This document shows, one piece after another, positions 1-37,432 of a stretch of DNA of 37,432 nucleotides. Source of the DNA: a virus; the IMG/VR virus record IMGVR_UViG_3300011113_000485, positions 1 through 37,432 of that record. One strand, written 5' to 3'. Both the position numbers and the translations under genes were made by a program. Below the pieces are notes generated by a model. That model was not told the DNA's origin and did no database searches. It saw nothing but the letters and a program-made list of their open reading frames with translations. Each line of letters starts with the position of its first letter. Position 1 is the stretch's first letter.

Positions 1-449
1 CAAAGTACGGCAAGCAGTCAACGTACTGCACCGTCGGAATTATCAACCCGAAGACCGGACGGTATTTGCCCGTCAACACAATGGACGCCAAGGCCGACTT
101 CCCGGGCGAGAGAATGAAGGACAAACTCCCTCATATCTTGGAAGCGTTGAAGAAACACGCTTTGTACCGAGACTTGTCTCCCGTTAAGGAAGACGATGAC
201 CTTGACATTTCCATCTTTGGCATCGTTCACGCCGAGAAGAAATGGCCTTCGCCATTTGGTGAGGCCGGGGCAACCTACCTTAAAGGTTTATCCAAACTCC
301 AAGGAAGTGTGGTCAAAGAATACGCCGAGGCAACCCCGGAAACCATCGAAAAGTTTACCGCGTGGTACGAGTCCGAAAAGGAAACCGTGCCAAAGAGCCT
401 AGCAAAGTTCGTTGTGGAAGATGAGTACGATCCCTTTGGGGATGAATAA
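1..449 (+). CDS. Partial phage protein with acidic C-terminal tip (left-edge gene)
   Basis: The reading frame is open from base 3 to a TAA at 447-449, so the start lies outside the window and at least 148 residues are visible. An internal TTG at 66 could be read as a start, but the frame continues upstream without a stop, so a cut gene is more likely. The protein is hydrophilic and ends in the acidic-aromatic tail DEYDPFGDE. Acidic tips with a Pro-Phe are known from single-stranded DNA-binding proteins, where they recruit partners. The position just before a nuclease-like gene and a primase/helicase fits a replication or recombination role. I do not recognise the visible part as an OB fold, so SSB is only a suggestion. 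A Shine-Dalgarno site for the next gene follows 23 bases later. Confidence 0.7.
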   Translation, partial: KYGKQSTYCTVGIINPKTGRYLPVNTMDAKADFPGERMKDKLPHILEALKKHALYRDLSPVKEDDDLDISIFGIVHAEKKWPSPFGEAGATYLKGLSKLQGSVVKEYAEATPETIEKFTAWYESEKETVPKSLAKFVVEDEYDPFGDE

Positions 450-472
450 CTCCGAGTAAGTAAGGAGTAAAA

Positions 473-946
473 ATGGATCTGTTCGATGACCTAGATGAAA
501 AGCCGAACCCGGCAATCGCGGCCAAAGAACGGATCCGTGCTATTTTGGAGAAGCAAGCCGAAGACGTCATTAACGGCGTCTCCAATATTAAACCGAGCAA
601 AGAGAAAAAGAAGCCTTCCGGCAAAGCGGATTACAACAAAGCAACCTATAATTATTATAAGTCTCTCGGATATGACGTCTTCCGAGTTGACTACTACGAC
701 GCCCGTTTCCAACGTCAGCACGACTTACTCGGCTTTGCCGATATGCTTGCGCTAAAAACTGGTTGTCCACCGCTCCTCATTCAGCTCACCAGTAAGAGCA
801 ATATGGGAGAAAGGTTCAAGAAGATTAAGTCCCTCTCTGTCTCGTCACTTTGGCTATCAACCGGAGGCCAAATAGAAGTGATTGGGTGGGAGAAGTTGCC
901 AAACGGAAGGCTCAAAGAAACCGTGCGGGTTGTCACCGCTGAATAA
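473..946 (+). CDS. PD-(D/E)XK-like nuclease relative, possibly inactive
   Basis: This 157-residue protein starts at an ATG preceded by AAGGAG with good spacing. Residues 55-72 (NKATYNYYKSLGYDVFRV) resemble the first helix and strand of restriction-endonuclease-like folds. HDLLGFADMLALK (83-95) then carries an aspartate (D90), and LLIQLTSKSN (101-110) sits where the family usually has E-x-K or Q-x-K. Phage relatives known to me keep the pattern 'DLFGFxDxLA ... xVQxTS', so the family match is fairly clear. The third motif reads Q-L-T with no lysine, so catalysis may be lost or use K108. The acidic N-terminus (MDLFDDLDE) is typical of a partner-binding tail. Its place before the primase/helicase fits replication or recombination. 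A Holliday-junction-resolvase-like role is possible but unproven. Confidence 0.6.
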   Translation: MDLFDDLDEKPNPAIAAKERIRAILEKQAEDVINGVSNIKPSKEKKKPSGKADYNKATYNYYKSLGYDVFRVDYYDARFQRQHDLLGFADMLALKTGCPPLLIQLTSKSNMGERFKKIKSLSVSSLWLSTGGQIEVIGWEKLPNGRLKETVRVVTAE

Positions 947-962
947 ATAACTACGGAAAACT

Positions 963-3287
963 ATGATACGACCTAACCTAGAAATGGATTTCATCTACAG
1001 CGTCTTCGACTCTGTATCCGACAATCAACCAAAACCGAGAACCGATTGTTTTACCGCCTTTCGCTCCCGGTTTGATCGTTTCCAACTCCTCCAGCGTAAA
1101 GAGAAGGGCAAACTTTTCTCTCCTGCAAGATTTACGCCCGGAACCACCCGAAAAAGCGAAAACGTGGTGGACGTATGCGCGATGGTCTTAGACTTTGACA
1201 ACGGTGTTGACCCGTCCGATTTTATTGACGACTGGAAGTCAAAGGAATTGGCCTTCTGGTGGCACACCACCTTTAACCATACCCCCGAGAAACCAAAGTG
1301 GAGAGCCATCTTCCCGCTTGCTACCCCGATACCCGCCTACCAATGGGCAAGAGCGTGGGAAGCTGCTAGTGAATACCTTGGACACGGGCAGAACGACGTT
1401 TCTGCCAAGAACCCCGACCGAATTTACTATATGCCGTCCCGTCCAGTTGACGGCGACAAACACTTATATCATAGCGAAGCCAACGAAGGCTACCTTTTAG
1501 ACCCGTCCTTCCTGCTTCGATCGGATGAGAAACCTCCGGAAGGAAAGGGCCGAGTCGGAGACGACTTTGAACTCCGCGCTAGTATCAGCGAAATCCTAGA
1601 ACCCCACGGATGGATATTTAGCCGAAAAGTTGGTCAGCTAGAGTATTGGGCGCGTCCCGGGAAGCAACGCGGAGAGATTTCCGCGACGTGGGGCTGGAGA
1701 AGTGAAGTCCAAGGCGAACGGTTCTACTGTTTTAGCGATAACGCCGGAATCCCGTGCCGAAACTACCTCACCAAATTCGCCCTCTACACGATGCTCAACC
1801 ACGGAGGCGACTGGAAAGCCTCCACCGTTTCCCTCTCCAAACAAGGATACGGTATCCAAGTCGTCGCGGGCGGGACGTCTTCTTCTTCCTCCTCCGTCTC
1901 GTCCACTCCGGCGGTCGTCATGTCCGAAAATATAGAGGACTCGGAATTCACCGAGCAAGCCAATGCCGATCGCTTGATTGAGCAATACGGACAAGACCTT
2001 CGGTACGTCGCCGAACTTAAGCAATGGGCCGTCTGGAACGGGAAGTTTTGGGATATTGGCTCGAAAGAAGCCTCGGAAAGCAAGGTTATACAAATGGCCG
2101 TGGCCTCCGCCCGGGATTTGCAACGGCAAAGCGGACTTGCCGATAAAAACACCGCTCCCAAAATGCTGAAGTGGGCAATCAAAAGCCAAAACGCCCGGGA
2201 ACTGAACAATACCGTCAAACTTGCGAGAACTTTGGTGACTACGCTCGCGGAAGAATTTGACCAGCAACCAGAATTCCTTAATTGTCAGAACGGAATTGTA
2301 GACTTGAGAACGGGCGAGATGCTCCCGCATGACCGGTCAATGATGTTTACACAAATAACAAGGTGTGCAGCCGATCTGGAAAACGTCCGGCCGGAACTCT
2401 TCAACCAATTCATTGAGCGCATCATCCCCGACGAAGATACCCGGAAATATCTCCTTCAATTCCTCGGGTATATGCTCTCGGGTTCCGTCTCCGAGCAATG
2501 TTACGTTTTCTTCTTTGGCGCAACAGGAAATAACGGAAAGTCTACGCTCACCGAGTTGATTAGCTGGATTTTGGGAGAATACGCCGTCACGATCGAAACC
2601 GAGGCTCTCATGCTGAAGAAGTTCGGAAAGTCGAACGAAGGTGAGCTTGCCCAACTACGAGGCCGACGCCTTGCCGTCGCGCATGAAGTCTCGGACTCCC
2701 AACGGCTAGATGAAGAGTTGATTAAACGACTCACCGGAGGCGACATTATCAGAGCGAGGCAACTGTACCAAGACCCGCTGAACTTTAGACCGACCGCCAA
2801 ACTCCTGATGACCGGAAATAACAAACCGCAACTCAGGTCTATGGACTCGGCCACTTGGAGACGGATCCGATTGATACCGTTTGAAGTCACCGTCCCTGCT
2901 GAAGAGCGCGATGCTAAACTTTACATGAAGTTACGGGCTGAAGCACCTAAAATTTTAGGTCAGTTAATCAAATGCGGTATCCATGCAGTAAATCACGGAA
3001 TGGAGCCTAGCAAATTAATGATTAAACATCAGGAGGAATATAAAGAGGAGAATGACTTCCTCGCAGATTTCTTTAATGAGAGGTGCTTGTTCCTGCCAAA
3101 TTCGGATGCGACGGCGGGCGAACTCCACGCCGAATACAACTCTTGGGCGAGGGAAACGAGCGGGCATATTTTCAACAGAACCGCGTTTGGAAGAATCCTT
3201 GGAAGTCGTTTGACCGCGCTCGGGATCTCAAAGCGAAAAGATGGGCATGGAATCATCCGATATTACGGAATTTGCCTGAAAAATTAA
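963..3287 (+). CDS. Primase / superfamily 3 helicase (D5/P4 type)
   Basis: This 774-residue replication protein opens and primes phage DNA. The N-terminal part (about residues 30-165) looks like a primase-polymerase type domain: VLDFDNG near residue 74, WHTTFNHTPEKPKWRAIFPL, and DRIYYMPSRP. About residues 445-640 form the P4/D5 superfamily 3 helicase with Walker A GATGNNGKST (519-528), a Walker-B-like RRLAVAHEVSD, and sensor/motif C KLLMTGNNKP followed by the arginine-rich segment TWRRIRLIPF. A C-terminal winged-helix-like region (about 690-774) would be expected to bind DNA. Between the domains is a serine-rich linker (SSSSSSVSS). The ATG start lies 16 bases after the upstream stop. The iteron cluster directly downstream is a plausible target for the helicase or its loader. 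Confidence 0.92.
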   Translation: MIRPNLEMDFIYSVFDSVSDNQPKPRTDCFTAFRSRFDRFQLLQRKEKGKLFSPARFTPGTTRKSENVVDVCAMVLDFDNGVDPSDFIDDWKSKELAFWWHTTFNHTPEKPKWRAIFPLATPIPAYQWARAWEAASEYLGHGQNDVSAKNPDRIYYMPSRPVDGDKHLYHSEANEGYLLDPSFLLRSDEKPPEGKGRVGDDFELRASISEILEPHGWIFSRKVGQLEYWARPGKQRGEISATWGWRSEVQGERFYCFSDNAGIPCRNYLTKFALYTMLNHGGDWKASTVSLSKQGYGIQVVAGGTSSSSSSVSSTPAVVMSENIEDSEFTEQANADRLIEQYGQDLRYVAELKQWAVWNGKFWDIGSKEASESKVIQMAVASARDLQRQSGLADKNTAPKMLKWAIKSQNARELNNTVKLARTLVTTLAEEFDQQPEFLNCQNGIVDLRTGEMLPHDRSMMFTQITRCAADLENVRPELFNQFIERIIPDEDTRKYLLQFLGYMLSGSVSEQCYVFFFGATGNNGKSTLTELISWILGEYAVTIETEALMLKKFGKSNEGELAQLRGRRLAVAHEVSDSQRLDEELIKRLTGGDIIRARQLYQDPLNFRPTAKLLMTGNNKPQLRSMDSATWRRIRLIPFEVTVPAEERDAKLYMKLRAEAPKILGQLIKCGIHAVNHGMEPSKLMIKHQEEYKEENDFLADFFNERCLFLPNSDATAGELHAEYNSWARETSGHIFNRTAFGRILGSRLTALGISKRKDGHGIIRYYGICLKN

Positions 3288-3323
3288 AAAATCTGAAAAA
3301 AACGTCAAAAATGACCCCCTTGT

Positions 3324-3473
3324 ACGGATAGTTTACGGATAGTTTACGGATAGTTTTACGGATAGTTTTAGACTCAAACGGAGAGTACGGATAGTTTTCT
3401 TTATAAAATGGAGATAGTAAATGTGCTTATAGGGGGTTTATGCAAAACGCGAAAACTATCCGTAACTCTCCGT
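3324..3473. repeat. 11-bp iteron cluster with inverted copy; candidate replication origin
   Basis: The 11-mer ACGGATAGTTT occurs exactly at 3324, 3335, 3346, 3358 and 3387, and once inverted (AAACTATCCGT) at 3453-3463. The first four copies are head to tail at 11-12 bp spacing, about one helical turn. The last direct copy and the inverted copy belong to a longer imperfect inverted repeat: 3378-3399 pairs with 3451-3473 apart from one extra base. An A+T-rich run (3279-3312) precedes the cluster. Iterons next to a DNA-unwinding-like patch, immediately after the helicase gene, are the usual architecture of an initiator-bound origin. An operator array for an early regulator would look similar. 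Confidence 0.7.
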
Positions 3474-3546
3474 ACAATGGCAAAGTCGAAGGGGCAAAAA
3501 TCGGCCGGATGCGCCCGAAAAATAAAGGAAGAAAAGAGACACAAAG

Positions 3547-3942
3547 ATGATTGAACAAAACGACAGAGAGAAATTGAGAACCCAAAAGTTGGGGCTGGTG
3601 GAAGAACTGGAGAGCTTTGCCAAAGGCCTAAAACAGATAACACTACTAAAAGAAAAGGGTGAAGAGTTGGAAGATTGGTGCTTTGATGCGAGGAAAGGGT
3701 TGAAGACCGAGCATGAAGTGGTAAAAGCTATTAACCTTTACCGAGCTAAACTTTCAAACGTGCTGGATGACATCAAATTCCAGTTTGAATATTTAAGCGG
3801 GGAGGAACTGGCCAAGGTCATTAAGGCAATGTTTCCACCTAAACCGCCCAAACCCGAGCTTTGGCAACGGCAGACTAAACCGATCAAAACAAAGGTTGAA
3901 GAAAGGCCTGAAGATAAAACCCCTGCTTTTTGGGAAACATAA
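3547..3942 (+). CDS. Hypothetical protein, helical
   Basis: This 131-residue protein is not recognised. It is rich in Lys, Glu and Leu, and residues 5-90 are predicted by eye to be mostly helical with coiled-coil character. The C-terminal 35 residues are proline- and lysine-rich (FPPKPPKPELW) and probably disordered. The gene lies alone after the iteron cluster, about 75 bases from the inverted iteron copy, and its transcript may start inside the cluster region. An origin-associated or accessory replication role would fit the position, but nothing in the sequence proves it. The ATG has only a weak purine tract upstream. Confidence 0.65.
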   Translation: MIEQNDREKLRTQKLGLVEELESFAKGLKQITLLKEKGEELEDWCFDARKGLKTEHEVVKAINLYRAKLSNVLDDIKFQFEYLSGEELAKVIKAMFPPKPPKPELWQRQTKPIKTKVEERPEDKTPAFWET

Positions 3943-4055
3943 ATCTGGTGCTGGTTAAGGGTTTTGAAAGTAAAGGGGCCGAAAACAACTAACACCGCCC
4001 GTAGGCCGGGGTGAATCTAGTTGAACCTAAAGAGCGTCATAGTTAACGAAAGAAG

Positions 4056-4538
4056 ATGAAAAGGATGACGCTTCAGGACGTATTGGGGTTTTACTACGAA
4101 TCGGTGTTCGGTGGCTCCAAGGCCGTCAGGCCTCGCGGGTATGAAACGAGAGGGGGTCAAGACGTCAACGGAACCAACCGAACACTTGCTCGGCTCTTTG
4201 TTGAATCGCTGGATGATTATGAAGTTGTCAAAGAGCGGTTGCACCAATGGTTCAACGGTTCGGAGGCTCTATGCCCCGAAGTCGAAGTCTTCTTGGCTAC
4301 GGCGAAAAGAAAGCTCAAGGAATCGCCTGTGTTTTTCGCGCTAGAAGACGATTCTAGGCCGACCATGACCATTGACGCGGTAAAAGTGCCTACAAACGTA
4401 TTGATGCGCGAGAAACGAGCGTGGAGGCGCAAAAACCCCGGCCTACCAGCCGATTTCTTTGCGCCGTCATTTAGATCGTGGAGGGACAAAGATGGCCGGT
4501 GGCTTTGCTACGAAATAGACCTGCCACCAACCAACTAA
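4056..4538 (+). CDS. Hypothetical protein, last gene of the left rightward unit
   Basis: This 160-residue protein is not recognised. It has a charged, Trp- and Arg-rich C-terminal half (residues 105-155: KRAWRRKNPGLPADFFAPSF), which suggests a nucleic-acid contact, and a predicted helical middle (KRLHQ/LFVESLDDYEVVKERL). The 113 bases upstream contain a GC-rich hairpin-prone stretch (about 3992-4012) and no clear promoter. The ATG at 4056 has only a GAAAGAAG tract, and a second ATG three codons later is possible. The gene ends 12 bases before the convergent minus-strand operon, and a short hairpin at 4543-4556 separates the two. Confidence 0.65.
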   Translation: MKRMTLQDVLGFYYESVFGGSKAVRPRGYETRGGQDVNGTNRTLARLFVESLDDYEVVKERLHQWFNGSEALCPEVEVFLATAKRKLKESPVFFALEDDSRPTMTIDAVKVPTNVLMREKRAWRRKNPGLPADFFAPSFRSWRDKDGRWLCYEIDLPPTN

Positions 4539-4542
4539 CAAA

Positions 4543-4556
4543 ACCTGCGCTCAGGT
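4543..4556 (-). terminator. Weak hairpin terminator for the leftward accessory operon
   Basis: ACCTG-CGCT-CAGGT forms a five-pair stem with a four-base loop. Read on the minus strand it is followed by TTTTGTTAG, a modest U-rich tail. It overlaps the last bases of the 38-residue gene and sits between convergent genes. The stem is short, so it may be weak or only a transcript 3' end. Confidence 0.35.
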
Positions 4557-4667
4557 CTGCTTCTTCATTTCTTGTTTTATGAGCCGAATGATGGTCGGCC
4601 GAATGCCTCCATTGGCATGAAGCCATTCGACCAACTCCTCAGGCAACCAGAATGCAATTTGTCTCAC
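4551..4667 (-). CDS. Ribbon-helix-helix-like mini protein, 38 residues
   Basis: This short gene is too small for ordinary ORF cut-offs. It starts with GTG at 4667 inside a GTGA overlap with the stop of the preceding gene, a coupling arrangement used throughout this operon. The product begins (M)RQIAFWLPEELVEWLHAN and continues GGIRPTIIRLIKQE. This matches the Arc/CopG-type ribbon-helix-helix pattern: a short beta strand, then 'LPeelvewL...G' and a second helix 'tiIrlikqe'. Such proteins bind operator DNA as dimers, often autoregulating. At 38 residues it is near the lower size limit for the fold. It could regulate the divergent control region or be an anti-host peptide. The coding call rests on the overlap and the family-like pattern. 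Confidence 0.6.
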   Translation of the reverse strand: MRQIAFWLPEELVEWLHANGGIRPTIIRLIKQEMKKQT

Positions 4668-4852
4668 TTAAGCAACACCCCCACAAAGATGACAAGGGCA
4701 AAGAAGAAAAACATAGCTATTCCTCCTAGCCAATCCATATCGGACGTCGGCTGGAAGTCCCGAGCAATGTACTCTTCAACTTGCTCGGGCGTCCATGTCG
4801 GATGCGCCCGTTGTACTTGTTGATGCAAGGCGATGCGCTCTGGAGTTGTCAT
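4664..4852 (-). CDS. Small single-pass membrane protein
   Basis: This 62-residue protein has a soluble N-terminal half (MTTPERIALHQQVQRAHPTW) with a helical TPEQVEEYIARDF stretch. One strong C-terminal membrane segment follows, about residues 40-61 (MDWLGGIAMFFFFALVIFVG), ending at a lysine. A tail-anchored topology with the N-terminus in the cytoplasm is likely. The start overlaps the upstream stop by four bases (ATGA), and its own stop overlaps the next gene by four (GTGA), so translation is probably coupled. Function is unknown. Small phage membrane proteins made early often act in superinfection exclusion or host takeover, but nothing here settles that. Confidence 0.65.
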   Translation of the reverse strand: MTTPERIALHQQVQRAHPTWTPEQVEEYIARDFQPTSDMDWLGGIAMFFFFALVIFVGVLLK

Positions 4853-5262
4853 ATGGCACCCCCGACCAAGTTTAGCTGCTCTAAAACGCTTGGGTATGCA
4901 TCATCGTTAGGCATCAGCGCATAGGGGTTGCGCGGGTCTATTGCCCAACGCAATGACCCCGCCGTCTCCCAAACGAGATTGTCGCTCAACCCGTGACAAT
5001 GCTCCATCGCCCAATCTTCTGCTTTGCGGTATAAATCCCGCAAACCGTCGGTTGAGCGGGCAATTTCGACCCAACGGTCACTATCATGCCGATATTGAAG
5101 CGACGACAACGTATACGACCGAGCAATGTCTAGCTTGCGACGTTCCTTGACAACACGAAGGCCGTGGTCGAATCGGTCGTAGTATGCGACGAAGCGCACG
5201 AATTGGGCAAGGTCGGTGAAGACCTCGCCGTCGGAGTTAACAACCGTTTGACGCAACTTCAT
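4849..5262 (-). CDS. Hypothetical accessory protein
   Basis: This 137-residue protein is not recognised. I place the start at ATG 5262, which overlaps the upstream stop in an ATGA junction and has GGAAG eight bases before it. An in-frame TTG five codons earlier is less likely. The protein is mixed alpha/beta, rich in Arg, Asp and aromatic residues, with a central segment RHDSDRWVEIARSTDGLRDL and a C-terminal stretch with PYALMPNDDAYPSVLEQL. No catalytic motif is apparent. It is part of the leftward operon running from 7039 to 4551. Confidence 0.65.
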   Translation of the reverse strand: MKLRQTVVNSDGEVFTDLAQFVRFVAYYDRFDHGLRVVKERRKLDIARSYTLSSLQYRHDSDRWVEIARSTDGLRDLYRKAEDWAMEHCHGLSDNLVWETAGSLRWAIDPRNPYALMPNDDAYPSVLEQLNLVGGAI

Positions 5263-5825
5263 TTGTCTTCCACCCAATTGAATTTGACGTCAAAGTTCGC
5301 GAGAATCTTGCTGTAATTGGTCGTGTAACCGTCCTCATCTTTTGTCACGGGATGAAGAGCGCAATGAATCCTTGGGTTGCTTGTATCCCCGTCCAGAAAT
5401 TCAACGGAGTCAAAGAAGTTGAAGTCGTACTTCAAAGTCCCCCACCAGTAATCGCCGTCTCCCAAAATTCCATAAACCGACTCAGGAAGTTCTTTGGTTA
5501 TCGTTGGCAAGATAGCTTCAATCTCCTGCATCGTTGGGGCGTCATCGTCCCCCGCCTCCCAATTAACAACCCCAAGGGTACAGGTATAAATGGGAGGTCG
5601 CTCCGTCGCTCCGTAACGGCAAATCTTGAAAAAATCCTTGTATTGGCATCCTCGGTCAATGTATTCATATGACCATGACCCTTTGAGGTTCTCAAGCATA
5701 TCTTCGATAGCTTCGGCATCAGAAACGCCGTGGAACGGATTGTAAGGTTGCCAAAGTTCCATGCAAAGAGCCATGTAGTCGCGGACTTTAATGGTTTCGC
5801 GGATATCGGGCTTGTAAATAGCCAT
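5259..5825 (-). CDS. Hypothetical acidic protein
   Basis: This 188-residue acidic protein, the largest of the leftward operon, is not recognised. It is rich in Tyr, Trp and Asp, for example in GDGDYWWGTLKYDFNFFD near residues 120-140. The pattern resembles small soluble phage proteins that mimic acidic surfaces, such as DNA mimics or host inhibitors, but no specific family is visible. Its ATG overlaps the TAA of the preceding gene by one base (TAATG), and its TGA overlaps the next ATG by four bases. No signal peptide or membrane segment is seen. Confidence 0.65.
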   Translation of the reverse strand: MAIYKPDIRETIKVRDYMALCMELWQPYNPFHGVSDAEAIEDMLENLKGSWSYEYIDRGCQYKDFFKICRYGATERPPIYTCTLGVVNWEAGDDDAPTMQEIEAILPTITKELPESVYGILGDGDYWWGTLKYDFNFFDSVEFLDGDTSNPRIHCALHPVTKDEDGYTTNYSKILANFDVKFNWVEDK

Positions 5826-6070
5826 TACCAGCTTCCTCCCATTACCTGTTGGTTGTAATTGCAGATTGCGTCTTCCTGCTGAACCTCAAATTCCCAAGCC
5901 CTGTAACATTCCATGCAGATCGCTGGAAAACGTGATGCGTAGGCGCAAGCATTACCTTTCTGGATGTTTGCACCGCACTTGCAGTTGCTGGAAAACCGCG
6001 CTGTGATGACGCGGAAGCGGTAGAAATTAGGTTGCCCGTATGAACGGGTATATCGGTTATGTTTTCTCAT
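5825..6070 (-). CDS. Small protein with a four-cysteine zinc-ribbon-like motif
   Basis: This 81-residue protein starts at ATG 6070, which has AAGGA ten bases upstream. A start 12 codons earlier lies inside the hairpin region and lacks a good binding site. Residues 30-58 contain CKCG...KGNAC...CMEC, a Cys-x-Cys plus Cys-x-x-Cys arrangement typical of a zinc-binding knuckle. The N-terminus is basic and Tyr/Arg-rich (RKHNRYTRSYGQPNFYRF). A role in nucleic-acid or protein binding is plausible. It is the first gene after the only real gap of the leftward operon, an 80-base spacer that contains three hairpins. Confidence 0.65.
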   Translation of the reverse strand: MRKHNRYTRSYGQPNFYRFRVITARFSSNCKCGANIQKGNACAYASRFPAICMECYRAWEFEVQQEDAICNYNQQVMGGSW

Positions 6071-6084
6071 AAGAGTTGTCCTTG

Positions 6085-6146
6085 CTGACGGCCTCGTCAG
6101 ACGCACCCTGAGTGCGCTACGGCCCCATTACAGGGCCGTTTCGGCC
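6085..6146 (-). promoter_or_regulatory. Cluster of three or four hairpins inside the leftward operon
   Basis: Between the genes ending at 6151 and starting at 6070 are consecutive perfect stems: CTGACG-GCCT-CGTCAG (6085-6100), CGCAC-CCTGA-GTGCG (6102-6116) and ACGGCCC/GGGCCGT (6119-6139, seven-base loop). A further stem, GGCCG-TTT-CGGCC (6134-6146), overlaps the third, so the two cannot form together. No U-tract follows on the minus strand, so these are not standard terminators. They could be an RNA processing or stability element, or a switch controlling the downstream genes. Confidence 0.45.
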
Positions 6147-6150
6147 TAGG

Positions 6151-6399
6151 TCATAAAACAGCGCGTATATGCGCCAATATCTCTCTGTAGCTATACGGCT
6201 TCACCAGAAAAGCCTCGTCAATATAGAATGACCAGTCTAATTGTTCTTGAAGGTCATCAATTGAATCGCCTGTCTTCTCTGAATACCTTTCAAGGTACTG
6301 ATTGGACGCGAGGTCCCAAGTCTCAGACCCAATGCGAAAGTCGGTGTACACGCGGTGCTGGATGCCCGTATCAGGGCAAGTAACCAGTTGTCTAGGCAT
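6151..6399 (-). CDS. Hypothetical protein
   Basis: This 82-residue acidic protein is not recognised. The start ATG has the Shine-Dalgarno GGAGG seven bases upstream and overlaps the previous stop by one base (TAATG). The sequence MPRQLVTCPDTGIQHRVYTD begins with strand-like segments, followed by a helical stretch LASNQYLERYSEKTGDSIDD and an acidic C-terminal helix. It is followed by the hairpin spacer at 6071-6150, so its transcript continues into a structured region. No motif suggests a function. Confidence 0.65.
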   Translation of the reverse strand: MPRQLVTCPDTGIQHRVYTDFRIGSETWDLASNQYLERYSEKTGDSIDDLQEQLDWSFYIDEAFLVKPYSYREILAHIRAVL

Positions 6400-6665
6400 T
6401 ACCTGACCTCCTTCAAATCAGCAACCCCGCTAATCCAATAAGCGCCCTCATCCGAAGTGATGAGAACGTAAGGGCGGGTCGGCTGTTGGATGACCCTGAC
6501 AACCAAACGGAGGGGCTTGTCACCAATTCGACATAAGGCCTCAAAGTCCGACCCTCCCCCCTCAGGGAGAGGGGTGATGGAAGTAATGTCGGCTTCGGAC
6601 TCATATCCGTTTTCCTCAAACAAAAAGTTTTCCGTTCCGAGCCGAGCGGTTGAGAGGAAGTCCAT
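6399..6665 (-). CDS. Hypothetical protein
   Basis: This 88-residue protein starts at ATG 6665, which has the strong Shine-Dalgarno AGGAGG eight bases upstream and overlaps the preceding TAA by one base. A non-ATG start 17 codons earlier would overlap the upstream gene further and is less likely. The product (MDFLSTARLGTENFLFEENG...) is a small alpha/beta protein with several short strands (CRIGDKPLRLVVRVIQ, PYVLITSDEGAYWISG). No known family is recognised. It belongs to the leftward accessory operon. Confidence 0.65.
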   Translation of the reverse strand: MDFLSTARLGTENFLFEENGYESEADITSITPLPEGGGSDFEALCRIGDKPLRLVVRVIQQPTRPYVLITSDEGAYWISGVADLKEVR

Positions 6666-7039
6666 TATGCTGACCTCCTGTAATGCTTTGACAACCGTTG
6701 GAAGTCGGCTTTCCACTCTTTGTTAGTGGAAGGGTAGATGTTGAAAGACAAACCAATCAACTTAGTTAGGCCCTCAACTGACCACTCACAATATTGATGC
6801 TCTGGAAGGCTGATAAACTCGCTGTATTCGGTCACCCGCTTCAGAATGACGGGGATGCTCTTTTCAGAAATCTCCCGAACCCCAATCACCATGAACAGAT
6901 TCCCAAGGTTAAAAACCCGCCATGACCAATAAGTCTCACCCGTCTGATACCCGTTGATTGGGTCATTTTGGGTAGCTACGAAAGTGAGGGAATCGCGTCC
7001 CTCTGTTGTCATCTTGCTTGTATCGAAATGCAATGCCAT
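6665..7039 (-). CDS. Hypothetical protein, first gene of the leftward operon
   Basis: This 124-residue protein is not recognised. It contains strand-rich segments (YWSWRVFNLGNLFMVIGVRE) and a C-terminal helical, basic end (KADFQRLSKHYRRSA). The ATG has GGAG five bases upstream, and a sigma-70-type promoter lies 40-68 bases before it, giving a leader of roughly 33 bases. As the promoter-proximal gene it is probably the most strongly expressed member of the operon, which suggests an early role such as host inhibition or counter-defence. That is an inference from position only. Confidence 0.65.
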   Translation of the reverse strand: MALHFDTSKMTTEGRDSLTFVATQNDPINGYQTGETYWSWRVFNLGNLFMVIGVREISEKSIPVILKRVTEYSEFISLPEHQYCEWSVEGLTKLIGLSFNIYPSTNKEWKADFQRLSKHYRRSA

Positions 7040-7078
7040 TGTGTCTCCGAAGCCAAATTCGGTTTAGCTTCAAACCCC

Positions 7079-7107
7079 ATTATACACTAGTCTATTGACA
7101 AAAACAA
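7079..7107 (-). promoter_or_regulatory. Sigma-70-type promoter for the leftward operon
   Basis: On the minus strand TTGTTT (7107-7102) and a perfect TATAAT (7084-7079) are separated by exactly 17 bases. The spacer contains TAGACTAG, which is also found in the opposite promoter near 7736. The start of transcription would be near 7072, about 33 bases before the first gene. The shared octamer may be an operator. Confidence 0.65.
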
Positions 7108-7148
7108 CTAAACCCCGCAACTAAACAACCCCGCCAACGCAACTAAAT

Positions 7149-7277
7149 CAAAGCAGATAAACCCCGTAAAACAATGCCTTGAAAAGCAGATAAACCAAAG
7201 CAGATAAACCCCGTAAAACAATACTTTGAACATCCAACTAACCAAGGGAGATAAACCGCGTAAAACAATACTTTGAA
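7149..7277. repeat. Three 35-bp direct repeats at exact 47-bp period
   Basis: Copies at 7149-7183, 7196-7230 and 7243-7277 share the core AGATAAACC, then CGTAAAACAAT, then TTGAA, with one to five differences. The 12-bp spacers are unrelated except that the first contains an extra AAGCAGATAAAC. A more degenerate copy can be traced at about 7102. The array lies in the divergent control region beside the leftward promoter, so it may bind a regulator or replication protein. It is too short and irregular to be a CRISPR array. Confidence 0.7.
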
Positions 7278-7377
7278 CTCACTTTGGGACTTTGTTCCTA
7301 GCCTTCAATCGCTGTTCTTGGACTGATTGGCTCCCCCTCGCCCTCAAGGGTCGCTTATGACTACGCGCGCGATTTTA

Positions 7378-7536
7378 CCTAGGGGAAGGCCTAGGGAATC
7401 GCCTAGGGGAGGGCCTAGGGGAAGGCCTAAGGGAAGCGCATAGGGGAAGGTGCTGGAACGCCTAGGGGAAGGCCTAGGGGAAGGCATAGGGGAAGGGTGA
7501 GGGTGAGGCCTAGGGGATGCCTAGGGGATGCCTAGG
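7378..7536. repeat. CCTAGG / GGGGA tandem array, 11-12 bp units
   Basis: Nine exact CCTAGG palindromes start at 7378, 7390, 7402, 7414, 7461, 7473, 7509, 7520 and 7531, with degenerate CCTAAG at 7426 and CATAGG at 7439 and 7485. The basic unit is CCTAGGGGAAGG at 12-bp spacing. The last three use an 11-bp unit, CCTAGGGGATG. The plus strand has many GGGG tracts and so could form G-quadruplexes. The array is non-coding. Its regularity suggests a protein-binding or structural element. Confidence 0.75.
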
Positions 7537-7556
7537 GGATAGAAGGGGATGCACCC

Positions 7557-7663
7557 GACCGCCGACCGACCGCCCTCCGACCGAGGGGAGTATACACGGG
7601 CGACCGCCGACCGCCGAATGCCAACGATCGGGACCGCCAACAATCGAACCCGCCGACTGCGAC
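7557..7663. repeat. GACCG-rich cluster
   Basis: The stretch after the CCTAGG array contains about nine copies of GACCG, many extended to GACCGCC, at irregular 4-20 bp spacing (for example 7557, 7564, 7568, 7578, 7602, 7609, 7632, 7651). It is much more GC-rich than its surroundings and has no credible open reading frame. It may be a second type of binding site in the control region, or low-complexity drift. Confidence 0.45.
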
Positions 7664-7730
7664 CGCTGACCGCATAGTTTATCTGCACGGGTCCAGGACC
7701 GGACCCGCCCAAAATCCCGAAAAAAAGGTA

Positions 7731-7758
7731 TTGACTAGACTAGATTTTAAGGTAGACT
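7731..7758 (+). promoter_or_regulatory. Promoter for the rightward genes, possibly leaderless
   Basis: TTGACT (7731-7736) and TAGACT (7753-7758) are separated by 16 bases. Transcription would begin near 7765, only a few bases before the ATG at 7768, and no Shine-Dalgarno sequence is present. This suggests a leaderless message. The octamer TAGACTAG (7736-7743) overlaps the -35 box and recurs in the divergent promoter. Confidence 0.5.
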
Positions 7759-7767
7759 TGCAATGCT

Positions 7768-8112
7768 ATGGCACAAACACAGCACCAAACCGACACCGCC
7801 GAGTTTCTCGGCAATATCGCAGATACGTTAGCCCACCGAAAGGAAACCGTCCGGACCGAGTTCCTGAGCCTAAATGATAGGTTGAGTGAAGGACTGACTC
7901 TGTTGGAATCCCTCAAAAAACATATCGAAGTTCTTAAAAGCCTGCCCGCCACCTCAGAACTATTGCCTACCTATTGCGAATTCCTCAAAGAAGCCGAGGA
8001 ACGCGAAACCGCTTTACTAAACCGCTTGGAAGTAGCAAAGGAACGAATGGAACAGCTTAGAACGGAATTCAACGTTCTTAATTCCCTGCGACCCGCAGAA
8101 GGAACCAAATAA
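7768..8112 (+). CDS. Hypothetical coiled-coil protein
   Basis: This 114-residue protein is almost entirely helical by eye, with heptad-like leucines between residues 40 and 105 (LTLLESLKKHIEVLKSL, LLNRLEVAKERMEQLRTEF). No family is recognised. The ATG lies 10 bases after the end of the probable -10 box and has no ribosome binding site, so it may be translated from a leaderless transcript. It is the first of three rightward genes, followed after two bases by the next start. Confidence 0.65.
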   Translation: MAQTQHQTDTAEFLGNIADTLAHRKETVRTEFLSLNDRLSEGLTLLESLKKHIEVLKSLPATSELLPTYCEFLKEAEERETALLNRLEVAKERMEQLRTEFNVLNSLRPAEGTK

Positions 8113-8114
8113 TA

Positions 8115-8699
8115 ATGAAATACCAACCAGAACACACCGCGACCGTAGACTTTAAAGTCTACTTTGATTCAATCACCCCCGCCGTTTCTATCCTAGGAAT
8201 GGAATTAAACGCCTCGGACGTCCTAGAAAAGACGTCACCGGACACGTTCCGGCAATTATTTAGTGAATGGACCTTTGACCAAGGTATCACCTGCAACATC
8301 GAAGCCGACCCGGACCAGTATTGCGAAGCGACCCGGGAACTTATATTCCCGGACGGGTTAAGACGAAGGATAGCGAATGAGCTTTATTCTGCAAGGTATC
8401 CAAACGATGAGCGTATTTACTACACCGCGACAAATAAGGAACTCGCAAGTTTATCGGACTTGGACCTCACCCGGCTCATATGTCAAGAAACTGATATCGA
8501 ATTCAAAGAGTACAGCATTGAAACCCAAATAGATATGAGCAGTTTCTTTATGACCCGGACCGTACTTGCACAATCGGAAGAAATAGCTTTTCAGCTTGCC
8601 GAGGAATTGCCACTATCGGACGATGAGCAGGAAACAGCGAGTTTCAACTTTGAAGTGTGCGGAATTACCGCCGAGGGTATCGAAGGAGAGGATTTATGA
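8115..8699 (+). CDS. Hypothetical acidic protein
   Basis: This 194-residue, strongly acidic protein is not recognised. The start ATG follows the previous TAA by two bases. The protein alternates strand-like segments (HTATVDFKVYFDSITPAVSI) with acidic helices (EEIAFQLAEELPLSDDEQE). It ends in an ATGA overlap with the next gene, so the two are probably translated together. No membrane segment, signal peptide or catalytic motif is seen. Confidence 0.65.
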   Translation: MKYQPEHTATVDFKVYFDSITPAVSILGMELNASDVLEKTSPDTFRQLFSEWTFDQGITCNIEADPDQYCEATRELIFPDGLRRRIANELYSARYPNDERIYYTATNKELASLSDLDLTRLICQETDIEFKEYSIETQIDMSSFFMTRTVLAQSEEIAFQLAEELPLSDDEQETASFNFEVCGITAEGIEGEDL

Positions 8700-9427
8700 A
8701 TTCCGCGATCGTTTGGAAAGGATATTCACGCCTAGATCGTCAGCCGATTATGGCTGTGTTATCCGGCTTGAAGTCAGCATCGGCAAACTCTAAAACCGGG
8801 GACATGGTCCAACTGTGGATACTACGGCAGGATATCCACCCGGTGGACGCTTTGCGGACCGGAGAGGATTACAGTATCTGTGGCAATTGCCCACACCGCC
8901 CGCAGGTACTCGGTTCCGATGCCCTGCGGAAGTGGTCCCGAACTTGTTACGTTTCAACTATGGCTCCTAGCGGAATTTACAAGGTATATCGCGCCGGGAA
9001 CCTGCCATATGTCGCTGCTAACTTTGCGACCGAGTTAATAGCCGGACGCCCCATTCGATTGGGTGCTTATGGGGACCCCGGTTTATTGCCTATCGAATTA
9101 ATCCGGACCCTCACCCGGGACTCAGCCTCGACAGGATATACCCATCAATGGAGACTTATTGAACCGGACTATTCCGAGTTTCTTATGGCTTCTTGCGAAT
9201 CGCTATTCGATATAGCCATAGCGACCGGAATGGGATATCGAACCTTTTACGCAACCGAAAAACCGGAACCGCGAACAATGGACAACCGAATTATGGCTTT
9301 ATGCCCGGCAAGCAAAGAAGCCGGACGCCGGACCACTTGCTCCGAGTGTCTAGCCTGTGGCGGAACTCGGACCCAACCCAATGACATCCGACCCAGACAA
9401 TCGCTGATACGTATTGCGATTCATTAA
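8696..9427 (+). CDS. Cysteine-rich conserved phage protein of unknown function
   Basis: This 243-residue protein starts at the ATG of an ATGA overlap. An upstream in-frame start 13 codons earlier would run into the previous gene. It matches from memory a widespread phage family with no assigned function. Conserved landmarks are SKTGDMVQLWILR (32-44), the cysteine motif C62-x2-C65-PHR with C84-Y, LGAYGDPG, the signature YTHQW, NRIMALCPAS and a second cysteine cluster CSECLACGG. The cysteines suggest a zinc or iron-sulfur site. The conserved GAYGDP and YTHQW blocks look like active-site or ligand-binding elements. It closes the transcription unit, and a strong terminator follows 25 bases later. 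Confidence 0.75.
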   Translation: MNSAIVWKGYSRLDRQPIMAVLSGLKSASANSKTGDMVQLWILRQDIHPVDALRTGEDYSICGNCPHRPQVLGSDALRKWSRTCYVSTMAPSGIYKVYRAGNLPYVAANFATELIAGRPIRLGAYGDPGLLPIELIRTLTRDSASTGYTHQWRLIEPDYSEFLMASCESLFDIAIATGMGYRTFYATEKPEPRTMDNRIMALCPASKEAGRRTTCSECLACGGTRTQPNDIRPRQSLIRIAIH

Positions 9428-9451
9428 CCAACTTAATGACCAACCCCGGCA

Positions 9452-9476
9452 CCCCGGCAATTGCCGGGGATTTTTA
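9452..9476 (+). terminator. Rho-independent terminator
   Basis: CCCCGGCAATTGCCGGGG (9452-9469) is a perfect 18-bp palindrome followed by ATTTTTA. A stem of at least seven G/C-rich pairs plus a U-run is the classic intrinsic terminator. It ends the unit that begins at 7768. Confidence 0.85.
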
Positions 9477-9529
9477 CGCCCGGCGGAACTTAAAAATAAC
9501 CCAAAAATACCACCCTATAAAAATTTTTC

Positions 9530-9609
9530 GATTTTCCTACGCTACGCTTGGAAAATCTAGAATATCGGACTGATTGCTACGCAATCGCAGGGACTTTTAC
9601 CATGTAAAA
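9530..9609. ncRNA. Three consecutive hairpins in a non-coding stretch; candidate structured RNA
   Basis: GATTTTCC/GGAAAATC (9530-9557, 12-base loop), GATTGC-TAC-GCAATC (9572-9586) and TTTTAC-CAT-GTAAAA (9595-9609) are perfect stems placed in a row. The motif CTACGC occurs in the first loop (twice, overlapping) and across the second stem-loop. No gene lies on either strand. It could be a small RNA or a protein-bound RNA element. No promoter is obvious, so expression is unproven. Confidence 0.35.
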
Positions 9610-9836
9610 AGGACTAGGCACTAATTCAAACTACCCTGTACAGTTAAAAGATAACCTTTTTTAGACCCCAATATGATAGCAATAAATTTTGGATCATGGA
9701 CGTTTTTCAAAAATGAAAACGCTGCTGGTGGCGGTTCAAAACAGCAATCGGGCCTACCCCTGAAAGTTGAAAAATCAAAAATGGGGGTGGGGTATAAAAT
9801 TTTTGAAATTTTGGAACCAATTTGACCAAGTTCAAG
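9610..9836. other. A+T-rich non-coding stretch before the late genes
   Basis: No credible gene is present. A 16-codon frame from ATG 9713 lacks a ribosome binding site, and longer minus-strand frames have no family resemblance. A bulged hairpin, CGTTTTTCA/TGAAAACG, lies near 9700-9721. With the flanking hairpins this fills the 530-base gap between early and late genes. Confidence 0.4.
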
Positions 9837-9842
9837 TATAAT
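9837..9842 (+). promoter_or_regulatory. Candidate -10 box of a late promoter
   Basis: A perfect TATAAT lies 117 bases before the first late gene. The upstream region has no consensus -35 box at 17 bases. TTGGAA at 9811-9816 is 20 bases away and TTGACC at 9822 is too close. A phage activator or an alternative host factor could compensate. The leader that would result carries a terminator-like hairpin. Confidence 0.4.
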
Positions 9843-9899
9843 GTAATGGATCTTGGGCGTTTTTGTGTCCGCTCTTGGTTGGTGTGTGTATCCACCATT

Positions 9900-9943
9900 G
9901 GGGCTTGCAGGGTTTTCGGTTTCTCTGCGGCCCCGTTTTTATT
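9900..9943 (+). terminator. Terminator-like hairpin in the late leader
   Basis: GGGGC-TT-GCAG (9900-9910) pairs with CTGC-G-GCCCC (9925-9934), followed by GTTTTTATT. This has the form of an intrinsic terminator with a small internal loop, placed only 16 bases before the lysin start. Together with the -10 box at 9837 it would give a transcript of about 95 bases unless read through. Confidence 0.55.
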
Positions 9944-9958
9944 GACACGGGACTCAAA

Positions 9959-10489
9959 ATGACTACGCAAGAAGCAATCACCAAGGTAAGAGAAATTTTG
10001 CTTGCTCGGTACGCCAATTATTGGCAACTGGAGGGCAAAGAGCGCGTGGTGCTTGCTGCAAGTGTGCTTGCGGACGACATTAAGGTCAGGGAAACGTCAA
10101 ACAACCACGGTGAGTGGGTCGAAGCCATACTTGGAGCGGTTAATTTGCCCGGTGGCTACCCTTGGTGCGCGGCGTTAATAGAATTTTGTTGTGATGTTGC
10201 GAAATATGAAGCGGGGCCAAGTGATCGGGCAAGTGCAGCGGTTGATTCATGGTATCAATGGGCAAAAGCCAACGGTAGGATTACCGATAAACCCGAGCGA
10301 GGTTATTTGTGTCTTTGGCGACGGGCTGGAGGCAATCATATCGGCATTATCAACCAAGCAGGACGAGCAATTTTAGACAGTATCGAAGGGAACACGACTC
10401 CGGGCGTAGTGGGCAACCAACGCGACGGAGGCGGTTGTTACCGGAGAACGCGGTCTAAGACGTCATGGACGCATTTTATTGCGCTCTAA
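9959..10489 (+). CDS. CHAP-domain endolysin (peptidoglycan amidase/endopeptidase)
   Basis: This 176-residue protein probably cuts host peptidoglycan at lysis. I place the start at ATG 9959 because the frame extending upstream to 9863 runs through the leader hairpin. The CHAP signature is visible: the catalytic cysteine in GGYPWCAALIEF (C70), the histidine in GGNHIGIINQ (H127) and the third polar residue in SIEGNT (E143/N145). The N-terminal 60 residues are helical. There is no signal peptide, so release would need a holin. It heads the late region. A virion-associated hydrolase role is an alternative, but the neighbouring small membrane proteins favour lysis. Confidence 0.8.
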   Translation: MTTQEAITKVREILLARYANYWQLEGKERVVLAASVLADDIKVRETSNNHGEWVEAILGAVNLPGGYPWCAALIEFCCDVAKYEAGPSDRASAAVDSWYQWAKANGRITDKPERGYLCLWRRAGGNHIGIINQAGRAILDSIEGNTTPGVVGNQRDGGGCYRRTRSKTSWTHFIAL

Positions 10490-10506
10490 CCTTTCATTGA
10501 TGCCCT

Positions 10507-10752
10507 ATGCCTACTCCTCCCGACCAAAGTTCAGCAAGCAGCTTTGAGCTGCTCCAGTTTTTTAGTAATCTCATCAATTCCGTATGGGGTTGGTTGGTTC
10601 CAATGGTTGGCGGGGTGTTCCACATGGGCAAGCTGCATCAGAAAATTAACCAACTAGAGATTGACAGGGACGCGCTAAGGCAGGTTCCCCAACAAATATC
10701 CGATTTGTCCGCTAAGGTGGACATTTTGCTAGAAGACCGCCGAAGGGGATAA
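10507..10752 (+). CDS. Membrane-anchored coiled-coil protein, possible lysis accessory
   Basis: This 81-residue protein has a short polar N-terminus, one hydrophobic segment (about residues 19-40, FSNLINSVWGWLVPMVGGVF) and a C-terminal coiled coil (KINQLEIDRDALRQ to LSAKVDILLED) ending in RRRG. One membrane span plus a coiled coil is common in small phage lysis or haemolysin-XhlA-like proteins. It follows the lysin by 17 bases. A holin or lysis-regulator role is likely but not proven. The next gene starts one base after its stop region. Confidence 0.6.
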   Translation: MPTPPDQSSASSFELLQFFSNLINSVWGWLVPMVGGVFHMGKLHQKINQLEIDRDALRQVPQQISDLSAKVDILLEDRRRG

Positions 10753-10753
10753 C

Positions 10754-11617
10754 TTGAAACACTTTGTATCCGAATTCCATACCGATTCGCTAAGTGATCG
10801 GGTGCGGATAGGGTTGATGTCGGATCTTCACTTTGGAAGTTCGTCGCTTATCAAGAAGGCACTCAAGGCCGATTTTGAGTACATGGTGGAGAATGACTGC
10901 ACCATTGGCATCAACGGTGACGTGTTTGACCTTGTGTTGCCGTCAGATCTTAAGCGGTTTGACTTAGACGCTTTAGATAGGGCAATGATTCAGCAGGGGG
11001 TCAAACCCATTGATGCGGCCATAGAGATTGCCTACGAATTCATTAAACCGTATGCCCACAAGATTAAATTCATTGGGATAGGAAACCATGAAGCCCACGT
11101 TTACAAGCGTCACCACGTTGACGTGCTATCTATCCTGCTGTACCGGCTCAATCAGTTGCCAAACGTCAAAATAGAGAACGGTGGGTGGTGCGGGTACTGG
11201 AATATCAGGCTGATTCGGGACACCAAGAGAAGCAATTACCTCATCTACCGTCACCACGGTGCGGGAGGGGCGGCCCCTATGACCAAGGGGATGATAGATT
11301 TCCAGCGGATGATGATTTGGCAGGGTGACGTTGACGCTATTTGGATTGGTCACAAACACAATAGAATCGTGGATTCGGGTGCAACAAAGGTGGTGTACGA
11401 TAACCGCACCAACACCCACAAGACCAAAAAAGTTATTTGCGTTATGACCGGAAGTTACCTTTCGACCTACGGAGAGGGTGAGGCTGCTCCAAGTTACGCT
11501 ATGGGCTGGAATTTGGCTCCCCAAATGTCGGGTGGGGCGGTTCTGGAGCTAAAGATGGCAGAAGAGCAGGTACAGTACAAGAAAAGTTTGCGGATTGATT
11601 CCAGACTGATACAATAG
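10754..11617 (+). CDS. Calcineurin-like metallophosphoesterase
   Basis: This 287-residue enzyme has all the metal-binding motifs of the superfamily in order: SDLHFG (23-28, D24 and H26), GDVFD (55-59), GNHE (110-113), HHG (167-169) and GHKH (199-202). The enzymes hydrolyse phosphodiester or phosphomonoester bonds at a two-metal centre. The substrate cannot be read from sequence. A nuclease, nucleotide phosphatase or lipid phosphodiesterase activity are all possible. I use the TTG at 10754, which has AAGGGG upstream. The first ATG (codon 22) would delete the first strand of the fold. Its place between lysis-like genes and terminase is unusual. Confidence 0.85.
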   Translation: MKHFVSEFHTDSLSDRVRIGLMSDLHFGSSSLIKKALKADFEYMVENDCTIGINGDVFDLVLPSDLKRFDLDALDRAMIQQGVKPIDAAIEIAYEFIKPYAHKIKFIGIGNHEAHVYKRHHVDVLSILLYRLNQLPNVKIENGGWCGYWNIRLIRDTKRSNYLIYRHHGAGGAAPMTKGMIDFQRMMIWQGDVDAIWIGHKHNRIVDSGATKVVYDNRTNTHKTKKVICVMTGSYLSTYGEGEAAPSYAMGWNLAPQMSGGAVLELKMAEEQVQYKKSLRIDSRLIQ

Positions 11618-11626
11618 GAGAAACAA

Positions 11627-11815
11627 ATGAACGAGTTAGTTAAAAAAGTTATTGCCGGAGCGGTTTCCGGTTTCATTTCGGCGGTAATGGTAGATTTGGA
11701 CAAGTGGAAGCAGTCGGTGCTGGACAAATTTGACTGGAAACTTGCCATCAAGCGATATTTCATGGGCGCGGTAACCGGAGCGGTTGCAGCCGCCGGTTTT
11801 GGCAACTTGGTATGA
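11627..11815 (+). CDS. Small two-span membrane protein, holin candidate
   Basis: This 62-residue protein has two Gly/Ala-rich hydrophobic segments, KVIAGAVSGFISAVMVDL (7-24) and FMGAVTGAVAAAGFG (45-59), separated by a charged amphipathic stretch (DKWKQSVLDKFDWKLAIKRY). The size and layout are those of small phage holins, which form lesions that free the endolysin. Similar proteins are common beside phage lysins. The ATG has GGAG at good spacing. The stop overlaps the next start in an ATGA junction. A minor virion protein is the alternative. Confidence 0.55.
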   Translation: MNELVKKVIAGAVSGFISAVMVDLDKWKQSVLDKFDWKLAIKRYFMGAVTGAVAAAGFGNLV

Positions 11816-12009
11816 AGGAAAAAGCCAATTTTCGGTTTGGATTCAAGGTAGGAGGCCCGTTGCTTCCCAACTTAGGCGTAGTCGTGTTTAATGTTCCGCA
11901 AGACCTTGGAGAAATTATGGCTACCGCCGCAAACACTATCAAGACGGCGTTAATCGTTGCTGGAAAAGGAAATTACGCGGACGCATTTGTATGCGAATTT
12001 AGGGTCTGA
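11812..12009 (+). CDS. Hypothetical protein
   Basis: This 65-residue protein is not recognised. It is moderately hydrophobic with a Gly/Pro-rich middle (FGFKVGGPLLPNLGVVVFNV) and a helical end (IKTALIVAGKG), and no clear membrane span. The start overlaps the upstream gene by four bases, which suggests co-translation with the holin candidate. The terminase small subunit follows after 16 bases. Confidence 0.55.
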   Translation: MKEKANFRFGFKVGGPLLPNLGVVVFNVPQDLGEIMATAANTIKTALIVAGKGNYADAFVCEFRV

Positions 12010-12025
12010 GACGTCTAATAATTGT

Positions 12026-12517
12026 ATGCCTGTTTACTCTGACAAATTAGCTCAAACGATCTGCACCCGAATGATTATGGGTGAATCGGTACTTAGTATC
12101 TGCAAGGATAAGGATATGCCAAGCGCGGATACCATTTACCGGTGGGCGTTTAACAAAGAGCATCCGTTTGCCGAGTTGTACAAGCGGGCAAGGGAGATTC
12201 AAGCCGAAAAATACGTTGACGAGATTATGACCATTGCCGACGATTCCTCGGAGGATTACAAGGAAATTAATGGCAAGCGGGTAGTGGATACCGAGAATAT
12301 CCAACGAGCCAAATTGCGGGTAGATACAAGGAAATGGGTGGCGTGTAAAGTGTTGCCAAAGATCTACGGCGAAAAATCTCAAGTAGACTTAACAACAGAT
12401 GGCAAAGCGATCGAATCCTTTACAGATGAAGAAAGACTTGCTAGAATGTCTGCCATACTTGACCAAGCAAGAAAGAGAAGAGCTGGACAGGTTGCTGAGA
12501 GCGAATCCGACGTTTAG
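12026..12517 (+). CDS. terS: Terminase small subunit
   Basis: This 163-residue protein is the DNA-recognition part of the packaging motor. I start at ATG 12026, after the upstream stop. An earlier in-frame start would overlap the previous gene by about 50 bases. Residues 1-65 contain a helix-turn-helix-like region (LAQTICTRMIMGESVLSICK ... SADTIYRWAFNKEHPFAELY), followed by the conserved REIQAEKYVDEIMTIADD and KLRVDTRKWVACKVLPKIYG blocks of the phage terminase small subunit family. The C-terminal end is charged and probably disordered. It overlaps the large-subunit gene by 92-119 bases in another frame. Confidence 0.85.
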   Translation: MPVYSDKLAQTICTRMIMGESVLSICKDKDMPSADTIYRWAFNKEHPFAELYKRAREIQAEKYVDEIMTIADDSSEDYKEINGKRVVDTENIQRAKLRVDTRKWVACKVLPKIYGEKSQVDLTTDGKAIESFTDEERLARMSAILDQARKRRAGQVAESESDV

Positions 12518-13841
12518 TGAGTGGTACAAAACGACCATTCCAGCGTACTACGGCCCCGCTAGGCACATAGACTACATTTGCAGGATCATTGACCAAGTGG
12601 TCAGCGGCGATCTCCGCCGGGTGACGTTATCTATGCCACCCGGCCACGCCAAAACCGATACGGTGACTGTTAGGTTACCGATCTATTGGGGACTTAGAAA
12701 CCCCAATGACGCCATTGTTTTTACGGGATACAACCAAGAGTTTGCCGAAAAGAACTTATCCCGTCCGACAAGAAATTTGGCTGACGATCTAGGCGTTCTG
12801 GACAAAAGTTCTAACGCCATGGCCGATTGGCACTTGAAGAACGGCGCAAGGTTGGTTGCTCGCGGCGTAGGGAACGCGCCGACAGGGATTAACCCAATTA
12901 GCTTGCTGGTTTGCGACGACCCTATCAATTCTAGGGAACAGGCAGAAAGCGAAGCAGTTAGAAACATTATTTGGGATTGGTGGACGGGAAGTATCGTTCA
13001 ACGGTTCTGGCCTCAAACCCGCGTCTTTGTTATTGCTACAAGGTGGCATGAAGACGATCTTATTGGTCGAATCAAAGCAGAAGGGGATCCAAGCTGGACG
13101 CACATTAACCTTCCTGCAATCGCAACAGAGGATGACGTTCTTGGCAGATTGCCGGGTGAAGCGTTATGGCCGGAGCAGAAACCAGTAGACTTTTTAGAGG
13201 CTCAACGAGCCGAAATGGGGGACTACAACTTTCAAAGTTTGTTCCAAGGATCTCCGACCGCTCGGGGCGGCTCGTTGTTTCAGATTAACCAGTTCAAGTT
13301 TATATCCGAGGCCGAGTTACCGCCAATGGTGTACGAGGTTAGGAAATGGGACATTGCAGCGTCCGTAGGCAAAGGTGACTACACCGCCGGGGTCAAAATT
13401 GGAAGAGACGCGGAAGGAAGATATTACGTCTTAGATTGTGTACGCTTCCAAGAGGGAACGGACGGGCGAAACAAGAAGATGCTTCTTACCGCCAAACGGG
13501 ATGGAACAAAAGTCAAAATCATTGTTCCAGAAGACCCGGGAAGCGCGGGTAAAGACCAAGCGTTGGGATTTATCCGAATGTTTTCCGGCTACAAGGTAGC
13601 CAAGGTAAGAGAAACGGGGAGCAAGACAACAAGGGCCGATACTTTTGCCTCGCAAGTAAACGCCGGGAATGTTACAATAGTAAGAGGGGCATGGAATCGG
13701 GACTACGTTGAAGAGCATAGGACGTTTCCAAACGGGAAAAACGACGACATGGTAGACGCTTCAAGCGGGGCGTTTTCCGACATAGCATTAAAGTTTAAGA
13801 AGCAGCTACGGTTGCCAACCAAACAAAGAACGTACATTTGA
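12399..13841 (+). CDS. terL: Terminase large subunit (packaging ATPase and nuclease)
   Basis: This protein of up to 480 residues pumps DNA into the prohead and cuts it. Motifs, counted from the 12399 start: Walker A MPPGHAKT (79-86), Walker B LLVCDDP (169-175) and the coupling motif region FVIATRWHEDD. The C-terminal RNase-H-like nuclease has acidic residues in KWDIAAS (D318), PEDPGSAGKDQA and NDDMVDAS (449-453). The ATG at 12399 and another at 12426 are both possible, and neither has a clear ribosome binding site. Either way the start lies well inside the small-subunit gene. The stop is one base from the portal start. Confidence 0.95.
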   Translation: MAKRSNPLQMKKDLLECLPYLTKQEREELDRLLRANPTFSEWYKTTIPAYYGPARHIDYICRIIDQVVSGDLRRVTLSMPPGHAKTDTVTVRLPIYWGLRNPNDAIVFTGYNQEFAEKNLSRPTRNLADDLGVLDKSSNAMADWHLKNGARLVARGVGNAPTGINPISLLVCDDPINSREQAESEAVRNIIWDWWTGSIVQRFWPQTRVFVIATRWHEDDLIGRIKAEGDPSWTHINLPAIATEDDVLGRLPGEALWPEQKPVDFLEAQRAEMGDYNFQSLFQGSPTARGGSLFQINQFKFISEAELPPMVYEVRKWDIAASVGKGDYTAGVKIGRDAEGRYYVLDCVRFQEGTDGRNKKMLLTAKRDGTKVKIIVPEDPGSAGKDQALGFIRMFSGYKVAKVRETGSKTTRADTFASQVNAGNVTIVRGAWNRDYVEEHRTFPNGKNDDMVDASSGAFSDIALKFKKQLRLPTKQRTYI

Positions 13842-13842
13842 T

Positions 13843-15375
13843 ATGCACACCAATCCAGATTTATTATTAGGGACTCCGCATAACCCACCGGGCTACGAAC
13901 TGATTCGTAACATTTCCCGCGCTGCAAGGGCATATCACGACCTCTTTCCGTATCCTCAATACTCTCAGATGACAAGGGACTGGAAGATTGAGGATAGAGG
14001 CCCGTTCCCGCGCTGCTTACCGTTTGTTAATCACATTGTTGAGAAAGGGGTTCAGTTCCTTTTTGCTCGCCCGCTAACGTTTCGGTGCGAAACAAATTCT
14101 GGAACGGAAACCGTAACCGACACTTGGACAAACAATGACATGACCAGACGGTCGTTAGTTATTGGTCGAATTGGTGCGTTGTCCGGCGGTGTTGCGCTCA
14201 AGTGGTGGTACGACAAAGAAGAAGGCGGGGTAAAGATTGACGTTCTGGATCCTGCCGAGCAAACACGTTTTTATTGGGACTCTATGTACACCGACCGTCT
14301 GTTGATGGTCAGAACCCAAGTACCTGTCTGGAATCACGTCAAAGGTCATTACGAGTGGTGCAGAGAAGACTGGACGGATAAAACGCACGTTGTCTACAAA
14401 CCGGTTCCGGTAGCTCAAATTAGCGAACATCAGATTTCCGATCCGTATACAACAGCAAGAAAAGTTGATGGGTTTGAGCATTGGGAGATTGAGTACACCG
14501 AAAAAAATCCGTTCAAGATTATTCCGTTTTGGTATATCAAGAACCGGGAGGACGGCACTCAATACGGTCTTGGCGACCTTTGGCGGTTCTACAACATTGT
14601 TGACTTAATCAACTTCACCCGCGATCTGGAACACAAGTCGAATCAGAAAATTGTTAGCCCGGATAAAGCGTTTATTGACCTTGCTGCTCCGGAGAACGAA
14701 GCCAATACGTCTGCTGGCCCGACCGAGGTTGATGTACTCGAAACCAAAGACGGCTCAAGCAATCAAGGTAAGATTTGGCAGTTTGAGCAAGACCCGGATT
14801 TCCGAATTTATCTTAATCGGTACGCCGAAGAACTGATGAGTCAGCTTTACGACGCGACCGGTTGTGTAGATCTTGACTACGCCGACGTTACCAACAAAGG
14901 GTACATGACGGCGGCGGTCATGCACCAACTTTACGCTCCTCTTATTGACCGAACGGAAGAAAAACGTCAATGCTACGGTGAAGACGGATTGTGCGTGTTC
15001 TTTGAGCGCATGGGCGTAGGGATGCGAAACGCCGGGGTCGAAGGCTGGGATGAAGTCGAAGACGTTCAAGCCGTGTGGCCGGCTTATTTCTCGCTTGCAG
15101 AAGCGGAACTAATGGAAGCGGCCCAGCGTCAAGTGTATCTTGTGCAAAACAACCTTACCACCATTGACCGCGCGATCAGGTATGTTGCAGCTAAGGATTC
15201 TGTTATTGACGTTGACGTATTGATAGAAGAAATCCAAAAAGAATTTGCTCTCAAGGCTATTGGTGCTAACGTAGCGCAAATCATGGAAGTTGAAGAGAAG
15301 GAAGACGAAGAGCAAAAGAAGGAAGAAGGCGACGAAGGATTTACTGAACTTCCAGTTTTGCCAGAAGAGGGATAA
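13843..15375 (+). CDS. Portal protein (SPP1 gp6-like)
   Basis: This 510-residue protein forms the dodecameric DNA channel at one capsid vertex. It follows terminase directly, as usual. Recognisable portions are the N-terminal FVNHIVEKGVQFLFARPLTF segment, the wing/stem region NPFKIIPFWYIKN...YGLGDLWRFYNIVDLINFTRD, and the crown-proximal region with long helices (residues 390-470). The C-terminal 30 residues are very acidic (EEKEDEEQKKEEGDEG), a tail known in some portals. The length is normal for the SPP1/HK97-like group. No other function competes for this position. Confidence 0.9.
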   Translation: MHTNPDLLLGTPHNPPGYELIRNISRAARAYHDLFPYPQYSQMTRDWKIEDRGPFPRCLPFVNHIVEKGVQFLFARPLTFRCETNSGTETVTDTWTNNDMTRRSLVIGRIGALSGGVALKWWYDKEEGGVKIDVLDPAEQTRFYWDSMYTDRLLMVRTQVPVWNHVKGHYEWCREDWTDKTHVVYKPVPVAQISEHQISDPYTTARKVDGFEHWEIEYTEKNPFKIIPFWYIKNREDGTQYGLGDLWRFYNIVDLINFTRDLEHKSNQKIVSPDKAFIDLAAPENEANTSAGPTEVDVLETKDGSSNQGKIWQFEQDPDFRIYLNRYAEELMSQLYDATGCVDLDYADVTNKGYMTAAVMHQLYAPLIDRTEEKRQCYGEDGLCVFFERMGVGMRNAGVEGWDEVEDVQAVWPAYFSLAEAELMEAAQRQVYLVQNNLTTIDRAIRYVAAKDSVIDVDVLIEEIQKEFALKAIGANVAQIMEVEEKEDEEQKKEEGDEGFTELPVLPEEG

Positions 15376-15380
15376 CAATT

Positions 15381-15414
15381 TGACCAAACGGTCAAGCCAC
15401 CTCCTGCGGTGGCT
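15381..15414 (+). promoter_or_regulatory. Two adjacent hairpins after the portal gene
   Basis: TGACC-AAAC-GGTCA (15381-15394) and AGCCACC-TCCTGC-GGTGGCT (15395-15414) stand back to back in the 56-base gap between portal and the next gene. No U-tract follows, so termination is unlikely. They could be an RNA processing or stability element between head genes. Confidence 0.45.
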
Positions 15415-15431
15415 AAATGCAGAGAAAGATC

Positions 15432-15839
15432 ATGGCTAATAAAACAAAAGCACAAATCATTGAAGACGCTGAAAACGCGGCGTTGCAAGTTGCAGAAGAA
15501 AAAGCATACGATTGGGTAGCAGCAAAACGGAGAGGATTCGTTTGCAACTACGATCCGATTACTCAGACATTTGACGGCCCCGAGGACGCACCTGTTTTCT
15601 ACGGTCAACCGTATGAGGGTAATCCGTATGAAGACCATCTTGTTTCAACTGAACTTGGTGGCGTTAAGGTGAAGTGGTTGGAATGGGACGATGAAACCCA
15701 TTGCAACGTATACCTTCGCGTCGTCGAAAAGAAAAAGGGAAAGAAACAAGAAGCGGTTCTTGACAATGCACCGGGAGTCACTCCGGGGGTCACTCTTGTA
15801 GACCTTGCAAATGCAGAAGCAGAGGCCGACAATGAGTGA
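15432..15839 (+). CDS. Hypothetical head-region protein
   Basis: This 135-residue protein lies between portal and scaffold. I use ATG 15432, which has AGAAAG upstream, in preference to an ATG five codons earlier that directly abuts the hairpin. The N-terminal 35 residues are helical (MANKTKAQIIEDAENAALQV). The middle is mixed, including NYDPITQTFDGPEDAPVFYG, and the C-terminus is basic then acidic (EKKKGKKQEA ... NAEAEADNE). No family is recognised. Position suggests a minor head or assembly protein. The stop overlaps the scaffold start by eight bases. Confidence 0.65.
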   Translation: MANKTKAQIIEDAENAALQVAEEKAYDWVAAKRRGFVCNYDPITQTFDGPEDAPVFYGQPYEGNPYEDHLVSTELGGVKVKWLEWDDETHCNVYLRVVEKKKGKKQEAVLDNAPGVTPGVTLVDLANAEAEADNE

Positions 15840-16434
15840 GTTTGAAGAGTCACTCCCAATCAAAGAGATTCGGGATCACGCTAAAAACTTAGAAGCTCAA
15901 CTTAAAGAAGCCCAAGCGCAAGCCCAAGCGTTCCAAGCACAAGCCCAAGCAGAAGCCGACAAAGCGACTGCATTGGAGCGTGAGAAGATGAGCGAGATTG
16001 AAAGACTTCGCGCCGAGCGGGAAGACGCGCTCAAGAAAGTTCAGGAACTTACTCCTTTGCAAGCGGAGACGGAAAAGTACCGTCAGCACTTGCAAAATCA
16101 GTATGCAAACGAACTAGCAAGCGTTCCCGAGGAGCATAGAGGACGGTTGGAACGATTGAGTTCGTCCGGTCAGACTTATGCCGAGCGGTTGTCGCTTTTG
16201 CAAGATGCCAAAGCACTTTTGCCAGCAGCACCGGTTGAAGTTAACCGTGCTGGTACTCCAACCGGTGGAATGGCTCCCGGCGTTATTCAAACGCCATACG
16301 AGCCGCCAAAAGTCCCTGCACCTTCGGAGTGGGGCAAAATTGGGTGGGGAGATGTTATTCGGGAATCGTTACCGGGTACTACATCCGTCACTCCAGTAGG
16401 GGGAACTCCAATGACTGGAGTTCAGCCGAAATAA
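15832..16434 (+). CDS. Scaffolding protein
   Basis: This 200-residue protein starts at ATG 15832, which overlaps the previous stop and has AGAGG upstream. Residues 10-110 are a long coiled coil rich in Gln, Ala and Glu (LEAQLKEAQAQAQAFQAQAQ and on through EIERLRAEREDALKKVQEL). A flexible Pro/Gly-rich tail follows. Coiled-coil content and location directly before the major capsid gene are the hallmarks of a phage scaffold, which guides capsid assembly and leaves before packaging. No protease gene is visible nearby. Confidence 0.85.
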   Translation: MSEFEESLPIKEIRDHAKNLEAQLKEAQAQAQAFQAQAQAEADKATALEREKMSEIERLRAEREDALKKVQELTPLQAETEKYRQHLQNQYANELASVPEEHRGRLERLSSSGQTYAERLSLLQDAKALLPAAPVEVNRAGTPTGGMAPGVIQTPYEPPKVPAPSEWGKIGWGDVIRESLPGTTSVTPVGGTPMTGVQPK

Positions 16435-16436
16435 AA

Positions 16437-16475
16437 TGTCTTAGGACAGACTCGTCATCCCCGCTCCCACGGCGG
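16437..16475 (+). promoter_or_regulatory. Hairpins in the capsid-gene leader
   Basis: TGTC-TTAG-GACA (16437-16448) and CCCGC-TCCCACG-GCGGG (about 16458-16474) lie in the 84-base gap before the capsid gene. CGTC (16453) and GACG (16491) could close a larger stem around the second. There is no U-tract. A message-stabilising or processing element that raises capsid yield is possible. Confidence 0.4.
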
Positions 16476-16518
16476 GTTAACTTGCGTGGAGACGACTTAA
16501 TGGAGAAACAATAAAACT

Positions 16519-17535
16519 ATGCCTACAGGTATTTCCTCAGCATCACTAACACTCCAGCAGTATGCGTTTCAGAGCAATGAGCCTCTGATTCAAAAAATCG
16601 TCTACTCGCTGCTTGACGTGTCTAGTGTTCTCAATGACATTCCTTTCGCTACGAAAGGCACTCTCAAAGCTAACGGCGCACGGATCGTTGGTGGCCTTCC
16701 AGCGGCTAACTGGAGAAAGCTCAACGCTGACTCCGTAGTAGCAAGCGGAACCGCCGCTCCGTTCCAAGAGCAAGCGTACATCTTGTCAAACCTCATTGAC
16801 ATTGACCGATTGATTCTTATGGATCAAAATGCGGTGGGCAACCCTGCTTCGGTTCAATCGGACATGATGCTTCGATCGTGGTCTTACGACATGACCGACA
16901 AGTTCTTCAACAACAACCACAATACAGGTAATGCTGATGCGTGGGTGGGTATTCGGCAACGACTGGACGATACAACTTCTTGGGGAACTAACGCGGCTTG
17001 TAAGATTAACGGTGGTGGCGTTGACGTTTCTAACGCTGGTCTTTCAACTGCTAACGCAAACACTCTCATTCGACTTACCGACCAAATGTTGGACGAAATG
17101 GGCAATCCTGACGGCGATAACGTGGTCATTTACATGAACCGGGATCTCCGAAGACGATTTGCGGCCGCCGTCCGACAACTCGGTGCTGGTGGTGGTTTTG
17201 ACATGACTCAAGACGCCTTTGGCCGACGAGTGATGACCTACCGAAACGCGGTGGTACGAAGCGTTGGTGTTAAAGCTGACCAAACAACTGAAATTATCAC
17301 TTCGACTGAAACAGCGGCTGGAGCAAACGGTGCAAGCACCTTCACTTCCATGTATGCGGTTAACTACGGCGAAGATAAGTTCAGCGGATGGCAGATGACT
17401 CCTTTGCAAGCAATCAATATCGGATTGCGACCAGACGCACCTTCCATGTACCGAATCTTCCTTGAGTGGCCGACCGGTCTGTACCAAGCGTACACCCGTT
17501 CGATTGCTCGTGTCTTTAACATTAAGGTGAGCTAA
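16519..17535 (+). CDS. Major capsid protein (HK97 fold)
   Basis: This 338-residue protein follows the scaffold gene and precedes a small beta-rich protein and the connector genes, the standard place for the major capsid protein. The sequence has the expected features: an N-terminal helical arm (SLTLQQYAFQSNEPLIQKIV), a spine-helix-like LIRLTDQMLDEMGNPDGDNV followed by a strand and YMNRDLRRRFAAAVRQ, and a C-terminal A-domain-like GLRPDAPSMYRIFLEWPTGL. The length suits a HK97 fold without a delta domain, in agreement with the separate scaffold gene. It should be the most abundant virion protein. Confidence 0.88.
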   Translation: MPTGISSASLTLQQYAFQSNEPLIQKIVYSLLDVSSVLNDIPFATKGTLKANGARIVGGLPAANWRKLNADSVVASGTAAPFQEQAYILSNLIDIDRLILMDQNAVGNPASVQSDMMLRSWSYDMTDKFFNNNHNTGNADAWVGIRQRLDDTTSWGTNAACKINGGGVDVSNAGLSTANANTLIRLTDQMLDEMGNPDGDNVVIYMNRDLRRRFAAAVRQLGAGGGFDMTQDAFGRRVMTYRNAVVRSVGVKADQTTEIITSTETAAGANGASTFTSMYAVNYGEDKFSGWQMTPLQAINIGLRPDAPSMYRIFLEWPTGLYQAYTRSIARVFNIKVS

Positions 17536-17536
17536 A

Positions 17537-17923
17537 ATGGCAGCAGATGGACTCTTAACCCTACAAACAGTAACAACTGTTACTGCAACAACAACCGGAA
17601 CGGCAATCACCGTTCCATACGGCATTGGCCCCAAGCCTTTGTTCGCACGGGTAATTTACTCGGCCGCAACAAACGCTTCCGGTGCAAACGCCGTTAGCTT
17701 CCGGGTTGAAATGGCAGCAGATGGAACGAACTACACTTCGATGACAACTGCTCCTGACATCAACCTTAGCACTACCGCTCAAGCGAACGTCATCTACATT
17801 CCGATTGACTTCCCGCTTGGCGCTGGAACAACTGCTAAGGTTCGATTGAACGCTGCCTTCTCAGGCGCTGGTTCAACCCCTACTATCACTTACCTCGCTG
17901 ACGTAGTCGGCGCACGACCATAA
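17537..17923 (+). CDS. Beta-rich head protein, probable capsid decoration protein
   Basis: This 128-residue protein starts one base after the capsid gene stop. It is almost entirely Thr/Ala/Val-rich strands (TTVTATTTGTAITVPYGIG, VIYIPIDFPLGAGTTAKVRL), consistent with a compact beta sandwich. Small beta proteins directly after the capsid gene often decorate or stabilise the capsid. No specific family is recognised. An alternative is a minor head-tail protein. Confidence 0.6.
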   Translation: MAADGLLTLQTVTTVTATTTGTAITVPYGIGPKPLFARVIYSAATNASGANAVSFRVEMAADGTNYTSMTTAPDINLSTTAQANVIYIPIDFPLGAGTTAKVRLNAAFSGAGSTPTITYLADVVGARP

Positions 17924-17933
17924 CGTTTGAATC

Positions 17934-18614
17934 ATGCCCGTATCCTATGCTAATTGGCCCACCACGACAGAAGTGTCTAGTTACATTGCTGCTAGTGGGC
18001 TAACGCTAAACGCGGGCATTACCACGGACATGATCCAAAACGCGATTGATGCGGCGGTTGAAGAACTTAGCCGCCGCACCGGTCGAACCTTAAAGCCTGT
18101 AACGGAAACTCGGTATTTTGACGGTTCCGGCACGGGTCTTCTGGACGTTGAAGAATACGTTGACGTCACCGCAATTCAATTTTTCTCGGTTCCCGCGCTT
18201 GGCGTTGTTACGCTGACCCAATGGCATGAAGTGGAGCGCAAACCGTATCCTAAAACTCAAATTCAGATTCTTCAAGGCCCGCCCAACGTGCCTTACGGTT
18301 ATTACTCGTTCTTCCCGCAAGGGAGATCCAATATCGGCGTTACTGCTATTTGGGGTTACGCAAGCGTGATTCCAGCGATTGCATGGACGGCGGTTCGGGC
18401 AAGAGCGGCTGGAACGGTAGTAAACGCCGCGAGAGTTAATTCCTACCTTGGGGGGACTGTTAAAACCATTCGGGATGAAGACCAAGACATCACGTTTATG
18501 GATGCCTTGCCGTCTAAAACTCTTGGATGGGATGATCTGTTTGAAACCGCTGCTCGGCAACTTAAACGACCGCTTCGCGATTTTATGCGAAGGAATAAGC
18601 CTCCGTTAATCTAA
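17934..18614 (+). CDS. Head-tail connector / adaptor protein
   Basis: This 226-residue protein begins with a helical region (TTTEVSSYIAAS, IQNAIDAAVEELSRRTGRTL) followed by strands (ETRYFDGSGTGLLDVEEYVD). This is the classic pattern of the SPP1 gp15/HK97 gp6-like adaptor that binds the portal ring. A longer C-terminal portion includes ARQLKRPLRDFMRRN. The gene lies exactly where the adaptor is expected, between capsid-associated genes and the head-closure gene, and its stop overlaps the next start (TAATG). Confidence 0.8.
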   Translation: MPVSYANWPTTTEVSSYIAASGLTLNAGITTDMIQNAIDAAVEELSRRTGRTLKPVTETRYFDGSGTGLLDVEEYVDVTAIQFFSVPALGVVTLTQWHEVERKPYPKTQIQILQGPPNVPYGYYSFFPQGRSNIGVTAIWGYASVIPAIAWTAVRARAAGTVVNAARVNSYLGGTVKTIRDEDQDITFMDALPSKTLGWDDLFETAARQLKRPLRDFMRRNKPPLI

Positions 18615-18976
18615 TGCCTACTATTCACTCCATAGTTTTTGATAAGCACACAATGGACGTTTATCGGTATCTTGATACCGACAGAGACGCCAATGGGGAT
18701 TACAAAAATTGCACTCAAGTGTATTCAGGTATTCCATGCAACCGTCACTTTACTAACAACTACGACAACGAAACCGGCGTTGGAAACTACAAAAAGAACA
18801 ACATTAGAACGTCGGACAAGGTAACGTTTGATACCAACTACGATGTTGAACCGGAAGATTACATTTACTTTCCTGACATTGATTCATGGTATCGGGTCAT
18901 GGGCGAAGCCAAAAAACGAGACTTGCTAGGACGAGCAAAGGTGTATCTTAACCTTGCCCCTGCTCCGGGAGCGTAA
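18614..18976 (+). CDS. Head-closure protein (SPP1 gp16-like)
   Basis: This 120-residue protein follows the adaptor. It has short strands with a polar loop-rich centre (IPCNRHFTNNYDNETGVGNY) and a C-terminal block, PEDYIYFPDIDSWYRVMGEA, then RAKVYLNLAP, that resembles the head-closure/stopper family. Such proteins plug the head after packaging. The assignment rests on gene order plus this C-terminal pattern. Confidence 0.65.
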   Translation: MPTIHSIVFDKHTMDVYRYLDTDRDANGDYKNCTQVYSGIPCNRHFTNNYDNETGVGNYKKNNIRTSDKVTFDTNYDVEPEDYIYFPDIDSWYRVMGEAKKRDLLGRAKVYLNLAPAPGA

Positions 18977-18984
18977 CAAAACAA

Positions 18985-19491
18985 ATGAGTTATTTTGAAG
19001 ACGCAATCCTTGAGATCAAGACTATTGTAAAGTCTACATGGGGAATGAGTGATTCCCAAGTGTTTACCACGCTTCAAGCGTTGGAGCGAAACATTGTCAG
19101 CGCAACAGCAAACGGAACGCTTCTTTTGCCGATTGCCGTCATAGAATACGGCGACCAATCAAGCGCAAGCTATTCGATTGACCGCCAATCTTACTATTTG
19201 CCTATTGTTATTTCCAGAGTTGACAAGCAGCGGTCTGGAATAAATATCGGCGGTACAACAGATGTTTCTCAAACGACGTTGTCAAACAACGCCGCCGCGC
19301 TTCAGTTAGCCATTCGGAACAAGGCAATATCGGCAACACCTTTTGTTAATTTTATCTTGGAAGATGACGGCGAGATAAATTCTGGTGCTTCCAACGGCGT
19401 CAACTCCGTCTTAAAGTTGGAATCAAAAACTCCTTTGCTTGGAGTTCAACTTTCGTATACTCCGGGGCTTCACGTTACCCCGTTTGGATAA
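18985..19491 (+). CDS. Tail terminator / tail completion protein
   Basis: This 168-residue alpha/beta protein starts with a helical segment (FEDAILEIKTIVKSTWGMSD) and then strands (LLPIAVIEYGDQ, YYLPIVISRVDK), ending in a strand-rich domain (LLGVQLSYTPGL). This suits the tail-terminator family (lambda gpU / SPP1 gp17-like), which ends tail-tube polymerisation. Its gene abuts the following gp10-like gene with a one-base overlap, as in other siphovirus modules. Gene order allows the functions of this and the next gene to be swapped. Confidence 0.6.
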   Translation: MSYFEDAILEIKTIVKSTWGMSDSQVFTTLQALERNIVSATANGTLLLPIAVIEYGDQSSASYSIDRQSYYLPIVISRVDKQRSGINIGGTTDVSQTTLSNNAAALQLAIRNKAISATPFVNFILEDDGEINSGASNGVNSVLKLESKTPLLGVQLSYTPGLHVTPFG

Positions 19492-20027
19492 TGGCAGAAC
19501 TAAAAGATCTGGTAAGGGATTTGAAATCGGTAAAAACGAAGATGGTTCGTGCTGCAAACGAGGCTCTGGAGAAAACCGCAAAAGAAGCAATTTCGGTGGC
19601 AAAGCTCAAGTCCAGCGGAACGTATTCCTACGAAGAACTTGCCGAAATGGGTCATCCGTATTCCCAAAAACACGGTTACATAAAAATTGTTCAACATTAC
19701 GCTAATTCAAAAAAAGTAACGTTCAAAAAGTTAAATGCAAAATTGTCCTTTTACCCTTACGGGGATCGCCGGATTATCAATAAGCATAGCGGTCTGTTTT
19801 ACAATTCTTGGCTTAAATACGAAAACGGAACAACGGCTACCGGCATTAAACTTATTGGCATTCACAACACCGCCCCGTATGCAGGTGCGCTAGAGCATGG
19901 AATTCCCGGGTTAACTGTTGAACGGGAAATTGACGAGCATATTCGGAAACGAATAGAAGAAGTTTTGCCTGTCTTTGTACAAGCGGCATTAGATAAGGCA
20001 TTTGACCCTATCAAAGGAAAAAAATGA
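19491..20027 (+). CDS. HK97 gp10-like tail/neck protein
   Basis: This 178-residue protein has the diagnostic C-terminal element NTAPYAGALEHGIPG (about residues 125-139), matching the 'aPYA..vEfG' motif of the HK97 gp10 family. An N-terminal coiled-coil-like helix also fits (LKDLVRDLKSVKTKMVRAAN). These proteins act at the head-tail junction or in tail completion. It overlaps the small gene that follows by four bases. Confidence 0.8.
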   Translation: MAELKDLVRDLKSVKTKMVRAANEALEKTAKEAISVAKLKSSGTYSYEELAEMGHPYSQKHGYIKIVQHYANSKKVTFKKLNAKLSFYPYGDRRIINKHSGLFYNSWLKYENGTTATGIKLIGIHNTAPYAGALEHGIPGLTVEREIDEHIRKRIEEVLPVFVQAALDKAFDPIKGKK

Positions 20028-20185
20028 AAATCAAGGAAATTCAAATAGACACCGTTGGAGGTTCTTTGCGAAAAGTAATCTTAGAACGTGTTTATGAAAT
20101 CGGAAAACAAGAACCGGTTCCTGCTGGTGCGGTCAAAGTGCCAGACGACACCGAAGTTCACGACTGGAAAGAGGTAACTAAATAA
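20024..20185 (+). CDS. Small conserved-position protein, 53 residues
   Basis: This short gene begins at ATG 20024 in an ATGA overlap with the preceding stop and ends in a TAATG overlap with the tail-tube gene. Double overlap and the absence of other coding use support it. The product begins MKIKEIQIDTVGGSLRKVIL and ends DDTEVHDWKEVTK. It is a small charged alpha/beta protein with no recognised family. Its position suggests a tail assembly role. Confidence 0.65.
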   Translation: MKIKEIQIDTVGGSLRKVILERVYEIGKQEPVPAGAVKVPDDTEVHDWKEVTK

Positions 20186-20673
20186 TGGCAACAAGAATGT
20201 TTATTAAAGGCCGACTCATTGCGTCGGCCACTATCACAGGTGGAACTCGGGCCGCTAACGGAACCATTACTTATGGAACCGGCGCGTCCGTTCATTCCCT
20301 TACCGGAAAACTTGCGGGCGTTTCGTTTAGCGCGGCAACCGTTCGCGCAACCATCAACTCTCTTGACGACTTGATTGTCCATGAAGAAATTTTGATGGAT
20401 GGCGTCACCTGTCAAGTTCAAGAAATTATGACGACAACCGGTGACGTTCCAACCGGGGCCGGTGGAAACAGAATTGCGCTGCAAGACATTTTTTACAACT
20501 TTGACTTTGCAATGTTGACTCTTGTTGCTGGTGGACGGTCGTATACGTTTAAGGGTACAAGAGGGGATATGACTACAGGCGTGTCGTCTGCCGGAGAAAA
20601 CATTGTCAGCTTGACGATCCAATCCATCAACGACAACAATGTTTCGCCTCTAACGTTAGCTAACGTGCCATAA
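20185..20673 (+). CDS. Major tail (tube) protein
   Basis: This 162-residue, Thr- and Gly-rich beta protein (LIASATITGGTRAANGTITY) immediately precedes the tail-assembly chaperone genes, where the tube protein is almost always found. About ten strands and one helix are expected from the sequence, as in the tail-tube fold. The small size suggests a single tube domain without an Ig-like extension. No sequence motif is unique to the family, so the call depends on gene order. Confidence 0.72.
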   Translation: MATRMFIKGRLIASATITGGTRAANGTITYGTGASVHSLTGKLAGVSFSAATVRATINSLDDLIVHEEILMDGVTCQVQEIMTTTGDVPTGAGGNRIALQDIFYNFDFAMLTLVAGGRSYTFKGTRGDMTTGVSSAGENIVSLTIQSINDNNVSPLTLANVP

Positions 20674-20680
20674 TCTGCCA

Positions 20681-21091
20681 ATGGCAAAGATTAACTTTAT
20701 CACTTTGGCTAAAACGGGAGAACCTAAACCGTTCTCCCGGGAACTTTCCAACGGTCAGGTTTTGGAACTGACGCTCCGAAAACCAAACGATACCGACTTA
20801 GACGCTACGTCAACAAAAGCTGACGAGTTGTCGGCTCGGTACATTACCGGTGGATGGAAAAGGTTAGACGGCGTTTGGTCGGAGACACCCGACGTTTTTG
20901 CTTGTCCAAACGGAATCCATGTCACCCCGTCCCGGTTACTTTTCTTTAAGTGTTGCTTGCTTGAACTCATTCAATGCCAAGAAGAAAAGTACAAGTGGGA
21001 CGAACTAGCAATCCTTGCAGCGGTAGACGGTGAAACGTTCTTGTGGCTTAACGACTGCATGAATTCGTTCTACGTTGAATCGGGGGAGTAA
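20681..21091 (+). CDS. Tail assembly chaperone, short form (gpG-like)
   Basis: This 136-residue protein precedes the tape measure gene and ends at TAA 21089-21091. It starts with strands (KINFITLAKTGEPKPFSREL) and a helical C-terminal half (LLFFKCCLLELIQC ... DGETFLWLNDCMNSFYVES), the usual make-up of the siphovirus G protein. It is followed, in the -1 frame, by a 93-codon open frame that has no start of its own. A run of five G (21082-21086) sits at the end of the gene, so the ribosome can slip to make a longer GT product. Confidence 0.78.
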   Translation: MAKINFITLAKTGEPKPFSRELSNGQVLELTLRKPNDTDLDATSTKADELSARYITGGWKRLDGVWSETPDVFACPNGIHVTPSRLLFFKCCLLELIQCQEEKYKWDELAILAAVDGETFLWLNDCMNSFYVESGE

Positions 21092-21369
21092 CCAGCCCCT
21101 TAGGCAAAGCGGCGTTAACGATTGTCAAGGATCAGGGGTTTCACCCTTATCCTTATATTCAGTCTCTTAATCACTTTGCCTACATTGGGGCTATAATGAG
21201 ACAAATTGCGGAACGCTTTGGGGTAAAAGACTTGCCAAACGAGCCTCCCGAGAACACCGCCGATTGGTTAAAAGAATTGGCGTATTTAACTCCATACGAA
21301 ATAGAGGAGATGGAACGTCAGGAATTGTTAGAAGCCGAGAGCTTCTTTGGTGCGCTAAGAAATGAGTGA
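20681..21369 (+). CDS. Tail assembly chaperone, long form by -1 frameshift (gpGT-like)
   Basis: The last sense codons of the short form are TCG GGG GAG before TAA. A slip of one base back on CGGGGGA (21081-21087) lets GGG re-pair with GGG and gives GGA GTA ACC, an open frame that runs to TGA 21367-21369 for a 229-residue product. The extension includes LTIVKDQGFHPYPYIQSLNH, RFGVKDLPNEPPENTADWL and EMERQELLEAESFFGALRN. It has no start codon with a ribosome binding site and fills the gap to the tape measure ATG (21362), which it overlaps by eight bases. This is the standard lambda G/GT arrangement. Confidence 0.8.
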
Positions 21370-23338
21370 AGGCTATAAGATCCCCATAGATTTGTCTGCT
21401 TTGGACGAAATGATCCAAAAGATAGACAGAGCCGCCGAGGCCATTAAAGGTCTTGACTCGGGGGTCAAGAGTATTAACACCTCTATGAAATCGGGAGGGC
21501 GGTCTTCCCGTTCTTCCGGTAGCACCGACGTTCCGGGTATGGTAGACACTTCCGGAAGAACGTTTTCCTATGATGTTATTGGCGGGTTGTCAGGTTCATT
21601 CCGTCAACAAAATACCCAACGGTTCCTTGCCGCTCAACAATACCAACAACAAAGACAGCAATCTTTTGACTATGATATTCCCGGTGGATTATCAGGTTCA
21701 TTTCGACAACAAAATACCCAACGGTTTATTGCCGCTCAAAAGTATCAGCAACAAAGGCAACAGTCTTTTGATTATGATATTCCCGGTGGACTGTCAGGTT
21801 CATTTCGACAACAAACTACTCAACGGTTTCTTGCCGCTCAAAAATATCAGCAACAAAGGCAAGATGAATCTGATTATGATATTCCCGGCGGGTTATCGGT
21901 TGAATTTCGCAAACAAACTAAAAAAGGAATTCTTGCTGCCCAAAAGTATCAAAAACAATTTCAGCAGTCTGTAGCAGGAGAAAACGAGCCAGTTCTAAAA
22001 GCTAGGATGACGCCTGAAGAACGGGCAATACAACGAGCCGAAAACGCTGTAACTAAACGTTTTAAGGCTCCAAGAGTGGTTTCACAAGCGTCATCTTCCG
22101 CTTCTACGCCCGCTCCTGCTCCAACTCCTAGGGTAGCGTCTCAGGCATCTGTTCCTGTTTCTGCGCCCAAGCCTACGCCGTCGCCTTCTATTTCCCCTTC
22201 TGGTAGTCAAACGATTGCTATGCCAAAGCCATTAGGCGGCCCATTTCAGAATTTACAAGCGGCTCAAGGCAATCTGCAAAACCTTATTAACCAAGGTGTA
22301 CCACCGTCTTCTCCGGCGTTCAAAGACGCTCAGGTAAGAATTCAAAAAGCTCAACAAGCGGTTCAATCCATTATTGATGCAATGAACCCTAGCCCTGATC
22401 AGTCAACTGCCTATCGTGGAATGAGCCGGGTGGTTTCTCGGGGTGCAATTAGTCTTGCCCAAGCAGCTATTTCATCGTCCGGCATGGGCGGGAGCGTAGG
22501 CCTTGCAGCTAATGCAGGATTGTATGGAGCGGCAGCGTTTGGTGCAATTCCTACTATGATTGGAGCGGCTGTAATAGGGGCGGGAGCTGCCGGTTATTAC
22601 GGAGCCGCTACTTCAGCTAAAGAAAGAAACCTTGGTGTTAAACTTGGATTAACAAGCGAAGCCGCTGGATTTGTTAATTCAATGGGTGCAAGCGGAGAAG
22701 TCGCGGGTATTGCCGAAAAATTAAGAGAAGGGAGCATCGGCGGTGCGTATTTAAGAAGAAAAGGTTTAAGGGATCTTGGTGAAATTCAAACTGACCGAGG
22801 CAAAAATTTTGCGGATGCTATTCAAGCATTGAGAGACGAAAAAGACGAAAAACTTAAAAAATTAATGACAAGGGAAACCGGGCTTTCCGATCAATCAGCT
22901 TACATTTATGCCGACGAAGAACTTTGGCGGGGAATAAAACAATCAATGGAAGAGGATGAAGTTCCGGACAAAAATATAGCCAATGCCGAACTTAATATGG
23001 ATATTGCAAAAAGAGCAATAAATAAAGGGTTTACTCTTTTTGGCGGGAAAATTGCAAAAATTTTTAATGATTACCTCAATCCCGACTATAGTCCTATGGG
23101 CAACAAAGGTGATAAAGAGGCAAGGCAAAAAGCCTACGAGCGGGCAAGAGCTGAAAATGATAAAAAGAAACGAGAGAACCTTAACTACGACCCGCTTAAC
23201 GAAAGAGTTCCAAAGAATGAAATTGTGGGCGGTGGATCTCGGGCGCAAAGTTCGGTAAATATAGGTCAGTCAGTTGCAGCGGCAAATTCGTATGGTCTTC
23301 AAGAGCAAATAAGACTCGGCGCGTTTCCAGTATATTAA
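21362..23338 (+). CDS. Tape measure protein
   Basis: This 658-residue protein sets the tail length and sits inside the tail tube. It follows the chaperone frameshift gene and is Ser/Gln/Ala-rich. Residues 68-205 are four tandem copies of a 34-residue unit (consensus part YDIPGGLSGSFRQQNTQRF). Residues about 385-420 form a Gly/Ala-rich hydrophobic segment (GAAAFGAIPTMIGAAVIGAG) that could insert into the membrane at DNA entry. A Pro/Ser/Ala-rich linker (PAPAPTPRVASQ) separates them. At roughly 0.15 nm per residue, the length would suggest a tail near 100 nm. No lysozyme or peptidase motif is seen. Confidence 0.85.
   Translation: MSEGYKIPIDLSALDEMIQKIDRAAEAIKGLDSGVKSINTSMKSGGRSSRSSGSTDVPGMVDTSGRTFSYDVIGGLSGSFRQQNTQRFLAAQQYQQQRQQSFDYDIPGGLSGSFRQQNTQRFIAAQKYQQQRQQSFDYDIPGGLSGSFRQQTTQRFLAAQKYQQQRQDESDYDIPGGLSVEFRKQTKKGILAAQKYQKQFQQSVAGENEPVLKARMTPEERAIQRAENAVTKRFKAPRVVSQASSSASTPAPAPTPRVASQASVPVSAPKPTPSPSISPSGSQTIAMPKPLGGPFQNLQAAQGNLQNLINQGVPPSSPAFKDAQVRIQKAQQAVQSIIDAMNPSPDQSTAYRGMSRVVSRGAISLAQAAISSSGMGGSVGLAANAGLYGAAAFGAIPTMIGAAVIGAGAAGYYGAATSAKERNLGVKLGLTSEAAGFVNSMGASGEVAGIAEKLREGSIGGAYLRRKGLRDLGEIQTDRGKNFADAIQALRDEKDEKLKKLMTRETGLSDQSAYIYADEELWRGIKQSMEEDEVPDKNIANAELNMDIAKRAINKGFTLFGGKIAKIFNDYLNPDYSPMGNKGDKEARQKAYERARAENDKKKRENLNYDPLNERVPKNEIVGGGSRAQSSVNIGQSVAAANSYGLQEQIRLGAFPVY
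21565..21972. repeat. Four 102-bp tandem repeats in the tape measure gene
   Basis: Copies align at TCAGGTTCATT (21590), 21692 and 21794, and at the diverged TCGGTTGAATT (21896). The period is exactly 102 bp (34 codons), so the reading frame is kept. The middle copies are most alike and the last is most diverged. Expansion or loss by unequal recombination would change tail length in steps of 34 residues. Confidence 0.9.
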
Positions 23339-23347
23339 GGATAAGAT

Positions 23348-26200
23348 ATGCCAAGAAGAACCAGAGGAATAACCCCAAGGCGTCGCACCAGAGCGATTCT
23401 CAACTACCCTATTCCTATTTTTCAATCGGATATTTACGACATTAACCGAAAGTTTGATGAAATAAGTGATCCTTCTCAAAAGCAAAACGTCCATGTGGTG
23501 TTCCAACCCGGCATAGGTTGGACGCTTGACCAATACAACGCCAACCTTTCGTATGTGCATGAAAGGGTATCTACCCCGGTAGCAGAAGTTCCCATAAATC
23601 CATTGTTTGCTCCTATTCTTCAAAAAACCGACATTCAAAGAGCGGCCACCGAACTTACAGGCGTTAACAATAGCAACATTAATGTTACAGGAGATGGGTT
23701 CTACCAAAAAACTGTAACAGCAGGTAGCACATGGGATGTAAAAATTTCAGTAGATGAATCGTTGTGGCCGCCACCTAACGACATTGCCAATATTGACGTA
23801 GACCGAGTATTTGTTTCCGACATAGATGATACAGCAGACGGATCCAACTGGTTTCGCTTCTTTGTCCCCGGCGCGGTAGGTCAAACTCCGGTAGGTCTTA
23901 TTGCTCGGTTTTATTTTACCGCTGTTCCTACCGGAGGCCCATTGCCGGGAGCGGGTGACGTCCCCCTTGGTTGTTATTGCGTGTCTATCTTTGGGGACGC
24001 GCACTACGTTCTTTGGGAAAAGATCCAATCGGCTACTTCTACCAGTTATTGGTATCAACGGTTTAGGGGGCGCTGGACAAGGCAACAAGATGTTGCCGGT
24101 CGTTGGCACTCTCTTGGAATTCTTACAGACGTTAAAGAAACCGGCGACGAAAATTACGTTGGCTCGTGCATGACTATTTTGTTTGAAGACCAAAATCCTG
24201 AAATGATTGGTCTTCAAGGCGCAGCGTTAGAAAGACGTGTATTTGTCAATGGTCAGCAACGTGTGACCGAAAACAACCTCTACAAATTTAATAATCCAAC
24301 AAACATTCAGCCTCTTGTTCAACCGATTCGTATTGATATTAGGCGCGACATTAGAGTTAAGTTCAACTGTTACTACGGAACACATTTTCCAACAGGGACG
24401 TTAGTGTCGTACCCGTTCAGCTTGTTTAGCTATCCTCGAAAAACAAACAAGCCTTTTAAGGTTCAACTTTCTGGTTTTTTCCCATCTCCGTCTGCAAGCA
24501 CCGTTGACATAGAAATGTTTTCGGCTGATGGCACGGCTCTTGCAGCGGCGTTTCCGCTTACCGTTACTTATAACACGGCTCGAAAAGATTTTTACCCGCT
24601 TGCTGACAAAACGGCTTACTTTGTCAAAGTAACGATGAACAGCGTCCCAGCTGCTCTTTCAACCGGTGACACGCGCTCACCGCTTATACAAATGATGACA
24701 ATAACCCGGGACGCGGAAATCGTTTATTCCAATCCTACTCCAACTACTATTACCGGTCTTGGCGTCAACGGTATTCAATCGGTCAGCATTAGCGGAGAGG
24801 GCCGGGACTTTACTACTTCCACGGCGTCTCTTGTGGTGCATGATCTTCACGGCGACTATGCTTCGCTTTTAGACAACAAAGCAGGATTCCCAATTAAGAT
24901 AGAAGTAGATACGCTTGATGAAAACGATGACGTCATTTCAACTACAAGGGTGTTTGAAGGAAGGGTCGTCAGAGCGGAAAAGAAGATTGTTGGAAGAAGC
25001 CGAAAACCGGGCGTTCCGGCGACAACAAATACAAACCCTACCGATCCGTATCCGGCAAGGTTTTGGGGCAAGTACACCATTTACTGTACGGGGATGTGGC
25101 AGATGCTTTACGAATCTACGATTCCTACGGCGGCTGACTTTCATAAAGACCCTGACGCCGCCGAAACAAACCCGCCTACTGCTTACAAAGTTAGAAGAGC
25201 GATTGGTGAGATGATGGCTAAAGGTCATTGGCCGTTAGACAGGTTGAACCTGCCACCGGACACCGGGGTCGGTGCTATTCGGTTCCCTCTAGAGCAAAAC
25301 TACTCAACCGCGCTTCGCATTGAGCCTATGACCAAAGTTGGGGACGTCGTGGTTGGTTGGGCTAAAGATTTCATGGGTGCGTACTTTACCTATGACTACA
25401 ACGCTCAAATTAGCGGTGGCGTCCAAGGCATCTTTAGAGTCATTCTCCCGCCTTTACCTGACCCTGCAACAGGTAAATACCGACGGCTTGCAGCGTTCCG
25501 AACCACCAATACCACGACCGCTGGAATCACTACAGCAGAAAACCGTATGCCGGATGTTACCAACTACGCCGGTGGAACTTGCAAACAAATATGGATATTG
25601 AGAGACAGTTTGTGCGAATGGGTCGAACCGCCTGAAGGTAACTTTGTTATTGCTACCGGAACGGGTTACGCCCCGCAACGAAATTCTGCCAATGGTGTCA
25701 ACGGATCGGTTGCCGACAACGTGCTTTACCGGTCAATCTTTAACTACCAAGCGGCAGACTTTGGATTTCCGGCTGGGCCTCCGTACAATTTCCCGCAACC
25801 GTTAATGTCTCACCCCGACTACACCGACGGGCGTCCGGTTCCAATCTTTATTTCTAACCGAGGATTGATTAGCCAAGCCGGGGTGGATCTTGTAGCCCGC
25901 CGGGTGTTTGACTACGCTTGCCACTCTAAAAAGAAAAAGAGCTTTGCCGCCCCGCTTTGGTTTGTCACCCCGGAAACAAGTGGGGACGCTTACCAAGTGG
26001 CTCCTCGGCCGTTAAAGTTTGGAGACATTGTTACTATAGATGACGTCTTCTACGTTGTCTGGTCTTGCTCGTACCAATGGCAGGTTGGAGAAGGAAGTAA
26101 TCAGATGATGGCATTAGAAGTCATGCAGCTTCCAGCGTTGGATGAATCCTACGCTACAACCAATCAAATGTACAAAGCAATGTACTCTAAGAAATACTGA
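23348..26200 (+). CDS. Large tail-tip / minor tail protein
   Basis: This 950-residue protein follows the tape measure, where distal tail and tail-associated proteins lie. It opens with a basic stretch, MPRRTRGITPRRRTR, and is otherwise a string of beta domains: about 100-280 (DVKISVDESLWPPPNDIAN onward), 380-470, a domain near 480-560 (GVNGIQSVSISGEGRDFTTS, FEGRVVRAEKK) typical of tail-hub proteins, and a C-terminal domain ending with KFGDIVTIDDVFYVVWSCSY. It probably forms the distal tail or hub structure that holds the fibres. No enzymatic motif is evident. Exact equivalence to lambda gpM/L/J or Dit/Tal is not resolvable. Confidence 0.7.
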   Translation: MPRRTRGITPRRRTRAILNYPIPIFQSDIYDINRKFDEISDPSQKQNVHVVFQPGIGWTLDQYNANLSYVHERVSTPVAEVPINPLFAPILQKTDIQRAATELTGVNNSNINVTGDGFYQKTVTAGSTWDVKISVDESLWPPPNDIANIDVDRVFVSDIDDTADGSNWFRFFVPGAVGQTPVGLIARFYFTAVPTGGPLPGAGDVPLGCYCVSIFGDAHYVLWEKIQSATSTSYWYQRFRGRWTRQQDVAGRWHSLGILTDVKETGDENYVGSCMTILFEDQNPEMIGLQGAALERRVFVNGQQRVTENNLYKFNNPTNIQPLVQPIRIDIRRDIRVKFNCYYGTHFPTGTLVSYPFSLFSYPRKTNKPFKVQLSGFFPSPSASTVDIEMFSADGTALAAAFPLTVTYNTARKDFYPLADKTAYFVKVTMNSVPAALSTGDTRSPLIQMMTITRDAEIVYSNPTPTTITGLGVNGIQSVSISGEGRDFTTSTASLVVHDLHGDYASLLDNKAGFPIKIEVDTLDENDDVISTTRVFEGRVVRAEKKIVGRSRKPGVPATTNTNPTDPYPARFWGKYTIYCTGMWQMLYESTIPTAADFHKDPDAAETNPPTAYKVRRAIGEMMAKGHWPLDRLNLPPDTGVGAIRFPLEQNYSTALRIEPMTKVGDVVVGWAKDFMGAYFTYDYNAQISGGVQGIFRVILPPLPDPATGKYRRLAAFRTTNTTTAGITTAENRMPDVTNYAGGTCKQIWILRDSLCEWVEPPEGNFVIATGTGYAPQRNSANGVNGSVADNVLYRSIFNYQAADFGFPAGPPYNFPQPLMSHPDYTDGRPVPIFISNRGLISQAGVDLVARRVFDYACHSKKKKSFAAPLWFVTPETSGDAYQVAPRPLKFGDIVTIDDVFYVVWSCSYQWQVGEGSNQMMALEVMQLPALDESYATTNQMYKAMYSKKY

Positions 26201-26201
26201 C

Positions 26202-26402
26202 ATGAATGGAATCCTAAATATCCGAGAAGCCTATGCCCGTATGCAATCGCAACGAATGGCTCAACCTACCGAGACGATGACAACCCCCGCTGATTTGGTT
26301 GGTCTTTCTTACCTTGGAATTGTTATTGGTCAAACTTCCGAGCCTCCGGTGCTTCAAAATACTAATGGGACTTTTGTTGCCCAACCGTTGTACGATAGAT
26401 AA
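26202..26402 (+). CDS. Small tail-region protein
   Basis: This 66-residue protein starts at ATG 26202, one base after the upstream stop. Earlier in-frame starts lie inside the 950-residue gene. The sequence (MNGILNIREAYARMQSQRM ...) has a helical N-terminus and a hydrophobic middle, LVGLSYLGIVIGQTSEPPV. No family is recognised. The compact spacing on both sides supports it as a real gene, probably a minor tail or assembly protein. Confidence 0.6.
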   Translation: MNGILNIREAYARMQSQRMAQPTETMTTPADLVGLSYLGIVIGQTSEPPVLQNTNGTFVAQPLYDR

Positions 26403-26404
26403 AG

Positions 26405-26605
26405 ATGATTAGCCAAATTGCGATTGACATGGGTGGATCAGGGGAGCAAGTTGAAATCCCTGTCAAACTTGTCGGTTGCAGTTGCCGTCTGGAAGACTTT
26501 GTGCTTGCCCTTGTCAAGTTCTCTAACGATTGGAAGAACCAAGCGGATACTAAGACGCCTACTCCAAGCAAGGTAAAGCCTTGCGGGTGCGGTAATGCCG
26601 AATAA
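26405..26605 (+). CDS. Small cysteine-containing tail-region protein
   Basis: This 66-residue protein has cysteines in VGCSCRLEDF and a C-terminal CGCGNAE. The four cysteines in CxC pairs suggest metal binding or cross-linking. The start follows the previous TAA by two bases and the end overlaps the next gene by 11 bases. The middle is helical (FVLALVKFSNDWKNQ). No specific function is known. Confidence 0.6.
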   Translation: MISQIAIDMGGSGEQVEIPVKLVGCSCRLEDFVLALVKFSNDWKNQADTKTPTPSKVKPCGCGNAE

Positions 26606-29600
26606 TGGTCTGCTGTTTGATGCGGAGGCAATCGAATGGAATCTGACTTCGACGATGAATTCCGCAAGTGGGTCAGGCTCCGGAACGTTAGCGAAAAGTC
26701 ATTCTGCCAACGCCCGAACCGAATGGGTTCCCAATGCGATCAACGTCAACACGGGAATTTATTTGGAGGTCAGCAGCTCCGACAATGGAGCCGGAACCAC
26801 CGCATGGCAAGCCAAGTACGATGGCCCCGGCGCACCGTTTGGCGGTTACATAGTTACGGGGACAACCTATCGTTCTAGCGTTTCTATTATCGCTCGGGCT
26901 ACCGGGGTCAAACTTTACTGCAAGCTAACTGGATCTCTTTTCCGGACGTTGTGGACGGGGATGGAAATCTATGTCAACGGAACGTACATGGTAACGCTTT
27001 CCGGCATAGACGTCACCAGCAACGGAACGGGGCCGAACTACGTTAATTATATCGGCGCGCCCCTTATCGCTACGGGAACTTGTTCGGCGTCAAAGGTATT
27101 TACTCCACCTTCATACGATCCGTGTAACCCAACTGCTATGCAGTACATGGTTCAAGCGGATGCGGCCTCAACAGTTAATGCTGGTTGGCGGTTCAAGGTT
27201 GCCGGGTCATGGTATACATTGCCTTGTGCAGTCTGGAGCCATAGTATCCCTAGTGGTGGTGGATCTTGCCCGTACAACCTTTCGTTCGGCAACGAAGTCA
27301 CCGTCACCGATACCAACTCCATTGAGATTCATTGCTATTCCTACACCAAGAGTCAGTTGACATACGACAACACAAGACCGTTGTACCAACGAGTGATAGG
27401 GGAGTGCGTGGGTGAGGAAGGTGGGACTGTTGTATATGACCAGATTGTTCGGGCTTATTGTGCAAACCCTTGTACTGGAACTTATGGCGATGGGTATGTT
27501 GATGCTTACTACCTCGAAACGTGGACGGAAGGTCACGGGGGCGAAGCAAGAGCAATTCCCAACCTAGAAAGGGGAATCAATCGAATCAATTCCGACTATG
27601 CGGCCCTCTGGAGAAGATTTCATTTCCCGGAGGTCAGGGGAACCGCCTCCAGAACGTGTACGATTGGAGCAACCACCGTTACAACTGGTGGGGCGTACAC
27701 CGTCTACAATGACCTCGGAACTGATTTCCTTGCCTTGGTTCGGAACGCTACCAATGCGATTGAGGACTGCTTCCCGGCTACTATCTACACTCAATCAACG
27801 GTCAGTAAGAACAAAGCGTACACCAAGTCTTGGTCGTACCCGACTAACAACGTTTGTCTATGTCCACCTCCAAGCGTTCCTATTCCAGCTTGTCCACCGG
27901 GAACGGTCATTGGCTGGAGTTGTATCAACCAACCCATTGTTGATACCCCGGCAAACCAATCGGAGTCTATCACCAACCAGTTTCCTTCGTATGTAGGAAC
28001 GCTTTCAACGTATCAGGGCCACGCCGATATGCTGATGCGGTACACCGGATCTTGGGTGAACCCTCATTGGGGACTAGCGTACCACCGTCAGGATTGGGAC
28101 GTGGACGGAGCTGCAACTGACAACGACCTCTATTGGTCAACAATCAAAGAGCAGTACCTTTACAATGCGGCCCTGCCGTCACCACCGAGAACGAGGAACA
28201 GCATGATTGCGTCTCCTCTCTACATTGACAACGGCAACCAACCGTTTCAGGATGCATTTTTTGGTAAGTTCCGCTGGATAGGAGTCAGCCGTTGGAAGAC
28301 GTGGGTGGCATCTCCACCGTCAAACATTACGCTTTCAACTACCCGTCCGGGCAAATGGACGGCAACCGACTGCTCTATCTCCCTTGGAGCCGGAGGAATA
28401 ACGGTCAGTTCGTTCACCAAAACAAGCGGACTGGTGGACTTGCAGTTTGCCGATTGGACGGAGAACCCATATCTTCTTTTGCTTAGAGCGCATAGTATGA
28501 CGCTCAACTGGTCACTTACCAATGTCAAGTCTATCAAGATTGTGTTGGTTGGAGCCGATAACGTTTCGACTCCGATTGGATCAACACCGAATACCTATGA
28601 CCTTCCTGCTGGATGGCAGAAAAAATACGCCGGGTCTTGGGCAATTGACAACGGTGCTGGTTTGGTGTTTGACCTTGGGTTAGATACTAACCCTGCTGGA
28701 ATCTCCAGCACGGTGATGTCAAATCCCGAATTGACGGTAGGCTTCCAACTTGCAGCCGAGCAACAATATGCCCGTCTTCGGTTCGTTGTCACTCCTATCA
28801 ATCCGGCTAACCCGGTCACTATTAATTGGCCTCAATTCTCTTTGGAGCATACGCACCCCATGCTCTATTGGGAAAACAGTAAGTACCTGACCATGCTTTG
28901 GCACAATACTTGTGCAATCCGGTGGGGCAACTTGCTTTGGTATAGCCCCGGCACGGGTTTTATGGATCCACCTCTGACGGCAGCGATGGATCAACCAAAC
29001 ACCGTCATTGACGCTTTGGCATACTACTACCGGGTCATACAAGGTTCTGGTGGTTCAAGTCTTGCTTCAACCATTACTACCGCCCTTTCTAGCCTCTACG
29101 ATGCTTACGAAGGGCAAAGCATCTCGGTGGTAGACAAATTCTCCAACAGCTTTATTTTGCCAAAAGGAAACGGGCATGACCTTCGATTTGCGTTGGTCAA
29201 TTCGTTCTCGGAAGTGCCTCCTATGGCTTGCTTCCCGTGGAGGAAACGAGCAACTACTACTTGGCTTGCAACGGGTAGTTACGCCCAAGTCGTCTACGAC
29301 CATTGCCAAGACGGTCGGTACATCATTTCGGAAACCACCGAACCTGCCAAGTTGCAGACCTCGGCAGGAGTAGACTCCGGTTCGTTCCTTTCCCCACCGG
29401 AACCCGGCTGGAGCATCTGGAAATTCAACCCTACTCTCTACAACAACGAGCTTAATTGGAAGGTGGTCAGCGATAGCACGTCACCACCCGTCACCTATGC
29501 TCTGGTGAGGCCGTGGCACGGTTGGTTCTGCAACCTTGCGGAAAAGTTGCCGGGTCGAAACGTATGGAACGGTATCTATCGGTTTGATCCGCAACTAGGC

Positions 29601-30182
29601 GTTTCTTGGATTAGTGCCGACCCTACCGTGGGCAACAGTTGCCGTTGGTACGGATCAGAATTTACCGTTCCGCAACCGAATGTTACGCCGGGGGTAAATC
29701 AAATATGGTCACTCAATACGTCTATATCTGCAATAGCAAACGCAAAAGCAGTTTCCTTTGGGCGAGACATTCGTACTTGGAGATTGTATGCTCTGGTTGA
29801 AAAGAACAAACTCGGTATCTTTTCGGCTTACTCAGACGATGAGGGAGCAACTTGGACAACGCTAACGAGTTTGGGTGCGGGGAAAATGCCTTTTATTTGG
29901 GGAGATAGTTTTGGTCTTGTGCAATGCTGGATGGATGACTCGGTCAACCCTCCGGTAGCCAAAGGTCAATACCGCCACCCCGGAGATACGGCTTGGAGTT
30001 CAATCTTCACGTTCAAGGACTCTGGAGGCAACAACATTTATGTCGCTGACGGTGGAATGTGCAACATTACACCGGCCAACGATATGCAGGATCGTCTTGT
30101 CTGGTCACCAATTCTATACGGTGACACGACCCCGACCACGTTCTTCTCGGTTGACTATGGTCAGACATGGCAACCACTTTAG
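26595..30182 (+). CDS. Large tail spike/fibre-like protein with Asp-box (BNR) motifs
   Basis: This 1195-residue protein is Ser/Thr/Gly/Trp-rich and beta-dominated, as in receptor-binding or tail-fibre proteins. Near the C-terminus it has two Asp-box motifs, YSDDEGATW (about residue 1079) and FSVDYGQTW (about 1187), fitting the S-x-D-x-G-x-T-W pattern of sialidase and other beta-propeller glycan-binding enzymes. A CPPPSVPIPACPPG stretch (about 430) is Pro/Cys-rich. A C-terminal propeller may bind or cleave host surface sugars. The catalytic residues of sialidases are not evident, so binding alone is possible. The ATG overlaps the previous stop. Confidence 0.75.
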   Translation: MPNNGLLFDAEAIEWNLTSTMNSASGSGSGTLAKSHSANARTEWVPNAINVNTGIYLEVSSSDNGAGTTAWQAKYDGPGAPFGGYIVTGTTYRSSVSIIARATGVKLYCKLTGSLFRTLWTGMEIYVNGTYMVTLSGIDVTSNGTGPNYVNYIGAPLIATGTCSASKVFTPPSYDPCNPTAMQYMVQADAASTVNAGWRFKVAGSWYTLPCAVWSHSIPSGGGSCPYNLSFGNEVTVTDTNSIEIHCYSYTKSQLTYDNTRPLYQRVIGECVGEEGGTVVYDQIVRAYCANPCTGTYGDGYVDAYYLETWTEGHGGEARAIPNLERGINRINSDYAALWRRFHFPEVRGTASRTCTIGATTVTTGGAYTVYNDLGTDFLALVRNATNAIEDCFPATIYTQSTVSKNKAYTKSWSYPTNNVCLCPPPSVPIPACPPGTVIGWSCINQPIVDTPANQSESITNQFPSYVGTLSTYQGHADMLMRYTGSWVNPHWGLAYHRQDWDVDGAATDNDLYWSTIKEQYLYNAALPSPPRTRNSMIASPLYIDNGNQPFQDAFFGKFRWIGVSRWKTWVASPPSNITLSTTRPGKWTATDCSISLGAGGITVSSFTKTSGLVDLQFADWTENPYLLLLRAHSMTLNWSLTNVKSIKIVLVGADNVSTPIGSTPNTYDLPAGWQKKYAGSWAIDNGAGLVFDLGLDTNPAGISSTVMSNPELTVGFQLAAEQQYARLRFVVTPINPANPVTINWPQFSLEHTHPMLYWENSKYLTMLWHNTCAIRWGNLLWYSPGTGFMDPPLTAAMDQPNTVIDALAYYYRVIQGSGGSSLASTITTALSSLYDAYEGQSISVVDKFSNSFILPKGNGHDLRFALVNSFSEVPPMACFPWRKRATTTWLATGSYAQVVYDHCQDGRYIISETTEPAKLQTSAGVDSGSFLSPPEPGWSIWKFNPTLYNNELNWKVVSDSTSPPVTYALVRPWHGWFCNLAEKLPGRNVWNGIYRFDPQLGVSWISADPTVGNSCRWYGSEFTVPQPNVTPGVNQIWSLNTSISAIANAKAVSFGRDIRTWRLYALVEKNKLGIFSAYSDDEGATWTTLTSLGAGKMPFIWGDSFGLVQCWMDDSVNPPVAKGQYRHPGDTAWSSIFTFKDSGGNNIYVADGGMCNITPANDMQDRLVWSPILYGDTTPTTFFSVDYGQTWQPL

Positions 30183-30191
30183 TGATTCAAA

Positions 30192-31361
30192 ATGCCATTA
30201 AACATCAATAATTTAACCGCCGGAACTCCGGTTACATTCAATGCCCAAACCTCGGTGCAACGGATGGTATTCGATTCTGCTACCGTTGCGTTTCGCATTG
30301 TTAACAACACCACCGGAATTGTCACCGTATTGGAAGAAAACTCTGATAGCTTTATTTGCCAAGTGGATCCGGGTGCAACTGCTTTTGGTCTGATGCAGAA
30401 CGCTATTCTGGTTGAAGCTCAATACTCCGGCCCGGTAACGATAACCCCTTACACTTGGACTCCGGTTTCCAGCACGGGAACCAATACGTTTACTGGTGGC
30501 AATAAATTCATTGCACCAAACACTTCCAGTAGTGGCATTGTAGTTCAGGCAAATGGCACTATATCTGCTGATGAAGTAGTTGTTGGAACAAACACAACCT
30601 GTATCTTTCAAGGCATTGAAACAACTAGCCTTGGTGCAATTCATCAATTCCATTCATGTGGATTTGTAAACGTTCCTGCATTTTATCGAACCAATGGAAC
30701 GTATGCCAGCAAGACACCATTGTTGATAAACGATCCAATTTGCCAAATTCAATTTAATGGTTGGAGAGGTACTTCATTTAGAACTGGTGGTGCAATTACT
30801 TCAACAGCAACGGAAAATTGGTCTGCCACAAATTGTGGTGCAAGATTAAACTTTCTTACCTGTGCTGATGGAAGTGCCAATGCACGTTCTGCTTTAATTG
30901 TAAGGCAAGACGGAACCACAGAACCACAATTTGGTATTCGCTTTGGATCTACTGGATTGTCGGTGCTTTCAAACTACGAGGAAGGTTCTTGGACTCCAAC
31001 GTTTACCGGAACCGGAGTCACCATTACCTATACCTCTAGGGTGGGAAGCTACCGCCGAATCGGGAACTACGTTTTTGTCAATGCAACCGTAGTTTTCGCA
31101 ACGTCCACTTCAACGGGTGCAAAAGTGACTGTAACCGGGTTGCCGTATACGCCGTTGGCAGGTGAAGTTTATACCGGGAGCGGAATTTTAAGCGCAACTC
31201 CAGTCATAAGAGGCACATTGACAACCGCTTACAACAATGCCTTTCGGATTTCCGCTATTGCTAACATTACTGCTGACGGAGAATTTACTGACACCAACAT
31301 TAGTACCTGTATAACTAACGGTTATACAATGAGTATCAACTTGACCTACAAGGTAGCCTAA
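30192..31361 (+). CDS. Tail fibre-like protein, copy 1
   Basis: This 389-residue protein has an N-terminal domain (about residues 1-95) that is nearly identical to that of the next gene (AVLEENSDSFICQVDPGA in family terms), so it is probably the common attachment domain. Residues 96-250 are divergent and beta-rich. The C-terminal region has GLSVLSNYEEGSWTPTFTG, a 'YEEGtWTP' block common in phage tail proteins, followed by a strand-rich domain with YRRIGNYVFVNATVVF. The pattern is that of a fibre whose tip recognises a host glycan or surface. A paired copy follows four bases later. Confidence 0.75.
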   Translation: MPLNINNLTAGTPVTFNAQTSVQRMVFDSATVAFRIVNNTTGIVTVLEENSDSFICQVDPGATAFGLMQNAILVEAQYSGPVTITPYTWTPVSSTGTNTFTGGNKFIAPNTSSSGIVVQANGTISADEVVVGTNTTCIFQGIETTSLGAIHQFHSCGFVNVPAFYRTNGTYASKTPLLINDPICQIQFNGWRGTSFRTGGAITSTATENWSATNCGARLNFLTCADGSANARSALIVRQDGTTEPQFGIRFGSTGLSVLSNYEEGSWTPTFTGTGVTITYTSRVGSYRRIGNYVFVNATVVFATSTSTGAKVTVTGLPYTPLAGEVYTGSGILSATPVIRGTLTTAYNNAFRISAIANITADGEFTDTNISTCITNGYTMSINLTYKVA

Positions 31362-31365
31362 CAAA

Positions 31366-32565
31366 ATGCCATTAAACATCAATAATCTAACCGCCGGAAC
31401 TCCGGTTACATTCAACGCTCAAACGTCCGCTCAACGGATGGTATTCGATTCTGCTACCGTTGCGTTCCGGATTGTTAATAACACTCCGGGGATTGTCACC
31501 GTTATGGAGGAGAACTCCGATAGTTTTATTTGTCAAGTGGATCCCGGTGCAACCGCCTTTGGTCTGATGCAGAACGCTATTCTGGTCGAAGCTCAATATC
31601 CGGGGCCAGTTACCGTAACCCCTTATACTTGGGTTCCCGTATCTGCAAATTCTCCTCAGACGTTTACTGGAAATTACACAACCAACTTCCCAATTCAGAT
31701 CAATGCTGGGAACGTGTCGCAGGTTGAACCAAACAATTACAACACAAACCCTAGTTTTGCCCAAAATAATGGCTTGCAGGTTCAAGGTTATGACAGCGGT
31801 GGAAGTGTCGCACAATTAATTGTTTCATTTTATACTGCAGGTACAAATGCACAATTAGCATTTAATAGGTGCAACGGCACATACGCTTCAAAGACTGGCA
31901 TTTTGAACAATAACGCTTTAGGTGCAGTCAATTTTTATGGAATGAAAACCACTCAAACCAATGCACGTTTTGCAGGTGGTTGGCAATGGAACGCTTCAGA
32001 AGATTGGGGAACAACCAATCATGGAAGTCAAGCGATTGTCACCGTGTATCGAAACGTTGATGGTGCGTCCAGAAGTTCATTTATCAGAAATGATGGTGTG
32101 TGGGAACCGGGATACGGAATCCGATTTGGAACTACTGGTTTGTCGGTGCTTTCTACCTATGAGGAAGGGACTTGGACTCCGGTGGTTAGTTCAACCGGAG
32201 CAACGTTTAGCGTTAACGCTACGGAAACTGTTGGAAGGTATATTCGGATCGGGAAACAAGTTACGGTTGAATTTGCGGTTCAGTTGTCCGGGGCAACTAC
32301 CGGAACGACCACTAACCAAATCAACATTGCGGGGATGCCATACGCTTCTCAACTGCTTGGCACGGGTCACAATCACCGTCCGGTTCTTATCGGGGAAGGT
32401 TTTACTACCACCGCAACGAGCGGGCTGGTAGCGAACCTTATTGCATCAACCGCATTTAATGTTGCAGTTGCGTCCACTACAGGTGGAACGGCCGCATTAA
32501 CTGCTGCAACATTTAGTGGTTCTGGATCAAGAATCACCGGAGCGTTTACCTATCAGGTGGCATAA
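31366..32565 (+). CDS. Tail fibre-like protein, copy 2
   Basis: This 399-residue paralogue of the preceding gene shares the first 95 or so residues at nearly 90% nucleotide identity by eye. It keeps GIRFGTTGLSVLSTYEEGTW at the C-terminal boundary, but its middle and C-terminal parts are unrelated (for example AGNVSQVEPNNYNTNP). Duplicated N-termini with different tips suggest two receptor specificities or a mixed fibre. The start is four bases after the previous stop. No enzymatic motif is seen. Confidence 0.75.
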   Translation: MPLNINNLTAGTPVTFNAQTSAQRMVFDSATVAFRIVNNTPGIVTVMEENSDSFICQVDPGATAFGLMQNAILVEAQYPGPVTVTPYTWVPVSANSPQTFTGNYTTNFPIQINAGNVSQVEPNNYNTNPSFAQNNGLQVQGYDSGGSVAQLIVSFYTAGTNAQLAFNRCNGTYASKTGILNNNALGAVNFYGMKTTQTNARFAGGWQWNASEDWGTTNHGSQAIVTVYRNVDGASRSSFIRNDGVWEPGYGIRFGTTGLSVLSTYEEGTWTPVVSSTGATFSVNATETVGRYIRIGKQVTVEFAVQLSGATTGTTTNQINIAGMPYASQLLGTGHNHRPVLIGEGFTTTATSGLVANLIASTAFNVAVASTTGGTAALTAATFSGSGSRITGAFTYQVA

Positions 32566-32566
32566 A

Positions 32567-33112
32567 ATGGAAGTAATTACTAAAGTAAAAGAAGTCGTAG
32601 TCGTACCAAAACAAGATGGTTTGGTCATTGAAGTCAGGAAAGAAGATGTCATTGTTCACGATGGCGTTGAAGTCGGGAAAGGTCAGAAGGGAGAATTCAT
32701 TGACGCCTTTGAACTCTTGCCCAACCAAGTAGATGCGGTCATGGGATTTGCGGCCAACGTTCTCGGAAAGAAGATTGACAAGGACGCCGAAATCGTTGCC
32801 ATCAACGTGCAGGTTGTTGAACCCGATATGTTCGTTTCTATTGCCACCGTCAATCCGTTGGTAGACGAGAACGGGGTTCGATTGGGCCAAACTGCTCCGC
32901 ACCGAACAGTTATCACCCTCAGCAAAGAGGATCAGTTAGCTTTGGGTAACTTTGTTGAAAAGCAACTGGACGCCATGCACCAAGACGTTCTTGCTCACCA
33001 AGAAGCGGAACTTGCCAAGGAAGAAGCTACACGGTTGGAAGCAGAAAAGAAAGCACAATTGGAAGCAGAACTTGCAAAGTTGGAAGCAGAAGAAAAAGTC
33101 GTGGTAGAATAA
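32567..33112 (+). CDS. Hypothetical coiled-coil protein, last late gene
   Basis: This 181-residue protein starts at ATG 32567, one base after the fibre stop. An in-frame start 17 codons earlier lies within the fibre gene. The first 130 residues are alpha/beta (MEVITKVKEVVVVPKQDG, IDAFELLPNQVDAVMGFAAN). Residues 145-180 form a strong Glu/Ala/Leu coiled coil (LAKEEATRLEAEKKAQLEAE). No family is recognised. It could be a fibre-assembly chaperone or a small tail protein. It ends the rightward transcription unit, with a terminator 47 bases later. Confidence 0.65.
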   Translation: MEVITKVKEVVVVPKQDGLVIEVRKEDVIVHDGVEVGKGQKGEFIDAFELLPNQVDAVMGFAANVLGKKIDKDAEIVAINVQVVEPDMFVSIATVNPLVDENGVRLGQTAPHRTVITLSKEDQLALGNFVEKQLDAMHQDVLAHQEAELAKEEATRLEAEKKAQLEAELAKLEAEEKVVVE

Positions 33113-33158
33113 CACCAGTTGGATTCGTTCAACTAAATTCTCTCTCGAAACTCCTCTA

Positions 33159-33188
33159 CCCCCACCAGAAATGGTGGGGTGTTTTTTT
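33159..33188 (+). terminator. Rho-independent terminator of the late operon
   Basis: CCCCACCA (33160-33167), a GAAA loop and TGGTGGGG (33172-33179) form an eight-pair stem with a stable GNRA tetraloop, followed by TG and seven T. It ends the late rightward genes. Confidence 0.9.
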
Positions 33189-33193
33189 ATTTT

Positions 33194-33239
33194 AGTTCTC
33201 CGGGATTTCCGGAGAACTGACCATTTCGGTGACGTCACC
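33194..33239. repeat. Inverted repeat and a 12-bp palindrome
   Basis: AGTTCTCCGG-GATTT-CCGGAGAACT (33194-33218) is a perfect ten-pair stem, and GGTGACGTCACC (33228-33239) is a perfect palindrome. Neither has a U-tract on the correct side. They lie between a terminator and a tRNA-like 3' end, where an integrase or accessory factor could bind. Confidence 0.5.
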
Positions 33240-33272
33240 AATATGGTTTTGCGGTGTACCAAAAGGCTAAAA

Positions 33273-33301
33273 TGGAGGAGAGGGCGGGAATTGAACCCGC
33301 C
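33273..33301 (-). other. tRNA/tmRNA 3'-end-like sequence; candidate phage attachment site core
   Basis: On the minus strand the 29 bases form a T-arm (GCGGG-TTCAATT-CCCGC), a seven-base acceptor 3' strand (CCTCTCC), one discriminator base and CCA. The upstream strand that should pair (GGAGAGG) is not found within 130 bases. The anticodon region does not fold convincingly. This is the expected look of an attP core copied from a host tRNA or tmRNA gene. A decayed tRNA is the alternative. Confidence 0.6.
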
Positions 33302-33338
33302 GGATGCATCCTGCTATCCAAGCACAATCCAAACAATC

Positions 33339-33374
33339 AAAAAAAATAACCCCCCGCTGACCTGACACGGGGAG
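33339..33374 (-). terminator. Rho-independent terminator of the rightmost minus-strand operon
   Basis: On the minus strand CCCCG (33372-33368), an 11-base loop and CGGGG (33356-33352) are followed by GGTTATTTTTTTT. It lies 41 bases after the stop of the last minus-strand gene and faces the plus-strand terminator, bracketing the attachment-like region. Confidence 0.8.
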
Positions 33375-33414
33375 CCATCTTCAACCAAACTGAACCATTT
33401 CTAGCTCAATTCAA

Positions 33415-33699
33415 TTATACGCTATTTACCTTTCCAAGTTCCATCCTTAGGATCAACGGTGTTTGTTCTCCGGCATAAAGTCCGGCGACGTTGAATTCAA
33501 AGTGTTCGATCGCGTCTTCCTCGGTCATTCCCTCTTCCATGAAAATACGAATGATTTGGTCTGCCGAGTAGACAAGCCTTAGCCCTTGGCCGTGGACTTC
33601 CCCTACTCCTACAACGGCTGCATCCAGCCCATCGAACTTGATGACGCCTTCGCTTTCGTCCAGCAGATTAAACAATTCTTCTACGTTACTTACTATCAT
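33415..33699 (-). CDS. Conserved small phage protein of unknown function
   Basis: This 94-residue acidic protein resembles from memory a widespread phage family seen in many tailed phages, with the pattern 'FdGLDaAvvGvg ... lvYsad.ii ... ma.eDA.ehfeFNvaGlYaGE.tPl'. Here FDGLDAAVVGVG, LRLVYSADQIIRIF and HFEFNVAGLYAGEQTPLIL are clear. The function is unknown to me. It overlaps the methyltransferase gene by 14 bases and is the last gene before the terminator, so it is co-transcribed with the modification genes. Confidence 0.7.
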   Translation of the reverse strand: MIVSNVEELFNLLDESEGVIKFDGLDAAVVGVGEVHGQGLRLVYSADQIIRIFMEEGMTEEDAIEHFEFNVAGLYAGEQTPLILRMELGKVNSV

Positions 33700-34459
33700 T
33701 TTCTATTGCGTTCCTTATTGCCATAAGCAATGGGTAAACCTGTTGCGGAACCACCGCGTTGCCTAAAGAAGTTATTCTGTCCACCCGATCGGAAACCCCA
33801 TTAGTGTTTCTACGAACTCGGGGTTCAGATACAACCGTTGGGTTGACTTCCCATTGTTTCCAGTCACCTCCTCTAATTGGTTGCCAATGACGGCGACTAG
33901 CATCTTCCCGTGGGCTTTTACCTTTTCGCTCGGGGCCAAACGCCTCACCGGTTTGTAGTCTTGACTTGCAAGTGGTGTGGGCAAGAATGAAGAGTCTTTT
34001 ACGCTTATGTGTGGCTCCAATATGATAAGCTCCATAATTCGCCCATCCAACGCTATACCCCAACGCGGCCAAGTCATCAAGGAGTCGTCTGAAGAAGAAT
34101 CCAGATTCAGCGGCAAAGAGTCCAGAGACGTTCTCTCCCAAAAACCATGCTGGTTTAACTTGCTCCAACACTCTAACGGTGTCGGGCCACAAATTTCGCT
34201 CGTCGTCAGAGGCTTTCTTTTGGCCCGATTGACTAAAAGGCTGACAAGGCCAACCAGCCGAGAGTAAAGTAACTTGTTCGCGATAAGGTGTTCCATCAAA
34301 CTCTTTTATGTCTCCAAAAATTGGCACGTCCGGGAAGTTCTTTCTTAATACCCGTTGGCAGAACTCGTCCTTTTCGACCATGCAAATATTCTCAAAACCG
34401 GCCCATTCTGCTGAAAGGTCTATGCCACCGATCCCGGAGAATAGACTCATGTGAGTCAC
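33686..34459 (-). CDS. C5 cytosine DNA methyltransferase
   Basis: This 257-residue enzyme transfers a methyl group from S-adenosylmethionine to cytosine C5. Visible motifs are I (FSGIGG, 7-12), III (GDI, 49-51), IV with the catalytic cysteine (GWPCQPFSQSG, C72), VI (LGENVSG, 108-114), VIII (HIGATHKRKRLFILA) and X (RITSLGNAVVPQ). The GTG start at 34459 shares GTGA with the stop of the previous gene and has GGAG nine bases upstream, better than the ATG three codons later. The target-recognition region between VIII and X is short (about 60 residues), so the target is probably short. No partner restriction enzyme is visible. Confidence 0.92.
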   Translation of the reverse strand: MTHMSLFSGIGGIDLSAEWAGFENICMVEKDEFCQRVLRKNFPDVPIFGDIKEFDGTPYREQVTLLSAGWPCQPFSQSGQKKASDDERNLWPDTVRVLEQVKPAWFLGENVSGLFAAESGFFFRRLLDDLAALGYSVGWANYGAYHIGATHKRKRLFILAHTTCKSRLQTGEAFGPERKGKSPREDASRRHWQPIRGGDWKQWEVNPTVVSEPRVRRNTNGVSDRVDRITSLGNAVVPQQVYPLLMAIRNAIENDSK

Positions 34460-34611
34460 TTTCTATTTCTCCAATCTCTATATTCTCCAAGCATCAGCAA
34501 ACAAACTATCAGAAAAAAGAAACACTCAACCGATAATGCGCCAAATCCAACGATTAATGCATTGGCCGTATTCCATGCTTCTTCCTCATTCATTTTAATT
34601 TCTTTTCCCAT
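34456..34611 (-). CDS. Small single-pass membrane protein, 51 residues
   Basis: This gene is short and lies between two modification genes. It begins MGKEIKMNEEEAWNTANAL, has one hydrophobic segment (about residues 19-41, GALSVECFFFLIVCLLML) and ends in the charged EYRDWRNRK. The start lies 22 bases inside the upstream Mom-like gene and the stop overlaps the methyltransferase start by four bases (GTGA), so translation is coupled. Its role is unknown. A membrane-located partner for the modification genes or an independent exclusion protein are both possible. Confidence 0.6.
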   Translation of the reverse strand: MGKEIKMNEEEAWNTANALIVGFGALSVECFFFLIVCLLMLGEYRDWRNRK

Positions 34612-35153
34612 CTAACTTTTGGAGCGGTTGCTTGTGATGGATTTCTTTTTCTTGAAGTTCTTGTCCATTCCCCGCCTACGCTGTTACCTGATATTTCCCA
34701 ACCGGACGCTTTGTAAATTGTTCCCGAGTGAACCTCCGTGTCTTGATAAGAAATTAAACGATCCAGTTCAGGAAACCGTTTTTTAATATCTTTGACCATC
34801 CATGCGATGAATCTGCTTGCTGTATTTTTGGGGGACAACTCTGAAATTGCCAAACGGCGAAGTTCGTAAACGTTTCCTTTAATCATCCTTGCAACCGGCA
34901 TTGACCAAATAGCACAAGCGTAAAACCTGTTGTCAAATTCTGCTGCATAGCAAAACCCATAAGTTCGGTAAATATTTGACGGAACCACGTTTGGCAATTT
35001 ACTATGCCAAAGACGGTTTAAATCTATCGCCGTTGGAACGTCAATTGGAACAAATTCAAACTGGAGCGGTGAGATCGGAATCACACCGTCTCCATCCATT
35101 TGGAACAATGGTTGTGCTATTGGTACACCATCACCGCTAAAGTATAAACTCAT
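34590..35153 (-). CDS. Mom-like GNAT-fold DNA modification protein
   Basis: This 187-residue protein resembles the Mom family of phage Mu, which converts adenines to acetamido-adenine and blocks many restriction enzymes. Residues 96-152 carry the recognisable core YELRRLAISELSPKNTASRF, then KDIKKRFPELDRLISYQD and GTIYKASGW. The family shares a GNAT-like fold and often the 'SxR...lkkr.p....iSy.D...GtIYqasgw' pattern. No Com regulator is recognised. The gene is coupled to the 73-residue gene upstream (17-base overlap) and to a membrane protein downstream. The chemistry it performs here cannot be inferred from sequence. Confidence 0.75.
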   Translation of the reverse strand: MSLYFSGDGVPIAQPLFQMDGDGVIPISPLQFEFVPIDVPTAIDLNRLWHSKLPNVVPSNIYRTYGFCYAAEFDNRFYACAIWSMPVARMIKGNVYELRRLAISELSPKNTASRFIAWMVKDIKKRFPELDRLISYQDTEVHSGTIYKASGWEISGNSVGGEWTRTSRKRNPSQATAPKVRWEKKLK

Positions 35154-35358
35154 CCTTCCAACCTTCCCTCTCTGCTATCTCGACCAGCTCCTTACCGTTG
35201 ACAATGCCGAGGCTATCTTTTGTAGAAAACTTCGACAAGCCAAACATCCCTCCGTATGTTCGCTTGAATCCAGTTGATGACTCAACATTGTTCGCTCGGT
35301 AGTCGGTGTTGAGGTTGAGCCAACCCAAGGCTTTCAACGCTCTTAGGTAGTCACTCAT
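35137..35358 (-). CDS. Hypothetical protein with N-terminus shared with the upstream gene
   Basis: This 73-residue protein starts with MSDYLRAL, as does the PP-loop gene directly upstream (MSDYLRVL). The shared stretch covers the start codon and the next six codons. The remainder (WLNLNTDYRANNVESSTGF ... ELVEIAEREGWKDEFIL) is not recognised, although YGGMFGLSKFSTKDS could contact nucleic acid or protein. It starts immediately after the previous TAA and overlaps the Mom-like gene by 17 bases. A small partner of the neighbouring enzymes is plausible. Confidence 0.6.
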   Translation of the reverse strand: MSDYLRALKALGWLNLNTDYRANNVESSTGFKRTYGGMFGLSKFSTKDSLGIVNGKELVEIAEREGWKDEFIL

Positions 35359-36135
35359 TTATACACCGCACATCCCTTCGCATTCAAACTTAAAAAGTTC
35401 TTGTTGACCTTCATGCAAGAAAATAACATTAGACAAAGGTTTTCCGCTTTTGTGCAAAAATGACTCCCCATCCAGCCTATAAAGGTTTCGTATTTTTGTG
35501 TCAAAGTCAACTGCTTCTGCAAACTCATCTGGACGCCTCTCCTTCATCTCCAGCCAAAAAGCATCATTGTGAAATGGACACGCTATGCACGATGATTTCG
35601 GCGTATTCCCGAAACCTTGCTGGTTCAAGTAAACCATGCAAGCTGAACGAGACATTCCAATCTCCAAAAGTGGCCACCTATTTTCTATATATTTAACATC
35701 GGATGCTTTTGCTCGGTGCGATTCATCAGTTGAAATGCCGATCCACAATTCAACCCGTTTAGGTTTACGCTCCTTGTAAATTTCTCTGATTCGTTTTCGG
35801 ATCGGCTGAATTTTGTAGTGATAAGTACACATTCGGTTTATCATCCCAACTCTTCCTTCACCATTAGTTGTAAAGAACGGCATATTTGCAAACCACTCAC
35901 CCGATTTACCTCTCTCTATGGTTTCGGTTTTAATATTTCCAGCAGTCACTATTTCAATCGGGATACTCCCCATCTCTTGCAACTTTTTAAGATGCGTGTA
36001 CACCGATTCTGGTTCATATTGTGTATCTGCAAAAATAGCTAAATCGGGTTTTGTTTCCCACTTTTCAGCCATTAGGTAAAGTGCGGTTGACTGTATTCCC
36101 GCACCAAAGCTTAAAACTCTCAAGTAGTCACTCAT
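35359..36135 (-). CDS. PP-loop ATP pyrophosphatase / PAPS reductase-like protein
   Basis: This 258-residue protein starts at ATG 36135, which has GGAGG seven bases upstream and shares ATGA with the preceding stop. The N-terminal SFGAGIQSTALYLMA (9-23) is the PP-loop that binds ATP in PAPS reductases, NAD synthetase and thiouridylases. DLAIFADTQYEPESVY follows, then the cysteine motifs MCTYHYKIQPIRKRI and KSSCIACPFHNDAFW, ending in FECEGMCGV. This phage subfamily is common but uncharacterised. The cysteines suggest an iron-sulfur or zinc site. A role in sulfur or nucleobase modification of DNA is possible, given the neighbours. A sulfate-assimilation role is less likely in a phage. Confidence 0.82.
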   Translation of the reverse strand: MSDYLRVLSFGAGIQSTALYLMAEKWETKPDLAIFADTQYEPESVYTHLKKLQEMGSIPIEIVTAGNIKTETIERGKSGEWFANMPFFTTNGEGRVGMINRMCTYHYKIQPIRKRIREIYKERKPKRVELWIGISTDESHRAKASDVKYIENRWPLLEIGMSRSACMVYLNQQGFGNTPKSSCIACPFHNDAFWLEMKERRPDEFAEAVDFDTKIRNLYRLDGESFLHKSGKPLSNVIFLHEGQQELFKFECEGMCGV

Positions 36136-36314
36136 TTTCTGTCCTCCCAACCCCATCCAAAGAAAATACGAGCCATCAATCGGTGGAACCAGTTGGGCTT
36201 TGTTTGAACTCGTACATGGAATGACGAGGTGATTATCCACTTGCCAACGTGGTCATGTTTCTTGATTTCTTCGGTGTGTTTGTAGGTATATGTTTTGATT
36301 TCTGCGTCATTCAT
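36132..36314 (-). CDS. Small hypothetical protein
   Basis: This 60-residue basic, Trp/His-rich protein (for example WFHRLMARIFFGWGWEDRK) ends in an ATGA overlap with the PP-loop gene. It starts at ATG 36314, inside the end of the preceding 32-residue gene. No family is recognised. The aromatic, basic C-terminus could associate with a membrane or nucleic acid. The overlaps on both sides support the coding call. Confidence 0.55.
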   Translation of the reverse strand: MNDAEIKTYTYKHTEEIKKHDHVGKWIITSSFHVRVQTKPNWFHRLMARIFFGWGWEDRK

Positions 36315-36405
36315 GCTCGCTCATCTCCTCCGCCGTAGCAAATGCCCAAACAATGATGCCAACGCTGACGATGATGAAGACCAGCAGCCCTTGGAAGAAG
36401 GTCAT
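36307..36405 (-). CDS. Very small membrane protein, 32 residues
   Basis: ATG 36405 overlaps the TGA of the preceding gene by four bases (ATGA) and has GGAGG upstream. The product begins MTFFQGLLVFIIVSVGIIVW and ends FATAEEMSEHE, a single strong membrane segment with an acidic C-terminus. It ends eight bases into the next gene. At 32 residues it is at the limit of detection, so the call rests on the overlaps and the membrane segment. Confidence 0.5.
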   Translation of the reverse strand: MTFFQGLLVFIIVSVGIIVWAFATAEEMSEHE

Positions 36406-36740
36406 TCCTCCCCCTCCAAAATCTCAACGCACTTAAATTTTTTACCAACAGCTTCCATCGGAATATTCTCTCCCAACCACGAACCTTTTACCATCTCTAT
36501 GGAAGGAATGAACTCAAACTCAATCGGTTCGGACTTATGTTCAAATAATGACTTGATGCCCAAAGTAGGGAACAATTCTTCTGGAATAAATGCATCAGCA
36601 TATTCCCACCTAAGTCCAATGCAATCGCTGTGGTAGTACTCTAGCACCACCTCGCTGCCTCCTATCTTATACATCTTGCCATTCACCTCAACATGGGTGG
36701 CATTTGCCAGACTACACTCCTCAAACTTCTTCTCGCTCAT
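36402..36740 (-). CDS. Hypothetical acidic protein
   Basis: This 112-residue protein is not recognised. It is acidic with strand-rich segments (HVEVNGKMYKIGGSEVVLEY) and a C-terminal KKFKCVEILEGEE. The start has GGAGG at good spacing and lies 20 bases inside the preceding 55-residue gene. The stop overlaps the next ATG by four bases. It is probably a small accessory protein of the modification operon, with no visible catalytic motif. Confidence 0.6.
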   Translation of the reverse strand: MSEKKFEECSLANATHVEVNGKMYKIGGSEVVLEYYHSDCIGLRWEYADAFIPEELFPTLGIKSLFEHKSEPIEFEFIPSIEMVKGSWLGENIPMEAVGKKFKCVEILEGEE

Positions 36741-36888
36741 TTATCTCCTCCTTTTCTCTTGCCAAATCTATCAACGTTTGCTCGCTGATGATGTCGGTCT
36801 CACCATCAAAACTGATGTTAAAAATGCCTCTGTTCGTCTCAACAATCTTGAATTCGTCCAAGATTTCTATTGCTCTTTGTATGGTCAT
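36721..36888 (-). CDS. Small hypothetical protein, 55 residues
   Basis: ATG 36888 overlaps the upstream TGA by four bases. The product begins MTIQRAIEILDEFKIVETNR and ends with a charged helix (LIDLAREKEEINEREEV). It is helical at both ends with a short strand (GIFNISFDGETD) between, and resembles no family I know. Its last 20 bases overlap the next gene. It is too short for ordinary prediction cut-offs but fits the coupled pattern of the operon. Confidence 0.55.
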   Translation of the reverse strand: MTIQRAIEILDEFKIVETNRGIFNISFDGETDIISEQTLIDLAREKEEINEREEV

Positions 36889-37160
36889 TTCTTCTCCTCC
36901 TTTTGCTGCCGTTCAATAACGAACCCTTCCGGGATCCCGTCTCTCAGATACCAATAAACAGTCCAACTATAAAGTTTGCATAACGTTTTCAGGTGCAATT
37001 CAACACGTTCCCCGAAAGGTGTGTGCAACACCGCTAACGCAATTACCTTGCCTTTTATTTCTTTGCCGTTTAGTTTGTATGGTGAGCGTTTGTGCGACAC
37101 AAGGTCACCCACGTTTACATAGTCCGTTACCGGTGGCATAACTACGTCTGACAATTTCAT
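36885..37160 (-). CDS. Small beta-rich protein
   Basis: This 91-residue protein starts at ATG 37160, with AGGTGA upstream. An in-frame extension to 37235 would overlap the preceding gene by about 75 bases. It has a strand-rich N-terminus (DYVNVGDLVSHKRSPYKLN) resembling small SH3-like barrels, and a basic end (RQQKEEKK). No family is certain. It overlaps both neighbours by four bases, so the genes are translated in series. Confidence 0.55.
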   Translation of the reverse strand: MKLSDVVMPPVTDYVNVGDLVSHKRSPYKLNGKEIKGKVIALAVLHTPFGERVELHLKTLCKLYSWTVYWYLRDGIPEGFVIERQQKEEKK

Positions 37161-37375
37161 TGGATCACCTCTCCGTTTCGGAGAATCCCCCAACCGGGCG
37201 CAACGCCCTCGGCTGAATTGTATATGTAATTCCAAGTGTAATCATTGTGTTTTTGGAGATAGTACTTGAAGGTTACGGTAATCTTCTCGTCCCCTTCCAG
37301 ATTAGCTACCTGCCAATAAACACGATCCGGAGCCGCCTTTGCATAAACAACGTCACCGACATTGAACTGAATCAT
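37157..37375 (-). CDS. Small beta-rich protein, paralogue of the edge gene
   Basis: This 72-residue protein begins MIQFNVGDVVYAKAAPDRVY and ends GWGILRNGEVIQ. The start shares ATGA with the stop of the cut gene at the right edge. The 'VGDVVYAK' start is like an SH3-type barrel. Its C-terminus resembles the visible end of the gene beyond it (WAVKRNGKVIQ), so the two are probably tandem paralogues. The function is unknown. Confidence 0.6.
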   Translation of the reverse strand: MIQFNVGDVVYAKAAPDRVYWQVANLEGDEKITVTFKYYLQKHNDYTWNYIYNSAEGVAPGWGILRNGEVIQ

Positions 37376-37432
37376 TGAATCACCTTTCCGTTTCGCTTAA
37401 CGGCCCAATGATTAGGCGCTTCTATAAGAGCG
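37372..37432 (-). CDS. Partial gene at the right edge, paralogous end
   Basis: Only the last 19 codons are visible, read as ALIEAPNHWAVKRNGKVIQ before a TGA that overlaps the next ATG. Similarity to the end of the following gene (APGWGILRNGEVIQ) indicates a tandem duplication. The rest of the gene, and the operon promoter, lie outside the window. Confidence 0.6.
   Translation of the reverse strand, partial: ALIEAPNHWAVKRNGKVIQ

Follow-up and report, generated by a model that had tools for sequence, protein, structure and literature searches.

Evidence for two coding frames in a cytosine methyltransferase gene from a modular run of phage DNA-modification genes

The described system closest to the enzyme analysed here is M.EcoHK31I, a two-polypeptide C5 cytosine methyltransferase (recognition sequence YGGCCR), the small subunit of which (about 176 aa) is encoded in a different frame within the gene of the large subunit. 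The large subunit contains motifs I-VIII and X together with a predicted target-recognition domain (TRD), and the small subunit contains motif IX only (PMC3404938). The split in M.AquI differs from that in M.EcoHK31I, as motifs I-VIII are present in one polypeptide and the distal variable region and motif IX in the other (PMC3404938). A different type of DNA modification is represented by SspD and DndC, which transfer sulfur to DNA (PMC12707154). Counterparts of both types of enzyme were found in one run of genes in a viral DNA stretch of 37,432 nucleotides, IMG/VR record IMGVR_UViG_3300011113_000485, referred to below as the window.

Composition and modularity of the gene run

All named open reading frames were present between positions 33415 and 36135 of the window, tightly packed and on the minus strand (Table 1). 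The initial annotation of this region had described five consecutive overlapping minus-strand genes. The strand was correct, and overlaps were found from p73 onward (p73/Mom, Mom/membrane gene, membrane gene/methyltransferase gene, methyltransferase gene/g94), but the PP-loop gene (PP) and p73 abut with zero overlap. Given these overlaps of starts and stops, the genes from p73 to g94 may be translationally coupled. The sixth gene, g94, lies at the lower end of the range covered by that annotation, which also overlooked a +1-frame gene inside the methyltransferase gene.

Table 1. Positions and properties of the features in the gene run
Feature	Position	Strand	Start and length	Matches, motif or sequence
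PP-loop ATP-pyrophosphatase-like protein, SspD/PAPS-reductase-like	35359..36135	-	ATG start, 258 aa	PF01507, phrog_424, PADLOC SspD
p73, small gene	35137..35358	-	73 aa	
Mom-family GNAT	34590..35153	-	187 aa	PF25680, phrog_1384, alignment to 8bv8
Single-pass membrane protein	34456..34593	-	45 aa from MNEEE (51 aa with start at 34611)	hydrophobic 19-mer
C5 methyltransferase frame A, likely alpha subunit	33686..34459	-	GTG start, 257 aa	PF00145, phrog_363
Nested +1-frame gene B, likely beta subunit	33772..34296	-	ATG at 34296, 174 aa	phrog_1008 family, motif IX-like
g94, last gene of the run	33415..33699	-		phrog_13182 (5.6e-23)
Seam copy 1, PP start	36117..36135	-	 	ATGAGTGACTACTTGAGAG
Seam copy 2, p73 start	35340..35358	-	 	ATGAGTGACTACCTAAGAG

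The earlier assignments of a PP-loop protein, a Mom-type protein and a C5 methyltransferase were borne out by the matches to Pfam and PHROG families. The PP protein matched PF01507 (PAPS_reduct) with an E value of 4e-6 (27.4 bits against a cut-off of 22.5), PADLOC SspD with 3.5e-19 and phrog_424 with 7e-46, the phage family being much closer than PF01507. Like the SspD, DndC and PAPS reductase proteins it has the PP-loop S-x-G-x-G-x-Q-S-T and conserved cysteines. The latter had been recognized before, and six of them (104, 167, 184, 187, 253 and 257) were invariant in 86 of 86 homologues. Unlike in Ssp and Dnd systems, partner genes were not found beside PP: the ten other window proteins scanned gave no PADLOC match to SspB/SspC or DndD/DndE, in a record that may be incomplete.

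The Mom-like protein matched PF25680 with 4e-13 (49.9 bits against a curated cut-off of 27.1) and phrog_1384 with 1.5e-21. It is shorter than phage Mu Mom (PF25680, PDB 8bv8). Its GNAT core, ELRR..P.N......SYQD..H.GT.YKASGW, could be aligned with Mu Mom, and the alignment to the solved structure 8bv8 was weak but collinear. R100, D138, H142, Y147 and W152 were invariant in 88 homologues. Three of these residues, R100, D138 and Y147, align with the core of Mu Mom, and their counterparts there are catalytically important. The gene product is a putative adenine acyl-type DNA modification enzyme.

The 73-residue gene had been regarded as a partner of PP. Judged from gene content, p73 is not a dedicated partner, because it occurs without PP in the related loci L002 and L003 and is present in two copies in L008. 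The membrane protein, which has homologues in the same three loci, contains a hydrophobic 19-mer with a mean KD of 2.48 and was correctly identified as such; its annotated length of 51 residues is the less likely one. The start at 34593 is more likely, because the L008 homologue starts at the same MNEEE and does not have the upstream ATG of the longer form. Among the loci sampled, matches to p73 and to the membrane gene came from close relatives only. PP and p73 share the start sequence ATGAGTGACTAC(T/C)T(G/A)AGAG, and in L003 a gene designated p60 leads straight into the same p73 start sequence. Recombination between the two starts, with loss or gain of PP, would leave the L003 arrangement.

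The order of genes in L003 is p60-p73-Mom-membrane-MTase-g94, and PP is absent from the whole L003 record. In L008 the order is PP-p73a-p73b-membrane, and Mom and the methyltransferase gene are absent nearby. For a broader comparison 80 Mom and 80 PP loci were sampled with SSB loci as control, which after dereplication left 56 Mom, 29 PP and 62 SSB viral loci. Before dereplication the methyltransferase gene was present in 24 of the 80 Mom and 32 of the 80 PP loci, an apparent enrichment. For Mom this was gone once the loci were dereplicated and compared with the control (11/56 versus 10/62, p=0.64); near PP a methyltransferase gene was found in 12 of 29 loci versus the same 10 of 62 (p=0.016), the sole nominally significant excess and a moderate one. 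PP was located near Mom in 1 of 56 Mom loci, and Mom near PP in none of 29 PP loci. The recurrent neighbourhood that was to be looked for in other phages was therefore not obtained, apart from the moderate association of PP with methyltransferase genes. A Mom-PP pathway as a recurrent unit was rejected on these low counts and on the two sibling loci.

It had been suggested that PP, p73, Mom, the membrane protein and the methyltransferase act as one combined system, in which PP makes the group to be transferred, sulfur or another. The genes are contiguous and apparently translationally coupled, PP resembles the sulfur-transferring SspD and has six invariant cysteines, and PP is moderately enriched near C5 methyltransferase genes, all of which would agree with such a system. 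It is nevertheless highly improbable, as L003 has Mom and the methyltransferase without PP, L008 has PP without Mom or a nearby methyltransferase, Mom and PP hardly ever occur together, and the Ssp and Dnd partners were unmatched by PADLOC among the ten other window proteins. The sibling gene orders and the dereplicated counts therefore indicate that the cassette is modular and made of independent, exchangeable genes, and that a joint PP/Mom chemistry is unlikely. PP would be an optional insert with a putative separate role. The cluster as a whole probably hides the phage DNA from bacterial defence enzymes, Mom and the methyltransferase being the genes for which a general anti-restriction role is well supported. 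Phage operons of modification genes, even tight ones, can thus be modular collections rather than pathways.

Evidence for two coding frames in the methyltransferase gene

Frame A of the methyltransferase gene matched PF00145 with 1.1e-43 and phrog_363 with 1e-68. It contains motifs I-VIII and X with the invariant motif residues, and the canonical motif IX is absent. AlphaFold2 modelled residues 1-168 and 236-257 with confidence and residues 169-234 at a pLDDT of 35-44, and did not predict a TRD fold in this frame. The model could be superimposed on M.HhaI over 196 residues (Z 24.6, rmsd 2.4). From this model and the placement of motif IX, frame A looks like a C5 methyltransferase without its small domain, the missing motif IX being in frame B.

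Frame B is a 174-codon open reading frame in the +1 frame with the C-terminal end LNPEFVETLMGFPIGWTE, and it matched phrog_1008 with 2.5e-17. Among the fetched loci, matches of the frame-B profile that overlapped a methyltransferase gene were in the +1 frame in 50 of 50 cases. Codon bias can generate long +1 open reading frames in some genomes, and frame B might accordingly be a by-product of codon bias, or of the conservation of frame A, with no selected product of its own. The synonymous codons of frame A were therefore shuffled with protein sequence and codon usage preserved. An open +1 stretch as long as the observed one occurred in 0 of 1000 shuffles for 30 of 41 nested genes and in at most 22 of 1000 for the others (6 of 1000 for the window gene), and no unusual openness of the +2 frame was seen in the same test. 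The 96 bacterial genes that were found with the frame-B motif gave a similar result, with 63 at 3 or fewer of 300 shuffles for the +1 frame and none for the +2 frame.

The substitution patterns pointed in the same direction. Outside frame B, substitutions per frame-A codon position (A1:A2:A3) were 0.10:0.05:0.30 and 0.09:0.07:0.25, whereas in the overlap past motif VIII they were 0.22:0.12:0.12 (Fisher p=4e-29). The most variable position past motif VIII is thus the first in the codons of frame A and the wobble position in those of frame B. In the part of the overlap that covers motifs I-VIII, change at the third position of frame A was halved (0.15). The window gene and its relatives in L002 and L003 had variable sites in the ratio 9:2:1 past motif VIII versus 4:1:14 outside (p=0.001), and where B covers motifs I-VIII in this family, 6 of 327 sites were variable versus 19 of 243 (p=0.0007). 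Early ATG codons available to B were in modest excess (77 observed, 53 expected). Because the codon-position patterns are reversed, both frames are, on this comparative evidence, under selection, and past motif VIII frame B leads. The shuffling, the codon positions and the complementary distribution of motifs described below all oppose a by-product, which is very unlikely. Dual coding of the window methyltransferase gene is well supported, and we infer that frame B is translated into a polypeptide.

Probable role and distribution of frame B

Frame B contains the motif IX-like sequence LNPEFVETLMGFP. In canonical C5 methyltransferases motif IX (LTPxECERLMGFP) lies in frame. Of the 52 nested genes, one had it in frame A and 46 had it in frame B, while 10 of 12 genes without frame B had it in frame A. 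An hhalign comparison of B with canonical C5 methyltransferases gave motif IX as the sole match (E=1.4e-4, probability 53%), and comparison of the B sequence with PDB and Pfam gave nothing credible. The AlphaFold2 model of B alone was poor (mean pLDDT 48), with moderate confidence in a C-terminal hairpin and helix only, and a structure search with it yielded no PDB match. The low-confidence region 169-234 of frame A evolves for B, which favours a TRD in B, although B alone was folded without confidence. From its position and variability, the variable part of B is a putative target-recognition region, and A and B may bind each other, B setting the specificity.

The distribution of the nested arrangement was assessed by scanning bacterial and archaeal genomes for the frame-B motif at the DNA level, without reference to methyltransferases. 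At least 119 stretches were detected, and among the 80 matches listed 76 were located in the +1 frame of a C5 methyltransferase gene. The other four comprised three too near the end of their locus and one (L264) in which the methyltransferase is split and its end is in frame B. According to the record titles the carriers include Clostridia, Actinomycetota, Pseudomonadota, Planctomycetota and others. Variants were also seen: in L086 and L087 frame B has taken over motif X as well, and L037 has a canonical one-frame methyltransferase with a shorter +1 open reading frame that ends differently and contains no motif IX. A plasmid search with B gave few records, annotated as cytosine methyltransferase, as hypothetical protein or not at all.

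We consider it likely that the run is an anti-restriction cassette of independent genes, in which the methyltransferase is a nested two-subunit enzyme beside an independent Mom. Mom would acylate adenines, and the C5 methyltransferase would methylate cytosines at its own sites. The methyltransferase gene would encode A as the catalytic subunit, with motifs I-VIII and X; subunit B, made from an internal start in the +1 frame wholly within the A gene, would supply motif IX and, probably, target recognition. The two subunits would come together as one functional methyltransferase, in the way reported for M.EcoHK31I, and the modifications would protect the phage.

Two other products of frame B have to be considered. 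It could encode an independent protein, such as a regulator or an anti-restriction protein, that is overprinted on the methyltransferase gene. Such a protein would agree with the selection acting on B itself, with the N-terminal half of B, which lies over motifs I-VIII and matches no known fold, and with L037, where a canonical one-frame enzyme is combined with a shorter +1 frame. It is still an unlikely explanation, since the absence of motif IX from A coincides almost exactly with the presence of B, 76 of the 80 bacterial loci among the matches listed had the B motif inside a C5 methyltransferase gene, and M.EcoHK31I shows the same split of motifs. Alternatively, A and B might be fused by ribosomal frameshifting into one polypeptide, and the order of the elements in the DNA is indeed canonical, with motifs I-VIII in A followed by the variable region and motif IX in B and by motif X in A. 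Such a fusion, however, would require a +1 shift and a later compensating shift, early ATG codons are in excess for B, and the annotators of Paenibacillus phages gave B its own start as an internal gene; we regard frameshifting as very improbable.

With the two-subunit reading, the nested genes may be of more general significance. With a little more confidence than doubt we propose that there is a large class of C5 methyltransferases, in phages and in bacteria, for which the subunit with motif IX and target recognition is encoded wholly inside the catalytic gene in the +1 frame, so that one stretch of DNA specifies two parts of one enzyme; specificity would evolve in B, and A would be passively tolerant. 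If this is general, many cytosine methyltransferases annotated as single chains would lack motif IX, and probably also target recognition, in the annotated protein. The annotated frame would seem inactive when cloned with recoded codons, and predictions of specificity would use the wrong frame. These genes would then be a widespread case of long dual coding on the same strand, with the selected frames readable from the substitution pattern, and both products may share one enzyme.

Comparison with described methyltransferases

The product of the corresponding +1 frame inside a C5 methyltransferase gene is known from records of Paenibacillus phages (phrog_1008; Lily gp63 and Diva gp50), where its annotation reads either DNA methyltransferase or 'internal gene' and the records consulted propose no role or mechanism. 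No report of a nested methyltransferase in phages was found in the open-access literature, and the spread of the design across phages and bacteria appears to be unstated in the open literature searched.

Like M.AquI, the window enzyme would have motifs I-VIII in one polypeptide and the variable region and motif IX in another. In M.AquI, however, motif X is together with motif IX, and in this respect L086 and L087, rather than the window gene, resemble the M.AquI variant.

As in M.EcoHK31I, motifs I-VIII and X are separated from motif IX, the former being in frame A of the window gene and the latter in frame B. Selection at the protein level acts on B in a different frame of A, just as the small subunit of M.EcoHK31I is nested in the large one. 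The window methyltransferase differs in its phage accessory setting, in which a restriction enzyme was not seen, and in the allocation of the TRD: frame A has no predicted TRD fold and its region past motif VIII evolves for B, whereas in M.EcoHK31I the TRD is assigned to the large subunit (PMC3404938). The window enzyme, as read from its gene, fits the nested two-frame type of M.EcoHK31I on the features tested, because the split of motifs is the same, and the TRD allocation may differ; the two are likened by the published motif split. The nested arrangement itself has already been described, as an oddity, and measured against the open literature searched its recurrence in many phages and bacteria appears to be the new part.

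PP-loop and methyltransferase gene pairs

A PP-loop gene was located directly downstream of a nested C5 methyltransferase gene, which contains a second gene in its +1 frame, in L098, L102, L124, L126, L127, L129, L139, L143 and L151. In these pairs, which recur without the Mom-family gene, the end of the methyltransferase gene overlaps the PP open frame.

Start sequences and duplicated genes

The PP-loop gene, the gene of the 73-residue protein (p73) and both p73 copies of the sibling locus L008 share a near-identical opening, ATGAGTGAYTAC..., which is likely a recombination seam for the exchange of small gene cassettes.

Positions of the near-identical opening ATGAGTGAYTAC..., the likely seam
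Locus	Position	Gene start
Window	36117-36135	PP-loop gene
Window	35340-35358	p73
L003 (sibling without the PP-loop gene)	383	
L008	6784	
L008	6975	

L008 has two diverged p73 copies in tandem (6784-7191), so in these phages p73 forms a small family of paralogues. The C-termini of p73 (35137-35358) and of a 55-aa gene of the window (36721-36888) looked similar by eye (ELxxLAREEGW-like), and both possibly represent a single family of small accessory proteins. Two adjacent plus-strand genes (30192-31361 and 31366-32565) have a long, nearly identical N-terminus (MPLNINNLTAGTPVTFNAQTS...) and probably arose when a tail or fibre gene was duplicated in tandem.

Variants of the nested gene

L037 (2908-3384) and L046 contained a selected-looking +1 ORF of 159 codons within a canonical one-frame methyltransferase gene with motif IX in frame, suggesting that another kind of nested gene may exist; in L037 this ORF ends near ILRRAEKRGKELPPML. 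In L162 and L165 (3205-4572) the nested frame, frame B, extends far beyond the methyltransferase end and includes repeated YPTPT-like units; it is a gene that has grown beyond the limits of its host gene. In L086 (3283-4659), L087 (63-1607) and L264 the methyltransferase frame stops after motif VIII, and frame B holds motifs IX and X. This variant is split like M.AquI, a known split C5 methyltransferase, but the second gene starts inside the first.
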